From: Thermacetogenium phaeum DSM 12270
GTDB lineage: Bacteria; Bacillota; DSM-12270; Thermacetogeniales; Thermacetogeniaceae
Length of the DNA: 64,000 nt
NCBI RefSeq assembly: GCF_000305935.1
Contig: NC_018870.1
Coordinates: 1,009,942 to 1,073,941, forward strand
Direction of reading: 5' to 3'
In this document: positions 1 to 64,000 of the stretch, in pieces
Layout: each line of letters opens with the position of its first letter
Numbering within the stretch: the first letter of the stretch is position 1
The notes under the pieces: generated by a model
Database searches by the model: none
The model's input: only the letters and a program-made list of their open reading frames with translations
What the model was told of the DNA's origin: nothing
Translations under genes and position numbers: made by a program

Positions 1-8
1 CTTGACTC

Positions 9-491
9 TTAGAAGACCTTGACATCGTGGGCGCCGGACTGACGCAAGATATTGGCTGCCTCATCCAGGCGTGGACCGCTCCCTTGAACGCTGAGCAGTA
101 TTTTTCCTTGCCGGACATCTTCTTCGTAATGCTTTCCTTCTTCTTCGGGAATTCCCCAGTCGAGGAGTCCACCCGCCAGGCCTCCTGTGGCTGCGCCTGA
201 GAGCAGCCCGGCAATGGGGCCGAGGGCAACTAGGGGACCGATTCCCGGAATGACCAGTGCTCCAGCTCCAGCGGCCAGACCGGCAATGCCTCCGAGAACG
301 CCTCCGGTTGTAATTCCTTCAACAGCCGTATCATCCCCACCCATGCGGAGTTCGCCTTCTTCTTGTCTTTCTGCTTTCTCCTCTTTGGCTACGATGGAGA
401 TGTCCTTATGGAAGCCCTGATCTCGCAATCTTGAAGCTGCCTGCTCTGCCTGTTCCCTGGTATCGAAGACGCCGAGAACGACAGATCCCAT
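9..491 (-). CDS. General stress protein 17M-like (DUF1269/YflT type) with glycine-rich core
   Basis: About 160 residues. The N-terminal part (SVVLGVFDTREQAEQAASRLRDQGF) has the beta-alpha fold signature of YflT/GSP17M-type small stress proteins, and the middle is a Gly/Ala-rich hydrophobic stretch (about residues 60-110) resembling a glycine zipper that may insert into or cross a membrane. The C-terminus returns to a charged, ACT-like segment ending in DVKVF. A GTG at 500 is in frame, but it lies inside the GGAGGTG ribosome site (498-504), so the ATG at 491, 6-7 bases downstream of that site, is the likely start. It is transcribed leftward out of the window edge. The exact function is unknown; stress response is family-based inference. 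Confidence 0.7.
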   Translation of the reverse strand: MGSVVLGVFDTREQAEQAASRLRDQGFHKDISIVAKEEKAERQEEGELRMGGDDTAVEGITTGGVLGGIAGLAAGAGALVIPGIGPLVALGPIAGLLSGAATGGLAGGLLDWGIPEEEGKHYEEDVRQGKILLSVQGSGPRLDEAANILRQSGAHDVKVF

Positions 492-637
492 TCTTCCCAC
501 CTCCGTCTTAAAAATGTTTTGTTTTTATGAAACCCTTATTATTATGCAGGGGGATGGTGAAATTTATTCGGGGGACTTCGAAGGGGGAATAGAAATCACG
601 ACGATGGGGGAGAATAACGGTCAAGGAGGTGACAGCG

Positions 638-784
638 ATGCCGGAAATAAAATGCAATGTTACCGAATGTGTCTATAATAAGAATATTAAATGCGGTGCT
701 CCTATGATTCAGGTTGACCGTAACGGCACGAGTGATGCCGATTCCTCCGATCAGACAAAGTGTGAGACCTTTAAGCGCAGTTAA
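638..784 (+). CDS. Small DUF1540 cysteine protein
   Basis: A 48-residue protein with ribosome site AAGGAGGTGA ending 4-5 bases before ATG 638. It begins MPEIKCNVTECVYN and has four cysteines in the order C6, C11, C19, C42, the pattern of DUF1540 domains, which are small presumed metal-binding proteins common in sporulating Firmicutes. It stands alone and is followed at once by a terminator. It lies next to the oppositely oriented stress protein gene. The biochemical role is unknown. Confidence 0.75.
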   Translation: MPEIKCNVTECVYNKNIKCGAPMIQVDRNGTSDADSSDQTKCETFKRS

Positions 785-793
785 CGATTTATT

Positions 794-826
794 TAGGGCG
801 CGACCTAAAGGCGCGCCCTATATTTT
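794..826 (+). terminator. Intrinsic terminator after DUF1540 gene
   Basis: Perfect 9-bp stem TAGGGCGCG (794-802) with CGCGCCCTA (812-820), followed by the T-rich TATTTT. It sits 10 bases after the DUF1540 stop codon. Confidence 0.75.
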
Positions 827-958
827 CCGCTCTACTGCGCCTTTCCCTCAGCAGACCTTGTGAAACCTTCCCCTTTCGAGTAAGATCGAGATTGGCCGAT
901 TTTATTCCCGTAGACCACCATGCCGCCATCGGCGGCACCAACAGAGGAACGAAAAAAG

Positions 959-1164
959 GGTTTATCCTTGTCGGCGCAGCGACCTGACGGAGGTTGTTAC
1001 TCGCCCTTGACGAAGGAGCATAGCGAGCAGCCGAATCGAGATAGGATGTCGAGATAGGCGACTCTGCGCCAGGGAAGGCGCATAGGAGCCGGTCGGCTGC
1101 TTATCTATCGACGAGTGTTAGGGCGAGTTAAACCGGATTCCGGGAGCAAGCGCAAGGATAAACC
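959..1164. repeat. Nested palindromic element, possible MITE or structured RNA
   Basis: The gene-poor stretch 827-1262 holds a roughly 206-base imperfect palindrome. Matching arms are GGTTTATCCTTG (959-970) with 1153-1164, ACTCGCCCT (999-1007) with 1120-1128, GCAGCCGA (1027-1034) with 1093-1100, and an apical TGCGCC/GGCGCA hairpin (1065-1070 with 1077-1082). The right half and about 20 bases beyond it resemble the reverse complement of 10721-10855, so this belongs to a dispersed repeat family. It lies upstream of mobB. A folded leader RNA cannot be excluded, but the second diverged copy favours a mobile or repeat origin. Confidence 0.6.
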
Positions 1165-1262
1165 GAAACGTATTTTCATGGCAGTCTTTTGGAAAACTGG
1201 CATTTGTTGAGCCGGAAGTGGAATTGCCGGTCGAATTGGTGAGCAGGAAGGGGAGGTTTCAT

Positions 1263-1754
1263 TTGGTTCCGGTTGTTTTTATCGTCGGTAATTCCAACAC
1301 GGGCAAAACCCTGTTGATAGAGCGGCTGGTGGGTGTCCTCAAGAAGTCGAATTACCGGATCGCAGTTATTAAACATGCTCCCCACGGATATGAGCCGGAC
1401 GTCCAGGGAAAGGACACCTGGCGCTACTGCCGGGCAGGGGTGGATGAGGTCGTTGTGGTGGGGCCGGAGTCACTTACCCATCACAGTTTTTACCGGCAGG
1501 AACCTGCTTTACCGGATATCATTAAGAGGATAGAGAATGATGTCGATCTGGTAATTGTCGAAGGCTTTAAAAAACAAGCGGGCCCTAAAATCGAGGTGCT
1601 GAGAAAGGGCTATACCACTCAGAGGCTGAATCTGGGAAGTGACCTGATTGCAGTTGTCAGCGACTGCCCTTCTGAAGAAAAGATACCAACTTTTACCCCG
1701 GATGAAGTGGAGAGGCTGGCGGATTTCCTGGTCAGGCGCTTTTCTCTCAAGTGA
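1263..1754 (+). CDS. mobB: Molybdopterin-guanine dinucleotide biosynthesis protein MobB
   Basis: About 163 residues. The P-loop GNSNTGKT (residues 9-16) follows the first beta strand directly, as in MobB. KHAPHGYEPDVQGKDTWRY matches the family region after switch I, and VDLVIVEGFKK is the conserved segment near the GTP site. MobB binds GTP and helps attach GMP to molybdopterin when the bis-MGD cofactor is made, for enzymes such as formate dehydrogenase. A GTG at 1218 extends the frame but has no good ribosome site; TTG 1263 lies 6 bases after GGGGAGG (1250-1256) and is preferred. No mobA or moa gene is nearby, so it is a lone cofactor gene here. Confidence 0.85.
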   Translation: MVPVVFIVGNSNTGKTLLIERLVGVLKKSNYRIAVIKHAPHGYEPDVQGKDTWRYCRAGVDEVVVVGPESLTHHSFYRQEPALPDIIKRIENDVDLVIVEGFKKQAGPKIEVLRKGYTTQRLNLGSDLIAVVSDCPSEEKIPTFTPDEVERLADFLVRRFSLK

Positions 1755-1805
1755 ATTGAAACCTGTCGCCTCTCCTCTTAAATTACTTTCCGGAGCAAAG
1801 TCTTC

Positions 1806-3095
1806 TTAGACACTGAGATCGTTAATAACAAGCCCTGTCGGGAGTTTTGGGTAAAAGTAAGTGGACTTTTGCGGCATTTTCTCTCCTGCCAGGGCTACTT
1901 CGACGATCTGTTCTATCCTGGTAGGGTTGAGCAAGAAGGCGAGTTGCGCTTTATTTTCGTCAACGGCTCTCAGGGCTTTAGCTTCATCTCTGGTATAGGA
2001 GATGAATTCCTGTCGGGAAATCTGGTCGCTGCTCATTTCTAACAGCTTCTGGAAGATCAGGGTCTGAAGGACTGCCGCGTCCAGGCTGCACCAGGTGCGG
2101 GATTTGTCGGGGTGCAGGGCCTGGACACTGTCTGTGTCGCGCACTGTCAGCAAATAAGCGGCAGGCTCTGGGGTTGCCATGACAAAGGAGATCCTGCCTT
2201 CTTGCCGCCGTTCTTTTAAGACATCCATTAGGGATGACCGCGGTATTTGTTCGACCGCAAAATCGGCCGTGAGTTGTCTTTTGAGTTGTGACAGATCGAA
2301 GTCGGGCAGGTCGTGAACGACTCTGTGGGTTGGAAGAATGACCATACCGGGGTCGCAGGCATTAACAAGGTACATGAGGATGTAATCGCTGCCGGGGTAC
2401 TTTCCCTTTGTTATGCGTTTAAATTCCAGGGCCGTTTCATAGCGGTGATGACCGTCGGCAATGTAGAGGGATTCAGAGGCCAATTTATCCGTTATTTTTC
2501 TGTGCAGAGCGGTATCTGTCAGCACCCAGAGGCGGTGTTTTTCTCCATTTTCATCTGTTAACACCTGATCGGGTGCTATTGTTTCTTTGACCTGGGTGAA
2601 TTCCCGATCCAGTTTCCGGTCGGGGTCGACGTAAAAAGCGAAAACCGAGCTGAAGTTGGCGATGCAGGCCGTCATCAGGGATAGCCGGTCGGCTTTTGGC
2701 TTAACCAGGGTTTCTTCGTGGGGCAGGATTTTGCCGTTTTGATATTCTTCCAGTCGTACCCGTGAGAAGAAGCCGGTTCTGCGATAAACGGTGCTTCCTA
2801 CCGTAAACTCCTGCTCTAAGAGATAAATCGACTCCACTTTTTCCCGGAGCAAGACGCCGTTTTGCAGCCATTGCCGGAAATCCTTAGCAGCCCTGGTATA
2901 CCTGTTATTTGTTTCCGTATCGGTGGGGAAGCTGTATCCGAGCTCCAGACGGATGATGTTATAAGGGCTTTTCTCATAGTATTTTTTCTGGGCAGCGCTG
3001 TCGATGACATCGTAAGGTGGCGTGACTACCGCTGCCAGGTCTTTAATAATTTGCGGATTGTAGCGAACTCCCCGAAATGGGATGACAGTTGCCAT
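1806..3095 (-). CDS. DUF1015 family protein
   Basis: 429 residues from ATG 3095, preceded by GAGGGGTGAG; an in-frame ATG further upstream gives 19 extra residues without family character. The N-terminus MATVIPFRGVRYNP, then VVTPPYDVI, and the central ADGHHRYETALEF are hallmarks of DUF1015, a cytoplasmic family widespread in anaerobic bacteria and archaea. HHR in a conserved loop suggests an enzyme, but I know no established reaction. It is convergent with mobB and divergent from the PHP gene, with no obvious operon partner. Confidence 0.8.
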   Translation of the reverse strand: MATVIPFRGVRYNPQIIKDLAAVVTPPYDVIDSAAQKKYYEKSPYNIIRLELGYSFPTDTETNNRYTRAAKDFRQWLQNGVLLREKVESIYLLEQEFTVGSTVYRRTGFFSRVRLEEYQNGKILPHEETLVKPKADRLSLMTACIANFSSVFAFYVDPDRKLDREFTQVKETIAPDQVLTDENGEKHRLWVLTDTALHRKITDKLASESLYIADGHHRYETALEFKRITKGKYPGSDYILMYLVNACDPGMVILPTHRVVHDLPDFDLSQLKRQLTADFAVEQIPRSSLMDVLKERRQEGRISFVMATPEPAAYLLTVRDTDSVQALHPDKSRTWCSLDAAVLQTLIFQKLLEMSSDQISRQEFISYTRDEAKALRAVDENKAQLAFLLNPTRIEQIVEVALAGEKMPQKSTYFYPKLPTGLVINDLSV

Positions 3096-3271
3096 TTTCT
3101 CACCCCTCGTCTGTTGTTCTTTCATTTTATCTTTTTTACACCCGGGATACAAGGAGTCTGTATTGATTCCGGCGGGGCGAAGATTGCAACTTTGGGCTTT
3201 TCGTGTTTTAATTTTTTATGTGGGTTGTCCGTGGTGAACTCTAATAATAACGAATGCCGGTGAATAGTTTT

Positions 3272-4033
3272 ATGTACGTAGACTATCACACTCATCCTCT
3301 GGGCCATGGAGGAGGGCGCTACACCGAAGAGGAGCTTTCTTCATTTTTATCAAGTGCCAGGGCCCAAAGGATTTGCGAGATCGGTTTTTCCGATCATGAG
3401 GAGTTTCTTACAGGTGTGGATGAGACAAGCATTGCTGCAGTGAGGCGACGCTTCCCTTCCCTTAAAGTGAGACTCGGTTTGGAGATCAGCTACCGACCTG
3501 GCAGAGAAAGGGAGATCGCGGAGATTGCTGCAAGGCACAGGTTTGATTACCTGATAGGATCTGTTCACGATCTGGATGCCTGGATGTTCGATCATCCCGC
3601 GTATGAGATGGTTTACCGCGTCTGGGATGCCGATGAATTATATCGAAAATATTTCTTAGTGTTGGAAAAGCTGGCTATGTCCGGGCTCTTCGATATAGTA
3701 GGACATCTGGATGTGATTAAGGTCTTCGGCTATCGGCCGGCAGGGAGGATCGCCGATTATGCTGAACGAGCGATCAGAGCAGTCCAGAAGGCGAACCTGA
3801 CGGTAGAAGTCAACACTGCAGGACTGCGCAAACCATGTTCCGAGATCTATCCTTCCCGGGAGTTGCTGGAGAGGTGTTATGAATTGGATATTCCGGTAAC
3901 CGTCGGTTCTGATGCCCATACCGCCGGTGATGTGGGGAGAGATTTCGCTAAGGCTTATGAGCTTTTATTCCGTGTCGGCTACCGCAAGATAGCGGTTTTT
4001 TCACAAAGGGTGCGAAGTCTTATTTCAATTTAG
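3272..4033 (+). CDS. PHP-domain phosphoesterase, histidinol-phosphatase (HisJ/HisK)-like
   Basis: About 253 residues. PHP metal-binding motifs are visible in order: DYHTHP near the start, FSDHEE, GLEIS, GSVHDLD, GHLDVIK and the terminal VGSDAH. This matches the HisJ/HisK branch, which hydrolyses histidinol phosphate in histidine synthesis, but no his genes are nearby, so another phosphate ester is possible. ATG 3272 has GGTGA nine bases upstream and starts just before the first motif; ATG 3254 would add six residues without a ribosome site. It ends 8 bases before the antiporter gene. Confidence 0.75.
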   Translation: MYVDYHTHPLGHGGGRYTEEELSSFLSSARAQRICEIGFSDHEEFLTGVDETSIAAVRRRFPSLKVRLGLEISYRPGREREIAEIAARHRFDYLIGSVHDLDAWMFDHPAYEMVYRVWDADELYRKYFLVLEKLAMSGLFDIVGHLDVIKVFGYRPAGRIADYAERAIRAVQKANLTVEVNTAGLRKPCSEIYPSRELLERCYELDIPVTVGSDAHTAGDVGRDFAKAYELLFRVGYRKIAVFSQRVRSLISI

Positions 4034-4040
4034 CTGTGGA

Positions 4041-5039
4041 GTGATGCGATTGGCTTTCCTCTTGCTCATATTAAGCCTCGGCATGATTCTTTTTGCGGCG
4101 AAGATCTTTACCAACGGCGTGGAATGGCTTGGAGTGCGCCTGAAGCTGACCGAAGGGGCCGTCGGCAGTATTCTGGCTGCAGTTGGGACGGCGATGCCGG
4201 AGTCCCTTATTCCCTTGATCGCCTTTCTTTTCGGAAAAGGATTGGAACAGCAGCATATCGGCATGGGGGCGATCATCGGGGCACCTTTCATGTTGAGCAC
4301 CCTGGCCTTTTTTATCAGCGGTCTTGTGGTGGTTCTGGAAGCCCGCCAGCGCCTTGATTTTCCATTTCTCATCGTTGACGAGCGGGTGGTCAGGCGGGAT
4401 CTGGCTTTCTTTTTTGTGGGATACAGCCTGGGTATCGGTGCGGCCTTTATCAACAACGAACTGCTCGAGAATCTGATCGCCGTTTTTCTGCTCGCCTGGT
4501 ATTGTTTTTATGTCTGGCTGACGCTGAGGATAGGCCATACGACGGGCCATGACTCCGAGCTCCACCCTTTGTATTTCAGCTCTTCCAGAAGAAATCCCCG
4601 TTTGCTGCTGATTATCATCCAGGTATTGTTCGCTTTGCTGGTGCTGATCGCAGGTGCCGATCTTTTTGTGGATAATGTCGAGGTAATAGCTAAGATGATC
4701 GGGATCCCTTCCTTTATCTTGTCGCTGATCATCGCTCCTATAGCAACAGAGCTACCGGAGAAGTTCAACAGCATCATCTGGCTCACACAGAAGAAAGATA
4801 CCCTGGCAATCGGGAATATCACCGGAGCCATGGTTTTTCAAAGTGTGGTTCTGCCGAGCATCGGGATCCTCTTTACAGACTGGCATTTCGTTTTCGGTGC
4901 TCTGGTTCCTGTGCTCTTGACCTATGTCTCCGCCGGACTGGTCTTTCTTTCCCTGGCGACGCTGAAAAAGCTCAATGCCTATGCCCTCCTGGCCGGTGGA
5001 TTGTTTTATGTCATCTTTCTGTTATTTACTATAGTTTAA
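4041..5039 (+). CDS. CaCA-superfamily sodium/calcium-type antiporter
   Basis: About 332 residues and highly hydrophobic, with some ten membrane segments. Two inverted alpha repeats are visible: the first has AAVGTAMPES and GAIIGAPFM, the second APIATELPEKFN and GNITGAMVFQ, matching the ion-binding helices of the YrbG/CaCA family. Many members exchange Ca2+ for Na+ or H+; ion identity cannot be read from sequence. Starts GTG 4041 and ATG 4044 are equally possible. It lies between a PHP phosphoesterase and a LysE-type exporter, all on one strand, so they may be co-transcribed. Confidence 0.8.
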   Translation: MMRLAFLLLILSLGMILFAAKIFTNGVEWLGVRLKLTEGAVGSILAAVGTAMPESLIPLIAFLFGKGLEQQHIGMGAIIGAPFMLSTLAFFISGLVVVLEARQRLDFPFLIVDERVVRRDLAFFFVGYSLGIGAAFINNELLENLIAVFLLAWYCFYVWLTLRIGHTTGHDSELHPLYFSSSRRNPRLLLIIIQVLFALLVLIAGADLFVDNVEVIAKMIGIPSFILSLIIAPIATELPEKFNSIIWLTQKKDTLAIGNITGAMVFQSVVLPSIGILFTDWHFVFGALVPVLLTYVSAGLVFLSLATLKKLNAYALLAGGLFYVIFLLFTIV

Positions 5040-5057
5040 AGTTTAAAGGTGTTGTTT

Positions 5058-5735
5058 ATGGAGTTGACTCTCATTTTTTTAACGTCTTTTCTTATCGCCA
5101 TGTCCGGTGCCATGATGCCGGGTCCAATGCTGGCAGTAACCGTTAAAGAAAGCTTGCAGGAAGGATGGCCTGCCGGAGTGTTTATCTCTATAGGACACGG
5201 TCTTACTGAGGTTCTCCTGATCGGGCTTTTCGTTCTCGGCTTGGGCAGAGTACTTCAGGCACAGTGGATCAGCGCCGTGGTGGGTGTTGCCGGGGGATTG
5301 GTTTTGTTACTGATGGGAGTTGATATGATTGCCGGGGCATTGAAGGAAAAGCAGGATCTTGCTCTGACGGGAGAAGGGGTGTCTGGTACTGGTGGCGGAT
5401 GCCATCAACAAAGTGCCTTCTGGCGCATTCTGGGTGCGGGTATTGTCGTCAGTATGGCCAATCCCACCTGGATAATCTGGTGGTTGACCATCGGTATGCT
5501 CTATGTGACTCAGGCTTTGAAATTCGGATGGGTTGGAATTGGTTTGTTCTATTCCGGCCATTTTCTGGCGGATTTTGCCTGGTACGTTCTGGTAGCCGTT
5601 CTCATCGCCACAGGAAAGAAGTTTTTGAGCGTTCCCGTTTACAGGTGGATCATGGCTGTCTGCGGTCTTCTTGTGGTTGTCCTGGCCTTACTCTTTACTT
5701 TTCAGGGTTTTCAGGCGGCGGTGCAATTGTTTTAA
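5058..5735 (+). CDS. LysE/RhtB-family exporter
   Basis: About 225 residues with six predicted membrane helices. SGAMMPGPMLAVTVKESLQEGW near the N-terminus is the LysE-superfamily signature, and a second conserved stretch SMANPTWIIWW opens the C-terminal half. The family exports amino acids or small metabolites by proton exchange; the substrate is not predictable. ATG 5058 is 6 bases after AAAGGTG and is preferred to GTG 5049, which lies inside that ribosome site. Confidence 0.8.
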   Translation: MELTLIFLTSFLIAMSGAMMPGPMLAVTVKESLQEGWPAGVFISIGHGLTEVLLIGLFVLGLGRVLQAQWISAVVGVAGGLVLLLMGVDMIAGALKEKQDLALTGEGVSGTGGGCHQQSAFWRILGAGIVVSMANPTWIIWWLTIGMLYVTQALKFGWVGIGLFYSGHFLADFAWYVLVAVLIATGKKFLSVPVYRWIMAVCGLLVVVLALLFTFQGFQAAVQLF

Positions 5736-5775
5736 AAGGAGATTAAAAGGGAGATTGCGAAGGGAGGTATTTTAA

Positions 5776-6144
5776 ATGAATGTTTATGATCATGCCCACA
5801 GCTTGGCTCGCGCTCTAAAGCAGTCGGAAGAATATCGTAACTTGTTGGAGGCGAGAAAAAAGCTGGAGTCCGATCCTAAAAATAAAGAGATGCTCTTGGA
5901 TTTCAGACGGTGCCAGTGGGAGATGGAGAAAGCACGCGCTCTGAAAGAGGAAGTTGATGAGTTAACAAAGCGCCGTTTTCAGCAGCTGGCCGAACTGGTG
6001 GGTGCCAACTCCACAGTGCAGGATTACCTTGCCGCCGAATACCGCTTCGGCCGGGTGATGATGGATATCCAAAAGATCCTGGCGGATGCCCTTTCCGAAT
6101 GGTTTCAGGGAAATGAGGAGATCTTCCGGAAGGAAGAGGAATAG
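5776..6144 (+). CDS. YlbF/YmcA-family regulator
   Basis: 122 residues, almost all charged helix, with no membrane or signal segment. MNVYDHAHSLARALKQSEEYRNLLEARKKLESDP and the repeated helical layout match YlbF/YmcA (DUF964). In Bacillus these form an Fe-S-containing Y-complex with YaaT that assists RNase Y and affects sporulation and competence; that role is transferred by family only. Ribosome site GGGAGG is well placed before ATG. It lies 11 bases upstream of the ECF T subunit and is probably co-transcribed with it. Confidence 0.8.
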   Translation: MNVYDHAHSLARALKQSEEYRNLLEARKKLESDPKNKEMLLDFRRCQWEMEKARALKEEVDELTKRRFQQLAELVGANSTVQDYLAAEYRFGRVMMDIQKILADALSEWFQGNEEIFRKEEE

Positions 6145-6155
6145 GGGGGCGTTTC

Positions 6156-6962
6156 TTGGACAGGGCGCACATTCACCTGGATGAATTCGCGCATCTCCAG
6201 TCATTTTTTCACCGCTTCGACCCTCGGGCCAAGATTATCAGTTGTCTGTTCTTGCTCGTTGTGGCCGTTTCTTTGAAGACTCCGACGGGTTTGGGGTTTA
6301 CTCTTTGTGGGATCTTTTTGCTCACCTTTTTGGCCCGGCTTCCTGCTGGACGAATTCTCATGAGACTCGGATTTGTTATACCGATCGTCGTTGTTTTATG
6401 CCTTTTTCTCCCCTTTGCCCGGCCGGGCATCCCTTTATTTTCGCTAAACGCGGGAAGTATTACTCTGAACTATACCCTCCAGGGACTGCAGGCAAGCGGG
6501 CTCTTTTTCCTGCGACTTCTTTGTGCGGCGCTGATCATTATCCTGGTAACCTTTACTACTCCATTCCATATACTGCTGCGCTCCCTGATCGACCTGAAAG
6601 TACCGGCGATCTTTATCCAGCTCATTCAGTTTACGCTGCGCTATTTTTTTGTGCTTTACGATGAAGTCATTCGCATGAGCAGGGCGCGGCGCTCCAGGAA
6701 TTTTCGGCCTGGTAAAAATTTTTGGAACAGGCAGACATTCAGCACTCTCGGTGGATTGATGGGGGTTCTTTTTATCCGCTCCTATGATCGGGGGGAAAGG
6801 ATTTATTACGCCATGCTGGCGCGCGGGTATCGAGGAGAGGTCAGGGTGCTGGATGACCTGCAAGTTTCTTCGAAAGATTTCGCTATCGGTACGGCACTTG
6901 TCGTTTACGGGATTGTGAGTTTGATTATTGATCGGGGATGGTGGGGATGGCTGCATTATTAG
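6156..6962 (+). CDS. ECF transporter T component (CbiQ/EcfT-like)
   Basis: 268 residues with about five membrane helices. The coupling helices contain SRARRSRNF (about residue 175) and MLARGYRGE (about residue 222), the two Ala-Arg-Gly-type motifs through which EcfT/CbiQ contacts its ATPases. It starts at TTG 6156 after AGGGGGGCG and overlaps the following ATPase gene by 16 bases. The T component energises vitamin or Co/Ni uptake together with a substrate-binding S subunit, but no S-subunit gene lies in this window. Confidence 0.85.
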   Translation: MDRAHIHLDEFAHLQSFFHRFDPRAKIISCLFLLVVAVSLKTPTGLGFTLCGIFLLTFLARLPAGRILMRLGFVIPIVVVLCLFLPFARPGIPLFSLNAGSITLNYTLQGLQASGLFFLRLLCAALIIILVTFTTPFHILLRSLIDLKVPAIFIQLIQFTLRYFFVLYDEVIRMSRARRSRNFRPGKNFWNRQTFSTLGGLMGVLFIRSYDRGERIYYAMLARGYRGEVRVLDDLQVSSKDFAIGTALVVYGIVSLIIDRGWWGWLHY

Positions 6963-7768
6963 AAATTGAGGATTTATCATTTTATTATCATGATGGGACA
7001 CCTGCTTTAAAGGGGGTTTCCCTGAGCATCGGGGAAGGAGAAAAGGTGGCCATCCTCGGCCCCAACGGTGCCGGCAAATCGACACTGCTTTTCCATCTGA
7101 ACGGGATATTCCTTGCCCAGCAGGGTACGGTACGGGTGGCGGGTGAAGTGGTAACCCGGGACAACGAACACCGGGTACGGGAGAAGGTGGGGCTTGTGTT
7201 CCAGGACCCCGATGACCAGGTTTTTTCCCCCACAGTATGGGATGATGTGGCCTTCGGCCCCCTCAATCTAGGTCTGGAGCGTCAGGAAATAGAAAGGCGG
7301 GTTGAGGAAGCCCTCCACGCCGTAGGAATGTGGGAATACCGCTCCCGCGCTCCACATCACCTCAGCTATGGTCAGAAGAAGCGCGTGGCCATAGCGGGAG
7401 TGCTGGCGATGGACCCGGATGTGGTTGTTCTGGATGAACCGACGGCCTTCCTCGATCCGGCGGGGCAGAGAGCTCTATTGAAGATCCTGGAGGGGCTGCA
7501 TGGGGAGGGGAAGACTGTCATTATTGCCACCCATGATGTGGACATGGCTGCGGAATGGGCAACCTCAATCATCCTGTTGAAGGAGGGGCGGGTACTGGCA
7601 CAGGGGGACACCTGCCTCCTGGTTAACGAGGAGCTGGTTCAGGCGGCGGGATTGCGGTTTCCTCTGGTAAGTCAGGTTTTTCAGGACTTCATAACAGGCA
7701 ACAAACAGTTGCTTCCTCGCACTGTTGCCGAAGGAAAAAAGGTGCTCCGGAAATTGACCGGGATATAA
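6947..7768 (+). CDS. ECF transporter ATP-binding protein (CbiO/EcfA-like)
   Basis: About 273 residues. Walker A GPNGAGKST, Q-loop QDPDDQVFSPTVWDDVAFGP (the EcfA/CbiO form), signature LSYGQKKR (SGGQ replaced by SYGQ), Walker B VVVLDEPTAFLDP and switch ATHDVD are all present. A C-terminal extension of about 50 residues is typical of this group. It overlaps the T-subunit gene, so the two are co-translated. Only one ATPase gene is present, suggesting a homodimer as in CbiMNQO-type systems. ATG 6938 is a slightly longer alternative start. Confidence 0.85.
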   Translation: MAALLEIEDLSFYYHDGTPALKGVSLSIGEGEKVAILGPNGAGKSTLLFHLNGIFLAQQGTVRVAGEVVTRDNEHRVREKVGLVFQDPDDQVFSPTVWDDVAFGPLNLGLERQEIERRVEEALHAVGMWEYRSRAPHHLSYGQKKRVAIAGVLAMDPDVVVLDEPTAFLDPAGQRALLKILEGLHGEGKTVIIATHDVDMAAEWATSIILLKEGRVLAQGDTCLLVNEELVQAAGLRFPLVSQVFQDFITGNKQLLPRTVAEGKKVLRKLTGI

Positions 7769-7782
7769 AATGTTGTTATAAT
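7754..7782 (+). promoter_or_regulatory. Sigma-A promoter of the polyamine operon
   Basis: TTGACC (7754-7759), 17-base spacer and perfect TATAAT (7777-7782), overlapping the stop codon of the ECF ATPase gene. Transcription would begin near 7789 and leave a leader of about 160 bases. Confidence 0.75.
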
Positions 7783-7818
7783 CTCTCTAGTTTTGCTCAG
7801 CGTGTAATTTCGGGGGAG

Positions 7819-7903
7819 GCGCTCTTGCCCACGGGCCTTATTCGACTATCCACCTCTGATTATCCGACGTTCGTTGGTGTTTAAGGGTGCCCGGGGCAAG
7901 CGC
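7819..7903 (+). promoter_or_regulatory. Folded 5' leader of the polyamine operon
   Basis: GCGC-TC-TTGCCC (7819-7830) pairs with GGGCAA-GCGC (7894-7903) as a 10-bp stem with a 2-base bulge, and GGGC/CTTA inside (about 7833-7840) can pair with TAAG..GCCC (about 7882-7892). No terminator follows; the ribosome site of the decarboxylase gene is about 28 bases downstream. It is a candidate regulatory element that I cannot assign to a known class. Confidence 0.4.
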
Positions 7904-7948
7904 AGGAGAGGAACCGGAATTCAGGGAGAGAGGGGAGAAGTGATAGAG

Positions 7949-8413
7949 ATGCTGCCGACGCCGAAGAGTTATACACTAGTAGCAGCAGCAGCGGAAGGAG
8001 AAAAAGAACTTACAGCCTTTGACCGGGCACTTCTCCTGGCAGGAATCGGAAATGTTAACCTCGTCAGGGTGAGCAGCATCCTGCCGCCGGGTGCCGAGTA
8101 CAGGGAAAAGTTGAACATTCCCCCCGGGTCTCTGGTCCCGATTGCCTATGGAAGTCTTTCCAGCACCGAACCGGGTGCCCTTATTGCGGCTGCCGTTGCT
8201 GTAGGGGTTGGGCCTGACGCCGGGAGTTTCGGGGTGATCATGGAATTTTCCGGGTTCTGCAGCCAGGAGGAAGCCGAGCGTGAAGTGAGGGAAATGGTGA
8301 TCGAGGCTTTTCGCTACCGGGAAATGCCTTTAAAGGAGATCAAGGTTGTCGGCGTCGAACACCGTGTTGTCCGCTGCGGGTGTGTTTTTGCAGCTGTGCC
8401 GCTCTGGTATTGA
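7949..8413 (+). CDS. pdaD: Pyruvoyl-dependent arginine decarboxylase
   Basis: 154 residues from ATG 7949. The sequence AFDRALLLAGIGNVNLVRVSSILPPGA is diagnostic of PvlArgDC: the chain self-cleaves between the two serines of VSS|ILPP and the second serine becomes the pyruvoyl group. The enzyme converts arginine to agmatine and CO2, the first step of polyamine synthesis. The C-terminal EHRVVRCGCVFAAVPLWY is also typical. It is first in an operon with speE and speB. A GTG at 7940 is in frame but only 2 bases from AGGGGAG. Confidence 0.9.
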   Translation: MLPTPKSYTLVAAAAEGEKELTAFDRALLLAGIGNVNLVRVSSILPPGAEYREKLNIPPGSLVPIAYGSLSSTEPGALIAAAVAVGVGPDAGSFGVIMEFSGFCSQEEAEREVREMVIEAFRYREMPLKEIKVVGVEHRVVRCGCVFAAVPLWY

Positions 8414-8478
8414 ACCAGCCTGATTGATTTATAAACTCAAAATTCTAACGCATTAATAGCGCAAGGAGAAAAAGGCAG

Positions 8479-9333
8479 ATGGAACTCTGGTTCACTGAGA
8501 AGCAGACACCGGCTTTGGGAATTACCTGCAAAGTACTGCAAACCCTCCACCGGGAGAAAACTCCTTTTCAGGAAATAGCGGTTCTGGATACCGAGCAGTA
8601 TGGGCGCATGCTAGTCCTGAACGGGATGGTTCAGTTGACCATCGGTGATGAATTCATCTATCATGAGATGCTGGCCCATGTCCCCTTGCACAGCCACCCC
8701 GCTCCGCGCCATGTCTTGATCGTCGGCGGGGGTGACGGAGGCACTGCCCGGGAGGTGCTGCGCCATCCTCAGGTGGAAAAGGTTACCCTCGTGGAAATCG
8801 ACCGGCGGGTTGTGGATGTCAGCAGGCACTTTCTGCCGGAGGTTTCCTGTTCCTTTGACGACCAGAGGATGGAGGTGCTTTTTGAAGACGGAGTAACTTA
8901 TCTTTTGGGCCGACAGGCGGAGTATGATATAATACTCGTCGATGCGCCGGAGCCTATCGGGCAGGCGGCGCGGCTTTTTAGCCGGGAGTTCTATGAGGGG
9001 GTTTTACGAGCCCTACGCCCGGATGGGATCTTCGCCGCGCAGACCGAATCCCCCTTTGTCAACTCCGATTTGATCGCTCGGGTCTATCGGGAGGTGAGGG
9101 GTATCTTCCCGATGGCGAGACTTTACCTGGCGCCTGTCCCCACTTATCCAAGCGGGCTTTGGAGTTTTACTATCGGCTCCAAGCATTACGACCCGGAACT
9201 GCCTCTCCGGGAAAGTGGTCTTGAGGGGTCGCTGCGCTACTACAATGCGGGTGTCCATAAGGCGGCCTTTCAACTGCCGAATTTTGTGCGCAAACTCCTC
9301 GACGGGGAGGTACGGCCGGGTGATGTTAAATGA
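8479..9333 (+). CDS. speE: Spermidine synthase (aminopropyltransferase) SpeE
   Basis: 284 residues, the usual size. The N-terminal beta domain with QYGRMLVLNGMVQLTIGDEFIYHEML and the Rossmann core with IVGGGDGGTAREVL, LVEIDRRVV and VDAPEPIGQAARLF are visible. It transfers an aminopropyl group from decarboxylated SAM to a polyamine and releases 5'-methylthioadenosine. The acceptor may be putrescine or agmatine. AAGGAG precedes ATG 8479. It overlaps the agmatinase gene by 11 bases, so the pair is translationally coupled. No speD (SAM decarboxylase) lies in the window. Confidence 0.92.
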   Translation: MELWFTEKQTPALGITCKVLQTLHREKTPFQEIAVLDTEQYGRMLVLNGMVQLTIGDEFIYHEMLAHVPLHSHPAPRHVLIVGGGDGGTAREVLRHPQVEKVTLVEIDRRVVDVSRHFLPEVSCSFDDQRMEVLFEDGVTYLLGRQAEYDIILVDAPEPIGQAARLFSREFYEGVLRALRPDGIFAAQTESPFVNSDLIARVYREVRGIFPMARLYLAPVPTYPSGLWSFTIGSKHYDPELPLRESGLEGSLRYYNAGVHKAAFQLPNFVRKLLDGEVRPGDVK

Positions 9334-10243
9334 GCTCTGTGTGCGGGAATGGCAATATCTGGCCGCCAAGGGTTCCTATAAAGAGGCCCGGCTGGTCCTG
9401 GCGGGATTGCCTCTGGAGCTCACGGTAAGCTTTCGCCCGGGAACGCGGGAAGGGCCCCAGGCAATAAGAGCGGCCTCCCAGGGGCTGGAAGAGTACAGCC
9501 CCTATTTGCGGGAAGATTTAAACGACCACTTAATCTTTGATTGCGGGGATCTGGCCCTGCCTTTCGGGAATCTCCAGGTAGCTTTTCAGAGGATTGAGGC
9601 CCTCTGCAGGGTGCTGCTGGCCGATGCAAAAATACCGGTATTTCTCGGGGGGGAACACCTGATCACCTTTCCGGTAGTCAAAACGCTGGCGGAGGCATAT
9701 AGCGGCCTCAAGGTTCTGCATTTCGATGCCCATGCCGATCTGTGCGACGACTACCTGGGGGAAAAGTACTCCCACGCCACTGTGATCAGGAGGGTCTGTG
9801 AGATCGTCGGAGCAGGCAATGTATACCAGTTCGGGATCAGATCGGGGACGAAAGAAGAGTTTGAATATGGCAGATCCTGCACCGTTTTTTATCCCTTTGA
9901 GATCTTACCCGGTCTGGAATCCTGCTTACAGTCCTTAGAGGGGCACCCTGTTTATGTGACGGTTGATATCGACGTCATTGACCCCGCTTACGCTCCGGGG
10001 ACGGGAACGCCGGAGCCCGGTGGAGTGACGCCTCAAGAACTTTTTCGTGTTTTTGAGCTTTTAGAGGGCTGCCGTATCGTCGGTTGCGATTTTGTGGAAC
10101 TTGCTCCCGTCTACGATCGGAGCGGGATTACCTCGCTCCTCGCCGCCAAACTGGTGAGGGAAGCTCTGCTGGCTTTTTCCCGGGGGGTTGAGGGGCGGAA
10201 TTCGCCGACCGGGGACAGAAAAGGCGGCAAATCTGTTGATTGA
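9323..10243 (+). CDS. speB: Agmatinase / ureohydrolase SpeB
   Basis: 306 residues from ATG 9323, with an SD-like GGGTG. Ureohydrolase Mn-binding motifs occur in order: GGEHL, LHFDAHADL, VTVDIDVIDPAYAPGTGTPEPGG, then the terminal DFVELAPVYD. It hydrolyses agmatine to putrescine and urea, or aminopropylagmatine to spermidine. The last 20 residues are polar and not conserved. It is third in the polyamine operon and is followed by the tRNA cluster promoter. Confidence 0.9.
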   Translation: MLNELCVREWQYLAAKGSYKEARLVLAGLPLELTVSFRPGTREGPQAIRAASQGLEEYSPYLREDLNDHLIFDCGDLALPFGNLQVAFQRIEALCRVLLADAKIPVFLGGEHLITFPVVKTLAEAYSGLKVLHFDAHADLCDDYLGEKYSHATVIRRVCEIVGAGNVYQFGIRSGTKEEFEYGRSCTVFYPFEILPGLESCLQSLEGHPVYVTVDIDVIDPAYAPGTGTPEPGGVTPQELFRVFELLEGCRIVGCDFVELAPVYDRSGITSLLAAKLVREALLAFSRGVEGRNSPTGDRKGGKSVD

Positions 10244-10260
10244 TTATGTTCAAATTGATA

Positions 10261-10289
10261 TTGACGTACCTGGAATGGGATGTTATAAT
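10261..10289 (+). promoter_or_regulatory. Promoter of the first tRNA cluster
   Basis: TTGACG (10261-10266), 17-base spacer, TATAAT (10284-10289), about 34 bases before tRNA-Val. Confidence 0.75.
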
Positions 10290-10322
10290 AAGCTTGCCTT
10301 GAAGATTGATGAACGGTGGCGG

Positions 10323-10399
10323 GGGCGATTAGCTCAGCTGGTAAGAGCGCCTGCCTTACAAGCAGGAGGTCGGCAGTTCGAGCCTGTCATCGCCCACCA
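10323..10399 (+). tRNA. tRNA-Val (UAC)
   Basis: Acceptor GGGCGAT/ATCGCCC, anticodon stem CCTGC/GCAGG around loop CTTACAA, so the anticodon is TAC. The T arm GGCAG/CTGTC pairs with one G-T, and ACCA is encoded. Confidence 0.95.
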
Positions 10400-10433
10400 G
10401 GAAGATGATATTTGATGATAAATTGATTAATGT

Positions 10434-10511
10434 GGAACTGTGGTGTAGCTGGTCTAACACACCGGCCTGTCAAGCCGGAGATCGCGGGTTCGAGTCCCGT
10501 CAGTTCCGCCA
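10434..10511 (+). tRNA. tRNA-Asp (GUC)
   Basis: Acceptor GGAACTG/CAGTTCC, anticodon stem CCGGC/GCCGG around CTGTCAA, so the anticodon is GTC. CCA is encoded. Confidence 0.95.
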
Positions 10512-10520
10512 ACCATATCC

Positions 10521-10596
<76 letters not shown>

Positions 10597-10601
10597 GATT
10601 A

Positions 10602-10676
10602 GCGGAAGTAGCTCAGCGGTAGAGCATCGCCTTGCCAAGGCGAGGGCCGCGGGTTCAAATCCCGTCTTCCGCTCCA
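10602..10676 (+). tRNA. tRNA-Gly (GCC)
   Basis: Acceptor GCGGAAG/CTTCCGC, anticodon stem TCGCC/GGCGA around TTGCCAA, so the anticodon is GCC. CCA is encoded. It ends 8 bases before a terminator. Confidence 0.95.
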
Positions 10677-10684
10677 GAAAAGTC

Positions 10685-10718
10685 AGGCTCCGCAGACAAG
10701 TGCGGAGCCTTTTATCTT
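10685..10718 (+). terminator. Terminator of the first tRNA cluster
   Basis: AGGCTCCGCA (10685-10694) and TGCGGAGCCT (10701-10710) form a perfect 10-bp stem followed by TTTATCTTT. Confidence 0.85.
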
Positions 10719-10720
10719 TG

Positions 10721-10855
10721 AATGGCTGCCGTGAGAATACGTCCTGTATCCTGTCGTTGCTCCCGGACTTCAGTTTGGCTCGCCCTAAGCTTGTCGCAGA
10801 CTTTAGCCGACCGGCTCTTGTGATGGCATCCCTGCCGCAGAGTCGCCTGCATGCG
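10721..10855 (-). repeat. Diverged second copy of the element near 1 kb
   Basis: Read on the minus strand, 10855 to 10721 aligns along its length with about 1057-1185. Shared blocks include AGGCGACTCTGCG, AGCCGGTCGGCT, TTAGGGCGAG, TCCGGGAGCAA and a final GTATT.TCA.GGCAG. I estimate about two-thirds identity by eye. The palindromic left half is not retained here. It directly follows the transposase remnant on the same strand, so it may derive from the 3' end of that element. Confidence 0.55.
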
Positions 10856-10859
10856 AAAC

Positions 10860-11180
10860 ATGAACAGCGCCTGTTTGCCTGACTTGGCGAGCCTTTCATG
10901 ACGGCAGACCCACTCGATCAGGGAGTGCATGAAATGTGTTGATTTCTAAAGGACATCTTCGCCGCAAGCTCTACTGTTATCTGCTGGATCAAGGGACAAA
11001 AACGCTCTTCCCCCTTGATCCCAAAAACCTCATCAGAGGATAACGGTACTCGTAACCATTGAGACTCTGCTTCCGATACCCCCGCCGCCTGTAACGAATC
11101 TCTACACCAAAAATGGTTGTCAGACTTCGTTCCCGACTCCCTACCGACGCAAAATCAGGTGTTGTCTCGAGCAGCATTTT
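10860..11180 (-). pseudogene. Decayed ISLre2-type transposase N-terminal remnant
   Basis: Minus-strand reading gives FASVGSRERSLTTIFGVEIRYRRRGYRKQSLNGYEYRYP..FLGSRGKSVFVP. This lines up with the segment VGFRTKTAISTFGEFPLKRRLYRNKETGETKFF..LLGWPERARVTP of the intact transposase at 25.4 kb. After a frameshift near 10990 the match continues (IQQITVELAAKMSF against KELAIKLSTELSF). Catalytic parts are absent. It separates the two tRNA clusters and fills the otherwise gene-free 10.7-11.2 kb. Confidence 0.65.
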
Positions 11181-11190
11181 GTTATATAAT
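11162..11190 (+). promoter_or_regulatory. Promoter of tRNA-Cys/tRNA-Leu
   Basis: TTGTCT (11162-11167), 17-base spacer, TATAAT (11185-11190), 17 bases before tRNA-Cys. Confidence 0.7.
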
Positions 11191-11207
11191 AGTAAGTGCC
11201 AAAGCGA

Positions 11208-11282
11208 GGGCAAGTGGCGAAGTGGTAACGCAGCGGACTGCAAATCCGCCATGCACCGGTTCAAATCCGGTCTTGCCCTCCA
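11208..11282 (+). tRNA. tRNA-Cys (GCA)
   Basis: Acceptor GGGCAAG/CTTGCCC, anticodon stem GCGGA/TCCGC around CTGCAAA, so the anticodon is GCA. Discriminator T and CCA are encoded. Confidence 0.95.
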
Positions 11283-11289
11283 TTTTTAT

Positions 11290-11378
11290 GCCGGGGTGGC
11301 GGAATTGGCAGACGCACGGGACTTAAAATCCCGGGAGCCTCGCGGCTCGTGAGGGTTCGATTCCCTCCCTCGGCACCA
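11290..11378 (+). tRNA. tRNA-Leu (UAA)
   Basis: 89 bases with a long variable arm (GAGCCTCGCGGCTC region). Acceptor GCCGGGG/CCTCGGC, anticodon stem CGGGA/TCCCG around CTTAAAA, so the anticodon is TAA. CCA is encoded. Confidence 0.95.
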
Positions 11379-11422
11379 TTTTTTGGCGCGACCGCCGTTG
11401 TAGGCAGGTATGGCAATGGAGA

Positions 11423-11456
11423 AGCCCTCTTCCCTGTCGTCAGGGGAGGGTTTTTT
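11423..11456 (+). terminator. Terminator of the second tRNA cluster
   Basis: CCCTCTTCCCT pairs with AGGGGAGGG (one bulge) and is followed by six T. Confidence 0.8.
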
Positions 11457-11644
11457 AATTTACTTAAGGAAGAAGAATGCTTACCTTTTTGCATCTAAGT
11501 TTAGGTAAGTATGCCGGCAGGGAAAATTGCTGGCTGAAGATAATACTAAGTTCAATACCTCTGAACCGGATTTTACTGGTGACGGGTTATTTTCAGTTCT
11601 TTGCTGGTTTGATCGCCTAAGGCATTGTTGAGAGAGGAGTTCCC

Positions 11645-12448
11645 ATGGGGTGCATCAAGTTAGGAACGGGATCCTATAAGGAAAGGCTGACGAAAAGTCT
11701 CGACTATTGCCTTTCCCACTTTGATGTTTTGGAGTTGCAGGATTTTATTATGCCTGATAACCTTGAGAATCCCGCGTTGATCAAAGAATATAGAGTGATG
11801 CTGGCGGGTTTCGAGGGAGAAATAACCCTTCACGGTCCCTATCTAAACCTGGCGCCTACCAGTATTGATAAGCTGGTCAAAGGAGTAGCCGAACGGCGGT
11901 ACCTCCAGGGTGTTGAAGCGGCGCAAAAGATCGGGGCGCAGCACCTGGTAGTTCATTCCTTCTACGATACCACAACGGGGTATCAGGGGTACGATCGGAT
12001 GTGGCTGGATGATAATGTTAAATTCTGGACGGCTTTTTTGGATAAAATAAGGGGGAGCGGTGTGACCATTCTCCTGGAAAACGTTTACGACCGGAATCCG
12101 GAGACCTTTGCGGAGCTAATAGCAATTATCAATTCTCCGCACTTTCGCTCCTGCATCGATCTCGGCCATGCCAACTGCTTGTCGGATTATCATCCCTGCC
12201 GATGGATAGAGAGGGTCGGAGGGTATTATTTACATATCAGCGATAATAACGGAAGAAATGACGGCCATCTGGGGATCGGCTGTGGGAACATCGATTACCT
12301 GAGGATTTCCAGAGAGCTGGCGTCTTACCCTGAGCTATACCTGATCAGTGAAGTCAACGATGAGTTTGAGAAACAATTCCAGGGCTTGCAGTGGCTCAAA
12401 AAGATGATTACTGACGGGGAGTTCGCTGCTCATCACCTGACCACTTGA
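11645..12448 (+). CDS. Xylose isomerase-like TIM-barrel protein
   Basis: 267 residues. Strand-end motifs of the AP-endonuclease-2/sugar isomerase TIM barrel are present: LELQDF, ITLHGPYLNL, LVVHSFYD, ILLENVYDRNPE, SCIDLGHANC, YLHISDNNGRNDGHLGIGCGNIDY and LISEVND. The His/Glu/Asp residues form a divalent-metal site. Members epimerise or isomerise sugars or cut abasic DNA, and the small size with the GHLGIGCG loop favours a sugar-type substrate. GAGAGGAG precedes ATG. It is monocistronic, with no informative neighbours. Confidence 0.7.
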   Translation: MGCIKLGTGSYKERLTKSLDYCLSHFDVLELQDFIMPDNLENPALIKEYRVMLAGFEGEITLHGPYLNLAPTSIDKLVKGVAERRYLQGVEAAQKIGAQHLVVHSFYDTTTGYQGYDRMWLDDNVKFWTAFLDKIRGSGVTILLENVYDRNPETFAELIAIINSPHFRSCIDLGHANCLSDYHPCRWIERVGGYYLHISDNNGRNDGHLGIGCGNIDYLRISRELASYPELYLISEVNDEFEKQFQGLQWLKKMITDGEFAAHHLTT

Positions 12449-12584
12449 AAGAGTAGGATTCGTTCTTAGGGTTTGTGGGGGAAGGTGCTATCCTTTGCTG
12501 CACTTGGTTTTATTGCAAGGGATTATCACCGGATAATCGGAGACCAGGAGCAGAGTTCGCTGTGAGTGGGAGGCGACAAAAGAG

Positions 12585-13688
12585 ATGCCTGCTAGCAGGG
12601 TGTGTGTGATCGGTGGCGGCCCTGCAGGCCTTGCTGCGGCATTGGAGGGCGCCAGGCTGGGATTGGATGTGGACTTATTCGAGCGGAACCGGATCGGGGA
12701 GAACATCAGGTGCGCGGAGGGTTTCTACGACTCACTGCAAATTTTGGGTAAGCCACCAGCCGGTATGCGCTTTAAGGTGGATGAGTCAATACTCAAGGTA
12801 AACAGGGAATACAGGGTGGATTGCCGGAAAATCGCCCTCTGGATGATCGACCGGGGGGAGTGGCAGCGCCACCTTGCCGGGCAGGCGAGGAAGGCGGGGG
12901 TCAGAGTCGTTGAGAACACCAGGATTACGGCAGATGATCTGGAGGAGCTGCAGAAAAGTTACGATTGGGTGATCGATGCCGGCGGCGTCCCGTCGGTTAC
13001 CTCGATCAGGTACGGGTTTCGGGATTACTACAGGCGTTATGGTGCGGTAACTGCGCAGTGTGTGATCAAAGGGGACTTCTCCCGCCTGGGGAAGCGCTTA
13101 AAGTTCGTCCTCTTGCCCTATTATGAGGGATATTTCTGGGTTTTTCCTAAGAACGGTGAAATTGCCAACGTCGGTGTGGGTTCGTTTCTTCCCGAGGGTG
13201 AAGGTGTCGGGTGGGGAAAGGCTCTTTGGCAAAGACTCGATCGTTTTATAGCCCAGGAGGGAATAAAGGGGACGATTTTGAGGAAGCATGGGGGGATTAT
13301 TCCCATCCGTGTCCTCGAGAAACTCACCTACCGGAACATCCTTCTGGTAGGTGATGCCGCAGGTTGCGCCTCACCCTTGCATGGTGGAGGAATTGACGCA
13401 GCGCTGATCACCGGACGACTGGCGGCGCGATGGATAGCCGCCGGTTGCAGAGGTGACTTCTCCGGTGAGATCAGGCGCCTTCTGCAGCCGAAATGGGAAG
13501 TGGAAAGGCGCCTTTGTAAGATCTGGAGAGGTCTTGACCGGAAGGCCCTAGATGATCTGGCCGGTTTGATTGCCGGAGAGTACAGTCGGGTTGGATTCCG
13601 TGGAATGCTGCGCCGGCTTCCGCTGTTGTTGCGGAATTTCGGCACCTGCCGGCGGTTTTTATCCGGTTTAACGAGGGGCCAGTGGTGA
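12585..13688 (+). CDS. FAD-dependent geranylgeranyl-reductase-like oxidoreductase
   Basis: 367 residues. The N-terminal dinucleotide fold CVIGGGPAGLAAALEGARLG binds FAD; WMIDRGEWQRHLAGQA and the late LLVGDAAGCASPLHGGGID are the motifs of the geranylgeranyl reductase/FixC group of p-hydroxybenzoate hydroxylase-fold enzymes. Members saturate isoprenoid chains or act in quinone pathways; the substrate here is unknown. Its last 218 bases lie opposite the coding 3' end of the L,D-transpeptidase gene. Confidence 0.75.
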   Translation: MPASRVCVIGGGPAGLAAALEGARLGLDVDLFERNRIGENIRCAEGFYDSLQILGKPPAGMRFKVDESILKVNREYRVDCRKIALWMIDRGEWQRHLAGQARKAGVRVVENTRITADDLEELQKSYDWVIDAGGVPSVTSIRYGFRDYYRRYGAVTAQCVIKGDFSRLGKRLKFVLLPYYEGYFWVFPKNGEIANVGVGSFLPEGEGVGWGKALWQRLDRFIAQEGIKGTILRKHGGIIPIRVLEKLTYRNILLVGDAAGCASPLHGGGIDAALITGRLAARWIAAGCRGDFSGEIRRLLQPKWEVERRLCKIWRGLDRKALDDLAGLIAGEYSRVGFRGMLRRLPLLLRNFGTCRRFLSGLTRGQW

Positions 13689-14649
13689 TCTCTGATTCTT
13701 CTGATTCGAGAAGACCGGCGCGCCTCTCAAGATCCTCAAAGGTTTTCTCATCGATTTTTCCCGTAATGGGGAGTCCCCTATGCAATTGGTAACACTTCAC
13801 TGCGAATTCGGTGAGATGCCCGTACCAACCGTCGCAGTAATAAGGGTTAAAACCGGCTTCCCTGAGCAAGAGCTGAGCGTAAACGACATCCGGACCGCAG
13901 TCTCCCTCTTTCAGGAGGCGGTACCTGGAACCGGCCAGCCAGGTCAGGGGGGCTTGAATTTTCACCCTGGTACCGACAGGAGCCCATTCATAGACCTGAA
14001 TAACATCCTCGTTGAACATCCTGATGCATCCGGCGGAGGCAGCGGTTCCGATAGACCAGGGATTGTTTGTTCCGTGAATGCCGTAATTGCCCCAAGGCAC
14101 GTTGAGCCCCATCCAGCGAACCCCGAAAGCACCTCCCCAGTCAGAGGACTTGTCGATTATTTTCCACTCCCCTACAGGTGATGGTGTACTGGGCTTGCCT
14201 GCTGCCACCGGATACTCCCGAACAGGGCGGTCACCGTCAAATACGGTCAGTGTCAGTTTTTCAAGATCGACGAGGATGTTGACGTTGCGGGGGGCGGTGG
14301 GCGGCGCGGTTGCAGCCTGGTGTTCGCAACCTTTCCCCAATTCCTTCCAGGTGGCATGGTCAACACTTCCCGTAACCGGCTGTTTTCTTGCTTTTTGAAA
14401 GTTGCGAACGGCCGTTGCCGTGGTGCTGTCGTAAACACCATCGCACCTTCCGGTGAAAAAGCCCAGCTGTTGGAGCCGGTTTTGGAGTTCGCGCACATCC
14501 TCCCCCTGCAGGGGAGGAGTTGTTTCATATAAAACCCTGTTGTATTCACCGCAGGCGCAGGGCATTCCCCAGAGATCCTGTAAAGGATAGAGCAATGTAA
14601 TCAGAAATAATAAACCTGTCAGTGATGCTCTCAGCAACTTTGACCACAT
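13471..14649 (-). CDS. Peptidoglycan-binding L,D-transpeptidase (YkuD)
   Basis: 392 residues. A signal peptide (about 1-28) is followed by a peptidoglycan-binding repeat (about 48-105, QNRLQQLGFFTGRCDGVYDSTTATAVRNFQ). The YkuD catalytic domain (about 122-235) has IHGTNNPWSIGTAASAGCIRM with the active cysteine, and a second peptidoglycan-binding repeat follows (about 245-310). It probably makes 3-3 crosslinks or anchors proteins in the envelope or spore wall. The last 70 or so residues look unstructured and are read antisense to the FAD reductase gene, suggesting loss of an earlier stop. Confidence 0.85.
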   Translation of the reverse strand: MWSKLLRASLTGLLFLITLLYPLQDLWGMPCACGEYNRVLYETTPPLQGEDVRELQNRLQQLGFFTGRCDGVYDSTTATAVRNFQKARKQPVTGSVDHATWKELGKGCEHQAATAPPTAPRNVNILVDLEKLTLTVFDGDRPVREYPVAAGKPSTPSPVGEWKIIDKSSDWGGAFGVRWMGLNVPWGNYGIHGTNNPWSIGTAASAGCIRMFNEDVIQVYEWAPVGTRVKIQAPLTWLAGSRYRLLKEGDCGPDVVYAQLLLREAGFNPYYCDGWYGHLTEFAVKCYQLHRGLPITGKIDEKTFEDLERRAGLLESEESEITTGPSLNRIKTAGRCRNSATTAEAGAAFHGIQPDCTLRQSNRPDHLGPSGQDLSRSYKGAFPLPISAAEGA

Positions 14650-14682
14650 CCCTTGATAATATTGTTTTAATTTTGTTAAATG

Positions 14683-15645
14683 TTATTCTTTTGAATCGAG
14701 ATCAAGCCGGCAGGATTCCGGGGGCAATGAGAGCAGTTTTATAAAAGCCGGCTGCCGGAGTTTAAGATCGGCCGTCCATTCCAGGTATTCGATTTCTGCA
14801 ACCAGAAGCGGTTCCACCCAGTTCACCTTCAGAGTAGACCTGGGTGAAAGATGAAAGGGCGACCTGTCACGGACCAGGGAAGGGAGAAGGGAGACGAGTT
14901 CTGCTTCTGCTCTTTTTAAACCGCTGCCGACGCGGCCCAGGTAATGCAGGTGTCGATCCCGATAGCACCCGACCAGAATGCTGTTCAGACAACCGGAAGC
15001 GGTCACATAGCCTCCGATGACCGTTGCCAGCCTTCTGCGGTTTTTGATCTTCAACCAGTACCTGCTCTTCTTCCCCATCAGGTAGGGTGAAGACCTGTCT
15101 TTGGCAACGATACCTTCAAGTTCTTTAGCTTTGACCATCTGGAAAAGGGAACGTCCTTCTTTCCGGAATAGGGGTGAGAGAACGCAGTGTTCTCCACCTT
15201 GAAAGATGCCTTCCAGCATCTCTCTGCGTTCTGTAAATGCGTATTGCGTAACGCTTTTTTCTTCCAGAAACAGGATGTCGAACGGGATGTAGATAACCGG
15301 GATCAGGTGTGACCTTGCTGCTGCCGTTGCCGGTGATCCTGCAATGCGCTTCATCAAGAGGGGGAAGCTGGGTTTGTGACCGGCCAGGGCAATCAGTTCC
15401 CCGTCGATTACGGCGTTTCGAGCCTTAAAGCTCAGGTAGAGTTCTGTTAGCTCCGGAAAGTAAGTGGTACGCTCCTGGAGGTTGCGGTTTTGCAAGCGCA
15501 CCTCTTTATCTTTGATAAATGCGAGCAGGCGCATCCCGTCCCATTTGATTTCAAAAAAATGGTTGCTGGAATCGAAGGGCTCGGGGTACGGTTGGGGTTC
15601 CATGGGTTTAACATTGCCGACCGTCCATTCCAGTTTGATCACCAC
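14683..15645 (-). CDS. ATP-dependent DNA ligase (LigD ligase-domain type)
   Basis: 320 residues. Nucleotidyltransferase motif I FEIKWDGMRL (AMP-binding Lys), motif III region AVIDGELIAL, motif IV LEGIVAKDRSSPY and motif V YWLKIKN are present, followed by an OB-fold domain (GGYVTASG..LHYLGRVGSGL). It is the stand-alone ligase module of bacterial end-joining LigD. No Ku, primase/polymerase or phosphoesterase domain is nearby. Start is uncertain: GTG 15645 or the ATG 15603 just before the domain; neither has a clear ribosome site. Confidence 0.85.
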   Translation of the reverse strand: MVIKLEWTVGNVKPMEPQPYPEPFDSSNHFFEIKWDGMRLLAFIKDKEVRLQNRNLQERTTYFPELTELYLSFKARNAVIDGELIALAGHKPSFPLLMKRIAGSPATAAARSHLIPVIYIPFDILFLEEKSVTQYAFTERREMLEGIFQGGEHCVLSPLFRKEGRSLFQMVKAKELEGIVAKDRSSPYLMGKKSRYWLKIKNRRRLATVIGGYVTASGCLNSILVGCYRDRHLHYLGRVGSGLKRAEAELVSLLPSLVRDRSPFHLSPRSTLKVNWVEPLLVAEIEYLEWTADLKLRQPAFIKLLSLPPESCRLDLDSKE

Positions 15646-15890
15646 CGAAAGCGTTTGCTGGGCGGGTTGGATACCTTAGGTGTATAATCCGGGCGGTCGT
15701 CGAGTTTTTTCTTTGCAATAGAAAATGCTTTGAAGGCTCTCTTAGTTTCTCCCAAAAGAGTTAGAGGTATTCGGAATGGAGATTCCGCTCCTCCAGACGG
15801 CAATGGCTGGAACTGCGCAGGGAAGCGGATGGTGCTGCAGGGTGAAAAAATCCTGGGGGACGGAGGGAAGGACAGACAGCTCTCAATTTG

Positions 15891-15919
15891 TTGACAAGGT
15901 TTTTCGGGTGCTGTACAAT
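15891..15919 (+). promoter_or_regulatory. Sigma-A promoter of thrS
   Basis: TTGACA (15891-15896), 17-base spacer, TACAAT (15914-15919). The bases between the ligase start and this promoter (15646-15890) show no gene. Confidence 0.85.
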
Positions 15920-15925
15920 TGCACA

Positions 15926-16170
15926 CAAGGAGCCGAGAAAGGGCGATTACGATCAGGCGACGGTAGGGAAGAGTACCTAGATACTGGTCACAGAGAGGGG
16001 GTGCCGCGGCTGGAAGCGCCCCTGTCAAAAGGTCTGGGGAAGACCGCCCTGCAGGTACGTCGCCCGGTGGCACACCGTTAAAGGTGCATCTTGAGTGAGC
16101 AGAAGAAGTCTTCTGCTAACCGGGGTGGAACCGCGGGTATATCCCGTCCCTGAATGGGACGGGATTTTTT
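15926..16170 (+). promoter_or_regulatory. T-box riboswitch, threonine-specific
   Basis: The leader holds a Stem I with AGAGTA motif (about 15970), GGCGAC/GTCGCC closing pairs, and a specifier loop containing ACC (16043-16045, Thr codon). The T-box GGGGTGGAACCGCGGG (16122-16136) follows, then a terminator ATCCCGTCCC/GGGACGGGAT (16141-16150 with 16156-16165) and T run. Uncharged tRNA-Thr should pair with the specifier and T-box to prevent termination and raise thrS expression. Confidence 0.9.
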
Positions 16171-16273
16171 GATGAAATACGGGAAGGCTGTCTTCGTCAA
16201 AACCACCGTCCTTCGGGTGTTATGCCGGAGGATGAACGTTTTATAAAAGAATAGCCGGGAGGTAAGTAGTGCG

Positions 16274-18205
16274 ATGGAGCAGAAGGAAGCTCAGAGGATG
16301 ATAACTGTTATTTTAAAGGATGGAAGCAGTTGCGAAGTACCCTGGGGAAGCACCTGGGGGGATGTGGCCGCTGGTTTAAGCAGAAGGCTGGCCAGGGAAG
16401 CGGTTGCCGCCAGGGTGGACGGGGACTTGCAGGATCTTAGCTGTCTTGCCGAATCCGGTAAAAGGGTGGAGTTTCTTACTTTTGCCGAAGAGGAGGGGCG
16501 GGCTGTTTACCGCCATACCTCTTCTCATGTGCTTGCTCAGGCTGTGAAACGGCTCTTTCCCGATGCGAAACTGGCCATCGGACCGGCCATTGAGGATGGT
16601 TTTTATTACGACTTCGACACCGACCATCCCTTCACAACAGAAGACCTGGGGCGGATTGAGGAAGAGATGAAGAGGATTATCAAGGAGAATTACCCTGTGA
16701 TCCGGGAGGAGGTATCTCATGAAGAGGCCATTGCCCTTTTTGAAGAGCGGAATGAACCTTACAAAGTGGAATTGATCAAAGAATTACCACCGGATGTTCA
16801 AGTAACCGTTTATAGACAGGGGGAATTCTGCGATCTTTGCCTGGGGCCGCATCTACCGAGTACCGGGAGTATCGGGGCGGTCAAGCTGCTCAGCGTGGCC
16901 GGGGCCTACTGGAAGGGCAGCGAAAAGAACAAAATGCTCCAGCGGATTTACGGCACCTCTTTCCCCAAGAAGAAGGATCTGGACGAATACCTGCAACGGA
17001 TTGAGGAAGCAAAGAGGCGGGATCACAGGAGGCTGGGGCAGGAACTCGACCTCTTCGGTATTGCCGATGAGGGCCCGGGATTTCCCTTCTTTTACCCTAA
17101 GGGGATGATCATCAGGACGGAGTTGGAAAACTACTGGCGTTCGGAACACCGGAAGAGGGGCTATCTGGAGATCAAAAGCCCGATCATTTTGAACCGTGCC
17201 CTTTGGGAGCGATCCGGCCATTGGGAGCACTATCAGGAAAATATGTATTTTCTCCAGATCGACGGGCAGGACTATGCAGTCAAACCCATGAACTGCCCGG
17301 GGGCGATGATCTATTATAAAACAAGACTGCATTCTTACCGGGAATTACCGCTGCGCATCGGGGAGCTTGGGCTGGTGCATCGCCACGAGCGTTCCGGTGT
17401 CTTGCATGGCTTAATGCGGGTGCGCTGCTTTACGCAGGATGACGCCCACATCTTCATGCTGCCCGAACAGATCACCGATGAGATCATCAATGTTATGGAT
17501 ATGATCGATGACTTTTACCGGACGTTCGGTTTTTCATATCGGGTGGAGCTCTCTACAAAGCCGGAAAACGCCATGGGTTCGGATGAAATATGGGAGACGG
17601 CGACCAGGGCTTTGGTCGCTGCCCTGGAGCAGAAGGGACTTCCGTACCGGGTGAATGAGGGTGATGGTGCCTTTTACGGGCCGAAGATCGACTTTCACCT
17701 TACGGATTCCCTCGGCCGCAGCTGGCAGTGTGGCACCATTCAGCTTGATTTTGTGAATCCGGAGAACTTCGACCTGACTTATATCGCTGAGGATGGCAGC
17801 AAGAAGCGCCCTGTGATGATCCATCGCGTTATTTTCGGAAGTATTGAGCGGTTTCTCGGTATTCTTACGGAGCATTATGCAGGCGCATTTCCGGTCTGGC
17901 TGGCTCCGGTGCAGGTGAAGGTGCTTACCGTCGCCTCCCGCCACACCCATTATGCCAGTGAGGTAGCCGGTTACCTGGAGAGGGAGGGAATTAGGGTAGA
18001 GCAGGATGACCGCAATGAAAGAGTAGGGTATAAGATCAGGGAGGGAGAACTGGAGAAGGTGCCTTATTTGCTGGTGGTAGGTGACCAGGAGGTTGAATCC
18101 CGTACTGTCAGGGTTCGCCGGAGAGGTTATGGCGACCAGGGTGCGGCCCGGTTGGAGGATTTCGCGTCCATGATTAAGGATGAGATTGCCAGAAAAGCCC
18201 GCTAA
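16274..18205 (+). CDS. thrS: Threonyl-tRNA synthetase
   Basis: 643 residues, full length. An N-terminal TGS domain (about 10-70) leads into the editing domain (about 75-235: YRHTSSHVLAQAVKRLFP, FCDLCLGPHLPSTG), then the class II catalytic core with MNCPGAM (Zn ligand Cys), RIGELGLVHRHERSGVLHGLMRVRCFTQDDAHIF and HRVIFGSIERFLGIL. The C-terminal anticodon-binding domain begins near residue 545 (FPVWLAPVQVKVLTV). It attaches Thr to tRNA-Thr and hydrolyses Ser-tRNA-Thr. GGGAGG precedes ATG 16274, and the gene is controlled by the T-box. Confidence 0.97.
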   Translation: MEQKEAQRMITVILKDGSSCEVPWGSTWGDVAAGLSRRLAREAVAARVDGDLQDLSCLAESGKRVEFLTFAEEEGRAVYRHTSSHVLAQAVKRLFPDAKLAIGPAIEDGFYYDFDTDHPFTTEDLGRIEEEMKRIIKENYPVIREEVSHEEAIALFEERNEPYKVELIKELPPDVQVTVYRQGEFCDLCLGPHLPSTGSIGAVKLLSVAGAYWKGSEKNKMLQRIYGTSFPKKKDLDEYLQRIEEAKRRDHRRLGQELDLFGIADEGPGFPFFYPKGMIIRTELENYWRSEHRKRGYLEIKSPIILNRALWERSGHWEHYQENMYFLQIDGQDYAVKPMNCPGAMIYYKTRLHSYRELPLRIGELGLVHRHERSGVLHGLMRVRCFTQDDAHIFMLPEQITDEIINVMDMIDDFYRTFGFSYRVELSTKPENAMGSDEIWETATRALVAALEQKGLPYRVNEGDGAFYGPKIDFHLTDSLGRSWQCGTIQLDFVNPENFDLTYIAEDGSKKRPVMIHRVIFGSIERFLGILTEHYAGAFPVWLAPVQVKVLTVASRHTHYASEVAGYLEREGIRVEQDDRNERVGYKIREGELEKVPYLLVVGDQEVESRTVRVRRRGYGDQGAARLEDFASMIKDEIARKAR

Positions 18206-18273
18206 GCGTTGGGGACTAAATGGTAAAATATAGTTATACTGGTAGCTATCTGTTGCCAAAATGCCGTAATGCT

Positions 18274-18302
18274 GGGCAATGTGTGGCAATATATTGTATA
18301 AT
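18274..18302 (+). promoter_or_regulatory. Probable promoter of yloU-fakA
   Basis: A perfect TATAAT (18297-18302) lies 42 bases before the yloU start. The -35 at 17-base spacing is only GGGCAA, so strength is uncertain. Confidence 0.45.
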
Positions 18303-18343
18303 ATGACTTGGCCGGAAACAGTCCGGAAAAGGAGGCCATGATC

Positions 18344-18700
18344 ATGGGCGAAAGCCAGCAAACGGATTACGGAAAGATTGAGATCACCGAGGAAGCGCTG
18401 GCTACCATCGCCGGTGCCGCAGCAGTTCGCTGTTACGGGATCGTGGGGATGGTTCCCCGGGGGCTACGACAGGGGGTCTCGGAGATACTGGGCAAAGATG
18501 ACTTGAATAAAGGGGTTGAGGTAAGGCAGGAGGGGTCGAACGTTAAAATCGATCTCTGGGTGGTTATGTGCTATGGAGTAAAGATGGCGGAGGTCGCCCG
18601 CAATGTTATGGAGACCGTCCGTTACGAAGTTGAAAAGATGACCGGTTTGCATGCGATAGAAGTTAATGTCAATGTGGTGGGGGTACGGATCATCAAGTAA
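18344..18700 (+). CDS. yloU: Asp23/Gls24-family envelope stress protein YloU
   Basis: 118 residues. YGKIEITEEALATIAGAAAVRCYGIVGM and the end VNVNVVGVRI are typical of Asp23/Gls24/YloU proteins. The cytoplasmic family is linked to envelope stress, and in many Firmicutes it lies directly upstream of fakA (yloV), as here. The ATG at 18344 has GGAGG 8 bases upstream; the ATG at 18338 is too close to it. The following fakA gene starts 33 bases downstream. Confidence 0.88.
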   Translation: MGESQQTDYGKIEITEEALATIAGAAAVRCYGIVGMVPRGLRQGVSEILGKDDLNKGVEVRQEGSNVKIDLWVVMCYGVKMAEVARNVMETVRYEVEKMTGLHAIEVNVNVVGVRIIK

Positions 18701-18733
18701 ATGTTCTTCAAGTAACTGTGAGGGGGAACTGGA

Positions 18734-20380
18734 TTGGATCACGATGTTGTGACCGGGGAGCAGGTCAGACAGTTATTTTTGGGTGGCCTGGCGGCGATCG
18801 CCGAGCACCAGAAGGAGATCGACCGCCTGAATGTTTTCCCTGTTCCCGATGGCGATACAGGCCGGAATATGTACCTTACCATGGCTGCGGCCGTTAAAGA
18901 GCTGGATAAGGTTAACGGTGTGGGGATCGGATCTGTTGGAGAAGCTGTTGCCAGGGGCTCTCTGCTAGGAGCGCGCGGCAATTCAGGGGTGATCTTGTCC
19001 CAATTGATACGCGGCCTGGCAGACAGCATGAAAGGCAAGGAAAGGATCAGCGTCCAGGAGTTTGCCCAGGCATGGCAAAATGCCGTGTCCAGCGCCTATC
19101 GGGCGGTTATTAAACCGGTAGAGGGTACAATGCTCACCGTTGCCAGGGGATTTACTCAAGGAATGAACGAGGCCGCAGTGAGTAGCGGGGAGTTGAAAAA
19201 GGTTCTTGCTCACGCCATCCAGCGGGGCTATCAGACTCTGAGGCAGACTCCGGAAATGCTTCCCGCATTGAAAAAGGCGGGAGTGGTGGATGCCGGCGGC
19301 AAGGGCCTCTTGGTGATTCTGGAAGGCGGGCTGCAGGCGCTCGGTGACGGCATGCTCCAACCAGCTGTTAGTGATAGGCAGCAGGAAATAAATGTGGTAA
19401 CGCCCCTCCTTTCACCTAACGAAGCTGAGGATGATTTTACTTACCTTTACTGTACGGAGTTTTTATTGAAGGCAAGCCCATCCCAGATTCAGGAGATAAA
19501 AAAGGAGATAGAAGGTCTGGGCGGCAGCCTGGTGACGGGGAATGTCGAGGACTACATTAAAGTTCACATCCATACCAATTATCCCGGCCGCATCCTTGAC
19601 CGCTGTCAGCGCTACGGCACCCTGCATAATATTCAGATCAGCAACATGCGCGATCAGTATGAAGAGTCCCGGACCGGAGAGGAAGAAAAAGATGATGCAC
19701 CTCCCGTAGAGGATGGCGGCACGGCCGAGGTCGGCATTGTCGCCGTAGCCGCCGGTGAAGGCATTAAGAACATCCTGTTAAATCTAGGGGTAGCCCGGAT
19801 AATCGAGGGCGGTCAAACGATGAACCCGCCTGTCGAGGACTTTATCCAGGCCATTGCGGAGGTGCCTGCTAGACAGGTAATTGTTCTTCCCAACAACAAA
19901 AATCTGGTTATGGCGGCCGAACAGGCCAAACAAATGATAAGCCGCCCTGTGGAGATCGTGCCGTCTACGAGCATACCTGCCGGTATCAGCGCTCTGCTGG
20001 CGTTTAACGATTCCCTAAACCTTGAGGAAAACGTAAAAAGGATGTGCCAGCAGCTGGAATGCGTGAAGACCGGAGAGGTGACATATGCTGTTCGCGATGC
20101 CGTAATAGGTGACCAACGGATCAAAGAGGGGGACATTGTCGCCATTTACCGGGGGGAAGTTGTGGCCTCCGGTTCCTCTCTAGAAGAGGCAGTGCTCGCC
20201 TTGCTCGAGAGAATGGTTGAAGAGCGTGATGAGTTGGTGACGCTGTACTCCGGTGCCGGTGTTGAGCTTGCAGAGATGGAAAGAATCGCAAACAGAATTC
20301 GGGATGCCTATCCCGATGTGGAGGTTGATGCCCAGGAAGGTGGGCAGCCAGTCTATTACTTCCTGATCAGTGTAGAATAG
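18734..20380 (+). CDS. fakA: Fatty acid kinase catalytic subunit FakA (DhaL/DegV-like, YloV)
   Basis: 548 residues. The N-terminal DhaL domain (about 1-200) has FPVPDGDTGRNM, which binds Mg-ATP, and SLLGARGNSGVILSQ. The linker and C-terminal half (about 220-548) include LPNNKNLVMAAEQA and VVPTTS-like VPSTSIPAGISALL. FakA phosphorylates fatty acids held by a FakB (DegV) partner, which is not in this window, and feeds PlsX/PlsY phospholipid synthesis. It starts at TTG 18734 after GAGGGGGA and is co-transcribed with yloU and recG. Confidence 0.9.
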   Translation: MDHDVVTGEQVRQLFLGGLAAIAEHQKEIDRLNVFPVPDGDTGRNMYLTMAAAVKELDKVNGVGIGSVGEAVARGSLLGARGNSGVILSQLIRGLADSMKGKERISVQEFAQAWQNAVSSAYRAVIKPVEGTMLTVARGFTQGMNEAAVSSGELKKVLAHAIQRGYQTLRQTPEMLPALKKAGVVDAGGKGLLVILEGGLQALGDGMLQPAVSDRQQEINVVTPLLSPNEAEDDFTYLYCTEFLLKASPSQIQEIKKEIEGLGGSLVTGNVEDYIKVHIHTNYPGRILDRCQRYGTLHNIQISNMRDQYEESRTGEEEKDDAPPVEDGGTAEVGIVAVAAGEGIKNILLNLGVARIIEGGQTMNPPVEDFIQAIAEVPARQVIVLPNNKNLVMAAEQAKQMISRPVEIVPSTSIPAGISALLAFNDSLNLEENVKRMCQQLECVKTGEVTYAVRDAVIGDQRIKEGDIVAIYRGEVVASGSSLEEAVLALLERMVEERDELVTLYSGAGVELAEMERIANRIRDAYPDVEVDAQEGGQPVYYFLISVE

Positions 20381-20393
20381 AGGTGGAGAAAGA

Positions 20394-22454
20394 ATCGGAG
20401 GGGCAGGTTTATTAACGGGAGAACAGCTCGCCGAGATCAAGATATCGTCGCTGCCCAGGATCGGGGAGAAGCGGGCGAAGCTCTTTCAGAAAATCGGTAT
20501 CACCAACATCTTTGACCTGTTATATTACCTTCCCAGGAGGTACGAGGACCGCCGGCTACGAGATTCTTTGAATGCTACAGAGGAAGGGCCTGTTAGCGTT
20601 GCAGGGGTAATCGATAGTTGGGAGGAGGTAAAACTGCGCCGGAACCTGACGCTGCTCCGGGTTATCCTGCATGGCAATTTCGGCACCTGTACCGCCCTGT
20701 GGTTTAACCAGTCCTTTTTAAAAAGGTCCCTGCGCCGGGGAACACCGCTGATGGTGACGGGAAAGGTTGAAAAGACCCTTTACGGTTATGAAATATCGGT
20801 GGTGGATTACGAGATAGGAAATTGTAAGGAACCGGTACATGTGGGGCGTCTGGTTCCTGTTTATGGAACTACCGGGGAGCTGAGCCAGCGATATTTGAGG
20901 CGCGTGATCTTTCAGTTGGTTCATAAGTATGCCTCCAGGGTGAAGGATGTCCTTTCTCCGGAATTGCGTCAGAGGTTCAATCTCTACTCCGCTTCCGAAG
21001 CCCTGAGAGAAATCCATTTTCCTCGGGATGCTGTCAGCCTGGAGAGAGCGAGAGAGAGGCTGGTCTTCGAAGAGCTTTTTCTCTTTGAAGCAGGACTTTC
21101 CAAAATCCGGGAAAGTTTGCGCAGAGATGGGGTTGCTCGCCCGCCCAGGACCGATCTGGCAAAGGCCTTCATAAAGAGTCTGCCCTTTCCCCTGACGGCA
21201 GCTCAGCGGCGGGTGATTGCTGAAGTCGAACGAGATTTGCTGTCCACAAGGCGGATGTACCGCCTGGTGCAGGGTGATGTCGGGTGCGGCAAAACCATCG
21301 TTGCCATCTATGCCCTTTTATCGGTTGTGGCAGCTGGTTATCAGGGGGCACTGATGGCCCCTACTGAGATCCTGGCCGAACAGCACTACCTTGGGATCAA
21401 CAGAATCGTATCTCCGCTCGGTGTACGGGTGGGCCTCCTCACCGGTTCTCTGAGCAAAAAGGAGAGAGAGCAAAATCTAGCCGGGCTGAGAAGCGGAGAG
21501 ATCGACATTATCATCGGGACGCATGCCCTCCTGGAGAGGGAGGTGGCCTTCCGCGACCTCGGCCTGATCGTTATAGATGAACAGCACAGGTTTGGCGTGC
21601 AGCAGCGAGATCTGTTATTATCCAAAGCTGCCTCTCCTGACGTGCTGGTGATGACGGCGACGCCGATTCCCCGCAGCATGACGATGACGGTTTACGGCGA
21701 TCTGGACGTATCTGTCATCGATGAGCTGCCGGCCGGAAGGAAACCGGTTAAGACCTATTTTCTGCCGGCCTCCGAGAGGTCAAGGGTATACCGCTTTGTT
21801 AGAAAGGAACTGATGGCCGGGAGACAGGCCTATGTTGTCTGCCCTCTCATCGAGGAATCCGAGCACCTGAATGTTGAGGCGGCGGTTGCCCGCTATGAGG
21901 AATTAAAAGAGGAGTTTGCGGGTTTCCGTGTGGAGCTCCTTCACGGAAGGATGAAAATTGAAGAGAAGGAAGGAATTATGGAGGCCTTTCGAAAGGGGGA
22001 GATCCAGCTCCTGGTTGCCACCTCTGTCATTGAGGTGGGGATCGATGTGCCCAATGCTTCGGTCATCGTCATCGAAGGGGTGGAGCGGTTTGGTTTGGCT
22101 CAGCTGCATCAGCTGCGAGGGCGCGTCGGTAGGGGTTCGCATGAGAGCTATTGCGTGTTGATAGGAGCCCCTCAGACGCCGGAGGCACGGGAACGAATCA
22201 AAATACTTGTTAAATACCATGACGGCTTTCAGGTGGCAGAGCATGACCTGGCCTTAAGAGGCCCGGGGGAACTGTTAGGGACGCGGCAGCACGGCTACTC
22301 CGATTTCCGGGTGGTGGACATATTCAGGGATATGCCTGTTTATAAGAAAATAAAAAATTATTTCAATAATTGTAATTTTAATGAAATAGAACCCATTGTC
22401 TGGAAAGAGATCAACTTTCGTTTCCCTAATCTTCTTCAGGGCCTCAAGATATAG
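20394..22454 (+). CDS. recG: ATP-dependent DNA helicase RecG
   Basis: RecG unwinds stalled forks and Holliday junctions. Motifs: wedge/OB region (first 150 residues), Walker A GDVGCGKT, DEQHRFGV (motif II, RecG form), MTATPIPRSM (III), SVIEVGIDVPNA and QLHQLRGRVGRG (VI). Homology begins upstream of the first normal start codon, with LPRIGEKRAKLFQKIGITNIFDLLYYLPRRYEDRR encoded at 20448-20552, but the open frame (from 20376) has no ATG, GTG or TTG before TTG 20568. I place the start provisionally at ATC 20394, after AGGTGGAG, giving about 686 residues, the normal family length; TTA 20409/20412 or a frameshift are alternatives. Confidence 0.85.
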   Translation: MGGAGLLTGEQLAEIKISSLPRIGEKRAKLFQKIGITNIFDLLYYLPRRYEDRRLRDSLNATEEGPVSVAGVIDSWEEVKLRRNLTLLRVILHGNFGTCTALWFNQSFLKRSLRRGTPLMVTGKVEKTLYGYEISVVDYEIGNCKEPVHVGRLVPVYGTTGELSQRYLRRVIFQLVHKYASRVKDVLSPELRQRFNLYSASEALREIHFPRDAVSLERARERLVFEELFLFEAGLSKIRESLRRDGVARPPRTDLAKAFIKSLPFPLTAAQRRVIAEVERDLLSTRRMYRLVQGDVGCGKTIVAIYALLSVVAAGYQGALMAPTEILAEQHYLGINRIVSPLGVRVGLLTGSLSKKEREQNLAGLRSGEIDIIIGTHALLEREVAFRDLGLIVIDEQHRFGVQQRDLLLSKAASPDVLVMTATPIPRSMTMTVYGDLDVSVIDELPAGRKPVKTYFLPASERSRVYRFVRKELMAGRQAYVVCPLIEESEHLNVEAAVARYEELKEEFAGFRVELLHGRMKIEEKEGIMEAFRKGEIQLLVATSVIEVGIDVPNASVIVIEGVERFGLAQLHQLRGRVGRGSHESYCVLIGAPQTPEARERIKILVKYHDGFQVAEHDLALRGPGELLGTRQHGYSDFRVVDIFRDMPVYKKIKNYFNNCNFNEIEPIVWKEINFRFPNLLQGLKI

Positions 22455-22485
22455 TGAAATTTAGGATATTAATTTTTTGTTTTAG

Positions 22486-22515
22486 AGCCTCGCCGTTTAG
22501 GCGAGGCTTATTGGT
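22486..22515 (+). terminator. Terminator after recG
   Basis: AGCCTCGCC (22486-22494) pairs perfectly with GGCGAGGCT (22500-22508), followed by the T-rich TATTGGTTT. The tail is weak. Confidence 0.65.
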
Positions 22516-22618
22516 TTGATCTTACTCGTATGTGGTTTAATATTTTGTTCACAATAAAAGTACAAAGTAAAAACGATATTTTTGTATTAAAAATAGCTGT
22601 TGTGGGAAATACTTTCTA

Positions 22619-22647
22619 GGATAAAAAACTTTAAGGCTCAAATACTA
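22619..22647 (+). promoter_or_regulatory. Possible sigma-G promoter of the SASP genes
   Basis: GGATA (22619-22623), 17-base spacer and AATACTA (22641-22647) approximate the sigma-G boxes GHATR and CATNHTA with one mismatch in each. Supported mainly by the gene type behind it. Confidence 0.35.
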
Positions 22648-22673
22648 AAAATAAAAGAAAGGAGGGAAAAAGG

Positions 22674-22937
22674 ATGGGACAGGGACAAAAGCGCAATAAG
22701 CTTCTCGTACCCGAAGCCAGCAAGGCCATGTATCAGTTCAAGTATGAAATGGCCAATGAAGTAGGTATTTCCAATCAGATTCAGGGTGATTATTGGGGTT
22801 ATATCTCCTCCCGTGACTGCGGCGCCGTTGGAGGAGCCATGGTGCGGCGCATGATCCAGACGATTGAACAGCAGATTGCCCAACAGGGAAACCCCGGGCA
22901 GACCATAGCCAGCACCAACACCGTTCAGACCACCTAA
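22674..22937 (+). CDS. Alpha/beta-type small acid-soluble spore protein (copy 1)
   Basis: 87 residues after AAAGGAGGG. NKLLVPEASKAMYQFKYEMANEVGI and QGDYWGYISSRDCGAVGGAMVRRMI are the two conserved SASP blocks. These proteins coat spore DNA in the forespore, protecting it from UV and heat, and are degraded at germination; the GPR cut site lies in KYEMANEVG, with Met where Ile is common. The C-terminal tail (NPGQTIASTNTVQTT) differs from copy 2. Copy 2 follows 33 bases later, and the gpr protease gene faces the pair. Confidence 0.95.
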   Translation: MGQGQKRNKLLVPEASKAMYQFKYEMANEVGISNQIQGDYWGYISSRDCGAVGGAMVRRMIQTIEQQIAQQGNPGQTIASTNTVQTT

Positions 22938-22970
22938 TTGATTAAACCAACGGAAAGGAGGAGGTTTTCA

Positions 22971-23213
22971 ATGGGTCAAGGACAAAAGCGCAATAAGCTT
23001 CTCGTACCCGAAGCCAGCAAGGCCATGTATCAGTTCAAGTATGAAATGGCCAATGAAGTAGGTATCGCCAACCAGATTCAGGGTGATTATTGGGGATACA
23101 TATCTTCAAGGGATTGTGGTGCGGTTGGGGGGGCCATGGTACGGCGCATGATTCAGCAGTACCAGCAGAGCTTGGCCGGCCAGAACCCACAAACCACAAC
23201 CACAATCCGATAA
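22971..23213 (+). CDS. Alpha/beta-type small acid-soluble spore protein (copy 2)
   Basis: 80 residues from ATG 22971 behind GGAAAGGAGGAGG. The first 60 residues are identical to copy 1 except S to A near position 33. The coding DNA is also nearly identical over the first 90 or so bases and diverges at synonymous sites later, so this is a tandem duplication possibly homogenised by conversion. Same role as copy 1; the tail is QQYQQSLAGQNPQTTTTIR. Confidence 0.95.
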   Translation: MGQGQKRNKLLVPEASKAMYQFKYEMANEVGIANQIQGDYWGYISSRDCGAVGGAMVRRMIQQYQQSLAGQNPQTTTTIR

Positions 23214-23232
23214 ATGATAAACATGAACCCCT

Positions 23233-23265
23233 AGCGGACAGTTCTCTGCTGTCCGCTTTTATTAT
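23233..23265. terminator. Terminator between SASP genes and gpr
   Basis: AGCGGACAG (23233-23241) pairs with CTGTCCGCT (23249-23257), followed by TTTATTATTTT. On the minus strand the A-rich side also gives some T tract, so it may serve both converging units. Confidence 0.8.
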
Positions 23266-23266
23266 T

Positions 23267-24238
23267 TTAATACATTAAGGCTTCTAATTCTTCCACTGGC
23301 ACTCTAGGATGTAAAGCCATCGTTATTCCTCTGTTGATGGTCCTTCCGGCATTCTCAATTAAATCATCGATTTCCCGCGGTGTTACGATCAGGTTCCCCT
23401 GAAAAGGCTCTAATAGCTCCCGAATGCTCTCCTGGGCGTAGACAGGATGAAATTTTTCCGCCCGGGGAATTTTTTTGTGGTATGCCTCTATGGCAAACTG
23501 GGCGATTACAGAAGCACTGACGACCGTCGGCACTCCTATGGCGATGACGGGAACCCCTATCGTTTGATAACTGATTTCCGTCCTTTTATTGTTTACGCCG
23601 GAACCGGGCGAGATCCCGGTGTCCCCGATCTGAACGGTCGTCCCCAGCCGGGAGATATTGGTTGCAGCAAGAGAATCTATGGCAATGATGACATCGGGAT
23701 GAACCTTCTCGACGACACCCTGAATGATCTCTGCCGTTTCAATGCCGGTAATTCCCAGAACACCGGGGGCCAGAGCGCAGACAGAGCTGTAATTGGGAAC
23801 GCTCTCCGGCATGTGTTGGAAGAGGTGACGGGTGATCAGCGAATATTTAACAACTGTTGGCCCCAGAGCATCGGGTGTTGCCTGCCAGTTCCCCAGTCCG
23901 ATAATGATAACGGTTGAGTTATCAGAAATCCTTATCAACGACCTCAGTTGTTGTGCTAAAATAGCGGCGACGCTTTTTTGAACCTCCGGGGATTTAAACT
24001 TAAGCTCGGGCGCTTCAATGGTTACGTAGGTTCCCGGTGGTTTGCCCATCACACTTGCGGCATTGTTGTCTAATATTTTAATAACCGTGATGGTTCCATG
24101 GGCAAAACTCTGCTTTTCCTCGATTACTCCCGGGATTTCCTTGCCGGTAGCCCCCCGGATCAGATCCCGGGCCTCTAAAGCCAGATCGGTTTGCATGCCG
24201 ATGTTACCCGAATTGAATATTTCATGGTGTTCGCTCAA
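23267..24238 (-). CDS. gpr: Spore germination protease GPR
   Basis: 323 residues. The N-terminal MQTDLALEARD motif marks the propeptide processing region, followed by IIGLGNWQATPDALGP, CALAPGVLGITGIET and IAIDSLAATNISRLGTTVQIGDTGISPGSGV, all diagnostic of GPR (peptidase A25). GPR is made as a zymogen in the developing spore and cleaves alpha/beta and gamma SASPs within minutes of germination. It starts at TTG 24238 behind AGGAGCGGAG. It converges on its own substrates' genes. Confidence 0.95.
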   Translation of the reverse strand: MSEHHEIFNSGNIGMQTDLALEARDLIRGATGKEIPGVIEEKQSFAHGTITVIKILDNNAASVMGKPPGTYVTIEAPELKFKSPEVQKSVAAILAQQLRSLIRISDNSTVIIIGLGNWQATPDALGPTVVKYSLITRHLFQHMPESVPNYSSVCALAPGVLGITGIETAEIIQGVVEKVHPDVIIAIDSLAATNISRLGTTVQIGDTGISPGSGVNNKRTEISYQTIGVPVIAIGVPTVVSASVIAQFAIEAYHKKIPRAEKFHPVYAQESIRELLEPFQGNLIVTPREIDDLIENAGRTINRGITMALHPRVPVEELEALMY

Positions 24239-24390
24239 AATTCTCCGCTCCTGTTGTGTTCTGATTCTTACTTTTCTTATCTTTAACAGAATGTTTACGA
24301 TTTATACAAATTACCATTCTTTTTTGCCGGAAAAAAATGATTTTGAGCGAAAAGGTCGAATTAAGAAATATGAAGAGGTGAACTTTTTGA

Positions 24391-24984
24391 ATGGATTGGC
24401 TGCCGCAATTGGACCGGTGCAATACTATTCAAGAGCTTCAGGATGTCTGCCTTCAGTGCCGTCGCTGCGGACTGCGAGAAAATTCGAAAAGGGTGGTTTT
24501 TGGTGAGGGGAATGAGAATTCGAGGTTGATGCTCGTTGGAGAAGCGCCTGGCGCCGAAGAGGAGCGGCTGGGGCGTCCTTTTGTTGGAGCGGCGGGGAAG
24601 TTGTTGAATAAAATCCTGGCAGCGGCCGGATTCCGCCGGGAGGATCTCTACATTACCAATATCGCCAAATGCCGGCCGCCGGGGAACAGGCTGCCGAGGA
24701 AGGATGAGGCGGATAGCTGCTATGTCTACCTGGTTCGGCAGATAGAACTGATCAAGCCGCGCCTGATTGTTTGCCTGGGCACGCTGGCAACTCAGTACCT
24801 CATCCATCATCAGGTTAAGGTATCGGCGGTCAGGGGACAGGTATTCGAAAAGGGCGGCATCAAGATCATAGCAACCTATCATCCGGCAGCCCTGCTGCGC
24901 GATCCGGGAAAGAAAAAACCCGCCTGGCAGGACTTTCAGTTGATCAGGAATCTTTATCGGGAATGCCTGGAAAAAAATGAATAA
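24391..24984 (+). CDS. Family 4 uracil-DNA glycosylase
   Basis: 197 residues. CLQCRRCGL (near residue 20) supplies the N-terminal cysteines of a 4Fe-4S cluster, and NIAKCRPPGNR and the CLGT region hold the rest. Motif 1 VGEAPGAEEERLGRPFVG and motif 2 YHPAALLR are those of thermophile-type UDGs. It removes uracil from DNA formed by cytosine deamination. GAGGTGA precedes ATG 24391. It stands alone with its own terminator. Confidence 0.92.
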   Translation: MDWLPQLDRCNTIQELQDVCLQCRRCGLRENSKRVVFGEGNENSRLMLVGEAPGAEEERLGRPFVGAAGKLLNKILAAAGFRREDLYITNIAKCRPPGNRLPRKDEADSCYVYLVRQIELIKPRLIVCLGTLATQYLIHHQVKVSAVRGQVFEKGGIKIIATYHPAALLRDPGKKKPAWQDFQLIRNLYRECLEKNE

Positions 24985-24988
24985 AAAA

Positions 24989-25013
24989 GGCCGCAATGGT
25001 TTGCGGCCGATTT
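24989..25013 (+). terminator. Terminator after uracil-DNA glycosylase
   Basis: GGCCGCAA (24989-24996) and TTGCGGCC (25001-25008), then GATTTG. Only a short T tract, moderate strength. Confidence 0.65.
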
Positions 25014-25017
25014 GTCT

Positions 25018-25166
25018 CGCCATTGAGACGCTTACCTTCAGGAGGTAAAGCGTTCTCAATGGCGTGGGAGAGGAGAAACTGGAGGAAGAGCTCATGGGGT
25101 GGGAATTTCAGTAACCTCTGCTGCTGCTAGAGAAGTTACCTTATTGCATTTGCCCTCCCCATGAAG
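25018..25166 (+). ncRNA. Candidate structured intergenic RNA
   Basis: Three nested or adjacent helices are visible. A long hairpin has arms CGCCATTGAGACGCTTACCT (25018-25037) and 25043-25064 with two small bulges. An outer stem CTCATGGGG (25091-25099) pairs with CCCCATGAAG (25157-25166), and inside it GTAACCTCT (25111-25119) pairs with AGAG-AA-GTTAC (25129-25139). No T tract follows and no reading frame fits. It could be a small RNA, the leader of rsmD before the IS inserted, or a palindromic repeat. It does not match a class I recognise. Confidence 0.4.
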
Positions 25167-25247
25167 ACCCTTTAGCCACTACTATTTTTACCCGCTTCAG
25201 CAATTTTATACAAAATCAATAAAGTTAATTTATTCCAATTTGCTCAA

Positions 25248-27030
25248 GGCCATGTAAAATTTCAGTAGGTAAAAGAAGGGGATCGGCTTCTTAAAAAGAA
25301 AAGAGACCTCGGCACCCAAAATCTATCACCCCAAAAAGGAGTGTGAGGTCTCATGTTAGATATTCGCCACATAGTGGGGGCAGTCCTTCTTTTTGTCAAA
25401 GGTTTAGTCAAATTAATTGGAGAGTGCGAAGACTTTTCTGAGCTTGAGAAAGGAGTTCACGAACTCTGCCAGGACGTGTGTAACCAGATTTTCACCTGGG
25501 CATTAGAAAAGATCGATACCCATCTGATGAATGAACGAGACCGAAGCATCTGGGAGGTTGTCGGTTTTCGGACAAAAACAGCCATCAGCACCTTTGGGGA
25601 ATTTCCCTTAAAAAGGCGCCTGTACAGGAACAAAGAAACCGGGGAAACCAAATTCTTTTTAGACGAACTGCTGGGCTGGCCGGAGCGGGCCAGGGTTACT
25701 CCTTACCTAAAAGAGTTGGCAATCAAACTAAGCACCGAACTTTCCTTTGGCCGGGCAGCGGAGATATTGAGTTATCTTGTACCTAAATTAAGCACCATGA
25801 CCATCTGGCATATCACCCAGGAAGCAGGCGAAATACTGCAGCAAGAAGGGGAAGAGAAGAGAGCGGCGGTATTTGAAGACGGAGAAGCACCAAGTGGGAA
25901 AGAAGTGGTTCGGGAGTTGCATATTGAAGGTGACGGAGTGATAGTCAATCTGCAACGGGAAAAAGAGAAGCGAGGAGAAATCAAACACATAGTAACCTAC
26001 GAAGGGAAGAAACAAGTTAGCCGGAACCGCTTTGCCCTGCAAAACAAGCTTGTTGTAAGCACCCTAAGTGAAGGACAAGTGGCCTGGGAAGAGAGCTATG
26101 CTCGGGCTGGGGGGAAATGGGATTTAGAACAGATCAAAGAGATCTACATAGGTGGCGATGGAGCAAAATGGATCAAAGAGGGGCTGGAATACTTCCCTGG
26201 TGCCGTATACTGCTTAGACCCATACCATCTAAACAGGCATTTAACCGAAGCCCTTTGGTATGACGAAGAAACCTTTCAGAAAGTAGGCGCAGCCATCTCT
26301 CATAGCAACTGGCAGGAAACCCAAGCAATACTCACAGAAGCAATCAAAAAAACCAGAGGCAACCGGAAAAAGAGGCTCATCAAGCTATTGCATTATCTTG
26401 AAGAGAACTGGACGGGGATTATTAACTCGGCAGGAGCAAAACGTTTAGGAACCATCGAAGGGCAGATTCAGCACAACGTAGCACGGCGGATGAAACGCCT
26501 GGGGGCCAAGTGGACCACAACCGGAGGAGACCGGATGGCCCGGCTTCTGGCTGCCAAAGCAAACGGAGAGCTTAGCAATTATGCTTCGCGCTGGCCAGTG
26601 GAACATGGAAAGCTGAAGGAGATAGCGCAGATAAAACCGGTAGAAAAGTCGGTAGAAAAACAAAAAGCCGGAGAAATAGGGGAATGGCTGCAGGCGACAA
26701 TACCGGCATTAAAAGGGCCTTTTGCGGATCGTCCCTGGATAAAACATGTTTTACGGGAACTGACCCGGCCGGAATTTGCTGCTCTTATTTGCTAACCGGT
26801 TTCCCGAGTAGCACTGATAGCTTGGCCTCTACATGTGTTAAATGTTTTGCGACGGGGTGACGTGTTATTGTTGTCTGTTCCTCCTAGCTACCTGGTTGTC
26901 AAGTTTATCTCAACAATCTTCAGTTAAATTCAAGGTCAAAGCCATTGCTTTGAAGCTTAAGGTTTTGAACGTCGAGGTCTCTTAAGGGGAAAAATTTTAT
27001 TAAAAATACCTACTGGATCTTGACATGGAC
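25248..27030 (+). mobile_element. Complete ISLre2-family insertion sequence
   Basis: 1,783 bases. The terminal inverted repeats match at 19 of 24 positions: the left end begins GGCCATGTAAAA and ends CAGTAGGTA; the reverse complement of the right end begins GTCCATGTCAAG and ends CAGTAGGTA. Both ends also carry an inner AAGAGACCTCG in inverted orientation. The 9-bp direct repeat TTTGCTCAA flanks the element (25239-25247 and 27031-27039) as a perfect target duplication. Non-coding right part 26796-27030 shows no gene. Intact ends and duplication indicate a recent insertion. Confidence 0.92.
25353..26795 (+). CDS. ISLre2-family transposase (UPF0236)
   Basis: 480 residues and uninterrupted. The N-terminal region has STFGEFPLKRRLYRNKETGETKFFLDELLG, typical of ISLre2/UPF0236 transposases. 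The centre carries IEGDGVIVNLQ and IYIGGDGAKWIKEGLEYFPGAVYCLDPYHLNRHL, the acidic residues of the presumed catalytic site, and the C-terminal part has QHNVARRMKRLGAKWTTTGGDRMARLLA. Ribosome site AAAGGAGTG precedes ATG 25353. Its frame is intact, so the element is probably active or recently so. Confidence 0.92.
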   Translation: MLDIRHIVGAVLLFVKGLVKLIGECEDFSELEKGVHELCQDVCNQIFTWALEKIDTHLMNERDRSIWEVVGFRTKTAISTFGEFPLKRRLYRNKETGETKFFLDELLGWPERARVTPYLKELAIKLSTELSFGRAAEILSYLVPKLSTMTIWHITQEAGEILQQEGEEKRAAVFEDGEAPSGKEVVRELHIEGDGVIVNLQREKEKRGEIKHIVTYEGKKQVSRNRFALQNKLVVSTLSEGQVAWEESYARAGGKWDLEQIKEIYIGGDGAKWIKEGLEYFPGAVYCLDPYHLNRHLTEALWYDEETFQKVGAAISHSNWQETQAILTEAIKKTRGNRKKRLIKLLHYLEENWTGIINSAGAKRLGTIEGQIQHNVARRMKRLGAKWTTTGGDRMARLLAAKANGELSNYASRWPVEHGKLKEIAQIKPVEKSVEKQKAGEIGEWLQATIPALKGPFADRPWIKHVLRELTRPEFAALIC

Positions 27031-27107
27031 TTTGCTCAAACGCTGATTGTAAAAGCAGGGATAGGGGGTTATAATTCTTACATAAATAATACGAAGAAGG
27101 GTTTATA

Positions 27108-27710
27108 ATGGCGGGACTCCGGGTGATCGGCGGAATTGCTAAGGGGAAACGGTTGAAGACCAGGAAAGTCAAGCATCTTCGTCCGGCAACAGATTATCTC
27201 CGGGAGGCCCTTTTTAATATTCTCATGTATCAGGTGCCGGGGAGCTTTTTCTTGGATCTTTTTGCAGGGAGCGGAAGCATTGGTATTGAAGCCTTAAGCA
27301 GAGGAGCCGAGAGGGTCTGCTTTGTAGAAAAGGATCCCGGTAATGCTCGATTGATCAGGGAAAATTTAGAAATAACCGGCTTTACCGATCAAGCTGAAGT
27401 GTTTACCGGTGATGTCTTTCACATCCTGCCGCTGCTGAAGCGAAAGGGTTGCAGATTTCACATTGTCTTCATCGACCCTCCTTTTAGACAAGGCCTGGTA
27501 GACCCTGCGTTGGAGATGGTAAGGGAGCAGGAGCTGTTGCTCCCCGGCGGTCTTGCCATTGCTCGTAGTGCTGTCGGAGAAGGGATCGCAGCAGAGAAGT
27601 CATCTTTTCGAAAGAAAAGGTACGGGGACAGCGTTCTGCTGTTTTTTAAGAATGAGGACGATGGGGGGAAGAGCCGGAATGAAGATAGCGGTCTATCCGG
27701 GGAGTTTTGA
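27108..27710 (+). CDS. rsmD: 16S rRNA (guanine966-N2)-methyltransferase RsmD
   Basis: 200 residues. MAGLRVIGGIAKGKRLKTRKVKHLRPATDYLREALFNIL is the RsmD N-terminal signature, LDLFAGSGSIGIEALSRGA binds SAM, and VFIDPPF is the catalytic N/DPPF-type motif. It methylates G966 of 16S rRNA. The final 25 residues overlap the next gene by 32 bases and are not conserved. The IS element ends about 78 bases upstream, leaving little promoter; GGGTTATAATTC (27066-27077) contains a TATAAT-like box. Confidence 0.92.
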   Translation: MAGLRVIGGIAKGKRLKTRKVKHLRPATDYLREALFNILMYQVPGSFFLDLFAGSGSIGIEALSRGAERVCFVEKDPGNARLIRENLEITGFTDQAEVFTGDVFHILPLLKRKGCRFHIVFIDPPFRQGLVDPALEMVREQELLLPGGLAIARSAVGEGIAAEKSSFRKKRYGDSVLLFFKNEDDGGKSRNEDSGLSGEF

Positions 27711-28173
27711 TCCGATAACCTTTGGTCACCTGGATATCATCGAAAGGGCAACGAAGATCTTTGATAAGGTTATTGTCGCCGTCAGTGTCAACAGCGGAAA
27801 GGTACCCCTTTTTACTATTGAAGAACGGGTGGAGATGATAAAAAATGAGTGTTTAAATCTGCCCAAAGTAGAGGTCTGTTCTTTTTGCGGTTTGTTGAGC
27901 GATTTTGTCAGTCTGAATCGGGCACAGGCCATTGTTCGCGGCTTGCGCGCCGTCTCCGACTTTGAATATGAGTTTCAGATGGCGCTGACGAACCGAAAGC
28001 TCAACCCTGAAGCAGAGACCATCTTTTTCGTGGCGATGCCTGAATACTCATTTTTGAGTTCCAGCATTGTCAAAGAAATAGCTAGTCTGGGCGGAGATGT
28101 TACCGGAATGGTTTCTCAAGCAGTGGCTGAAAAACTGCGTCAAAAATTCTCTCAGATTAAGGGTCTGGGGTGA
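27679..28173 (+). CDS. coaD: Phosphopantetheine adenylyltransferase
   Basis: 164 residues from ATG 27679 with GAGCCGGA-type weak ribosome site inside rsmD. AVYPGSFDPITFGHLDII holds the (T/H)xGH nucleotidyltransferase motif (here TFGH), and later VRGLRAVSDFEYEFQMALTNR and EYSFLSSSIVKEIA are standard CoaD blocks. It makes dephospho-CoA from ATP and phosphopantetheine. rsmD-coaD is the usual Firmicutes order. Confidence 0.96.
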   Translation: MKIAVYPGSFDPITFGHLDIIERATKIFDKVIVAVSVNSGKVPLFTIEERVEMIKNECLNLPKVEVCSFCGLLSDFVSLNRAQAIVRGLRAVSDFEYEFQMALTNRKLNPEAETIFFVAMPEYSFLSSSIVKEIASLGGDVTGMVSQAVAEKLRQKFSQIKGLG

Positions 28174-28634
28174 TCACTTCAATGGAGTTGAAAGTTTTAA
28201 ATGCCCTCGATGATTTAGAGGATCTGATTCAAAACAGCAAAAAGGTGTTGGGGAAGGTGCTGCTCAGTGAAGAGGTGCTGCTGGATTACATCGACCGAAT
28301 AAGGACGCTGCTTCCTGAGGAAGTACATCAGGCTAAGTGGTTGAGCAAGGAGCGGGAGCGCCTCATCCGGGAAGCCCAACAGGAGGCCGAGAGGATGCTG
28401 TCGGAGGCCCGGGAAGAGGTTAAACGGCTCACAGATGAGAGCGAGCTGACCAGGCAGGCAAAGGAATCTGCAGAGGAGATAATTGCCCAGGCGAAAAGAG
28501 TGGCCAGAGAGATAAAGAGCGGGGCTGCGGATTTTGCCGATGAGATTCTCGGCCAGCTGGAAGCCAGCCTGAATAAGAGCATGAGTATTATCGGCAAAGC
28601 TCGGGAAGAGCTTCATCAGTCAAAAAGCAACTGA
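28170..28634 (+). CDS. Coiled-coil protein (ATP synthase subunit b-like)
   Basis: About 154 residues. Residues 60-150 are charged helix rich in Glu, Lys and Ala (EREREL..EAQQEAERMLSEAREEVKRL), a long coiled coil resembling the b subunit stalk or DivIVA-type proteins, with no membrane segment. It starts at GTG 28170 overlapping the coaD stop (GTGA), or ATG 28182. Small coiled-coil proteins are often found between coaD and ylbJ in Clostridia. The function is unknown. Confidence 0.65.
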   Translation: MITSMELKVLNALDDLEDLIQNSKKVLGKVLLSEEVLLDYIDRIRTLLPEEVHQAKWLSKERERLIREAQQEAERMLSEAREEVKRLTDESELTRQAKESAEEIIAQAKRVAREIKSGAADFADEILGQLEASLNKSMSIIGKAREELHQSKSN

Positions 28635-28635
28635 T

Positions 28636-29856
28636 CTAGCGGATGATGATCCTTTTACGCAATATGCCGATGATCTTCAATGCCAGTCCGTGGCAGAAGA
28701 GAAGGGTTATGCTGGTAAGGGCAATGATTCCTCCCCAGACAAAGGGATGCCAGCTGGAAACTTGGAGACCGGAAAAGACGGGAAGGGAGATCAACTCTTC
28801 CGGTGGAAGGGTGAAAGCGAGATAGGTGATCCCCATCGCCAGTGGCATCTGGATGATCCTGGTGATAATGTAGGGGGTTGGACGAAGATCGCTGTCTGTT
28901 AAAATTCCGGTGATCTGCGCCTGGATGGAAAGCCCGTTCCAGGCGAGAATTGCTTCGATGACCAGCAGTTGGGTGAGGATGCTGGAGGTGCTGTGACTGA
29001 CTTCTTCGATTCCGATGGTTATTTCGAAGAAGCCGTAGAGAATCCCCCGCACCAGATAAATGTCGAGGCCGAGAAGAGCCGCTAACGGAGCGAGGATGCG
29101 CATCAGCAACGAGAAGATCCCTGCTGCCTGAAGGACCCCAGTGAGAACAGAAAAAAAGGTGATAAAACTCCCGATGGTCAGGAGGGTGAGCCCGGCATTG
29201 CGGATTGTTTCTCCGAATATTTGGCCAAAACCTCTTGTCTGCAGTTGCGTCGAGGCGGCAAAGGAGCTGAGGGCCCTGTATAAGATTCTGCCGGTGCTTT
29301 GGGCAGGAGGAGACTTTTGGGGAAAGAGAAACTTGAGGAGAATGCCGCAGAGGAAATTGGAAAGATAATGGATGACGGCGATCAGAGGGCCGAGGGATGC
29401 ATTCTTGTACATCCCGACACTCACGGCCCCCAGCATAAAAAGCGGACTGGCGTTGCTGGTAAAGGAGAGCAGCCGTTCCCCTTCATTTCGGGTGCACATA
29501 CCCTCCTGGCGCAGCCGGTTGGTTAAAATGGCACATAGAGGAAAACCCGAAAGATAGCTCATGGCAATGATAAAACCGCTTGTGCCCGGCAGGTTGAAGA
29601 GCGGCCTCATTGCCGGCTCCAGAAGGGTGCCCAGGAATGCCACGAAGCCCAGTTTCATCAGGAGTTCGGAGATGATGAAAAAAGGAAGTAAGCTGGGAAA
29701 GACTATTTCCCACCAGATCTGTAGCCCTCGCTGGGCCGAGTGAAAAGCGGCGACAGGATGGCAGACTATCCCGAGAGCGAGAAACAGACAAGACGCCGTG
29801 AAAAGGGTAGGAGCTATCATCTTTTTTAATTTTATTCCATAATAATGCATTCCCAT
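28636..29856 (-). CDS. ylbJ: Sporulation integral membrane protein YlbJ
   Basis: 406 residues with about eight to ten membrane helices. GLQIWWEIVFPSLLPFFIISELLMKLGFV and GFIIAMSYLSGFPLCAILTNRLRQEG, together with LLSFTSNASPLFMLGAVSVGM, are the NupC/gate-like domain signature of YlbJ/SpoVV-type proteins. In Bacillus this family (SpoVV) is needed for dipicolinate transport and spore cortex formation. It is divergent from pta and convergent with the coiled-coil gene. AGAGGA lies before ATG 29856. Confidence 0.9.
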   Translation of the reverse strand: MGMHYYGIKLKKMIAPTLFTASCLFLALGIVCHPVAAFHSAQRGLQIWWEIVFPSLLPFFIISELLMKLGFVAFLGTLLEPAMRPLFNLPGTSGFIIAMSYLSGFPLCAILTNRLRQEGMCTRNEGERLLSFTSNASPLFMLGAVSVGMYKNASLGPLIAVIHYLSNFLCGILLKFLFPQKSPPAQSTGRILYRALSSFAASTQLQTRGFGQIFGETIRNAGLTLLTIGSFITFFSVLTGVLQAAGIFSLLMRILAPLAALLGLDIYLVRGILYGFFEITIGIEEVSHSTSSILTQLLVIEAILAWNGLSIQAQITGILTDSDLRPTPYIITRIIQMPLAMGITYLAFTLPPEELISLPVFSGLQVSSWHPFVWGGIIALTSITLLFCHGLALKIIGILRKRIIIR

Positions 29857-30082
29857 GGCGATTCCTCTGTTCGTCTTCCTGCAATAAAAAAGTTTTTCCA
29901 GGAAGGATTATACAACCTCAATGTAGAAAATAGACCTGCCGAAGAAGTTTTTACCGTGACTTTTCTGATATTTTTTCTGAATAACCGCTGTAATTTAACA
30001 AACCAACGTTGATATTGTTCCGTAAAAGCGCTTTCTCATGGCGATTCCGTTTAAAAAAAGAGATTCGGTCATAAGCTAGAGG

Positions 30083-30112
30083 TACCGGTAATATATACCG
30101 GTAGTATATAAT
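30083..30112 (+). promoter_or_regulatory. pta-ackA promoter with tandem TACCGGTA sites
   Basis: Two copies of the self-complementary TACCGGTA (30083-30090 and 30096-30103) lie 13 bases apart and run up to a TATAAT (30107-30112). No good -35 is present at 17 bases; the first site occupies that position. The layout suggests an operator for a dimeric regulator next to the -10. The preceding 29885-30082 shows no gene. Confidence 0.5.
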
Positions 30113-30143
30113 AAAAGAAAATTTTAGTTGGGAGGGAAGGTTA

Positions 30144-31181
30144 ATGGCTACTGTGGCGCCCAAGAACGCCGTTATGGAGCGCGTCTGGTCGATGGCCAGG
30201 AAGGGACAGAAAAGGATCGTCCTGCCCGAAACAGAAGATGAGCGAACGCTCCAGGCGGCGGAGATGATCGAGAAAGCGAATTTAGGTAGGGTTATTTTGC
30301 TCGGAAAGGAGGATGAGGTACGGAGAAAGGCAAAAGAGGCTGGAGCAAATATCGACAACATACCTGTCATCGATCCTGAGAAGTACGAGAAGTTCGAGGA
30401 GTATGCACAGAAGCTCCTGGAGATCAGGAAGGGGAAGATCGCTTCCATCGACGATGCCAGGAATCTCCTCAAGAACTACCTGTACTTCGGCGTAACCATG
30501 GTCAAGCTTGACGACGCCGATGGAATGGTTGCAGGTGCCGTCAATACCTCCGCAGATGTGGAAAGGCCGGCCTTCCAGATCATCAAGACTGCTCCGGGTA
30601 TCTCCATCGCCTCCGCCTACTTTGCCATGATCGTTCCGGATTGCCCCTACGGTGAGAAGGGCTTCTTCCTGTATGCCGATTCCGGCGGGCATCCCAATCC
30701 TACTGCAGAAGAGCTGGCGGACATAGCCATCACCACCTGCATGACGATGAAGAACATCTTCGGTGTGGAAGAGCCGCGGGCGGCAATGCTTTCCTACTCC
30801 ACAAAGGGCAGCGCTTCGCATCCCATCGTGGACAAAGTGATCGAAGCCACAAAGATTGCCAACAAGAAGCGCCCGGATCTGCTGATTGACGGGGAGCTGC
30901 AGGGTGATGCTGCACTAGTACCGGAAATCGGCAGGAAGAAGGCACCGGGAAGCCCTGTAGCCGGGCGGGCAAATATCCTCATCTTTCCCGATCTGAACGC
31001 CGGTAACATAGCCTACAAGCTGACGGAACGCCTAGCGAAGGCTGAGGCTTATGGGCCGTTGCTCCAGGGTCTGGATAAGCCGGTTAATGACCTTTCGCGC
31101 GGCTGCAAGGCGACGGACATTGTGAATGTCGCCGCCATTGTTGCCGTCAAGGCGATGGTTCCTTACGGCAAGAGGGATTAA
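30144..31181 (+). CDS. pta: Phosphate acetyltransferase
   Basis: 345 residues, single-domain form. IVLPETEDERTLQAAEMI at the start, ADGMVAGAVNTSADVERPAFQIIKTAPG in the middle and the C-terminal LLQGLDKPVNDLSRGCKATDIVNVAAI are the Pta blocks. It interconverts acetyl-CoA and acetyl phosphate. With ackA 27 bases downstream it forms the acetate/ATP-generating pair used in acetogenesis or syntrophic acetate oxidation. GGGAGGGAAGG precedes ATG 30144. Confidence 0.95.
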   Translation: MATVAPKNAVMERVWSMARKGQKRIVLPETEDERTLQAAEMIEKANLGRVILLGKEDEVRRKAKEAGANIDNIPVIDPEKYEKFEEYAQKLLEIRKGKIASIDDARNLLKNYLYFGVTMVKLDDADGMVAGAVNTSADVERPAFQIIKTAPGISIASAYFAMIVPDCPYGEKGFFLYADSGGHPNPTAEELADIAITTCMTMKNIFGVEEPRAAMLSYSTKGSASHPIVDKVIEATKIANKKRPDLLIDGELQGDAALVPEIGRKKAPGSPVAGRANILIFPDLNAGNIAYKLTERLAKAEAYGPLLQGLDKPVNDLSRGCKATDIVNVAAIVAVKAMVPYGKRD

Positions 31182-31208
31182 ATAGCTTTAAGGGGAGGGG
31201 GAAGAGCC

Positions 31209-32558
31209 GTGAAGATTCTGACTTTAAACTGCGGAAGCTCTTCCGCAAAGTACATGGTCTATGACTGGGATGCCCGGGAGATCATGTGCAAAGGCATTGT
31301 TGAGCGGGTGACGATTGGCGGTTCCTTTTGTGAACATGAGGTGACCGGGCGGGATAAGGTAAAGATAGAGAGAGAATGCCCTACCCATAAAGAGGCAGTG
31401 AACCTGATCCTTGAGCTGTTGGTAAGCCCGGAGTACGGTGTGCTAAAGGATGTCAAAGAGATCAATGCCGTCGGGCACAGGGTTGTCCACGGGGGCGAAA
31501 AGTTTAACAAGTCCGTGATCATCGATGATGGGGTGCTCCAGGTATTTAAAGAAATTCAGGATTTGGCACCTCTCCATAATCCGGCCAACATACTCGGCAT
31601 CGAAGCGGCGAGAAGCATTCTACCCGATGTCCCCCATATGGCAGTTATGGATACCGCCTGGCACCAGACGATGAAGCCGCCTCAGTTTATGTACGCCGTT
31701 CCTTACGAATGGTATGAGAAGCACAAAATCCGCCGCTACGGGTTCCACGGAACATCCCTGCTGTATGTCGCCAAGCGAGCAGCAGTCCTTCTCGGGAAGG
31801 ATCCCTTTGAGGTCAACTTAATCAGCCTCCATATTGGTAACGGCGTCAGCGCCAATGCCGTTAAGAAAGGGGTCTCCTTTGACACCAGCATGGGCTTCAC
31901 ACCGCTGGAAGGGCTGGTTATGGGCACCAGAGCTGGCGATCACGATCCCGCCCTTGACTTTTATATGATGCAAAAACTCGGCCTCTCACCCAAAGAGATA
32001 GACAACATCCTCAATAAGAAGTGCGGCCTTTTAGGAATCACAGGCAAGTATACGGACCGCAGGGACGTCCTCAAGGCCATGAAGGAAGGGGACGAAAGGG
32101 CAAAACTGGCTTTTGAAATGGAGTGCTACCGGATAAAGAAATACATCGGTGCCTATGCCGCTGCTTTGGGGGGCGTCGATGCCATCGTCTGGACTGCCGG
32201 CGTAGGGGAGATGGCGGCTGATATCAGAGCGCGGGCCATGGAAGGCTTGGAGTTCATGGGGATTAAATTCGATCCGGAAAAGAACAGGCTGGCGCGGACC
32301 AGAAATTCGGAATCCGATATTTCGGCGGCCGATTCCAAGGTTAAAATCTTCGTCATCCCGACCGATGAGGAGCTTGTCTTTGTGGAAGATGTCGTTGCCT
32401 TACTGGAAAACCGCTATGACGTGCACACCAATTTCAAGTATTCCTTCCAAGACCCTGCCTACAGGAATAAGATGCGGGATGAGCAGTTCGCCAAAGAACT
32501 GCAGAAGAATCCGGATCTGATCAAGGCAAAAGCGAAGATTCCAGGCCAGACGGACTAG
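31209..32558 (+). CDS. ackA: Acetate kinase
   Basis: 449 residues. [19 protein letters not shown] (phosphate-binding), [36 protein letters not shown] and WTAGVGEMA are the ASKHA-family acetate kinase motifs. It makes ATP and acetate from acetyl phosphate, or the reverse. The core ends near residue 400; the last 45-50 residues ([20 protein letters not shown]) are an extra Lys/Asp-rich tail beyond the usual length of about 400. It starts at GTG 31209 after AGGGGAGGGGGAAG and is co-transcribed with pta. Confidence 0.95.
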
Positions 32559-32576
32559 CATCGGAGGGAGCGATTT

Positions 32577-32605
32577 GAAGGGGAAGGGAGACCTTCCCCT
32601 TTTCG
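32577..32605 (+). terminator. Terminator of pta-ackA
   Basis: AAGGGGAAGG (32578-32587) pairs with CCTTCCCCTT (32592-32601) and runs into TTTTC. It abuts the next promoter. Confidence 0.8.
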
Positions 32606-32634
32606 TTGACAGGGAGACGGTTACTCGGTATAAT
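32606..32634 (+). promoter_or_regulatory. Sigma-A promoter of yceD-rpmF
   Basis: Consensus TTGACA (32606-32611), 17-base spacer, consensus TATAAT (32629-32634). Transcription starts about 20 bases before the yceD GTG. Confidence 0.9.
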
Positions 32635-32662
32635 TTGGAGTGTCATCAGGGGTGAGTTTCTC

Positions 32663-33169
32663 GTGAAGATTGATGTCGGGGAGCTGCGCAAGAAAAAGGG
32701 CCGGATGATGGATTTCAGTGGGAGGATTCCCTGTTTGACTCTGGATCTGCAACAAACAGGGATAACATATCGGGATCTGGAGATCAGCGGCCAGGCGACC
32801 AATACCGGAGAGGGGATTTTTGTCGAGGGTATTATCAGAGGGCAGACGGATCTCAACTGCAGCCTCTGTTTAAAGGCTTTTTCGGCGACAATCGAAGTCC
32901 CGTTTTCAGAAAGCTATTACCGGGAGGAAGATTCCGTGTCCCGGTTAGTGGAAGAAGAGGGGCGGTTCTATCAAGAGGACGAAATCATTCTCGATGATCT
33001 GATCAGAGAGGGGCTTTACCTGGCGCTCCCTATGAAACCGGTATGTAAACCGGACTGCAAAGGGCTCTGCCCAGTTTGCGGCAATGACATGAATGTGCAG
33101 CAGTGCCGGTGCCGGAAAGAGGAGTTCGACCCGCGCTTGACGGCACTGAGCGCACTCCTTAAGGAATGA
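32663..33169 (+). CDS. YceD family protein (DUF177)
   Basis: 168 residues from GTG 32663, with AGGGGTGAG 6 bases upstream. GQTDLNCSLCLKAFSATIEVPFSESYYREED and the C-terminal CKPDCKGLCPVCGNDMNVQQCRC are the DUF177 hallmarks, with several Cys pairs that could bind metal. The family nearly always lies before rpmF, as here, and is proposed to act in 23S rRNA or ribosome maturation; its biochemical role is not settled. Confidence 0.9.
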   Translation: MKIDVGELRKKKGRMMDFSGRIPCLTLDLQQTGITYRDLEISGQATNTGEGIFVEGIIRGQTDLNCSLCLKAFSATIEVPFSESYYREEDSVSRLVEEEGRFYQEDEIILDDLIREGLYLALPMKPVCKPDCKGLCPVCGNDMNVQQCRCRKEEFDPRLTALSALLKE

Positions 33170-33205
33170 TTTAATGAACTCAACTAGGACTGGGGGTTGT
33201 GAAAG

Positions 33206-33382
33206 ATGGGCGTACCAAAAAGAAGAGTCTCGAAAGCCAGGAAGAATAAGCGCAGGTCGGCAAACAAGATTGTCGGACCGGCAGTTGTGCTCTGCCCGCG
33301 CTGCCATGAACCGAAGAGGGCTCATGCTGTTTGCCCGGAATGCGGCTATTACCGCGGCAGGGAAGTAATTGCCAAATCCTAA
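33206..33382 (+). CDS. rpmF: 50S ribosomal protein L32
   Basis: 58 residues. MGVPKRRVSKARKNKRRS is the basic L32 start, and CPRC..CPECGYYRGREV holds the four zinc-ribbon cysteines. It follows yceD by 36 bases, the conserved bacterial order. The ribosome site is weak (GGGGGT). Its mRNA ends at the hairpin just downstream. Confidence 0.97.
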   Translation: MGVPKRRVSKARKNKRRSANKIVGPAVVLCPRCHEPKRAHAVCPECGYYRGREVIAKS

Positions 33383-33402
33383 AGGTGGGTGTAGAGCGAA
33401 GG

Positions 33403-33447
33403 AAAAGACAAGAGGTGTTATCTTCAGCCTGCTTGTCTTTTTTTATT
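33403..33447 (+). terminator. Terminator after rpmF
   Basis: AAAGACAAG (33404-33412) and CTTGTCTTT (33432-33440) with a 19-base loop, then TTTTATTT. From here to plsX (33448-33619) there is no gene and no clear promoter. Confidence 0.65.
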
Positions 33448-33619
33448 TAAGAATAGACCTGACCTCGGAGGCACCCTTCTCCAACACGCATTTGGTGCCG
33501 GACGGTGAAGAGGGGGTCCCGGCGGGGTGGCGGGAAAAACGAGCCGGATAGCCCAGGCGGGAGGGCAGTGGGTAATCTAATGTCAAATTAACTAAACTAA
33601 GATAGGAGTGAACGGCATT

Positions 33620-34624
33620 ATGATCATTGCCGTAGATGCTATGGGAGGTGACTTCGCTCCGGCAGAAGTAATAAGAGGGGCAGTGGAGGCGGTCAGAGAA
33701 GAGGGTGTGGAGATTATCCTGGTAGGCCCTGAAAAGATTATTGAGGAGGAGTTGAACAAGCACCATTACCCATCAGATCGGATCTCCATAGCCAATGCGA
33801 CCGAAATCATCGGGATGAATGAGCATCCTGCAACTGCAGTACGGCGAAAAAGGGATTCGTCACTGATGGTCGCGGCGCAGCTTGTGAAGAAGGGGAAGGC
33901 CTCGGCATTAATTTCTGCAGGTAATACAGGGGCTCAAATGGCCGCCTCCCTTTTGGTGCTCGGTCGCCTTGCGGGGATCGAACGCCCCGGTATTGCCACA
34001 ATTCTTCCTTCACCAAAAGGCCCCAGGGTTCTCATCGATTCCGGTGCCAATGTGGATACCAGAGCGGTGCATATTGTGCAGTTTGCTTACCTGGGTAAGA
34101 CCTATGCCGAAAGTGTCCTGGGTATTGCGAATCCCCGAGTCGCTCTTCTCAATGTGGGAGGTGAGCCCAACAAGGGGAGCGAATCGGTTCGGGAGGCCTA
34201 TCGAATACTGGAAGGGGCAGAAAAGATAAATTTTGTCGGCAACATTGAGGGGCGGGATCTCCTGACGGCGGATGTGGATGTGATAGCCTGCGACGGCTTC
34301 GTAGGCAATGTGGTTCTAAAAACGGCAGAGGGGCTGGCCATGAACCTGGTCGCAATGATGAAAAACCGGCTCAGGAAGAATCCTTTCCGGATGCTGGGGG
34401 GTATCCTCGTTCGGCCGGCATTAAAAGAGATCTTTTCGGATTTCGATTATACTGAAATCGGGGGTGCTCCTCTGCTCGGCGTCCAGGGCATCAGTATTAT
34501 TTGCCACGGGAGCTCTCACGCCCGGGCTATTCGCAGTGCAATTCGCACCGCCTCGAGGGCAGTTAAGGGGGATCTTGTCGGGCGCATTTCTAAAGCTCTC
34601 AACCTGGAGGACAACACACAATAA
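33620..34624 (+). CDS. plsX: Phosphate acyltransferase PlsX
   Basis: 334 residues from ATG 33620, 8 bases after GGAGTGA (GTG 33608 overlaps that site). MIIAVDAMGGDFAPAEVIRGA, ISAGNTGAQMAASLLVLGRLAGIERP and CDGFVGNVVLKTAEGLA are PlsX signatures. It converts acyl-ACP to acyl-phosphate for PlsY, and products of FakA feed the same step. No fapR gene precedes it. acpP follows after its own promoter. Confidence 0.95.
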   Translation: MIIAVDAMGGDFAPAEVIRGAVEAVREEGVEIILVGPEKIIEEELNKHHYPSDRISIANATEIIGMNEHPATAVRRKRDSSLMVAAQLVKKGKASALISAGNTGAQMAASLLVLGRLAGIERPGIATILPSPKGPRVLIDSGANVDTRAVHIVQFAYLGKTYAESVLGIANPRVALLNVGGEPNKGSESVREAYRILEGAEKINFVGNIEGRDLLTADVDVIACDGFVGNVVLKTAEGLAMNLVAMMKNRLRKNPFRMLGGILVRPALKEIFSDFDYTEIGGAPLLGVQGISIICHGSSHARAIRSAIRTASRAVKGDLVGRISKALNLEDNTQ

Positions 34625-34638
34625 GTTTGCCGGGGTGC

Positions 34639-34666
34639 TTGACAATTGGCGCTGACTGTTTAAAAT
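34639..34666 (+). promoter_or_regulatory. Promoter of acpP
   Basis: TTGACA (34639-34644), 16-base spacer, TAAAAT (34661-34666), about 55 bases before acpP. Confidence 0.7.
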
Positions 34667-34722
34667 GATTTTAGCTATTTTGCAAAGCTAAAAACATCCA
34701 TCAGGTGTGGGAGGTGAGATGA

Positions 34723-34971
34723 GTGACCGATCTGGACGGACAGGGAATTTTCGAGAAGGTAAAATCAATTATTGCCGAGCAATTGGGGGTGGCTGAAGAG
34801 GAGCTGACCCCTGAGACCTCCTTTGAGGATCTGAACGCCGATTCGCTGGATATTGTAGAATTGATTATGGCTCTTGAAGAGGAATTCGATCTGGAAATTC
34901 CTGATGAAGAAGCAGAGAAAATCCAGACTGTGGGAGAAATTGTGGAATATCTTAAAGATCATCTCCTTTAA
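34723..34971 (+). CDS. acpP: Acyl carrier protein
   Basis: 82 residues, acidic. [30 protein letters not shown] contains the serine (DSL) that carries 4'-phosphopantetheine. It starts at GTG 34723 behind GGGAGGTGAG; an ATG six bases earlier is in another frame and closes quickly. It holds growing acyl chains in fatty acid synthesis and sits between plsX and rnc as in Bacillus relatives. Confidence 0.96.
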
Positions 34972-35031
34972 AATGGCACCCGCGCCAGACGCGGGGCTTC
35001 TGATTTGGGAGGATGCCGGGGAGGCAGTAAA

Positions 35032-35739
35032 GTGAACCCCGATCTGGATGAACTCCAAAAAAAAATCAACGTTTTTTTTAGCGAGCCGCGATTGCTGGAA
35101 ACCGCTCTGACCCATCCCTCTTACATGGTCGAACATGCCGAAGTGGAGCACCACAACCAGCGGCTGGAATTCCTGGGAGATGCCATCTTGGGTTCCGTTG
35201 TGGCCTATTACCTGTATGAACACTTCCCCAAGTTCGGGGAGGGGCACCTGACAAAAACCAGGGCGGCGGTTGTTTGTGAGCCTTCTTTGGCTGCTGTTGC
35301 CAGGAAGCTGGAATTAGGGAAGTATCTGCGGCTGGGTAAGGGGGAGGAAAATTCCGGCGGCAGGAAGCGGCCGTCCATTCTTGCCGATGCCTTTGAGGCT
35401 TTGACTGCCGCCGTATTTCTTGATCAGGGTTGGGAAGCAACCTGTGATTTTCTGGCCGGACTGTTGAAGGAAGAGATCGAAAAAAACGTGCACGGGGTTA
35501 CCCGGGACTACAAAACACACCTTCAGGAGCTGGTCCAGAGCAAGGGGAATGAAAGCCCGTATTATCAAATTCTGGAAGAGTCTGGGCCGGACCATGATAA
35601 GAAGTTTACGTCCGGAGTTTTTTTAAAGGACAAACTCTTAGGCAAGGGAACGGGAAAGTCGAAAAAGGAATCGGAGCAAAATGCTGCCCGGGCTGCCTTA
35701 GAGTACTTAAGAAAAACGTCCGGATTTTTCGGGAAATGA
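35032..35739 (+). CDS. rnc: Ribonuclease III
   Basis: 235 residues from GTG 35032, 7 bases after GGGGAGG. HNQRLEFLGDAILGSVVAYYLYE is the RNase III signature with Mg-binding Glu/Asp, and ADAFEALTAAVFLDQGW holds the second acidic pair. The double-stranded RNA-binding domain covers about 155-230 (DYKTHLQELVQSKG..SGVFLKDKLLGKGTGKSKKESEQNAARAAL). It processes rRNA, SRP RNA and mRNA duplexes. Located next to smc and ftsY, as is common in Firmicutes. Confidence 0.96.
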   Translation: MNPDLDELQKKINVFFSEPRLLETALTHPSYMVEHAEVEHHNQRLEFLGDAILGSVVAYYLYEHFPKFGEGHLTKTRAAVVCEPSLAAVARKLELGKYLRLGKGEENSGGRKRPSILADAFEALTAAVFLDQGWEATCDFLAGLLKEEIEKNVHGVTRDYKTHLQELVQSKGNESPYYQILEESGPDHDKKFTSGVFLKDKLLGKGTGKSKKESEQNAARAALEYLRKTSGFFGK

Positions 35740-35852
35740 AATTCCTCCGCCTTACCCCTTGACCAGCAGGGATTTCGAATGTAGAGTCGAATATAGAGAT
35801 TGTATTCCAATAGTTATTCATAACTAATAACTGCAGTCAAGGGGGGGAGAAG

Positions 35853-36113
35853 TTGGAAGTACTTAAGGTGTCCGCTCAGTCCAATCCAAAGTCTGTCGCC
35901 GGTGCCCTAACTGCTATTTTAAGGGAGAAGGGCTCGGCGGAGATTCAGGCTGTTGGTGCGGGAGCGGTTAACCAAGCGGTGAAGGCCATTGCCATCACCC
36001 GCGGGTTTATTGCTCCCAACGGAGTCGATCTTGTAACAGTGCCTGCTTTCGTGGAAATCACCATCGACGGCGAGGAACGAACGGCGATAAAGTTTATAGT
36101 AGAGCCCAGGTAA
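35853..36113 (+). CDS. spoVS: Stage V sporulation protein S
   Basis: 86 residues. MEVLKVSAQSNPKSVAGALTAILREKGSAEIQAVGAGAVNQAVKAIAITRGF and VTVPAFVEI are SpoVS hallmarks (Alba-like fold). In Bacillus it affects spore coat assembly and the timing of septation. TTG 35853 follows GGGGGGAG closely. It is only 15 bases upstream of smc, so the two share a transcript. In the 113 bases before it, CCCCTTGAC (about 35756) and GTCAAGGGG (about 35836) form a distant inverted pair. Confidence 0.93.
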   Translation: MEVLKVSAQSNPKSVAGALTAILREKGSAEIQAVGAGAVNQAVKAIAITRGFIAPNGVDLVTVPAFVEITIDGEERTAIKFIVEPR

Positions 36114-36128
36114 GGTAATGTTATTCTG

Positions 36129-39100
36129 ATGTATTTAAAAAGATTAGAATTACGTGGTTTTAAGTCGTTTGCCGAGCGGGTGGAAATTAACTTCGAAAAG
36201 GGAATTACCGTCATCGTAGGCCCCAACGGGTGTGGGAAGAGCAATCTGACCGACGCCGTCCAGTGGGTTCTCGGTGAACAGAGCGCCAGACTGCTCAGGG
36301 GGCAGAGGATGGAGGATGTGATCTTTTCCGGGACTGCCAAAAGGCGCCCTCTGGGTATGGCAGAGGTTTCCCTGACTTTTGATAACAGCGATCAATCAGT
36401 ACCCCTTCCCTTTGAAGAAATTAGTATAACGAGGCGTGTCTACAGATCGGGGGAAGGAGAATATTATATCAATAAAAGGTCGTGCCGCCTGCGTGATATC
36501 CAGGAGCTTTTTGCTCAGTGTGGTATCAGCCGTGCGGCTTTTTCTATTACTGCGCAGGGAAAGATCGATGAGTTTGTCTCAGCCCGCCCTGAGGAGAGGC
36601 GTGTTTTTTTGGAGGAGCTGGCCGGAATAGGCAGGTACCGCCAGCGGAAGGCCGAAGCCCTGCGGAAGCTTGAGGAGACGGAAGATGCTCTGGCGAGGGT
36701 GGAGGATATAATCCTGGAAATGGAGACCCGGCGGGGGCCTCTGGAGGAGCAGGCCCGGGTTTGCGAGATCTACTGCAACCTCCGGGATGAGGTGATGGAG
36801 CTGGAGCGCCGCTTGCTGAAAGGCCAGCTGGCGGATATCAGGGAAAGGGAAAGGGCGCTGCAGCAGACGGCCCAAGAGCTTGATGCCCTCGTCGCCCGGG
36901 ACGGTAAAGTTGTTGAGATGCTGGAAGATGAATTCGATGTCTTTCAAGCCGGCCTCCGCTCGATGAAGAAGTCTTTTGGGCGGCTGGAAGGGGAATGGCA
37001 AGAGATCCAAAAACGGCATCAAGAAGCCCGCTTGGCGCGGATGCGCACGAAGGATAGAATATCCTCCTGCCTGGCACAGGAAGAGGAACTGCAGGAGAAG
37101 CTTACCGTCATCAGGCGCAGGCGAGAGGAGACAATAAGGGAACTGGAGAAGATATCGGCTCTTGGCGGCAGACTGGAGGAGCTTCTCAAGGAGGCCAAAA
37201 GGGGTTTAGAGGAGCTGGAAGAAGAGGGCAAAAATGGGGAGGCAGAGAGGGAAGCCCTGAGGAGACAGCTGGAGTCCTTGAATAAGGCTATTTTCGATAA
37301 CCTGCACCAAAAAACTGTGCTGTTGAGCGAAATTCAGGGGCTTAATAACAAAAAGGAGCTCCTTTTACGCCAGCGGGAATCTTTGACCCGAAGGGTTAAA
37401 ACGGCGGAAGAGCGCAGGGATGAGCTGGAAAGGGAAATCGGTGAAGGGGAGAAACTCCAATCCTTTTATGCCTCTTCACTGGAAGAGATCAGGAACAAAC
37501 TTGCTCAGGCGGAAAAGAGACGACAGGCCTTGAATAAGGAGCTGGATGAGACCGGGCTTAGGATACGGTCGCTTCTCAGGAAAATAGAGGGCATTAAGGA
37601 GAGGGTTCGACTCTTAAAGACAGCGGAGAAAAACCATGAGGGTTACCAGCAGGGGGTTCGCAGTATTCTCCGGGAGATCGCCCGGGGAAGGGTACTGGCC
37701 GGGGAGGAGATCCGCCTGGCCGAGGAGTTGTTCACCATAGAACCTGCCTATGAAACCGCCCTGGAAACCGCCCTCGGACGGGCTTCCCATTATTTTGTCT
37801 GCTCCACTCCGGAAACGGCCAAGAAGGCATTGGAGTTCTTGAAGACAAGCGGTTCCGGAAGGGCGAGCTTCCTTCCTTTAACGGCGGTTGAGCGGTGGGC
37901 TGCGGGAGAACGCCCCCGGCGTTTTGAGCGATTTCCCGGTATTATCGGGTGCCTGTCTGAGATTGTCTCCTGTGAGCCAAAGTACCGTTGTGTAGCCGAG
38001 TTCCTGCTGGGGCGCACCTACCTTGCAGAAGACCTCCAGGCTGCAAGCCGCTTTGCGGAACACAATGACTACAGGGTGCGGGTGGTCACACTTGACGGTG
38101 ACCTGATCCAGCTCGGTGGCCTCTTTACGGGCGGGAGATCCAAAGACCGCGGCTATCCAACCACGCGTCGCCGCAAGGTGGAGATAGGGAGGCTGGACAG
38201 GGAAATGCTCTCTTTGAAAACGGAGCTCGACGAGCTCGAAGAGCGGGAAAAAAGGGTCAAAGATCTTTTGGAGGAGAATGAGGAGCGCAGCCGGGAGTTA
38301 CAGGAACGGCGTTACCGGTTTGAAGATGCCCGCAGGGAGGCGGAGCAGAGAATAGCCGCTCTGAAGCAGGAATGGAAGCAGATCGATGCCTCGAAGGAAA
38401 CCTCGCTGCTGGAAAGGGAAGAACAGATGTTCCAAGAAGAGGATCTCGACAGGCGAATTGAACTGTTGAAACAGAAGCTGTCTGCGGTGGAGCAGGCAGA
38501 GAAACAGTTGAACGCCGAAAGAGAGAAGATTGAAAAAAGGCTGGCCGATAGCGAGCAGAAAAGAAGCGCCGTTCTCACCGCACTGTCCTCCGCCCAGGTG
38601 CAGTACAGCTCGTTATCCCAAGAACTGAAGCTGCAACAGGATAAGCTGCGGGGGCTGGAACATCAGCTGCGGCTGCAGGAGGGGGAGCAACGAGAGGTGG
38701 AGGAGAGGCTTACGGAGCTGTGTGGGGTAATTTCCGCCCTCCACAGGCGGGAGCGGGAACTATCGGAAAGGATCACAGCTCTGAATAAACAGGGCAGGGA
38801 ACTGGGGGATATGATTGCCTTTCTTAAAAACAAGGTTGCTGCCCGCGAGAGGTTTGTCGAGGCGAGAAGGAAGAGGATCGAAAAACTGCGGCAAAGACAC
38901 CTGAAGAGCAGTCAGCAGCTGGAAAACACCGAACTTAAACTTAAGCATCTGCTTGAGAAAAAAGAGCAGCTGTTGGCCGATGCCCGGGAGCGGCGCCTGG
39001 ATGTATCGGAAGAGCAGATAAAACCGCTGAAACGTGAAGAGGAGATCGCTCTAAGAGAAAGGATCTCTACTTGTAAGAGGGAGATGGACAGCCTCGGGAA

Positions 39101-39722
39101 TATCAACTTTGCAGCTCCGGGGGAATATAAAACGCTGCGAGAGAGGATTGACTGCCTGCTGGAACAGAAAAAGGACCTCGATGAGGCCAAAAGTTCCCTG
39201 CTGAAGATGATCCGGGAAATGGACGGGATCGCTGCCGACCGCTTTCTGAAAACATTTCGGATGGTGAGGCAAAATTTCGAGGATATTTTTCAAAGCCTCT
39301 GCGAGGGGAGAGCGGATCTGGTTCTGACAGATGAGTCCAATCCACTGGAAACCGGGGTTGACATCGTAGTGCTGCCCCGCGGTAAAAAGCCTCGCCATCT
39401 TTCTCTTCTCTCCGGAGGGGAAAAATCGCTGACCGGGATTGCCTTTTTATTTGCCATGCTCAAGACTCAGCCTGCCCCCTTCTATTTTTTGGATGAAATC
39501 GAGGCTTTTCTCGATGAAGCCAACCTCATTCGCTTCACCGGCTTTTTGAAGGAGTGGAGCGCGAGTTCGCAGCTGATTTTGATTTCGCACCGCTACCAGA
39601 CGATGCAAATTGCGGATCACCTCTACGGTGTGACTATGGAAGAGCCGGGGGTTTCCAAGCTTGTTTCGGTCCATCTGAGCGATTACCTTCCTGATGATGA
39701 AAAGGAGAGGCAAATCTCTTAA
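36129..39722 (+). CDS. smc: Chromosome segregation protein SMC
   Basis: 1,197 residues, full length. The N-terminal head has Walker A GPNGCGKSN (about 32-40); coiled coils run about 170-510 and 690-1000; the hinge lies between (about 520-670, YETALETALGRASHYFVC..GGLFTGGRS). The C-terminal head has LSGGEKSLTGIAFLFAML and Walker B FYFLDEIEAFLDEAN. SMC forms the condensin ring with ScpA and ScpB, which are not in this window. It is followed by ftsY after 95 bases. Confidence 0.97.
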   Translation: MYLKRLELRGFKSFAERVEINFEKGITVIVGPNGCGKSNLTDAVQWVLGEQSARLLRGQRMEDVIFSGTAKRRPLGMAEVSLTFDNSDQSVPLPFEEISITRRVYRSGEGEYYINKRSCRLRDIQELFAQCGISRAAFSITAQGKIDEFVSARPEERRVFLEELAGIGRYRQRKAEALRKLEETEDALARVEDIILEMETRRGPLEEQARVCEIYCNLRDEVMELERRLLKGQLADIRERERALQQTAQELDALVARDGKVVEMLEDEFDVFQAGLRSMKKSFGRLEGEWQEIQKRHQEARLARMRTKDRISSCLAQEEELQEKLTVIRRRREETIRELEKISALGGRLEELLKEAKRGLEELEEEGKNGEAEREALRRQLESLNKAIFDNLHQKTVLLSEIQGLNNKKELLLRQRESLTRRVKTAEERRDELEREIGEGEKLQSFYASSLEEIRNKLAQAEKRRQALNKELDETGLRIRSLLRKIEGIKERVRLLKTAEKNHEGYQQGVRSILREIARGRVLAGEEIRLAEELFTIEPAYETALETALGRASHYFVCSTPETAKKALEFLKTSGSGRASFLPLTAVERWAAGERPRRFERFPGIIGCLSEIVSCEPKYRCVAEFLLGRTYLAEDLQAASRFAEHNDYRVRVVTLDGDLIQLGGLFTGGRSKDRGYPTTRRRKVEIGRLDREMLSLKTELDELEEREKRVKDLLEENEERSRELQERRYRFEDARREAEQRIAALKQEWKQIDASKETSLLEREEQMFQEEDLDRRIELLKQKLSAVEQAEKQLNAEREKIEKRLADSEQKRSAVLTALSSAQVQYSSLSQELKLQQDKLRGLEHQLRLQEGEQREVEERLTELCGVISALHRRERELSERITALNKQGRELGDMIAFLKNKVAARERFVEARRKRIEKLRQRHLKSSQQLENTELKLKHLLEKKEQLLADARERRLDVSEEQIKPLKREEEIALRERISTCKREMDSLGNINFAAPGEYKTLRERIDCLLEQKKDLDEAKSSLLKMIREMDGIAADRFLKTFRMVRQNFEDIFQSLCEGRADLVLTDESNPLETGVDIVVLPRGKKPRHLSLLSGGEKSLTGIAFLFAMLKTQPAPFYFLDEIEAFLDEANLIRFTGFLKEWSASSQLILISHRYQTMQIADHLYGVTMEEPGVSKLVSVHLSDYLPDDEKERQIS

Positions 39723-39817
39723 ACTCCTGGAATATCGAGTATGCCAGGGGGTTGGTTAGTAAATCCTTGATTCTGTGGTAAAATATTTTTATCTCGGAAG
39801 AGAGAGGGTTGGGAGCA

Positions 39818-40744
39818 ATGGTAGCTTTTTTCCCCAAGCTGAAGGAAACTCTTGCTAAAACACGTGAGAGCTTTGTAAGCAAAGTAACCCAGCTTGTCCG
39901 GAGGCACGATAAAATAGACGAGGATTTCTATGAGGAGCTGGAGGAAATCCTGCTGCAGGCCGATGTTGGGGTTGCCGCCACTTCTCGCCTGATCGACGCC
40001 GTTCGTGCCGATGTCAAGAAGAAGAAAATCGGTAACCCTGAGGATGTGCGCCTGCTGCTGAGGGAAAGAATGGAGGAACTGCTGGGAGAGAATGCGCCTC
40101 TCCAGTTCGCTACCGCTCCACCAACGGTCATCCTTGTAGTTGGTGTTAACGGGGTTGGGAAGACCACAACCATCGGCAAACTGGCCTACCGGTTGAGGCA
40201 GGAGGGGAGAAGGGTGCTGCTTGCCGCCGCGGACACCTTCCGGGCTGCGGCCATTGAGCAGCTGGAGGTCTGGAGGGAAAGGGCAGGAGCTGATATCGTT
40301 AAACACCAGCCGGGGTCTGATTCCGCTGCCGTCGTCTATGATGCCCTCCAGGCGGCGAGGAAAAGGGGGGTTGATGTCGTCATCATCGATACCGCTGGCC
40401 GCCTCCATACCAAGACCAACCTGATGGAAGAGTTGCGCAAGATCAAAAGAGTGGTCAGCAGGGAGATCCCGGGAGCTCCTCACGAGGTTCTTCTGGTGGT
40501 GGATGCGGCAACAGGCCAAAACGCTTTGCGGCAGGCGGAATTATTCGGCGAAGCTACAGATGTCACTGGCATTGTGTTGACGAAGCTGGACGGCACCGCT
40601 AAGGGTGGAGTAGTGCTGGCCATTCGGGAGGAACGGGGGATCCCGGTAAAACTCATCGGTACAGGTGAGCGGCCGGAGGATCTCAAGGTTTTCGACGGAA
40701 AGGAGTTCGTAGCGGCCCTTTTTGCTGAGGAGGGTGAGGAATGA
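39818..40744 (+). CDS. ftsY: Signal recognition particle receptor FtsY
   Basis: 308 residues, the short form without a long acidic A domain. The N domain (about 1-95) is followed by the G domain with GVNGVGKTTTIGKLAYRL, DTFRAAAIEQLE, IDTAGRLHTKTNLMEEL and TKLDGTAKGG. It receives ribosome-SRP complexes at the membrane. ATG 39818 is chosen over TTG 39809, which is too close to the ribosome site. It overlaps the next gene by ATGA, so mtnP is translationally coupled to ftsY. Confidence 0.96.
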   Translation: MVAFFPKLKETLAKTRESFVSKVTQLVRRHDKIDEDFYEELEEILLQADVGVAATSRLIDAVRADVKKKKIGNPEDVRLLLRERMEELLGENAPLQFATAPPTVILVVGVNGVGKTTTIGKLAYRLRQEGRRVLLAAADTFRAAAIEQLEVWRERAGADIVKHQPGSDSAAVVYDALQAARKRGVDVVIIDTAGRLHTKTNLMEELRKIKRVVSREIPGAPHEVLLVVDAATGQNALRQAELFGEATDVTGIVLTKLDGTAKGGVVLAIREERGIPVKLIGTGERPEDLKVFDGKEFVAALFAEEGEE

Positions 40745-41553
40745 GAGCTGCAGTCATCGGAGGAACGGGTTTTTACAGTCCCGGTTTGTTGGATGAGGAG
40801 AGAGACCTGACCGTTGCCACTCCTTACGGGGAGGTTGCCTTGAAGGAGGGGAGTTACCATGGTAAAGAACTGGTTTTTCTGGCGCGGCACGGGGTGGATC
40901 ACGCCTTCCCCCCTCACCTGGTCAACTATCGGGCGAACATCTGGGCGTTGAAAGCTGTGGGGGTCCAAACGGTATTGGCCACTGCAGCAACCGGTTCCTT
41001 GAACGAGGATATGAGACCTGGGGAGATCGTTCTTGTTGACCAGTTTCTGGATTTTACAAAGTCGCGGCCTCAAACCTTCTACGAAGGGGGTGAGGCGGGG
41101 GTTCTTCACGTAGATATGACCGAGCCCTATTGCCCCGAAGTGCGACGACACCTTATTGCGGTTGCCCAGCAGCTTGAGCGGAGAGTCCACCCCAAGGGAA
41201 CCTATGTCTGTACGGAGGGGCCGCGTTACGAAACGCCAGCAGAGATTCAAATGTACCGGCAGTTAGGTGGTGATGTGGTGGGCATGACCAGCGTCCCCGA
41301 GGTAGTGCTGGCCAGAGAAGCCGGCCTCTGCTATGCCACTCTGGCACTTGTTACCAATTACGCCGCCGGGATCTCCAAAAACCCTCTTTCCCACAGAGAG
41401 GTGCTCGAGGAGATGGCCAGGTCGCAAGAGGTTTTGCGGAAGCTGATCTTCTCTGCCCTGGTGACCCTTCCAGAGGAGCGCAACTGTGCCTGTGCTCGGG
41501 CAGCTGCCGAACTCGGCTCTTTGGGGCAGAAGTCCATGCAGCAAGGAGATTAG
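40741..41553 (+). CDS. mtnP: Methylthioadenosine/methylthioinosine phosphorylase
   Basis: 270 residues. VIGGTGFYSPGLL, FLARHGVDHAFPPHLVNYRANIWALK, CTEGPRYETPAEIQMYRQLGGDVVGMTSVPEVVLAREAGLCYATLALVTNYAAG are blocks of the trimeric MTA phosphorylase group. It would split MTA to adenine, or methylthioinosine to hypoxanthine, plus 5-methylthioribose-1-phosphate. Because the downstream deaminase can turn MTA into methylthioinosine, the latter is a real possibility. It has an ATGA overlap with ftsY, an unusual partner. Confidence 0.88.
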   Translation: MRAAVIGGTGFYSPGLLDEERDLTVATPYGEVALKEGSYHGKELVFLARHGVDHAFPPHLVNYRANIWALKAVGVQTVLATAATGSLNEDMRPGEIVLVDQFLDFTKSRPQTFYEGGEAGVLHVDMTEPYCPEVRRHLIAVAQQLERRVHPKGTYVCTEGPRYETPAEIQMYRQLGGDVVGMTSVPEVVLAREAGLCYATLALVTNYAAGISKNPLSHREVLEEMARSQEVLRKLIFSALVTLPEERNCACARAAAELGSLGQKSMQQGD

Positions 41554-41628
41554 CAGGACAGGAATCTGTTCTCTCATCAGCCGATAAAGGAATTTATTTC
41601 TTGTCAAACACGAGTTAGAAGGGGTAGA

Positions 41629-42678
41629 GTGCTGATGGATGTTTTGCGCTGGGAAGGAGAGCGGTTATACCTGCTCGATCAGAGAGAGTTGCCGCACCGG
41701 GTCGAATATCTGCCCTGTTCTCATTATCGTGATGTGGCTGCAGCCATCCGCCAACTGAGTGTCCGGGGAGCTCCGGCCATCGGTGTGGCGGCAGCCTTTG
41801 GTTATGCCCTGGCTGCTTTTAATTACTCCGAAGATGGAAAAGTGGCCCTGTCGGAGTACATGGAAGAGGCTGCCCGGGAATTACTGGCAACGCGCCCGAC
41901 GGCCGTCAATCTCCGCTGGGCGCTTGACGAGATGAGGGCGGCGTATCAAGCCCTGAACGGCAAGAGCCTAAAGGAAATCAGAGATGGGCTGCTGGCGGCG
42001 GCATTTAAGATTCAGGCGGCGGAAAAAAAGCGGGATGAAAGGATGGCCTCCTTCGGAGCTTCCCTAATCCCTTCCCGTGCCTGCATCCTTACCTATTGCA
42101 ATACCGGAGCACTGGCGACGACGGGATGGGGGACGGCTCTGGGGATAATTCGGGAGGCCCATCGTCAGGGGAAAGATCTCCACATTTACGTTCCGGAGAC
42201 GCGACCGGTGCTGCAGGGTGCCCGGCTGACGGCCTGGGAGCTGCAGGAGGCCGGTATTCCTTATACCCTGATCACCGATAATATGGCCGGTTATGTTTTT
42301 GCTCACGGGGGAATCGATCTGGTGCTGGTGGGGGCCGACTGCATTGCAGCAAGCGGCGATTTCGCCAATAAGATCGGCACCTATACCCTCTCCGTTTTGG
42401 CCAACTATCATAACTGCCCCTTTTACGTGGCCGCCCCTCTTTCTACAGTTGATCTGACGGTCAAGACGGGGCAAGAGATCCCCATCGAGATGCGCGACCC
42501 CCGGGAGGTCAGGGAGATCGGTGGGAAGCTGATCACCCTGGAGGGCTGCCCCGTTCTCAACCCCTCCTTTGATGTGGTACCCCATCAGTTGGTAACGGCC
42601 TTCATCACAGATAAGGGAATCCTTAAACCTCCCTTTGAGGAAGCCCTGGCAGCGGCGTTCAAGGGTGGGAGTGAATGA
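41629..42678 (+). CDS. mtnA: Methylthioribose-1-phosphate isomerase
   Basis: 349 residues. SVRGAPAIGVAAAFGYALAA, ILTYCNTGALATTGWGTALG (catalytic Cys), TLITDNMAGYVFAHGGIDLVLVGADCIAASGDFANKIGTY (catalytic Asp) are MtnA motifs, distinguishing it from the related eIF2B subunits. It converts methylthioribose-1-P to methylthioribulose-1-P. GTG 41629 or ATG 41635 can start after AAGGGG. Its end overlaps the aldolase gene by 4 bases. Confidence 0.95.
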   Translation: MLMDVLRWEGERLYLLDQRELPHRVEYLPCSHYRDVAAAIRQLSVRGAPAIGVAAAFGYALAAFNYSEDGKVALSEYMEEAARELLATRPTAVNLRWALDEMRAAYQALNGKSLKEIRDGLLAAAFKIQAAEKKRDERMASFGASLIPSRACILTYCNTGALATTGWGTALGIIREAHRQGKDLHIYVPETRPVLQGARLTAWELQEAGIPYTLITDNMAGYVFAHGGIDLVLVGADCIAASGDFANKIGTYTLSVLANYHNCPFYVAAPLSTVDLTVKTGQEIPIEMRDPREVREIGGKLITLEGCPVLNPSFDVVPHQLVTAFITDKGILKPPFEEALAAAFKGGSE

Positions 42679-43379
42679 TGTTCCATCAAAAGACGGCAGC
42701 AGAGATCGTTGCGGTTGGTCGCCAGCTAGTGAGTAAAGGGCTTGTCTCAGGAACATGGGGGAATATCAGTGCCCGCATTCCCGGAGCCGGTGACTTTCTG
42801 ATTACTCCGAGCGGTGTGCCCTATGAGAGCCTGGATGCTCAAGACCTGGTTCTCTTAGATCCGGAGGGTAAGGTGAAAAAGGGTACTCTGCGCCCCTCCA
42901 CCGAAACCCCTTTGCACATCGCCATCTATAAAAAGCGCCCAGATGTTCTGGCGATCGTTCACACGCACAGCCCTTATGCATCAGTTTTCGCCGTCAACCG
43001 TAGGGAACTGCCGCCGGTTCTGGAGGAACAGGCACAGCTTCTAGGGGGAACTGTACGAGTGGCGCCCTACGCGCCTCCCGGAAGCAAAGAACTGGCTGAT
43101 GGAGCGGTGACCGCCCTGGAGGGGCGATCTGCTGTTATTTTGGCCAACCACGGTGTGGTGGGGGTAGGGCGTTCACTGAAAGATGCCCTGCTCATCTGTC
43201 AGGTGGTGGAAAAAGGGGCACAGGTCTTCCTGCTGGCCCAGCTCTCCGGTAAGCCGCATGTTCTTTCGGAAAGGGATGTTGCGCTGTTGCGCAGAAACTT
43301 CCTGGAGAAATACGGGCAGAATCCTCTATCCTCTGCCTGTGCCTTAAAAGAGCAAAGCCGAAAGGATGATGACAATTGA
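42675..43379 (+). CDS. Class II aldolase/adducin family protein, probable methylthioribulose-1-P aldolase
   Basis: 234 residues. GLVSGTWGNISARIP, FLITPSGVPYESL, RPSTETPLHIAIYKKRPDVLAIVHTHSPYASVFA (Zn-binding HxH and acidic Glu) and ILANHGVVGVG are the FucA/AraD/MtnB fold motifs. The same fold covers MtnB dehydratase and aldolases. Since mtnW, mtnX, mtnK, mtnC and mtnD are absent around it, cleavage of methylthioribulose-1-P to DHAP and methylthioacetaldehyde (the DHAP shunt) is the more economical reading. It overlaps both neighbours by 4 bases. Confidence 0.82.
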   Translation: MMFHQKTAAEIVAVGRQLVSKGLVSGTWGNISARIPGAGDFLITPSGVPYESLDAQDLVLLDPEGKVKKGTLRPSTETPLHIAIYKKRPDVLAIVHTHSPYASVFAVNRRELPPVLEEQAQLLGGTVRVAPYAPPGSKELADGAVTALEGRSAVILANHGVVGVGRSLKDALLICQVVEKGAQVFLLAQLSGKPHVLSERDVALLRRNFLEKYGQNPLSSACALKEQSRKDDDN

Positions 43380-44665
43380 AAATACTGATTAAGGATTGTT
43401 ATCTCTGCGATCTTTTAAGAGATTCCGGAGTGACCACAGGGGATGTCGCCGTCGAAGGGAACCGCCTTCTCAAGGTAGGTGGAGAGGGAGAGCTCCCTTT
43501 AGGATGGAAGCCCGAAAGGGTGATTGACGGCAAGGATCACCTCTGCCTCCCCGGACTGATTAACTGCCACACCCATGCGGCCATGACTCTGCTCAGGAGT
43601 TATGCGGATGATCTGCCGTTGATGCATTGGCTGGAGAAAAAGATCTGGCCAATGGAGGCCCGGCTCACCGGAGACGACGTCTATTGGGGCACGCTTCTGG
43701 CTATCGTTGAGATGATCGAATCGGGGACCACCACCTTCAGCGACATGTACTTTTTTACGGACAGGGTCGCGGAGGCAGTCGAGGTGAGCGGTGTGCGCGC
43801 CTGTCTTTCCAGAGGCCTGATAGGAATTGGGGATTCGGCCGAACAGGGTCTAGAGGAAAGCAGGGAGTTGCTGGAAAAATGGCAGGGGGCGGCCGACGGC
43901 CGGATCAGCATCTGGCTGGGGCCCCACGCACCGTATACCTGCCCGCCGGATTTCCTGGATAAGGTTTTGACCCTGGCACAGGATTACCGGGCCGGCATCC
44001 ACGTCCATGTGGCGGAGACCAAAGATGAGATCGAACAGATCGCCAGAGAGTACGGCAAGACCCCGGTGGCCTATCTTTCCGAGAGAGGGGTCTTCCGGTT
44101 CCCGGTGCTGGCAGCTCACTGCGTCTATTTGACGGAGGAGGATATAGAGACCCTTGCGGCTGCGGGTGCGGCCGTTGCCCACAATCCGGAGAGCAATATG
44201 AAGCTGGCGAGCGGCATTGCTCCCATCCCCGAACTGTTGGCGGCAGGAGTTACTGTAGGAATTGGAACCGATGGGGCATCGAGCAACAACAACCTAGATA
44301 TGTTTGAAGAAATGCGCACCGCCGCCCTGCTGCACAAGGTCAATAAGGGTGATCCTCAGGTTCTCCCTGCGTCCCAGGTGCTGTCCATGGCTACCAGGGA
44401 CGGTGCCCGCGCCCTCAGGTTGGACGATCTCGGGCTTCTCCAACCCGGTTATAAAGCCGATCTGATCCTGGTCAACCTTAACGAGGCCCACCTGCACCCC
44501 CGACACAACCCTGTGGCGCATATGGTGTACTCTGCCCGGGGGGGAGATGTCGAGACTGTAATTATTGACGGAAGGATTGTGATGGAGGGAAGAAAGATCC
44601 TTACGATCGATAAAGAGCGGGTTTTGGCCGAAGTGGAAGAACGGGCGCGCCGTTTGCTCTCTTAA
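43376..44665 (+). CDS. mtaD: 5-methylthioadenosine/S-adenosylhomocysteine deaminase
   Basis: 429 residues. Amidohydrolase metal motifs: LPGLINCHTHAAMTLLRSYADD, HVAETKDE, VLAAHCVYL, NPESNMKLASGIAPIPELLAAGVTVGIGTDGASSNN. The substrate-loop WLEKKIWPMEARLTGDD is typical of MtaD. It deaminates MTA to methylthioinosine and SAH to S-inosylhomocysteine. It begins at TTG 43376 overlapping the aldolase stop and is the last gene of the salvage block. Confidence 0.92.
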   Translation: MKILIKDCYLCDLLRDSGVTTGDVAVEGNRLLKVGGEGELPLGWKPERVIDGKDHLCLPGLINCHTHAAMTLLRSYADDLPLMHWLEKKIWPMEARLTGDDVYWGTLLAIVEMIESGTTTFSDMYFFTDRVAEAVEVSGVRACLSRGLIGIGDSAEQGLEESRELLEKWQGAADGRISIWLGPHAPYTCPPDFLDKVLTLAQDYRAGIHVHVAETKDEIEQIAREYGKTPVAYLSERGVFRFPVLAAHCVYLTEEDIETLAAAGAAVAHNPESNMKLASGIAPIPELLAAGVTVGIGTDGASSNNNLDMFEEMRTAALLHKVNKGDPQVLPASQVLSMATRDGARALRLDDLGLLQPGYKADLILVNLNEAHLHPRHNPVAHMVYSARGGDVETVIIDGRIVMEGRKILTIDKERVLAEVEERARRLLS

Positions 44666-44679
44666 GGCACAAGTTTTAT

Positions 44680-44708
44680 TTGACAGCGGTATGTTCTTCT
44701 TATAGAAT
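44680..44708 (+). promoter_or_regulatory. Sigma-A promoter of ylxM-ffh
   Basis: TTGACA (44680-44685), 17-base spacer, TAGAAT (44703-44708). Predicted start near 44715. Confidence 0.8.
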
Positions 44709-44726
44709 GGTGTCAAGGTGATCGCC

Positions 44727-45098
44727 TTGTCAGAGAGGGATATGAGCGCAATACTCAAAAAAATGGGTCGCATGGCGCTGTTGTCGGATTTTTACGGTAA
44801 CCTGTTGACTCCGAAACAACAGGAGATCATCCGGCTCTATTACGAGCAGGATCTGTCTCTAGGAGAGATTGCCGAGAGCATGAAAACATCCAGGCAGGCT
44901 GTTCATGACACCATCAAGCGCGCCGAAAGAGCCCTGGAAAACTACGAGAAGAAGTTGGGGCTGCTGGCCGGTTATCTTAAAGAAAAGGGCGTTGTCCGTT
45001 CCTTAGAAAAGGAGGCAGGAGATATTGCTGTTTCAGGGTCTGGCAGAAAAGCTGCAGGAAACCTTCAAAAAGCTCCGCGGCAAAGGAAAGCTGACTGA
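44727..45098 (+). CDS. ylxM: YlxM/p13-like helix-turn-helix protein
   Basis: About 123 residues. ALLSDFYGNLLTPKQQEIIRLYYEQDLSLGEIAESMKTSRQAVHDTIKRAERALENYEKKLG is a sigma-70 region-4-like HTH, the UPF0122/YlxM signature. The family is always next to ffh and is suspected of linking to SRP, but its role is unsettled. TTG 44727 follows AAGGTGAT; GTG 44718 and ATG 44742 are alternatives, the first almost at the predicted transcription start. The frame runs 74 bases into ffh. Confidence 0.85.
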   Translation: MSERDMSAILKKMGRMALLSDFYGNLLTPKQQEIIRLYYEQDLSLGEIAESMKTSRQAVHDTIKRAERALENYEKKLGLLAGYLKEKGVVRSLEKEAGDIAVSGSGRKAAGNLQKAPRQRKAD

Positions 45099-46380
45099 AA
45101 ACGACCTCAAGGCAGCACTGCGGGAGGTCCGGCTTGCCCTTCTGGAGGCTGATGTCAATCTGGCTGTTGTTAAGAACTTTATCGGCCGCGTCTGGGAGCG
45201 TAGCCTTGGTGCCGAAGTGCTGGAGAGCCTGACTCCTGCTCAGCAGATCATTAAGATCGTTAAGGAAGAACTCACCGCACTGATGGGTGATACCCGCAGC
45301 GGTATCAATTTCAGCGCTACCGGCCCTACGACTATTCTCTTGGTCGGACTCCAGGGGGGAGGCAAGACTACCACTGCCGGGAAGCTGGCGCTCTATTATA
45401 AGAAGCAGGGGAAGCGCCCTCTCCTCGTAGGGGCGGATGTCTATCGTCCGGCTGCGATCAAGCAGCTGGAAGTGTTGGCGGGGCAGATCGACGTGCCCTT
45501 CTTCAGCCTCGGAGCGGACGCTTCGCCGGTGGAGATCGCCCGGAGAGCTGTGGAACATGCCCAGCGCCAGTCTCAGGATCTGATCCTGGTGGACACTGCG
45601 GGAAGGCTTCATATCGATGAAGAGCTCATGGCCGAACTGAGGAGCATGAAGGAGGCCGTTGAACCGCAGGAGGTAATCCTGGTGGTAGATGCCATGACCG
45701 GTCAGGATGCCGTGAATGTGGCCAGGGCGTTTCAAGAAGAGCTTGGGCTTACCGGCGTGATCCTGACCAAGCTGGACGGCGACACGCGCGGTGGAGCAGC
45801 TCTTTCGGTCAAGAGCGTGACGGGCTGTCCCATCAAGTTCGTCGGAACTGGAGAAAAATTGGATACCCTTCAACCCTTTTACCCAGACCGTATGGCCGCG
45901 AGGATCCTGGGGATGGGGGATGTGCTCAGCCTCATCGAAAGGGCGCAGAGCACATTTGATCAAGAAAAAGCCAGGGAGATTGAAAAGAAACTGCGCAGGC
46001 AGGAGTTCACCCTGGAAGATTTCCTTGAGCAGATCGAGCGGGTGCGTTCGATGGGTTCTCTGGAGCAGTTATTAGGGATGCTCCCCGGTGTGGGCGGGGC
46101 TAAAGAACTGCGCAAGCTGCAGGCGCAGTTCGACGGCAAGGAGTTCGTCCGCCTGGAGGCCATGATCAATTCCATGACCCCGGAGGAGCGCCGCAACCCC
46201 GCTATTATCAACGGGAGCAGAAGAAAAAGAATCGCCCGCGGAAGCGGGACTAGTGTCCAGGATGTCAACAGACTCCTTAAGCACTTTGAGCAGACCCGTA
46301 AACTCTTCAAACAGTTGAGTGAGGTCGGTAGTGGCAAGGGCAGCCGCAAACTAAAACCAATAAAGTTTCCGTTCTTCTAA
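45025..46380 (+). CDS. ffh: Signal recognition particle protein Ffh
   Basis: 451 residues. N domain, then G domain with GLQGGGKTTTAGKLALYY, DVYRPAAIKQLE, LVDTAGRLHIDEELMAEL, TKLDGDTRGGAALS, then the M domain from about 295 (MGDVLSLIERAQ..RRKRIARGSGTSVQDVNRLLKHFEQTRKLFKQL) that binds SRP RNA and signal peptides. It starts at TTG 45025 behind AGGAGGCAGGAG within ylxM. It partners with FtsY encoded 4 kb upstream. Confidence 0.97.
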   Translation: MLFQGLAEKLQETFKKLRGKGKLTENDLKAALREVRLALLEADVNLAVVKNFIGRVWERSLGAEVLESLTPAQQIIKIVKEELTALMGDTRSGINFSATGPTTILLVGLQGGGKTTTAGKLALYYKKQGKRPLLVGADVYRPAAIKQLEVLAGQIDVPFFSLGADASPVEIARRAVEHAQRQSQDLILVDTAGRLHIDEELMAELRSMKEAVEPQEVILVVDAMTGQDAVNVARAFQEELGLTGVILTKLDGDTRGGAALSVKSVTGCPIKFVGTGEKLDTLQPFYPDRMAARILGMGDVLSLIERAQSTFDQEKAREIEKKLRRQEFTLEDFLEQIERVRSMGSLEQLLGMLPGVGGAKELRKLQAQFDGKEFVRLEAMINSMTPEERRNPAIINGSRRKRIARGSGTSVQDVNRLLKHFEQTRKLFKQLSEVGSGKGSRKLKPIKFPFF

Positions 46381-46408
46381 GTAAAATTTAAGGGGGTTTG
46401 TCGAAGAA

Positions 46409-46723
46409 TTGGCTACAAAAATCAGGTTGAAGAGAATGGGAGCAAAAAAGAATCCATCTTATCGGGTTGTAGTGGCCGACTCCCGCTCACCTCGGGATGG
46501 GCGTTTTATCGAGGAAATCGGATACTATCAGCCTGTTGCCAATCCGGAAGTGATCAAGATCGATGAGGAAAGGGCACTCTACTGGCTCTCTCGGGGAGCC
46601 CAGGCAACAGATACCGTGCGGGCGCTTCTGAAAAAGGCCGGCGTCTGGGAAAAGCACTTTTCCAAGCATGCTTCAGAGTCCAGGGAAGCCGGGCCGGAAC
46701 AGGAAGAGGCTAACCCCAATTAA
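46409..46723 (+). CDS. rpsP: 30S ribosomal protein S16
   Basis: 104 residues. [41 protein letters not shown] is the S16 signature. The last 25 residues are an acidic tail. It starts at TTG 46409 after AAGGGGG. It leads the rpsP-khpA-rimM-trmD run. Confidence 0.97.
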
Positions 46724-46738
46724 AGAGGAGTGCGGGGG

Positions 46739-46969
46739 ATGAAAGATCTCATTGAGGTGCTCGCCAGGTCTCTGGTGGATGATCCCGACGCCGTTGAGGT
46801 GCGGGAAATTGAGGGAGAAAAGGCGCTGATTGTTGAGCTAAAGGTCGCCAGCGCCGATATGGGAAAGGTTATCGGCAAACAAGGAAAGATTGCCAAGGCG
46901 ATCCGCACTCTGGCCAGGGCAAGGGGTAATAAAATCGGCAGAAAAGTTATTGTAGAAATAGAATCTTAG
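46739..46969 (+). CDS. khpA: KH-domain RNA-binding protein KhpA
   Basis: 76 residues from ATG 46739, 8 bases after AGAGGAG. ADMGKVIGKQGKIAKAIRTLARARG contains the GxxG loop (GKQG) of the KH domain. In Firmicutes KhpA pairs with KhpB (Jag) to bind RNA and affect division and cell size. It lies between rpsP and rimM, the conserved order. Confidence 0.94.
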   Translation: MKDLIEVLARSLVDDPDAVEVREIEGEKALIVELKVASADMGKVIGKQGKIAKAIRTLARARGNKIGRKVIVEIES

Positions 46970-46980
46970 GGGTTTTTAGG

Positions 46981-47493
46981 ATGTTTGATTACATTACGGT
47001 AGGCGAAATCACCGCCACCTTCGGCGTGCGGGGGGAGGTGAAGGTGATACCGTACACCGACTTCCCAGAACGCTTCGAGAAAACCAGGAAGTTTTTCCTC
47101 AATAAAGACGGGCTGTTGCGGGAAGTATGGATTGAAAGAGCGGCCATAAGGGAAAAGGACGTCATCCTGAAGATTAAGGGGATCGATACCCCTGAGGAGG
47201 CAGCGGAATACCGCCGGGCGCTGCTTCAGATCCCGCCGGATGAGGTCTGGCCGCTCCCCCCTGATAGCTATTATCGCTTCCAGATAATCGGACTGACAGT
47301 GACTACTGCCGATGGTGTTGCTCTCGGCCGGGTGGCGGACATTTTGGAAACCGGCAGCAATGATGTTTATGTTGTAAGGGATAACGAGAAGAGAGAGTAT
47401 TTGATTCCTGCTTTAAAGGATGTTATTAAGGACATCGATCTGGAGAAGGGTTTGATGGTAATTCAGCCTTTGCCCGGCCTGCTCGAGGAGTGA
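46981..47493 (+). CDS. rimM: Ribosome maturation factor RimM
   Basis: 170 residues. [28 protein letters not shown] is the RimM N-terminal barrel, and the PRC-barrel follows ([58 protein letters not shown]). It helps 16S 3'-domain assembly around S19. It overlaps the 5' part of the trmD ribosome-binding region. Confidence 0.95.
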
Positions 47494-47501
47494 GAGAGCC
47501 G

Positions 47502-48248
47502 TTGCTGATCAAAATCTTGACGATATTCCCCGAGATGTTTTCCGGACCTTTGACGAGCAGCATTTTAAAAAGGGCACAGGAACAAGGGTTGTTAAAAGTA
47601 GAAATCGTCAACATCCGGGAATTTTCGGAGGACAGACATCTTAAGGTTGATGACTACCCCTTCGGCGGAGGGGCAGGGATGGTGATGAAACCGGAGCCTT
47701 TTTTCCGCTGCCTGGAGGCTTTAAAACCTGCTCCTGGGGCACGGGTGATCCTCCTGACGCCGCAGGGGAAGACCTTCAATCAGGGTATGGCGCGAGAACT
47801 GGCAGAGGCTGAGGAGCTAATTCTGATCTGCGGCCACTATGAGGGAATCGATGAAAGGGTTAGGACGCTGGTCACAGATGAGATTTCCCTAGGGGATTTC
47901 ATCTTAACCGGAGGGGAAATCGCGGCTATGGCTATCGTCGACTGTGTCGGGCGCCTAATACCTGGTGTTGTCGGCGATCCCTTTTCTCTGAAGGAGGAGT
48001 CTTTTAATAACGGGCTGCTGGAATACCCTCAGTACACCCGCCCGCGGCTATTCCGGGGGATGGAGGTGCCGGGGGTTCTTCTTTCAGGCAACCATCGAGA
48101 GATAGAGCGCTGGCGCCGTGCTCAGGCGGTGCGCAAAACCTTCTTGCGGCGTCCCGATCTGTTGGGGGAAGTGTCCTGGGATGAAGAGGACATGAAGACC
48201 GTAAACAGCATCCTGACGGGGGAGGCTCCTCCGAAAGCCTGGAAGTGA
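47502..48248 (+). CDS. trmD: tRNA (guanine37-N1)-methyltransferase TrmD
   Basis: 248 residues from TTG 47502, 11 bases after GAGGAG; GTG 47490 is inside that site. [56 protein letters not shown] and [30 protein letters not shown] form the SPOUT trefoil-knot SAM site. It methylates G37 of tRNAs and prevents +1 frameshifting. Confidence 0.96.
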
Positions 48249-48277
48249 TTGTTCTCTACTATTTCCTATGCTATAAT
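48249..48277 (+). promoter_or_regulatory. Promoter of rplS-lepB-rbgA
   Basis: TTGTTC (48249-48254), 17-base spacer, TATAAT (48272-48277), starting directly after the trmD stop. The leader is about 46 bases. Confidence 0.75.
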
Positions 48278-48329
48278 GAACGGCGGTATTGAACTCTTTA
48301 TCTTAAGTTGGATAGAGGAGGCAGTTTCC

Positions 48330-48671
48330 GTGGATTTAATGAAGATAGTTGAACAGGATTATCTAAAAAAGGATATTCCTCCTTTTCGTCCCGGTGACAC
48401 GGTACGGGTTCACGTTAAGGTTATCGAGGGGGGACGCGAAAGAACTCAGGTCTTCGAGGGAAGTGTAATCAGGAGGCGTGGAAGCGGGCTCAACGAAACA
48501 TTCACCGTAAGGCGCGTCTCCTACGGGGTTGGTGTGGAAAGAACGTTTCCTGTCCATTCTCCCCGCCTCGCCAAAATTGAGGTTGTTCAAAAAGGCAGGG
48601 TGCGCCGCGCCAGGTTGTACTATCTGAGAGACAGGGTCGGTAAGGCTGCGCGGATTCGAGAACGGAAGTAG
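48330..48671 (+). CDS. rplS: 50S ribosomal protein L19
   Basis: 113 residues from GTG 48330, 8 bases after [72 protein letters not shown] is standard L19, which sits at the 30S-50S interface. Followed 9 bases later by lepB. Confidence 0.97.
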
Positions 48672-48680
48672 GGGAGTTAA

Positions 48681-49211
48681 TTGTCCCAGGAGAAGGAGAA
48701 GCACAAGAAATCTCTGTGGCGTGAGATACTGGAATCCGTTGTCCTGGCGGTTGTTCTGGCCGCCGTGATAAGGATTTGGTTTCTGGAACCCTTTTACATA
48801 CCTTCAACTTCCATGGAACCGACGTTGTACCCTCAAGATCGCATTATCGTTAACAAGATCGGATACAAATTCCGCCAGCCTGAACGCGGCGATGTAGTGG
48901 TCTTTAAATATCCTCTTGACCCTCAGCGGGATTTTATTAAGAGGGTAATTGCCCTTGAGGGGGAAACCATCGAAGTGCGCGACAACTGTGTCTTTATCAA
49001 CGGAAAGCGCCTGGAGGAGCCCTATTTGACAGATGAGGTTGTCGCCGACTTCGGCCCTTATGTGGTCCCCAAGGATCACCTCTTTGTGATGGGCGATAAC
49101 CGCAACAACAGCGATGACAGCAGAGTCTGGGGGCCTTTAAACAAGAAGTATCTGGTAGGAAAGGCGGTGTTTGTCTACTGGCCGCCGGAGCGGATCATGG
49201 TAATCAAATGA
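48681..49211 (+). CDS. lepB: Type I signal peptidase
   Basis: 176 residues. One N-terminal membrane anchor (about 17-35), then PSTSMEPTL with nucleophile Ser44 and FIKRVIALEGE with general base Lys87; VMGDNRNNSDDSR is the C-terminal conserved box. It removes signal peptides on the outer membrane face. It starts at TTG 48681 after GGGGAG. Confidence 0.95.
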   Translation: MSQEKEKHKKSLWREILESVVLAVVLAAVIRIWFLEPFYIPSTSMEPTLYPQDRIIVNKIGYKFRQPERGDVVVFKYPLDPQRDFIKRVIALEGETIEVRDNCVFINGKRLEEPYLTDEVVADFGPYVVPKDHLFVMGDNRNNSDDSRVWGPLNKKYLVGKAVFVYWPPERIMVIK

Positions 49212-49227
49212 ACAAAAGGGGTTTAAA

Positions 49228-50043
49228 TTGTCGGATTTCGGGAAGAGGGAGGCGTTGCTCTCCCGCTACTTCAAGGTAGTCGACCTTTTTTTTGAGGTTG
49301 CCGATGCCCGCTGTCCTGTGTCATCGCGCAGCCGGGAGATCAGGCGGCTTGTCAGGGGAAGAAAGTCCGTTTTGATCCTCAACAAGGCAGACCTCGCCGA
49401 TCCTGCGGCGACAAAGAGGTGGGTCGGCTTTTTCTCCGAAGTAGGGGAGAGGGTCTTGGCAGTTGACTCCTTGCGGGGAAAAGGCCTGCAGAGGGTAGGG
49501 GAGCTTCTGCAGAGTGAGGCGGAAGACTTAAAACGACGGCTCTGGGATAAAGAGCGGCGCTGGAGGCCCTTGCGCGTTGCGGCGCTGGGGATCCCCAATA
49601 CCGGGAAGTCTTCATTTCTCAATCAAATTGTTGGCAGGCGTGCGGCAGCGACGGGAAACCGCCCCGGTGTCACGAGGGGGCCGCAGTGGATCCATCTGCA
49701 CAATGTGATTTCGGTACTGGATACGCCCGGTGTTCTTCCACCCTCTGTGAGAGATGAAGAGGCCGTATTTAAGCTGGCACTGATCGGAGCCTTGAAGCTG
49801 GAAGATCGGGATCCCGAGATCATTGCCAGAAGGCTTTTGGAATTTCTTAAAGATCACTACCCCGCTGCCCTCAGCAGGAGTTGGGGAGCTGCTGAAGATA
49901 CGCCACCAAACCTGGAGTGCATTGCCAGGAGTAAGAACTTTCTGCTGCCGGACGGGCGCCTGGATCTACAGAGAACGGCCGTTTTTCTGGTTAATGCAAT
50001 GCGCAACGGGAAGTTGGGGCGGATCACTCTGGAGTTTCCTTAA
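49228..50043 (+). CDS. rbgA: Ribosome biogenesis GTPase YlqF/RbgA
   Basis: 271 residues. Motifs are in circularly permuted order: G4 NKAD (52-55), G5 region, G1 GIPNTGKSS (about 121-129), G2 TRGPQW, G3 DTPG. This is the YlqF/RbgA arrangement; the protein helps late 50S assembly. The C-terminal ANTAR-like helices are shorter than in Bacillus. It starts at TTG 49228. It lies between lepB and rnhB as in many Firmicutes. Confidence 0.93.
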   Translation: MSDFGKREALLSRYFKVVDLFFEVADARCPVSSRSREIRRLVRGRKSVLILNKADLADPAATKRWVGFFSEVGERVLAVDSLRGKGLQRVGELLQSEAEDLKRRLWDKERRWRPLRVAALGIPNTGKSSFLNQIVGRRAAATGNRPGVTRGPQWIHLHNVISVLDTPGVLPPSVRDEEAVFKLALIGALKLEDRDPEIIARRLLEFLKDHYPAALSRSWGAAEDTPPNLECIARSKNFLLPDGRLDLQRTAVFLVNAMRNGKLGRITLEFP

Positions 50044-50192
50044 ATAGAAATAGCTGGCTGCTCTTATCGAACGATAAGAGCTTTTTTGTTGCTAAGAAGG
50101 ATTATGGCGTTTGAAAAGGAATTATATCAATTTAAGGATAAACAACATGAGGTGAAGGTGCAATATCTTCGGTTGATCAAGAGCGGCGGCGC

Positions 50193-50825
50193 TTGCGCAG
50201 GATGTACTCCTTGGAAAGGACGCTTTGGGCGCGCAGCATCCGATTCGTGGCAGGTGTTGATGAAGCGGGGCGCGGTCCCCTAGCAGGCCCTGTTGTGGCT
50301 GCAGCGGTCGTTCTTGATAGGGAGCTGAATCTGGACGGTTTGAATGACAGCAAGTGCGTGCCTAAGCACCTGCGTGCGAAGTTGGCCGTGGAAATTAAGA
50401 AAGCAGCAGCGGGTTGGGGGATCGGAATTGCCCCTGTTGGCTGCATTGAGCGTTGTAATGTATTAAAGGCGACATTTATGGCCATGTACAGGGCGATCGA
50501 GCACCTCAAAATCCGACCTGAGTACGTATTGGTTGACGGCTCATTTCCCATTCCCGGCCTGGATCTCCCTCAGACGGCTATTATTCAGGGTGACCAAAAG
50601 AGTGCGGCCATTGCCGCCGCTTCCATACTCGCCAAAACAACGCGGGACGCCATTATGGAATACTACGGCAGGCTTTATCCGAAGTATGACTTTGCACGGA
50701 ACAAGGGGTATCCTACCCGGGCGCACCTTCAAGCCCTGAAAGAATACGGGCCCTGTTTCCTGCACCGCCGCACCTTCCGGGGGGTGACAGGAGTGAAAGG
50801 AAAGGTTGATGATGACTGTCGTTAG
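50193..50825 (+). CDS. rnhB: Ribonuclease HII, possible frameshifted N-terminus
   Basis: 210 residues from TTG 50193 (ATG 50202 also possible); neither has a ribosome site. VAGVDEAGRGPLAGPVVAAAVVL carries the DEAGRG motif, with LNDSK, VLVDGSFPIPGL and ASILAKTTRD following, so the catalytic domain is complete. It cuts RNA-DNA hybrids. Upstream, a well-initiated frame from ATG 50104 (after AGAAGGA) encodes MAFEKELYQFKDKQHEVKVQYLRLIKSG in the -1 related frame and resembles the N-terminal extension of long RnhB proteins, suggesting a frameshift around 50175-50190. Confidence 0.88.
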   Translation: MRRMYSLERTLWARSIRFVAGVDEAGRGPLAGPVVAAAVVLDRELNLDGLNDSKCVPKHLRAKLAVEIKKAAAGWGIGIAPVGCIERCNVLKATFMAMYRAIEHLKIRPEYVLVDGSFPIPGLDLPQTAIIQGDQKSAAIAAASILAKTTRDAIMEYYGRLYPKYDFARNKGYPTRAHLQALKEYGPCFLHRRTFRGVTGVKGKVDDDCR

Positions 50826-51948
50826 GGTGATGCCTACGTCGGGAATGAATGCGGTTTTTAGCCCCAGGGGAGGCCCTTTTGCCGTCAAAGTGCTGGAAGT
50901 AGCAGGGGATAGGGCAGTGGTCTGGGCAGGGGAGCGGATTATTGAGGTGCGGTCGGAAATACCTTTGGCAGCGGGGGAGGAGTTCCTCGTAGAAGCGGAG
51001 CGGAGAGGGGACGGCACTGTTGCCTGGCGGGTCGTTGGTGAGATCGCCAGAACCGGCAGCAAAGACCTCCGAAATCTTCAGGGGGAAAACCTGCAGAGAA
51101 GTCCGCAGGGCGAGCCTTTGCGTTATGCCTTCTTGGAGTTCGGAGTACCCCTTTCGGAGGCCAATTTTCAGAAGGCGAGACAGCTTCTCCAGAAGCTGGG
51201 TGCTGATACTCCGGCTGCTGCCCTGGCGGCGGCGGCATGTCTGAAATCAGGCCTGGAATCGGAAGACCTACTCGGATTCATGTTCTCCTTTTTTTCCCGG
51301 CTGCTGTCGGCGGGGGATCAGGTGAATGGGGGGTCAACAAAGGAATTATTCACCGGGGGGATTGCGCCTTTTTCCGAGCAGGATTTGTTCTCCCGGGACG
51401 GTGCCACTCTGCTCAGAGCCAGGTTGCAGGAAATAGCAGAGGCCATCATCAGGCTTTCCGGTGCTTTCCGGGAGGATCACGGAGGGGAACCAGGAACTCC
51501 CGTAACCCCCTGCCGGGATGATCTGACAAAACTGCTCCTTGCCGGGCAGGTTTTTGCCCGGCTGAGGGCATCCGGCAGAGATGGGGGCTTTTACTATATC
51601 CCCCTTTTCCTGGTGGCCAGTGGTGTTCTCTTTTCTAACGGGGAATTGTTGGTCTATCCCTGCGCTGAGGAAAGAGACGCCGAATGCTGCCGGGTGTTGC
51701 TCCTGCTGGAGACCGAAAAACTCGGAAAGATGCAGATAGATGTTTTCTTTAGGCAAGGTAATCTAACGGTGGGAGCGGTCGTAGAGAGGGAAGGGACGAA
51801 GCTTCTCTTCGACCGGTACTGGCCGGAGCTGGCTTGTGTCCTGCAGCAGAAGAACTACAGAGTGCACTGGTCGGGGTGCAGGGTAGGGGTATTGTCCCGG
51901 GAAAAGCCTGCGGCAGAGCCATACTGTCCACTGGATTTGCGGGTTTAG
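50806..51948 (+). CDS. FliK C-terminal-domain-like protein
   Basis: 380 residues. The first 300 are low in conservation, Ala/Leu/Gly-rich and hydrophilic. The last 85 (VLLLLETEKLGKMQIDVFFRQGNLTVGAVVEREGTKLLFDRYWPELACVLQQKNYRVHWSGCRVG) resemble the Flg_hook domain of the flagellar hook-length control protein FliK. It overlaps rnhB by 20 bases and is followed by an FlhB-like cytoplasmic domain, the natural FliK partner. No flagellar genes are near. Assignment rests on that domain and the neighbour. Confidence 0.65.
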   Translation: MMMTVVRVMPTSGMNAVFSPRGGPFAVKVLEVAGDRAVVWAGERIIEVRSEIPLAAGEEFLVEAERRGDGTVAWRVVGEIARTGSKDLRNLQGENLQRSPQGEPLRYAFLEFGVPLSEANFQKARQLLQKLGADTPAAALAAAACLKSGLESEDLLGFMFSFFSRLLSAGDQVNGGSTKELFTGGIAPFSEQDLFSRDGATLLRARLQEIAEAIIRLSGAFREDHGGEPGTPVTPCRDDLTKLLLAGQVFARLRASGRDGGFYYIPLFLVASGVLFSNGELLVYPCAEERDAECCRVLLLLETEKLGKMQIDVFFRQGNLTVGAVVEREGTKLLFDRYWPELACVLQQKNYRVHWSGCRVGVLSREKPAAEPYCPLDLRV

Positions 51949-51962
51949 GGAAAGGTGAAGCT

Positions 51963-52238
51963 GTGGAAAGAGAAATCGAAGAGGCTGTAGCCATAAAATA
52001 TGAAAAGGACCGTCGTGCTGCTCCTCATGTTGTGGCGGCAGGGAAGGGCCCCCTGGCGCAGCGAATTGTGGAAGTCGCTGCCGCCGCTGGTGTGCCCGTT
52101 CTAAAAGAACCCCGAATTGCCGGCCTTCTGGCGAATCTTCCCCCCGGAACAGAAATCCCACCGGATCTCTATCAGGCAGTGGCCGAGATACTGGTCTTCA
52201 TTTACAGAATGGATCGGCGGTGTAGCGGGCGGAAGTGA
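51963..52238 (+). CDS. FlhB cytoplasmic-domain-like protein (YlqH)
   Basis: 91 residues from GTG 51963 behind AAAGGTGA. AVAIKYEKDRRAAPHVVAAGKGPLAQRIVEVAAAAGVPVLKEPRIAGLLANLPPGTEIPPDLYQAVAEILVFIYR is the C-terminal cytoplasmic domain of FlhB/YscU. The NPTH self-cleavage loop is not present: AAPHVVAAG takes its place. There is no membrane part. Stand-alone copies (YlqH) occur next to rnhB in several Firmicutes; their function is unknown. Confidence 0.85.
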   Translation: MEREIEEAVAIKYEKDRRAAPHVVAAGKGPLAQRIVEVAAAAGVPVLKEPRIAGLLANLPPGTEIPPDLYQAVAEILVFIYRMDRRCSGRK

Positions 52239-52255
52239 CCTGGGAGAGGTAAAAC

Positions 52256-53365
52256 ATGCGTATTGCTATTACCGATGCCCGGGAGGGTATGAAAGTTGCC
52301 CGGGATGTCTTCAGTAAAGACGGCCGGGTTCTGTTAAAGGCAGGCTCTCTGCTGACTGAAAGCTCGATACGGTACCTCAAAAAACAGGGTGTGATTGCCA
52401 TCGAGATCGAGGATAGGCTGTTGAGCGGCCGAAAACCCGTCCGGCCTAACAGCGATCCCGTCTGGCAGGAGATCATCAGCGAAGCCGAGCATACCGTGCG
52501 GGACATCTGGAACTCGGTCAGCCAGGGGAGAGGGATCCATATCTCCCGCATCGAGAGGATTGTTGACAGTATTATCCAGGAGCTGCTGCAAAGGGAAATT
52601 ACCTACCCGAAGCTGGTGGATATCAGGGCATTGGATGATTATACATTTACCCATTCTGTAAATGTCTGCGTTTTGTCTTTGATCATGGGTATCGCTAAAG
52701 GCTATTCGGAAGATGAATTATTCGAACTGGGCATCGGTTCTCTTCTGCATGACCTCGGTAAGATTATCATCCCGCCGGAGATTCTCGGCAAAGCGGATAC
52801 ACTAAGTGCCGAGGAAATGGAGATCGTGCGAAAGCACCCGGCGTACGGATTCAGTCTCCTCGTTCAGGAGTCGGAGATCAATATTAATTCCTCCTTGATC
52901 GCCTATCAGCACCATGAGCGTTATGACGGCAGTGGTTATCCGCGGGGTCTGAAAGGTGATGAAATACATGAATATGCTCAGATTGTGGCTATTGTCGACG
53001 TTTATGATGCCCTCACTACCGACAGGATTTACCGCAACAGGATTCAGCCCTATGAAGCGGTGGAAATGCTGATCGCCATGAGCGGCAGGGGTTTTAATCC
53101 GGATTATGTGAAGCTCTTCTTGAAAAATGTGGAGATTTATCCTGTTGGCAGTATCGTCGAGCTCAATAACGGTTCGCTGGGAATAATTACCGGCGTAGAT
53201 AAAAATATGCCGGTACGCCCGCAAATTTTGCTCCTTAAATGGGAGGGAGAACGGCTGGTTCCCACTGGCGATGAGGTCGATCTGATGAAAGAGGTCACAC
53301 TTTTTATTACTAGGGTGATTAAACTGGATAAGGAGCTGCTGGAAAAGGTGTTGGGTAATAGCTAA
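52256..53365 (+). CDS. HD-GYP domain protein, probable cyclic di-GMP phosphodiesterase
   Basis: 369 residues. The N-terminal region (1-55) resembles the small domain often preceding HD-GYP (AREGMKVARDVFSKDGRVLLKAGSLLTESSIRYLKKQGV). The HD-GYP domain (about 125-300) has SLLHDLGKIIIP and YQHHERYDGSGYPRGLKGDEI, and IVDVYDALTTDR. It probably hydrolyses c-di-GMP. It has no membrane or receiver domain. GGGAGAGG precedes ATG. Confidence 0.9.
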   Translation: MRIAITDAREGMKVARDVFSKDGRVLLKAGSLLTESSIRYLKKQGVIAIEIEDRLLSGRKPVRPNSDPVWQEIISEAEHTVRDIWNSVSQGRGIHISRIERIVDSIIQELLQREITYPKLVDIRALDDYTFTHSVNVCVLSLIMGIAKGYSEDELFELGIGSLLHDLGKIIIPPEILGKADTLSAEEMEIVRKHPAYGFSLLVQESEININSSLIAYQHHERYDGSGYPRGLKGDEIHEYAQIVAIVDVYDALTTDRIYRNRIQPYEAVEMLIAMSGRGFNPDYVKLFLKNVEIYPVGSIVELNNGSLGIITGVDKNMPVRPQILLLKWEGERLVPTGDEVDLMKEVTLFITRVIKLDKELLEKVLGNS

Positions 53366-53395
53366 TCTTATCCTGGAAAGGAAGGTTGTTCTTCA

Positions 53396-53749
53396 ATGGG
53401 GTCCGCCCGCAGTGTTGGTCTAAGGGGGGAAGAACTCGCCCTCTCTTTTCTTTCCAGGTTGGGTTATCACCTCCTGGAGAAGAATTACCGCTGCCGGCTT
53501 GGGGAGATCGATCTGATCATGAAAGACGGCCAGAATCTGGTCTTTATCGAAGTGAAGACCAGACGCAGCGACAGTTATGGAGCCCCGCAGGAGGCTGTAG
53601 GGCCGTTAAAGCAGGCTAAGATCAGGAAACTTGCCCGTTACTACTTGATGACGAAGGGGATCAGGGAGCAGCAGGTGCGCTTTGATGTTGTGGCCATTCG
53701 CTTTGGAGGAGGAAAATACCATATTGAGCATTTAAAGGGTGTATTTTAA
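53396..53749 (+). CDS. yraN: YraN family (UPF0102) nuclease-fold protein
   Basis: 117 residues. GEELALSFLSRLGYHLLEKNYRCRLGEIDLIMKDGQNLVFIEVKTRRSDSYGAPQEAV has the E..D..ExK arrangement of a restriction-endonuclease-like fold. It is usually located in the rnhB-yraN-comM region; its function is unproven. Followed 28 bases later by glcD. Confidence 0.93.
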   Translation: MGSARSVGLRGEELALSFLSRLGYHLLEKNYRCRLGEIDLIMKDGQNLVFIEVKTRRSDSYGAPQEAVGPLKQAKIRKLARYYLMTKGIREQQVRFDVVAIRFGGGKYHIEHLKGVF

Positions 53750-53776
53750 TATTAACCGCTGAGGAGAGGACATTGG

Positions 53777-55162
53777 ATGATTAAGGAAGAGGTTATCAAA
53801 GAGATCAGAAAAGTCGTCGGGGATGAAAACGTATTAGTATCTAAGGAAGATAGGCTCTGTTACGGTTATGACAGCACCCCAGTGGCTTATCTTCCCGATC
53901 TGGTGGTGCGCCCATCTTCTACCGAGGAGATCCGGACTATAGTAGAGCTGGCCAACCGGCACCTTTTCCCCATAATTCCGCGAGGAGCGGGAACAGGTTT
54001 GAGCGGCGGTTCCCTTCCTGTCGAAGGAGGGGTTGTCATCGACTTAACGAGGATGGACAGAATTCTGGAAATTGATGAAGAGAACCTGATCGCCGTTGTA
54101 GAGCCGGGTGTTGTCACATACCATCTTCAACAAGAAGTAGAAAGGAGAGGGTTGTTCTATCCTCCGGACCCGGCGAGCTTAAAAACGTCTACCATTGGGG
54201 GTAATGTTGCCGAGTGTGCCGGTGGACCCCGGGCCTTTAAGTACGGTGTTACGCGGGATTATGTGCTCGGGTTGGAGGTGGTTACCCCGACGGGACAGGT
54301 GATCGAAACAGGTGGTAAAACCGTGAAATCGGTGACCGGATATGACCTGACGCGGCTCTACACGGGTTCAGAGGGCACATTGGGAATTATAACCAAAATA
54401 TACCTGCGCCTTATCCCTCTACCGGAGGCCAAGAAGACCTTAATGGCAGTTTACGGGAAGCTGGATGATGCGGCGCGCAGCGTCACTCTCATCATAAAAG
54501 AGGGGATCATACCGGTTACTCTGGAGATAATGGACGACCGGACCATTCAGTGTGTGGAAAATTACCGGCATCTGGGGCTTCCCCTTGATGCAGAGGCGAT
54601 CCTGATCATCGAAGTCGACGGACCGCAGGTGTTGATCGAAGAGCAGGCTGGGAGAGTTGCCGCCCTCTGCCGGGATAATGGAGCTCGGGAGGTCAAGGTG
54701 GCGGAAACGGAGGAGGAGAGGGAGCAGATCTGGGCCTCCAGGCGGGCGGTTTCGGCCGCAGTGGTCCAGATCAAACCGACTAAGATCAGCGAGGATATTT
54801 CCGTTCCCCGGAGCGCCATTCCCGAGATGGTGAGAAGACTGAAGGAGATCGCCTCCCGTTACCGGCTGGATCTGGTGATATTCGGCCATGCCGGGGACGG
54901 GAACCTGCACCCGAACATCCTCTGCGATAAAAACGATCCCGACGAGATGGAGCGTGTTGAAAAGGCCATCGGAGAGCTTTTTCGGGCTGCGGTAGAGCTG
55001 GGAGGAACCCTATCAGGAGAGCACGGAATCGGTACCATGAAAGCGCCGTATCTCAAACTGGAAACGGGAGAAGCAGGCTATCAAGTAATGCAAAGCATTA
55101 AAAGTGCCCTGGATCCCAATAACATTCTCAATCCCGGTAAAATCTTCAGGAGTGACATTTAA
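53777..55162 (+). CDS. glcD: FAD-linked oxidase, glycolate/lactate dehydrogenase subunit GlcD
   Basis: 461 residues. FAD_binding_4 domain (about 40-180) with PRGAGTGLSGGSLPVEGGVVIDLTRM and VGGNVAECAGGPRAFKYGVTRDYVLGLEVV; the C-terminal domain carries FGHAGDGNLHPNI and LSGEHGIGTMKAPYL. It oxidises a 2-hydroxy acid, most often glycolate or lactate, passing electrons to the GlcF Fe-S subunit. Its stop overlaps the glcF start by one base (TAATG). Confidence 0.9.
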   Translation: MIKEEVIKEIRKVVGDENVLVSKEDRLCYGYDSTPVAYLPDLVVRPSSTEEIRTIVELANRHLFPIIPRGAGTGLSGGSLPVEGGVVIDLTRMDRILEIDEENLIAVVEPGVVTYHLQQEVERRGLFYPPDPASLKTSTIGGNVAECAGGPRAFKYGVTRDYVLGLEVVTPTGQVIETGGKTVKSVTGYDLTRLYTGSEGTLGIITKIYLRLIPLPEAKKTLMAVYGKLDDAARSVTLIIKEGIIPVTLEIMDDRTIQCVENYRHLGLPLDAEAILIIEVDGPQVLIEEQAGRVAALCRDNGAREVKVAETEEEREQIWASRRAVSAAVVQIKPTKISEDISVPRSAIPEMVRRLKEIASRYRLDLVIFGHAGDGNLHPNILCDKNDPDEMERVEKAIGELFRAAVELGGTLSGEHGIGTMKAPYLKLETGEAGYQVMQSIKSALDPNNILNPGKIFRSDI

Positions 55163-56406
55163 TGGACAAAATTGTAGCCCTCAAGCACCTCGATCGATGT
55201 AGCAAGTGTGGCAGCTGCCAGGCGGTGTGCCCCCTTTACGCCGAGACCAGGATGGAACCGCTTGTTGCCAGAGGGAAGCTTTTTCTCATTCGGAATTACC
55301 TGGAAGGGGAACTGGGTATCACCCGCAGGATGAAGGAGCTGATGAGCCTCTGTCTTTTGTGTAAAGCCTGCACCGCTCAGTGTCCCAACGGCATTCCTGT
55401 GGATCGACTGGTTTTGGGGATCCGGCAGGAGATTGCCAGAGAAAAGGGGATTTCTTTCGTCAAAAAGAACGTCTTCCAGCACCTGCTCCAGAACAACGGC
55501 AGGCTCACCATGGCGGCTAAGATGGCATATCTTTACCAAAAGAGCGGTTTGCAGTGGCTTGCGCGCAGGAGCCGGATCCTGGAGTTCTTGGGGGGAAATC
55601 TGGCGCGCAAGGAAGAACTGCTGCCGCAGATGGCCTCCAGACCCTTTCGCAGCCAGGTGCCGCAGCATTTTCCCTGTAACAGGCCGCGGCTTCGGGTGGG
55701 CTATTATACGGGCTGCCTCACCAATTATGTCTTCCCGGCTACCGGGCACGCGGTGATCGACGTGCTCCGCCGCCACCAGGTGGAAGTCGTGGTGCCCGAA
55801 CAGTGGTGCTGCGGTATTCCTGCTCTGGCCAGCGGGGACGAGGAAGCAGCAGCTAAACTGGCTCAAAAGAATGTCGAATCCTTCTTAAAGTCGGGAGTGG
55901 ACGCAGTTATCGTGGACTGCGCTTCCTGCGGCAGCATGCTGCGCTATTATGTTGAGCTGTTGGGAACAGAGGAAGCCCAAAGATTTTCGGAGAAGGTGCT
56001 GGATATCAGCCAATTCCTGGCCGATGCAGTGAGCTTTCAACCGGGAGAGAGGGAGGTGCCTCTCGTAGTTACCTATCATGACCCCTGTCACTTGAGAAGG
56101 GGGCAGGGGGTTGCTAAAGCTCCTCGCGACCTGATTAAGTCTTTGCCGGGGGTCATATTCAGGGAAATGAAGGAGGCCGATCGTTGTTGTGGAGCCGCCG
56201 GTTCCTTTAATTTAGCTCATTACGATTTGGCAAACAGGATCGGGCGCCGGAAGGTGCAAAACATCCTCCAGACGGGGGCGCAGGCGGTGGTAACGGGGTG
56301 CCCTTCCTGCATCATGCAGATCAGTCATCTCCTTGCCCGGGAAAATGCGCCTGTAAAAGTTATGCATATTGCGGAACTGATCAGCAGAACTTACTTGAAA
56401 AAATAG
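55162..56406 (+). CDS. glcF: (Fe-S)-binding oxidoreductase, GlcF-like
   Basis: 414 residues. Two 4Fe-4S motifs: CSKCGSCQAVCPLYAETR (near 12-29) and CLLCKACTAQCPNGIPV (about 66-82). Two CCG domains follow: YTGCLTNYVFP, CCGIPALASGDEEAA; YHDPCHLRRGQG, DRCCGAAGSFNL, as in heterodisulfide reductase subunit B. It accepts electrons from GlcD and probably passes them to a membrane or soluble carrier. No GlcE is present, so this is a two-subunit form. Confidence 0.9.
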   Translation: MDKIVALKHLDRCSKCGSCQAVCPLYAETRMEPLVARGKLFLIRNYLEGELGITRRMKELMSLCLLCKACTAQCPNGIPVDRLVLGIRQEIAREKGISFVKKNVFQHLLQNNGRLTMAAKMAYLYQKSGLQWLARRSRILEFLGGNLARKEELLPQMASRPFRSQVPQHFPCNRPRLRVGYYTGCLTNYVFPATGHAVIDVLRRHQVEVVVPEQWCCGIPALASGDEEAAAKLAQKNVESFLKSGVDAVIVDCASCGSMLRYYVELLGTEEAQRFSEKVLDISQFLADAVSFQPGEREVPLVVTYHDPCHLRRGQGVAKAPRDLIKSLPGVIFREMKEADRCCGAAGSFNLAHYDLANRIGRRKVQNILQTGAQAVVTGCPSCIMQISHLLARENAPVKVMHIAELISRTYLKK

Positions 56407-56545
56407 TTCAACCTTCTTAGCATCAACACGACAGAGATTGCTAGTTAACTTAATTAGAGCTCTGGGCAAGAGTGTACGGCCGTCAAAAGAGTGAGAGTCT
56501 CGGAATGAGCCGATATGTACGATATGTAATGTAAGGGGGGGTGTT

Positions 56546-57148
56546 ATGTTTTCCGCTGTATATGAAGAAGCAAGGTGTGCCTTTGCCGCCCGCTCACCTG
56601 GCGAAATGGCAGACTTGAGTGGAGCCATTTATGACTCCTCTGAAAAAACCATTCATGTCGCCTATTTCGGCAGGACATATCAGGTTTCCCACCCCGAGGG
56701 GACGATCAGCAGTCCCTACGACCCGGTAGAGTTGCCGCTTGAAGAAAAGGCTCTTATTCTTCAGTACCTTTCCCAGGCCACGGGGGAACCTTTAAGCGGA
56801 CGCTGGATCGCCTATGCGGAGCTGCCTAACGGTATGCTGCACAATCAGCCCTTTCGGGTGGAAGCAGTAGAACCACTGGCCGATACCTTCGGCAGCCGGC
56901 CCGAAAAGCTGGTGGAAGCGGCACACTACCTGGGAGGTTGGGAAATTGAGATCGGCGATGCCGCGGTGGTAATACCTGTTTTTAAAAGGCTCTATGTTGC
57001 CGTTGTTATATGGGTTGCCGATGACGAATTTCCTGCCAGTGCCAACATGGTGTTCGATGCCGCCGCTCCCAAGTATCTTTCAACGGCAGCCCTCTATGTT
57101 CTGGGATCGGTGGTTACAAAGCGCATAAAGAATGTGGTTGACCTTTAA
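56546..57148 (+). CDS. DUF3786 domain protein
   Basis: 200 residues. The ordering of YFGRTYQVSHPEG, PLEEKALILQYLSQATGEPLSGRWIAYAELPNG and DAAVVIPVFKRLYVAVVIWVADDEFPASANMVFDAAAPKYLSTAAL matches DUF3786, found in anaerobes with corrinoid/acetyl-CoA pathways. No cysteine cluster or membrane segment is evident. The function is unknown. GGGGGGTG precedes ATG 56546. Confidence 0.8.
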   Translation: MFSAVYEEARCAFAARSPGEMADLSGAIYDSSEKTIHVAYFGRTYQVSHPEGTISSPYDPVELPLEEKALILQYLSQATGEPLSGRWIAYAELPNGMLHNQPFRVEAVEPLADTFGSRPEKLVEAAHYLGGWEIEIGDAAVVIPVFKRLYVAVVIWVADDEFPASANMVFDAAAPKYLSTAALYVLGSVVTKRIKNVVDL

Positions 57149-57151
57149 TAG

Positions 57152-57181
57152 GTATAAAACGGCCCTTCCTTTATCATACTA
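57152..57181 (+). promoter_or_regulatory. Sigma-G-like promoter
   Basis: GTATA (57152-57156), 18-base spacer and CATACTA (57175-57181) fit both sigma-G boxes (GHATR and CATNHTA). It is 31 bases upstream of the carbohydrate-binding protein gene, suggesting forespore expression. Confidence 0.5.
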
Positions 57182-57212
57182 AGCGTAACGTTAAGTACAA
57201 GGAGGGGTTTTT

Positions 57213-57518
57213 ATGTATAATTTGCACCCAGGGTTTACAATATCGCCGGTTCCCAGCAAAGTTGGCGAAAAATGTAAGATCAGGTATCACGGGCTCCTAG
57301 CCACCTCGGGTGCTGACCAGGTGTGGTTGCGTACCGGATACGGGACGGGACCGTGGCAGAATATTTATGATTACCGTATGAATAAGGTTGGTCCCAACGA
57401 GTGGGAGCAAACTGTAGAAATCACCAGGGAAGGGCAATTTAACTTCTGTTTCAAAGACAGCGCCAACAATTGGGACAACAACAACGGCCTCAACTGGAGT
57501 TACACCATCAGAAGGTAG
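57213..57518 (+). CDS. Small carbohydrate-binding-module protein (CBM25/53-like)
   Basis: 101 residues forming a single beta domain: SKVGEKCKIRYHGLLATSGADQVWLRTGYGTGPWQNIYDYRMNKVGPNEWEQTVEI and FKDSANNWDNNNGLNWSYTI match starch/glucan-binding Ig-like modules in which the Trp residues stack on sugars. There is no signal peptide and no catalytic domain. AAGGAGGGG precedes ATG 57213. A sigma-G-like promoter suggests a spore-related role, which is inference. Confidence 0.75.
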   Translation: MYNLHPGFTISPVPSKVGEKCKIRYHGLLATSGADQVWLRTGYGTGPWQNIYDYRMNKVGPNEWEQTVEITREGQFNFCFKDSANNWDNNNGLNWSYTIRR

Positions 57519-57555
57519 TTTTTCCTACTCGGATGCTGCTTTTCATGAGGTTAAA

Positions 57556-57583
57556 AGAAAGAGGGGCTGGTACCCCTCTTTTT
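57556..57583. terminator. Bidirectional terminator
   Basis: AAAGAGGGG and CCCCTCTTT pair around CTGGTA, flanked by an A run on the left and T run on the right, between converging genes. Confidence 0.85.
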
Positions 57584-58061
57584 AATGTAATGATTTCTTG
57601 AAATCGTCGAGATTGTTGATGCCAAGGATCTTGCGCAGCTCCTGCTGCTGGCTTTCGTCCATGAGTTCATCAACAGATAGCGTATAATCGATGAGCTTTT
57701 CCGATATGTAGACGGGAGCCCCGGCTCGGAGTGCCAGTGCAATGGCATCACTCGGACGGGAGTCCAGGACGAGCTCTCCTGAGACGGTTTGAATGTACAT
57801 CTCCGCGTAGTAGGTGCCGTCTCTGATATCGTTGATAACAACACGGCGTATGGAAGCGCCTAAATTGTCGCAGAAGCTTTTCATGAGGTCATGGGTCATC
57901 GGTCTGGGGGTGATCACACCCTGCAGAGCCATGGCGATAGATTGGGCTTCGAAAGGCCCGATTGAGATTGGAAGGGCACGTTTTTGCGATTCGTCAACCA
58001 GCAGCACCACTGGGCTCAATGAGAGATCAAAGGCGATCTCCTTCACCTGAACCGGAATCAT
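57582..58061 (-). CDS. Bifunctional nuclease family protein (DUF151)
   Basis: 159 residues. MIPVQVKEIAFDLSLSPVVLLVDESQKRALPISIGPFEAQSIAMALQGV and LVLDSRPSDAIALALRAGAPVYISEKLID are the DUF151/BFN signature. Members have been reported to have DNase and RNase activity; the physiological substrate is unclear. The C-terminal DELMDESQQQELRKIL tail is typical of Clostridia. GGAGGAGG precedes ATG 58061. Downstream of comM, 43 bases apart, probably one unit. Confidence 0.88.
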   Translation of the reverse strand: MIPVQVKEIAFDLSLSPVVLLVDESQKRALPISIGPFEAQSIAMALQGVITPRPMTHDLMKSFCDNLGASIRRVVINDIRDGTYYAEMYIQTVSGELVLDSRPSDAIALALRAGAPVYISEKLIDYTLSVDELMDESQQQELRKILGINNLDDFKKSLH

Positions 58062-58103
58062 AACGCATTACCTCCTCCCATTTTAGTATAAAACAAATAT
58101 CAA

Positions 58104-59642
58104 CTACCAGAAAGGCCTGTCGAGGCACCGGTACTGCACCGCTTCGGCGAGATGCACCGGTTCAATCTGGACCGACTCTTCGAGATCGGCAATAGTTCGG
58201 GCAATCTTGAGCACGCGATCGTGTGCCCTCATGCTCATTTTTAGGTTGTGGAAGACCTGATGGAGCAAATCCCGACTTTCCTTTTTCAGTTGGCAAAAGG
58301 TTTTCAAGTGTTGGCTTTTCATCTGGGCGTTGCAGTGGACCCCTGTGTTGCGGAAACGCTCTTGCTGGATTTTGTGCGCCCTGACCACTCTCTTTCTGAT
58401 CTCTTGAGAGCTTTCTGCACTCTTTTCCGAGGACAGTTCGCTTAATTCCAGGCGGGGCACCTCGATTTGCAGGTCGATGCGGTCGAGAATTGGGCCGGAG
58501 ACGCGGCTGCGGTAACGCTGTGCCTGATAGGGAGTGCAAGTGCATTCTTTGTGAGGATCGCCCAGATGACCACAGGGGCACGGATTCATGGCGCCGACGA
58601 AGATAAAGCGAGCGGGGAAGGTGTAAGCACCGTGGGCGCGGCTGATTGTAACTACCCCCTCTTCAAGGGGCTGCCGCAGGGCTTCCAGCACATCCCGGCT
58701 GAACTCAGGCAGTTCGTCGAGAAAGAGGATGCCGTGGGTGGCGAAGCTGACCTCGCCGGGGTGGGGCACCCTTCCTCCGCCGATGATACTGACGGCAGAT
58801 GCTGTATGATGCGGCGCCCGGAAAGGCCTCTTGGAAATAACAGGCCGCTCCTTCGGAAGCAGTCCGGCAATGCTGTAAACCTTGGTCACCTCCAGGCATT
58901 CTTCCCAGCTCAAAGGGGGGAGAATGGACGGCAGGCTCCTGGCCAAAAGGGTTTTACCCGTACCGGGAGGCCCTACCATCAGGATGTTGTGCCCGCCTGC
59001 CGCAGCAATTTCCAGAGCGCGTTTGGCCTTTTCCTGTCCCTTAACGTCGGCAAAGTCCGGGTAACCCGTGGAATCGTCGTCCTCCAGCAATTGGGAACCG
59101 GTTTCCTCCGGAGCGGCAGGAAGCTCCCTTTCTCCTTTTAAGAAGGCGGCTACTTCATTAAGGTTGCCTGCTCCGAGAGCCGGCACCCCTTTGACAAGAG
59201 CAGCCTCCGACAGGTTGTCGAGGGGGATGATCAGGGTTTTCTCTGGGCTGTTTTGGTGAATACTGCCGGCCATTAAGAGCACGCCGGGAACGCGCCTAAT
59301 GGTGCCGTCGAGAGAAAGCTCCCCAACCAGGATGTGCTGTGGTATTTTGTCAAAGGGCAACTGTTCGGTAGCGGCAAGGATGCCGATCGCTATGGGGAGG
59401 TCGAACAGCGACCCCTCTTTTCTCAGATCGGCCGGGGCTAAATTGACCGTGACTCTTTTCAAGGGAAATTCAAATCCTGTATTTCTGATGGCGCTCCGCA
59501 CCCGTTCGGTGGCCTCCCTGACCGCGGGATCCGGGAGTCCTACGATTGTTATACAAGGCAGCCCTGGCGAAACATCCACCTCCACCCGAACATTGTGGGT
59601 TTCCATACCCAAGCAGCAGCAACTGTTGATGATGCTGAGCAT
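58104..59642 (-). CDS. comM: YifB/ComM-family Mg-chelatase-like AAA+ ATPase
   Basis: 512 residues. The N-terminal Lon-like domain (about 1-170) is followed by DVKGQEKAKRALEIAAAGGHNILMVGPPGTGKTLLARSLPSILPPL (Walker A), FRAPHHTASAVSIIGGG, ILFLDELPEF (Walker B) and an MCM-like hexamer core, with CPCGHLGDP as zinc-knuckle-like insert. The C-terminal domain has RAHDRVLKIARTIADL. ComM helicases drive branch migration during natural transformation or recombination. GAGGGATC precedes ATG 59642. Confidence 0.92.
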   Translation of the reverse strand: MLSIINSCCCLGMETHNVRVEVDVSPGLPCITIVGLPDPAVREATERVRSAIRNTGFEFPLKRVTVNLAPADLRKEGSLFDLPIAIGILAATEQLPFDKIPQHILVGELSLDGTIRRVPGVLLMAGSIHQNSPEKTLIIPLDNLSEAALVKGVPALGAGNLNEVAAFLKGERELPAAPEETGSQLLEDDDSTGYPDFADVKGQEKAKRALEIAAAGGHNILMVGPPGTGKTLLARSLPSILPPLSWEECLEVTKVYSIAGLLPKERPVISKRPFRAPHHTASAVSIIGGGRVPHPGEVSFATHGILFLDELPEFSRDVLEALRQPLEEGVVTISRAHGAYTFPARFIFVGAMNPCPCGHLGDPHKECTCTPYQAQRYRSRVSGPILDRIDLQIEVPRLELSELSSEKSAESSQEIRKRVVRAHKIQQERFRNTGVHCNAQMKSQHLKTFCQLKKESRDLLHQVFHNLKMSMRAHDRVLKIARTIADLEESVQIEPVHLAEAVQYRCLDRPFW

Positions 59643-59808
59643 TGTTTGATCCCTCGATCAACAACTACTTCCTGTATATCTATTCTTTTCAACCCCGTCT
59701 GTTTCCTGCCCGGGAACGAGTGACTCTTGAGGTTTTTTGCCGGCCTTTCTCCAGGCAGAGAATCCCCGTAGAATGCAGTTGTTCTGGTGGTGAAGGCGAA
59801 TTGCTCTC

Positions 59809-60279
59809 TTACGCGCGCAGTGTGGCTTTCAGCCTCGTTGTATTCAGCAGTAATCCGAGGGCATCTTGTATATCATTAACAATTACATCCGCTTTGCTGA
59901 TCGCTATTTGCGCGGCTCCTTCTTTTCCGATGACGGCTATGCCGAGGGCGGCTTTTTTCAGCATTAAGGTGTCGTTTACTCCGTTTCCGATAGCGACTAC
60001 TTTTTTTGGCCCCAGTGAATCTACAATTCTACCTTTTTCAAGAGTACCATTTTTGCTTGTGATTAGCTTAATATTTGCCTGTAATTCTCTGCACTTCTGA
60101 GAGGCCGTGCCGAAGGTATCCGCAGTAAGAATATGAATTTCTAAATACTCAGCCAATTGGTTTAATTGTTCTGCTACACCGCTAATTAGATTGCCGTCAA
60201 AGGCGATGGTACCGTTGTAATCAACGATCAGGTGCTGCAAGGAGAGGTCACCTTTACCGGGAATATTTATTTTGAGCAA
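59809..60279 (-). CDS. HAD-superfamily phosphatase, soluble P-type-ATPase-like
   Basis: 156 residues. Motif I is IVDYNGTIAFDG (DxNGT, like DKTGT), motif II ILTADT, motif III Lys in SKNGTLEKG, motif IV VAIGNGVNDTLMLKKA. This is the catalytic core of P-type ATPases without membrane segments, a known soluble group with unknown substrates. Excellent ribosome site GGAGGTGATC before TTG 60279. The region 59643-59808 between it and comM shows no gene. Confidence 0.85.
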   Translation of the reverse strand: MLKINIPGKGDLSLQHLIVDYNGTIAFDGNLISGVAEQLNQLAEYLEIHILTADTFGTASQKCRELQANIKLITSKNGTLEKGRIVDSLGPKKVVAIGNGVNDTLMLKKAALGIAVIGKEGAAQIAISKADVIVNDIQDALGLLLNTTRLKATLRA

Positions 60280-60605
60280 ATTTTGATCACCTCCAGACGT
60301 TTCAGTTCTATTGTAGCAAGATTCTCTAGGATGACTACAGCGTCCATATCGCCCGATGTGAAGTCACCGAAGAAGCCGGCGAAATGAGATCCGAAAGGGT
60401 GTCAATCAATTAATAAGTCGGGGTTCACACAGAAACTCCGCACCTGAGCCCTCAAGCCCTTACAGCGCAAGAAAGGCGGTATTACGGCAAAACTTTATAA
60501 ATTCGCATTTTTGGGTGCTGGCAGGCAGGAAAATACTCCACAAATAGCAAAAACCTCCTGGAAACAACAACACTCAAATCATCATCCCCAGGAGGTGCAC
60601 CACCG
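60280..60605. other. Gene-free stretch before the transposase remnant
   Basis: No coding frame is supported. Its right end has CCTCCTGG and CCAGGAGG (about 60564-60596), an inverted pair around the ribosome site of the following transposase, probably part of the old IS left end. Its left 20 bases carry the HAD gene's ribosome site. Confidence 0.4.
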
Positions 60606-60937
60606 ATGTCGAAACGGTGGCTTAAAGATTTTCTTCGATACATACACAAAGTTTTCCTGCCTGAAGGCAGGACTAAATGGGCAAAAGATAAAAGAAGAGA
60701 TCCCGAGATAGAACCGGGCACCATCTGGGCAACGCTTTTAATTGGCTTTGCTCTGCAGGTTCAGAGCCTGGAAGAACTAGAGCGAAGGGCGAGAAAAAGC
60801 TTTAAAAAGCTCCTACCCGGAGGGCAGCGGCCGCCCCCGGTGATGGCGGCTTTACCAAAGCCCCATTCATCAACAACTATTTGCGCAGCAAAAACAACCA
60901 CGTAGTAGTCCACTTAAAGGAGACCGCATGCACATAG
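60606..60937 (+). pseudogene. Internally deleted transposase
   Basis: The first frame gives MSKRWLKDFLRYIHKVFLPEGRTKW..RRDPEIEPGTIWATLLIGFALQVQSLEELERRARKSFKKLLPGGQRPP, a transposase-like N-terminus with good ribosome site. It then jumps to another frame reading GDGGFTKAPFINNYLRSKNNHVVVHLKETACT and a stop at 60935-60937, which looks like a later part of a DDE transposase around the second acidic residue. The middle, including the first Asp, is missing. The IS family is not certain. Confidence 0.65.
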
Positions 60938-60984
60938 TCAGGGACGCAGAAGGGGTATTCAACCGCCAGGCACCAGCCGATCAA

Positions 60985-61600
60985 AAGCGTGAAGGCATTT
61001 ACGAAGGCAAGACCGCATCTATACCCGTGACGGTTACTGCTCCTGTATTGGAGAGAATTTCCGTGTCGCCGGAGCAGATGAACATTGCTGCCGGGAAGAC
61101 GGGACAGCTTCTGCGGCCTTCTACTCGGACGGAACCGCGAAAGACGTGACCGGTCAGGTGTCCTACCAGCCGGACATCAATTGTCGAAGTATCCGAAGTG
61201 GGTCTGTTGACCGGCAAGAAGCAGGGGAGTGCCAAAGTAATCGTCTCTTTCGGTGGCATGACCGCAGTATCCCGGGTGCTGGTGAACGAAGCCGTCCTGG
61301 AGTCCTTCTCGGAGGAGCCGCCCCGATGAGCCTTGTTGGGAAAGACCCAGCAGCTGACGGTAAATGCTGCGTACTCCGACAGGGCGGTAAGGGAGGTAAC
61401 AAGCTCATCCGGCTACCGGACCAGCAGCAGATCCGTCGCATTGGTCTCCGAAACCGGCCAGGTCAAAGGGGGTCTCTAAGGGGAATGCAGAAATCACCGT
61501 AACCTTCGGCGGCAAGAGTGCACCCGTTCCCGTCACGGTGAGCGCTCCTGTTGTGGAAGCGTCGAGATTCAACCCAACCCGTTGAAGATATATAAATCCA
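60985..61600 (+). pseudogene. Frameshifted Big_2 (bacterial Ig-like) repeat protein
   Basis: Three frames must be joined to follow one protein. TASIPVTVTAPVLERISVSPEQMNIAAGKTGQL continues as TASAAFYSDGTAKDVTGQVSYQPD, then IVEVSEVGLLTGKKQGSAKVIVSFGGMTAVSRVLVNEAVLESFS. A second repeat reads GKTQQLTVNAAYSDRAVREVTSS..SVALVSETGQVKG and AEITVTFGGKSAPVPVTVSAPVVEA. These are the strands of Big_2 domains found in surface and S-layer proteins. No start, signal or anchor remains. At least three frameshifts and a TGA (about 61327) confirm decay. Confidence 0.7.
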
Positions 61601-61773
61601 ACTTCCAGAGGTTCCGGGGTCTGGAGACCTATTCCAACGGCTCCACTTAGGACGTAACACTGTACGCTGCGTTCAGCAGCAGCGACACTTCTGTCGTCAG
61701 AAACATACGAAGTGCCTGCCGAAGTGCTTCCGGTAGAAGTCATCTCTCTCCGGGAAGACAATCAAATAATTGG

Positions 61774-61798
61774 GCTGGGCGTAACGCCCGGCTTTTTT
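61774..61798 (+). terminator. Terminator after the Big_2 pseudogene
   Basis: GCTGGGCG (61774-61781), loop TAA, CGCCCGGC (61785-61792), then six T. Confidence 0.8.
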
Positions 61799-61799
61799 G

Positions 61800-62257
61800 T
61801 GGCCCTCAGCGCGGAGAACTTTCTTTCAATGATGTTGTTGTCGTTTACCATAATGATCAGTTGCATCATGTTATTCTTAGAAATTTTTTAAAATAGCTTC
61901 TAATAGAGACAAATATTTGGTAAAATTGGCAATGGAACAGGTTTATTACCCCCGGGTTGGTTTAGCACCTGTAGACCGTTTTTATACCTAACAGCAGTTA
62001 GGTTTCATTATCTGCAAAACGTTTTTCGAAAAAGGAGCCCTGGGAGGAATTATCTGCCATCTTTCAGGTCAAGAGTTGTCATGATAGTTCATGAAAACAT
62101 AGTAGCTGCAAGAGAAAGAGATTTCCGGAACTTTCGAATGAGAAGATTATTTCTGTGCAGAATTATGTGCTTCGAAATTTTTGCCTCGGAAAGCATTATA
62201 GCTTTCCGCGGAAACCGTTGTGCGGTAAGACTTGGAACCATCCAGTCCGATGCGGGT
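61800..62257 (+). promoter_or_regulatory. Presumed CRISPR leader region
   Basis: No gene is supported in this stretch. The part 61850-62060 is AT-rich with runs such as AAATTTTTTAAAATAG, as leaders often are. The repeat polymorphism in the array puts the leader on this side. No precise promoter is assigned. Confidence 0.4.
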
Positions 62258-62813
62258 GTTGCACTCATAACCCCGATGAAAAGGGGACTGAATTAATTGT
62301 GGTGAACAAGCATGGGAGCTGAGGGTGAAAAGGTTGCACTCATAACCCCGATGAAAAGGGGACTGAATTTGTCGTTCCGTTCCAGTAAAATGAGTCAAAT
62401 CCAACGTTGCACTCATAACCCCGATGAAAAGGGGACTGAATTTCGATCTGTGTCTGCAACTCATCAAACAGCTTTTGCTCGTTGCACTCATAACCCCGAT
62501 GAAAAGGGGACTGAAATCTGGGCAACGAACCGTTGAAGATTTACGTTCAACTCCTGTTGCACTCATAACCCCGATGAAAAGGGGACTGAAATTTGCCGAC
62601 AAAAAAGCGAAAGGGAAGCTGACGTTGGAAGTTGCACTCATAACCCCGATGAAAAGGGGACTGAAATCTCGTCATCCACCGCACCGAAAAGACGACATAT
62701 CAAGTTGCACTCATAACCCCGATGAAAAGGGGACTGAAATGTTATCTACGCCGTGCTCTTTGAGTATTTCCACGAAGTTGCACTCATAACCCCGATGAAA
62801 AGGGGACTGAAAG
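62258..62813 (+). CRISPR. CRISPR array, 8 repeats and 7 spacers
   Basis: Repeats of 37 bases start at 62258, 62333, 62406, 62481, 62556, 62631, 62704 and 62777. They begin GTTGCACTCATAACCCCG and end GGGGACTGAAAT, with CCCC/GGGG able to pair around GATGAAAA. Spacers are 36-38 bases. Position 36 is T in repeats 1-3 and A in repeats 4-8; the last repeat also ends in G. The ACTGAAAT-type 3' end acts as crRNA tag in type I-B and III systems, so those are the likely types. No cas gene lies in the window. Confidence 0.97.
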
Positions 62814-62879
62814 ATAATTGACCATGATGAACCGATTAAAAAAACTCGATGAAAAGGGAAATGGAGACTTTAGAAATAT

Positions 62880-62911
62880 ATCCCGGCAAAGTATTTTGCC
62901 GGGATTTTTTT
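62880..62911 (+). terminator. Terminator serving as group IIC intron target
   Basis: TCCCGGCAAA (62881-62890) pairs with TTTGCCGGGA (62895-62904), followed by seven T (62905-62911). The intron begins at the next base. It also lies 67 bases after the CRISPR array. Confidence 0.9.
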
Positions 62912-64000
62912 GTGCGCCCGGCATGGGCGTTAACTTGGTGGTGAAAGTCCACTGCAGGCGAGGCAGCACGAGTCTGCTAGCCGAAGGCAAGGGTGTCCAT
63001 CGCGAGGTGGGATCTGAAGGAAGCCGGAGGCAAAGCCACGGCCTGATGAACAAGAACCCCATAAGAGGCTAAGTCGCTCGGATGAGCTGGCGAAACACAG
63101 CGAAATCCCAGGCTGCCAAGGGGCGGCGGAGTATATGGGGCAGGCGCGGGGCGAAGGTTAACGTTCTTACCCGGGGAGGCCTGCCGGGGAAGCCAGGGAG
63201 AGCTGGTAACCCGTGTCGAAAGGCACGGCTGAGCCGGCAGGAGTCAGCAGAAGGCATAGTACCCTAGGTGTCATGGACTCTGGGGGGAAGGCCTGAACAT
63301 CAAGTCAGAGGTGAGACCGATGAGTTCGCGAGAAGGGCGAAGACAGCAGAAAACCCCGGGAGGGGCCTGCCTGCGGGAGGAAGTGGTGAAGCCACGGGGG
63401 ACTGCGGGAGGGCCGAGTTCTTCTCCGGCACGAGGCGGGGCGGCACCTCGCGGAGGACAGGGTAGCGGCCTGATGGAGCAGGTGGTGGAAAGAAGCAACA
63501 TGCTGGCTGCATTGAAGCGGGTAGAGCGGAACGGAGGTGCGCCCGGCATAGACGGAGTTCCGACCGAACGGTTAAGGGACCAAATCCGTGCCGAATGGCG
63601 GCGCATTCGGGAAGAACTGCTCGCGGGAACCTATAGGCCCGAGCCCGTGCGCCGGGTCGAAATCCCGAAACCCGGGGGAGGCGAACGGCTACTAGGGATA
63701 CCCACCGTAATGGACCGCCTGATCCAGCAGGCGCTTCTGCAGGTATTGACGCCCATCTTCGATCCGCAATTTTCGGATAGCAGTTACGGGTTTCGTCCTG
63801 GGAGGAGAGCCCACGATGCGGTGAAGAGAGCGCGTCAATACGTAGAAGAAGGATACGAGTGGGCAGTAGACCTGGACATCGAGAAATTCTTTGACCGGGT
63901 CAACCACGACATCCTCATGGCCCGGGTGGCCCGGAGAGTGACGGATAAGAGGGTACTCACACTCATTCGCCGCTATCTCCAGGCAGGCGTCATGGTAAAC
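62912..64000 (+). mobile_element. Group IIC intron (partial, continues beyond window)
   Basis: The 5' end is GTGCGCCCGGCATGGGCG, the GUGYG start of group II introns. Further class C landmarks follow in order: GGTGTCCATCGCGAGGTG (about 62991), GATCTGAAGGAAGCCGGAGG (about 63010), ATAAGAGGCTAAG (about 63061), TTACCCGGGGAGGCCTG (about 63169), GTCAGCAGAAGGCATAGTACC (about 63243; ends domain III). The reverse transcriptase lies in domain IV. Insertion right after a terminator's T run is the class C target rule. Domains V-VI and the 3' end are outside. Confidence 0.93.
63320..64000 (+). CDS. ltrA: Group II intron reverse transcriptase/maturase (5' part)
   Basis: 227 codons visible, open to the window edge. 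It starts at ATG 63320 with GAGGTGA 6 bases upstream. After a basic, Gly/Ser-rich leader (about 1-50) comes MEQVVERSNMLAALKRVERNGGAPGIDGVP, RPEPVRRVEIPKPGGGERLLGIPTVMDRLIQQALLQVL, SYGFRPGRRAHDAV and EWAVDLDIEKFFDRVNHD, the RT0-RT3 blocks with the first catalytic Asp. The YADD box and maturase domain lie beyond 64000. Class C proteins lack an endonuclease domain. No disruption is seen. Confidence 0.95.
   Translation, partial: MSSREGRRQQKTPGGACLREEVVKPRGTAGGPSSSPARGGAAPRGGQGSGLMEQVVERSNMLAALKRVERNGGAPGIDGVPTERLRDQIRAEWRRIREELLAGTYRPEPVRRVEIPKPGGGERLLGIPTVMDRLIQQALLQVLTPIFDPQFSDSSYGFRPGRRAHDAVKRARQYVEEGYEWAVDLDIEKFFDRVNHDILMARVARRVTDKRVLTLIRRYLQAGVMVN

Follow-up and report, generated by a model that had tools for sequence, protein, structure and literature searches.

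The locus examined here poses two questions: in which cell compartment a small, single-domain carbohydrate-binding protein is produced, and what it binds there. The gene lies in the window, by which we mean the whole 64,000-nucleotide stretch of the Thermacetogenium phaeum DSM 12270 genome that was analysed; T. phaeum is described as a spore-forming rod (PMC3551663). The protein, a member of the CBM53 family, is probably made only inside developing spores, because its promoter, which is of a spore-specific type, also appears to encode a strand that would block the translation of transcripts started upstream. The best explanation, which we favour with somewhat better than even confidence, combines forespore transcription by sigma-G, a lock on the ribosome-binding site of read-through RNA, and a cytosolic CBM53 protein that binds alpha-glucans. 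The features of the locus are as follows.

56546..57148, + strand: DUF3786 gene, co-directional upstream neighbour and presumed source of read-through RNA (Pfam DUF3786, 1.3e-54)
57152..57156, + strand: –35 box GTATA, fitting sigma-G GHATR (sequence pattern and orthologue alignment)
57162..57171, + strand: putative 5′ arm, GCCCTTCCTT, of the hairpin predicted for read-through RNA; lies within the promoter spacer (fold and duplex calculations, pair counts)
57175..57181, + strand: –10 box CATACTA, fitting sigma-G CATNHTA (sequence pattern and orthologue alignment)
57199..57208, + strand: Shine–Dalgarno sequence (SD) AAGGAGGGG plus one T, the predicted 3′ arm of the hairpin (fold calculation)
57213..57518, + strand: CBM53 gene, encoding a 101-amino-acid, single-domain protein that is cytosolic by sequence (Pfam CBM53, AlphaFold2 model)
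57561..57583, no strand assigned: terminator-like hairpin GAGGGGCTGGTACCCCTC with a T run (read by eye; weak)

The CBM53 gene and the conservation of its promoter

The window protein scored 37.1 bits (E = 3.8e-9) against Pfam CBM53 (PF16760), above the cut-off of 27.6, and 23.3 bits against CBM_25 (PF03423), under the cut-off of 27.3; NCBIfam provided no name for this protein or for the DUF3786 protein. No hydrophobic leader was visible in its sequence (MYNLHPGFTISP...), as judged from the sequence alone. The terminator-like hairpin downstream sits between the CBM gene and a convergent bifunctional-nuclease gene, and its assignment is weak because the terminator rule reported no terminator in 56400–57700.

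The consensus for sigma-G is GHATR-N17/18-CATNHTA. The GTATA and CATACTA boxes, separated by an 18-nt spacer, fit it exactly, and the whole site spans window positions 57152–57181. The original prediction had read them as sigma-G boxes, correctly placed before a 101-residue, single-CBM protein with no signal peptide; these readings stood, as did the expectation that the boxes would be conserved in orthologues. The window contained two exact matches to GHATR-N18-CATNHTA, where 0.25 would be expected (at least two in 2 of 100 shuffles), and the whole 2,939,057-base genome contained 18, against six for the reversed pattern; in view of the latter control the match alone is modest evidence. The other exact site in the window (540–569, minus strand) lies upstream of a gene encoding a YflT-domain (stress) protein and shows no lock. 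The promoter evidence is nevertheless strong, because the boxes are conserved in orthologues.

When 101 genomes, including that of T. phaeum, were searched, a homologue of the CBM protein was present in 57. The original prediction had called a forespore glucan-binding protein unusual, which holds less well given this frequency and the second copy, with a similar promoter box, described below. The family sample comprised 20 genomes, of which 17 (T. phaeum included) had a whole close orthologue; in G013 the close orthologue lay in two pieces at contig ends, and G006 and G014 had the paralogue only. The other close orthologues were 66–84% identical to the window protein. The exact pattern was found 59–72 nt before the start codon in 14 of the 17 orthologues, and two more (L011 and L012) differed by one base, with AATACTA as the –10 box. 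Among the 17 same-family loci, L025 alone had no sigma-G-type box upstream; about 270 extra nucleotides separate its DUF3786 and CBM genes. We also scanned a wider set of 82 loci, consisting of L001, L002, and 80 loci from genome contigs, 14 of which were further copies of close orthologues. With G also accepted as the final base, a site occurred within 350 nt upstream in 20 of the 82 loci (L094, L095, and L118 among the 82 had <350 nt of upstream sequence). The control density, 11 matches in 734,717 nt of the remaining sequence of these loci and of their reverse strands, predicts 0.005 per 350 nt.

The gene upstream was also conserved. In tblastn searches, a co-directional DUF3786 gene preceded the CBM gene in 16 of the 17 loci, at a distance of 67–86 nt from the CBM start in 15 of them and 338 nt in L025; it was not detected at L012.

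Complementarity between the promoter spacer and the Shine–Dalgarno sequence

The promoter spacer contains GCCCTTCCTT, which is complementary to the SD of the same gene, AAGGAGGGG(T). From this we predict a ribosome-binding-site lock within the promoter spacer, a second layer of control that was absent from the original prediction. The T. phaeum segment from the –35 box to the start codon folded at –20.5 kcal/mol with the SD arm paired, and a segment that began 5 nt beyond the –10 box folded at 0.0. Across the 16 promoter-bearing loci, the predicted sigma-G transcript leaders folded at 0.0 to –7.2 kcal/mol, that is, they were not fully open everywhere.

Judged from the aligned sequences, the pairing between spacer and SD is clearly conserved, and within each species the two are matched to each other. 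The mean duplex energy in the 16 loci was –16.6 kcal/mol for native combinations versus –13.4 kcal/mol for between-species combinations, and none of 20,000 permutations, which ignore relatedness, was as good as the own-species pairing. The native spacer outperformed shuffled spacers at p ≤ 0.03 in 15 of the 16 loci (these shuffles likewise ignore relatedness); in the remaining locus, L026, the box was present and the pairing weak (p = 0.125), and L025 had neither box nor lock. Paired cells made up 91.1% of the alignment of the CBM loci, against 51.8–73.2% when the strands were slid. Cells with changes on both sides of a pair numbered 11 against 3.7 in shuffles, with 0 of 500 shuffles as high in a count that ignores relatedness. 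Two measures that are more robust to relatedness gave weaker results: four pairs showed two-sided change against 2.0 (19 of 500 shuffles as high), and there were 10 further pair types against 9.7 (279 of 500 shuffles as high).

In the mechanism that we propose, sigma-G would transcribe the CBM53 gene in the forespore, and two superimposed signals, the promoter and the lock, would confine expression to that compartment. In read-through RNA from DUF3786, the transcribed spacer would base-pair with the SD and hide it. RNA from the sigma-G promoter would begin downstream of the 5′ arm (a placement that depends on a transcription start inferred from the promoter) and would therefore leave the ribosome-binding site open. 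The two layers would thus form an AND gate, in which only forespore-started RNA presents an accessible ribosome-binding site. Forespore genes can stand behind genes that are expressed elsewhere, and read-through could leak them. A spacer antisense to its own ribosome-binding site would be a compact solution, searchable in any spore-former, and one short DNA element would enforce compartment specificity in both transcription and translation.

The logic of such a lock is already known from Bacillus subtilis sigG and phage T4 lysozyme, and the CBM53 lock would work like these. In B. subtilis, a hairpin has been proposed to block the translation of sigG read-through RNA from spoIIG (PMC5942855). 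As described there, sigG (spoIIIG) resembles the CBM53 gene in having an adjacent forespore promoter and a hairpin that cannot form in RNA from that promoter; it differs in encoding a sigma factor and in having a hairpin of 20+ pairs, whereas the gene here is a CBM53 (or SpoIID-like) gene and the 5′ arm falls within the 18-nt promoter spacer. For T4 gene e, long early transcripts are reported to be poorly translated, with the SD in a helix, whereas the 5′ arm is missing from late-promoter transcripts, which are translated (PMC3014915). The likeness to gene e (lysozyme) and I-TevI, as far as they are described, is the SD-hiding helix present in long transcripts only; the phage genes are under temporal control, whereas control by cell compartment is proposed here. 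In the literature searched, the prevention of forespore read-through was described mainly for sigG, and we found no earlier report of this CBM gene or of a spacer–SD arrangement beyond sigG and the phage, which is not proof of absence.

The hairpin could instead be the transcription terminator of DUF3786, lying near enough to the CBM gene for its 3′ arm to double as the SD, with no translational regulation. No other terminator was seen, by eye or with the terminator rule (56400–57700), between the DUF3786 stop codon and the CBM gene, and in nine of the 16 loci (L018 being read by eye) the SD was followed by a run of at least three T, as a terminator would have. This explanation is weakened, however, because the other seven (L013, L015, L016, L017, L020, L021, and L022) keep the pairing without such a run. 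Moreover, the loop of about 14 to 40 nt (27 nt in T. phaeum) is long for a terminator, the terminator rule did not report this hairpin either, and in the SpoIID-like gene described below some of the T stretch lies inside the stem. We consider a terminator unlikely and prefer a lock that acts on translation.

The probable ligand and the alpha-glucan gene context

CBM53 and CBM25 are alpha-1,4-glucan-binding families, and CBM53 is also known from starch synthases. The AlphaFold2 model of the window protein (pLDDT 90.6, pTM 0.83) consisted mostly of beta strands, forming a beta-sandwich, and its top fold match was the N-terminal region of BoGH13ASus (Z 9.5, 93 residues, 2.7 Å), a Bacteroides GH13 amylase. 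Glucan binding cannot be read from the fold alone, because many beta-sandwich proteins with unrelated functions, such as filamin and fibronectin type III, scored similarly, at Z values of at least 8. More specifically, a sequence profile built from 30 homologues matched the solved CBM25 modules 2laa, 2lab, and 2c3v. These starch-binding modules are parts of amylases, whereas in the window protein, a match to CBM53, the module makes up the entire protein, which is encoded in a transcription unit of forespore type. Residues W48, W87, and W95 were invariant in the 30 homologues, and W48 and W87 aligned with tryptophans of the Bacillus halodurans CBM25 that are presumably binding residues. The position aligned with a CBM25 histidine, which we also take to be a binding residue, is Arg in the T. 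phaeum protein.

Most likely, the CBM53 protein would act in the developing spore as a coat on, or a tether for, a reserve resembling glycogen. This is the simplest role for a protein that lacks a catalytic domain and a visible export signal. The original prediction had named a storage polysaccharide or a spore wall glycan as the target; the family and the related structures favour the former, as a storage alpha-glucan, over the latter, and since the family binds alpha-glucans, a storage glucan is the likelier target. An analogy for such a tether is provided by PTG (protein phosphatase 1 regulatory subunit 3C), whose glycogen-targeting CBM21 module has a similar beta-sandwich (Z 8.8, rmsd 2.9, 91 residues). 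PTG differs in that its module belongs to another CBM family and in that it binds protein phosphatase 1, whereas we know of no protein phosphatase 1-like partner of the window CBM53 protein. Multivalency may be needed, because the B. halodurans CBM25 alone is reported to bind granular starch weakly, with a Kd of about 30 micromolar (PMC3398936).

The glucan role that we propose is based on family membership and on gene neighbourhood, the latter concerning a second gene of the family.

G000:C1:942322-942609: second CBM53 gene (paralogue), with glucan-synthesis genes next to it

The paralogue, a glycogen-synthase-like glycosyltransferase gene, and a gene for an NTP-transferase (nucleotidyltransferase)/phosphoglucomutase fusion stand in a row (L124:8209-12878). 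The paralogue is divergent from a GerA-type germination operon, and about 5 kb further on, the other strand carries a GH57 branching-enzyme-like gene. The paralogue also passes the CBM25 (PF03423) profile cut-off, with a score of 38.6. A GT5-type gene was found in 56 of the 57 genomes with a CBM homologue versus 20 of the 44 without one, and in 36 of 37 versus 20 of 44 when the T. phaeum family was set aside; these counts ignore phylogeny and include the glycosyltransferase gene adjacent to the paralogue itself. The sporulation marker SpoIVA was present in 56 of the 57 genomes and in 33 of the 44 others, again ignoring phylogeny.

Upstream of the paralogue, G[TC]ATA-N17 to 19-CATACTA was found in 13 of 14 same-family genomes and was absent at L134. 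The spacer was 17–18 nt in 10 loci; in L126, L130, and L132 it measured 19 nt, beyond the range that is usual. Sigma-F is a candidate here because most of the paralogue boxes are preceded by G. The lock was scanned for in the 13 loci with a box, in six of which the start was resolved and in seven not; in those six, the spacer–SD pairing was weak (mean –10.8 versus –8.4 for shuffled spacers, p = 0.05–0.53), and a lock at the paralogue is not claimed. One paralogue site (L171) that reached p = 0.012 was discounted, as it had been scored against a wrong, out-of-frame ORF.

A protein made in the forespore might nevertheless have a spore-wall or exported glycan as its ligand, or might have lost binding and be structural. 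The arginine at the histidine-aligned position and the many unrelated beta-sandwich proteins at Z values of 8 and above are compatible with this, and no gene for a catalytic partner shares the transcription unit of the CBM gene. On the other hand, CBM53 and CBM25 bind alpha-glucans, all three tryptophans are invariant and two of them align with tryptophans in the CBM25 of B. halodurans, the protein shows no export signal, and the paralogue stands among glucan-synthesis genes. We therefore regard another ligand or a structural role as improbable and retain the cytosolic alpha-glucan-binding protein.

More broadly, clostridial forespores may have an alpha-glucan programme of their own, and some forespore genes may have converged on promoter spacers antisense to their SDs, a proposition that we put forward tentatively and with less than even confidence. 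If it is true, the programme would consist of the stand-alone CBM53 tether and a forespore-type CBM53/glycosyltransferase/nucleotidyltransferase operon, the converged genes would be those behind co-directional vegetative genes, and the spores of these syntrophic and acetogenic clostridia would be predicted to carry a protein-decorated alpha-glucan reserve.

Sigma-factor assignment and recurrence of the spacer pairing

The sigma-G (forespore) reading of the window promoter is well supported by the variation among the 16 promoter-bearing loci. The –35 box was G-[TCA]-ATA, with columns 1 and 3–5 invariant, and the –10 box was [CA]ATA[CA]TA; the variation falls almost only where the sigma-G consensus permits it, with the exception of the first –10 base, which is A in two loci. 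If another factor (mother-cell sigma-E or vegetative sigma-A) used the promoter, the protein would not be forespore-specific. The first five bases of CATACTA are also those of the sigma-E –10 element, CATACAnT, and some orthologues have CATAAT, which differs from TATAAT by a single base. However, a sigma-E reading needs A at –10 position 6, which was T in all 16 loci; the fifth base was C or A and the sixth and seventh were always TA, position 2 of the –35 box was T, C, or A, which is the sigma-G pattern, and a scan with the sigma-70 rule found no site in 56400–57700. Use of the promoter by either of these factors is thus quite improbable. With regard to sigma-F, sites of this factor in Clostridioides difficile are reported to keep a G upstream of the –10 box, and sigma-G sites an A downstream (PMC3789822). 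The base preceding the –10 box was T or C in all 16 loci, which argues against sigma-F, and the base after it was A in 12, G in two, and T in two.

The T. phaeum genome contains sigma-gene fragments whose best matches are SigG, SigE, and a SigF-like family. A 69-amino-acid fragment matched SigG best, and the genes with the SigG-like and SigE-like fragments adjoin each other. SpoIVA and SASP genes are also present. Window positions 22619–22647 and 22695–23174 cover two tandem SASP genes together with GGATA-17-AATACTA upstream of the first, which can serve as an internal standard for sigma-G sites of the T. phaeum genome.

Turning to the lock, we surveyed 22 forespore-type sites in T. phaeum, 11 of which had a recognisable SD and ORF. 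A lock was found in only two of the 11, the window gene (L152; p = 0.017, and 0.000 in other runs) and a SpoIID-like gene (L161; p = 0.003).

G000:C1:2841757-2842722, minus strand: SpoIID/LytB-like gene (L161/L181), from the sigma-G-type promoter scan of the genome

This gene did not reach the cut-off of the equivalog model for true SpoIID, and the spacer of its sigma-G-type promoter pairs with its own SD. In several loci, an S4-domain-like gene was recognised by eye upstream and in the same direction. The arrangement was looked for in 18 loci, from T. phaeum and 17 further genomes. Thirteen of them, including L198 from outside the family, had a promoter, SD, and ORF by a rule that allowed a somewhat looser –10 box; the promoter was exact in 10 of the 13. 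Native duplexes averaged –20.3 kcal/mol versus –17.3 kcal/mol for cross-species ones in these 13 loci (0 of 20,000 permutations, ignoring relatedness), and the pairing reached p ≤ 0.03 in each of them. Paired cells amounted to 96.2%, against 39.4–75.8% when slid. There were six cells with two-sided change against 1.3, above every shuffle in a count that ignores relatedness, three pairs with two-sided change against 1.2 (25 of 500 shuffles as high), and four further pair types against 3.7 (297 of 500). The five loci left out were L189, in which a similar segment with a 17-nt spacer and TATACTA was seen by eye; L192, which was unresolved; L193 and L194, in which the arrangement was not seen at the SpoIID-like gene; and L195, which had an exact promoter match and no ORF by the rule. 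L199–L201 were missed by the script, and L202–L210 lay outside the set.

That the boxes and the complementarity arose by chance, or as a by-product of a pyrimidine-rich spacer pairing with any purine-rich SD, is very improbable: although the promoter pattern also has its reversed matches in the genome (six against 18), between-species pairing is already appreciable for both the CBM and SpoIID-like genes, and the two pair-count measures are weak in both families, own-species pairing exceeded between-species pairing in every permutation in each family, the cells with two-sided change lay above every shuffle in both, and the promoter boxes are conserved.

The lock was restricted among the remaining sites. 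Four with a co-directional upstream ORF (L170, L215, L217, and L224) had none, and a general rule placing a lock behind every co-directional upstream gene fails on these. Nor was a lock found at three sites with a divergent upstream ORF (L148, L160, and L221) or at L151, and the SASP gene L216 paired weakly (–5.3, p = 0.043). At the promoter of the T. phaeum sigG gene itself (L005, around 1311–1385), the spacer is, like that of B. subtilis, partly complementary to the SD, and the pairing is not significant (–14.1 versus –10.6, p = 0.108).

Outside the family, none of the 57 contig loci with enough upstream DNA, counted after the removal of L094 and L095, had a full sigma-G match. Fifteen of the 57 had a site with one mismatch, whereas such a site was present on the reverse strand of two, and shuffling predicted 4.0 (Fisher p = 0.001); this suggests that forespore control of CBM homologues may extend beyond the family. 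Among a further 12 outside-family loci, two from the same genus (L032 and L033) had an exact site. In these members of another family, GCATA-18-CATACTA stands right after a terminator-like hairpin and precedes three tandem CBM53 genes adjoining a GT5-type gene. The L032 spacer paired mildly with its SD (–14.4 versus –9.4, p = 0.032); this locus should need no lock because the terminator-like hairpin stands directly before it.

Elsewhere in the window, at about 62150–62790, the peptide fragments ALITPMKRGL and SPFHRGYECN are repeated in several frames, suggesting a CRISPR array; 11 CRISPR loci have been described in the T. phaeum genome (PMC3551663).
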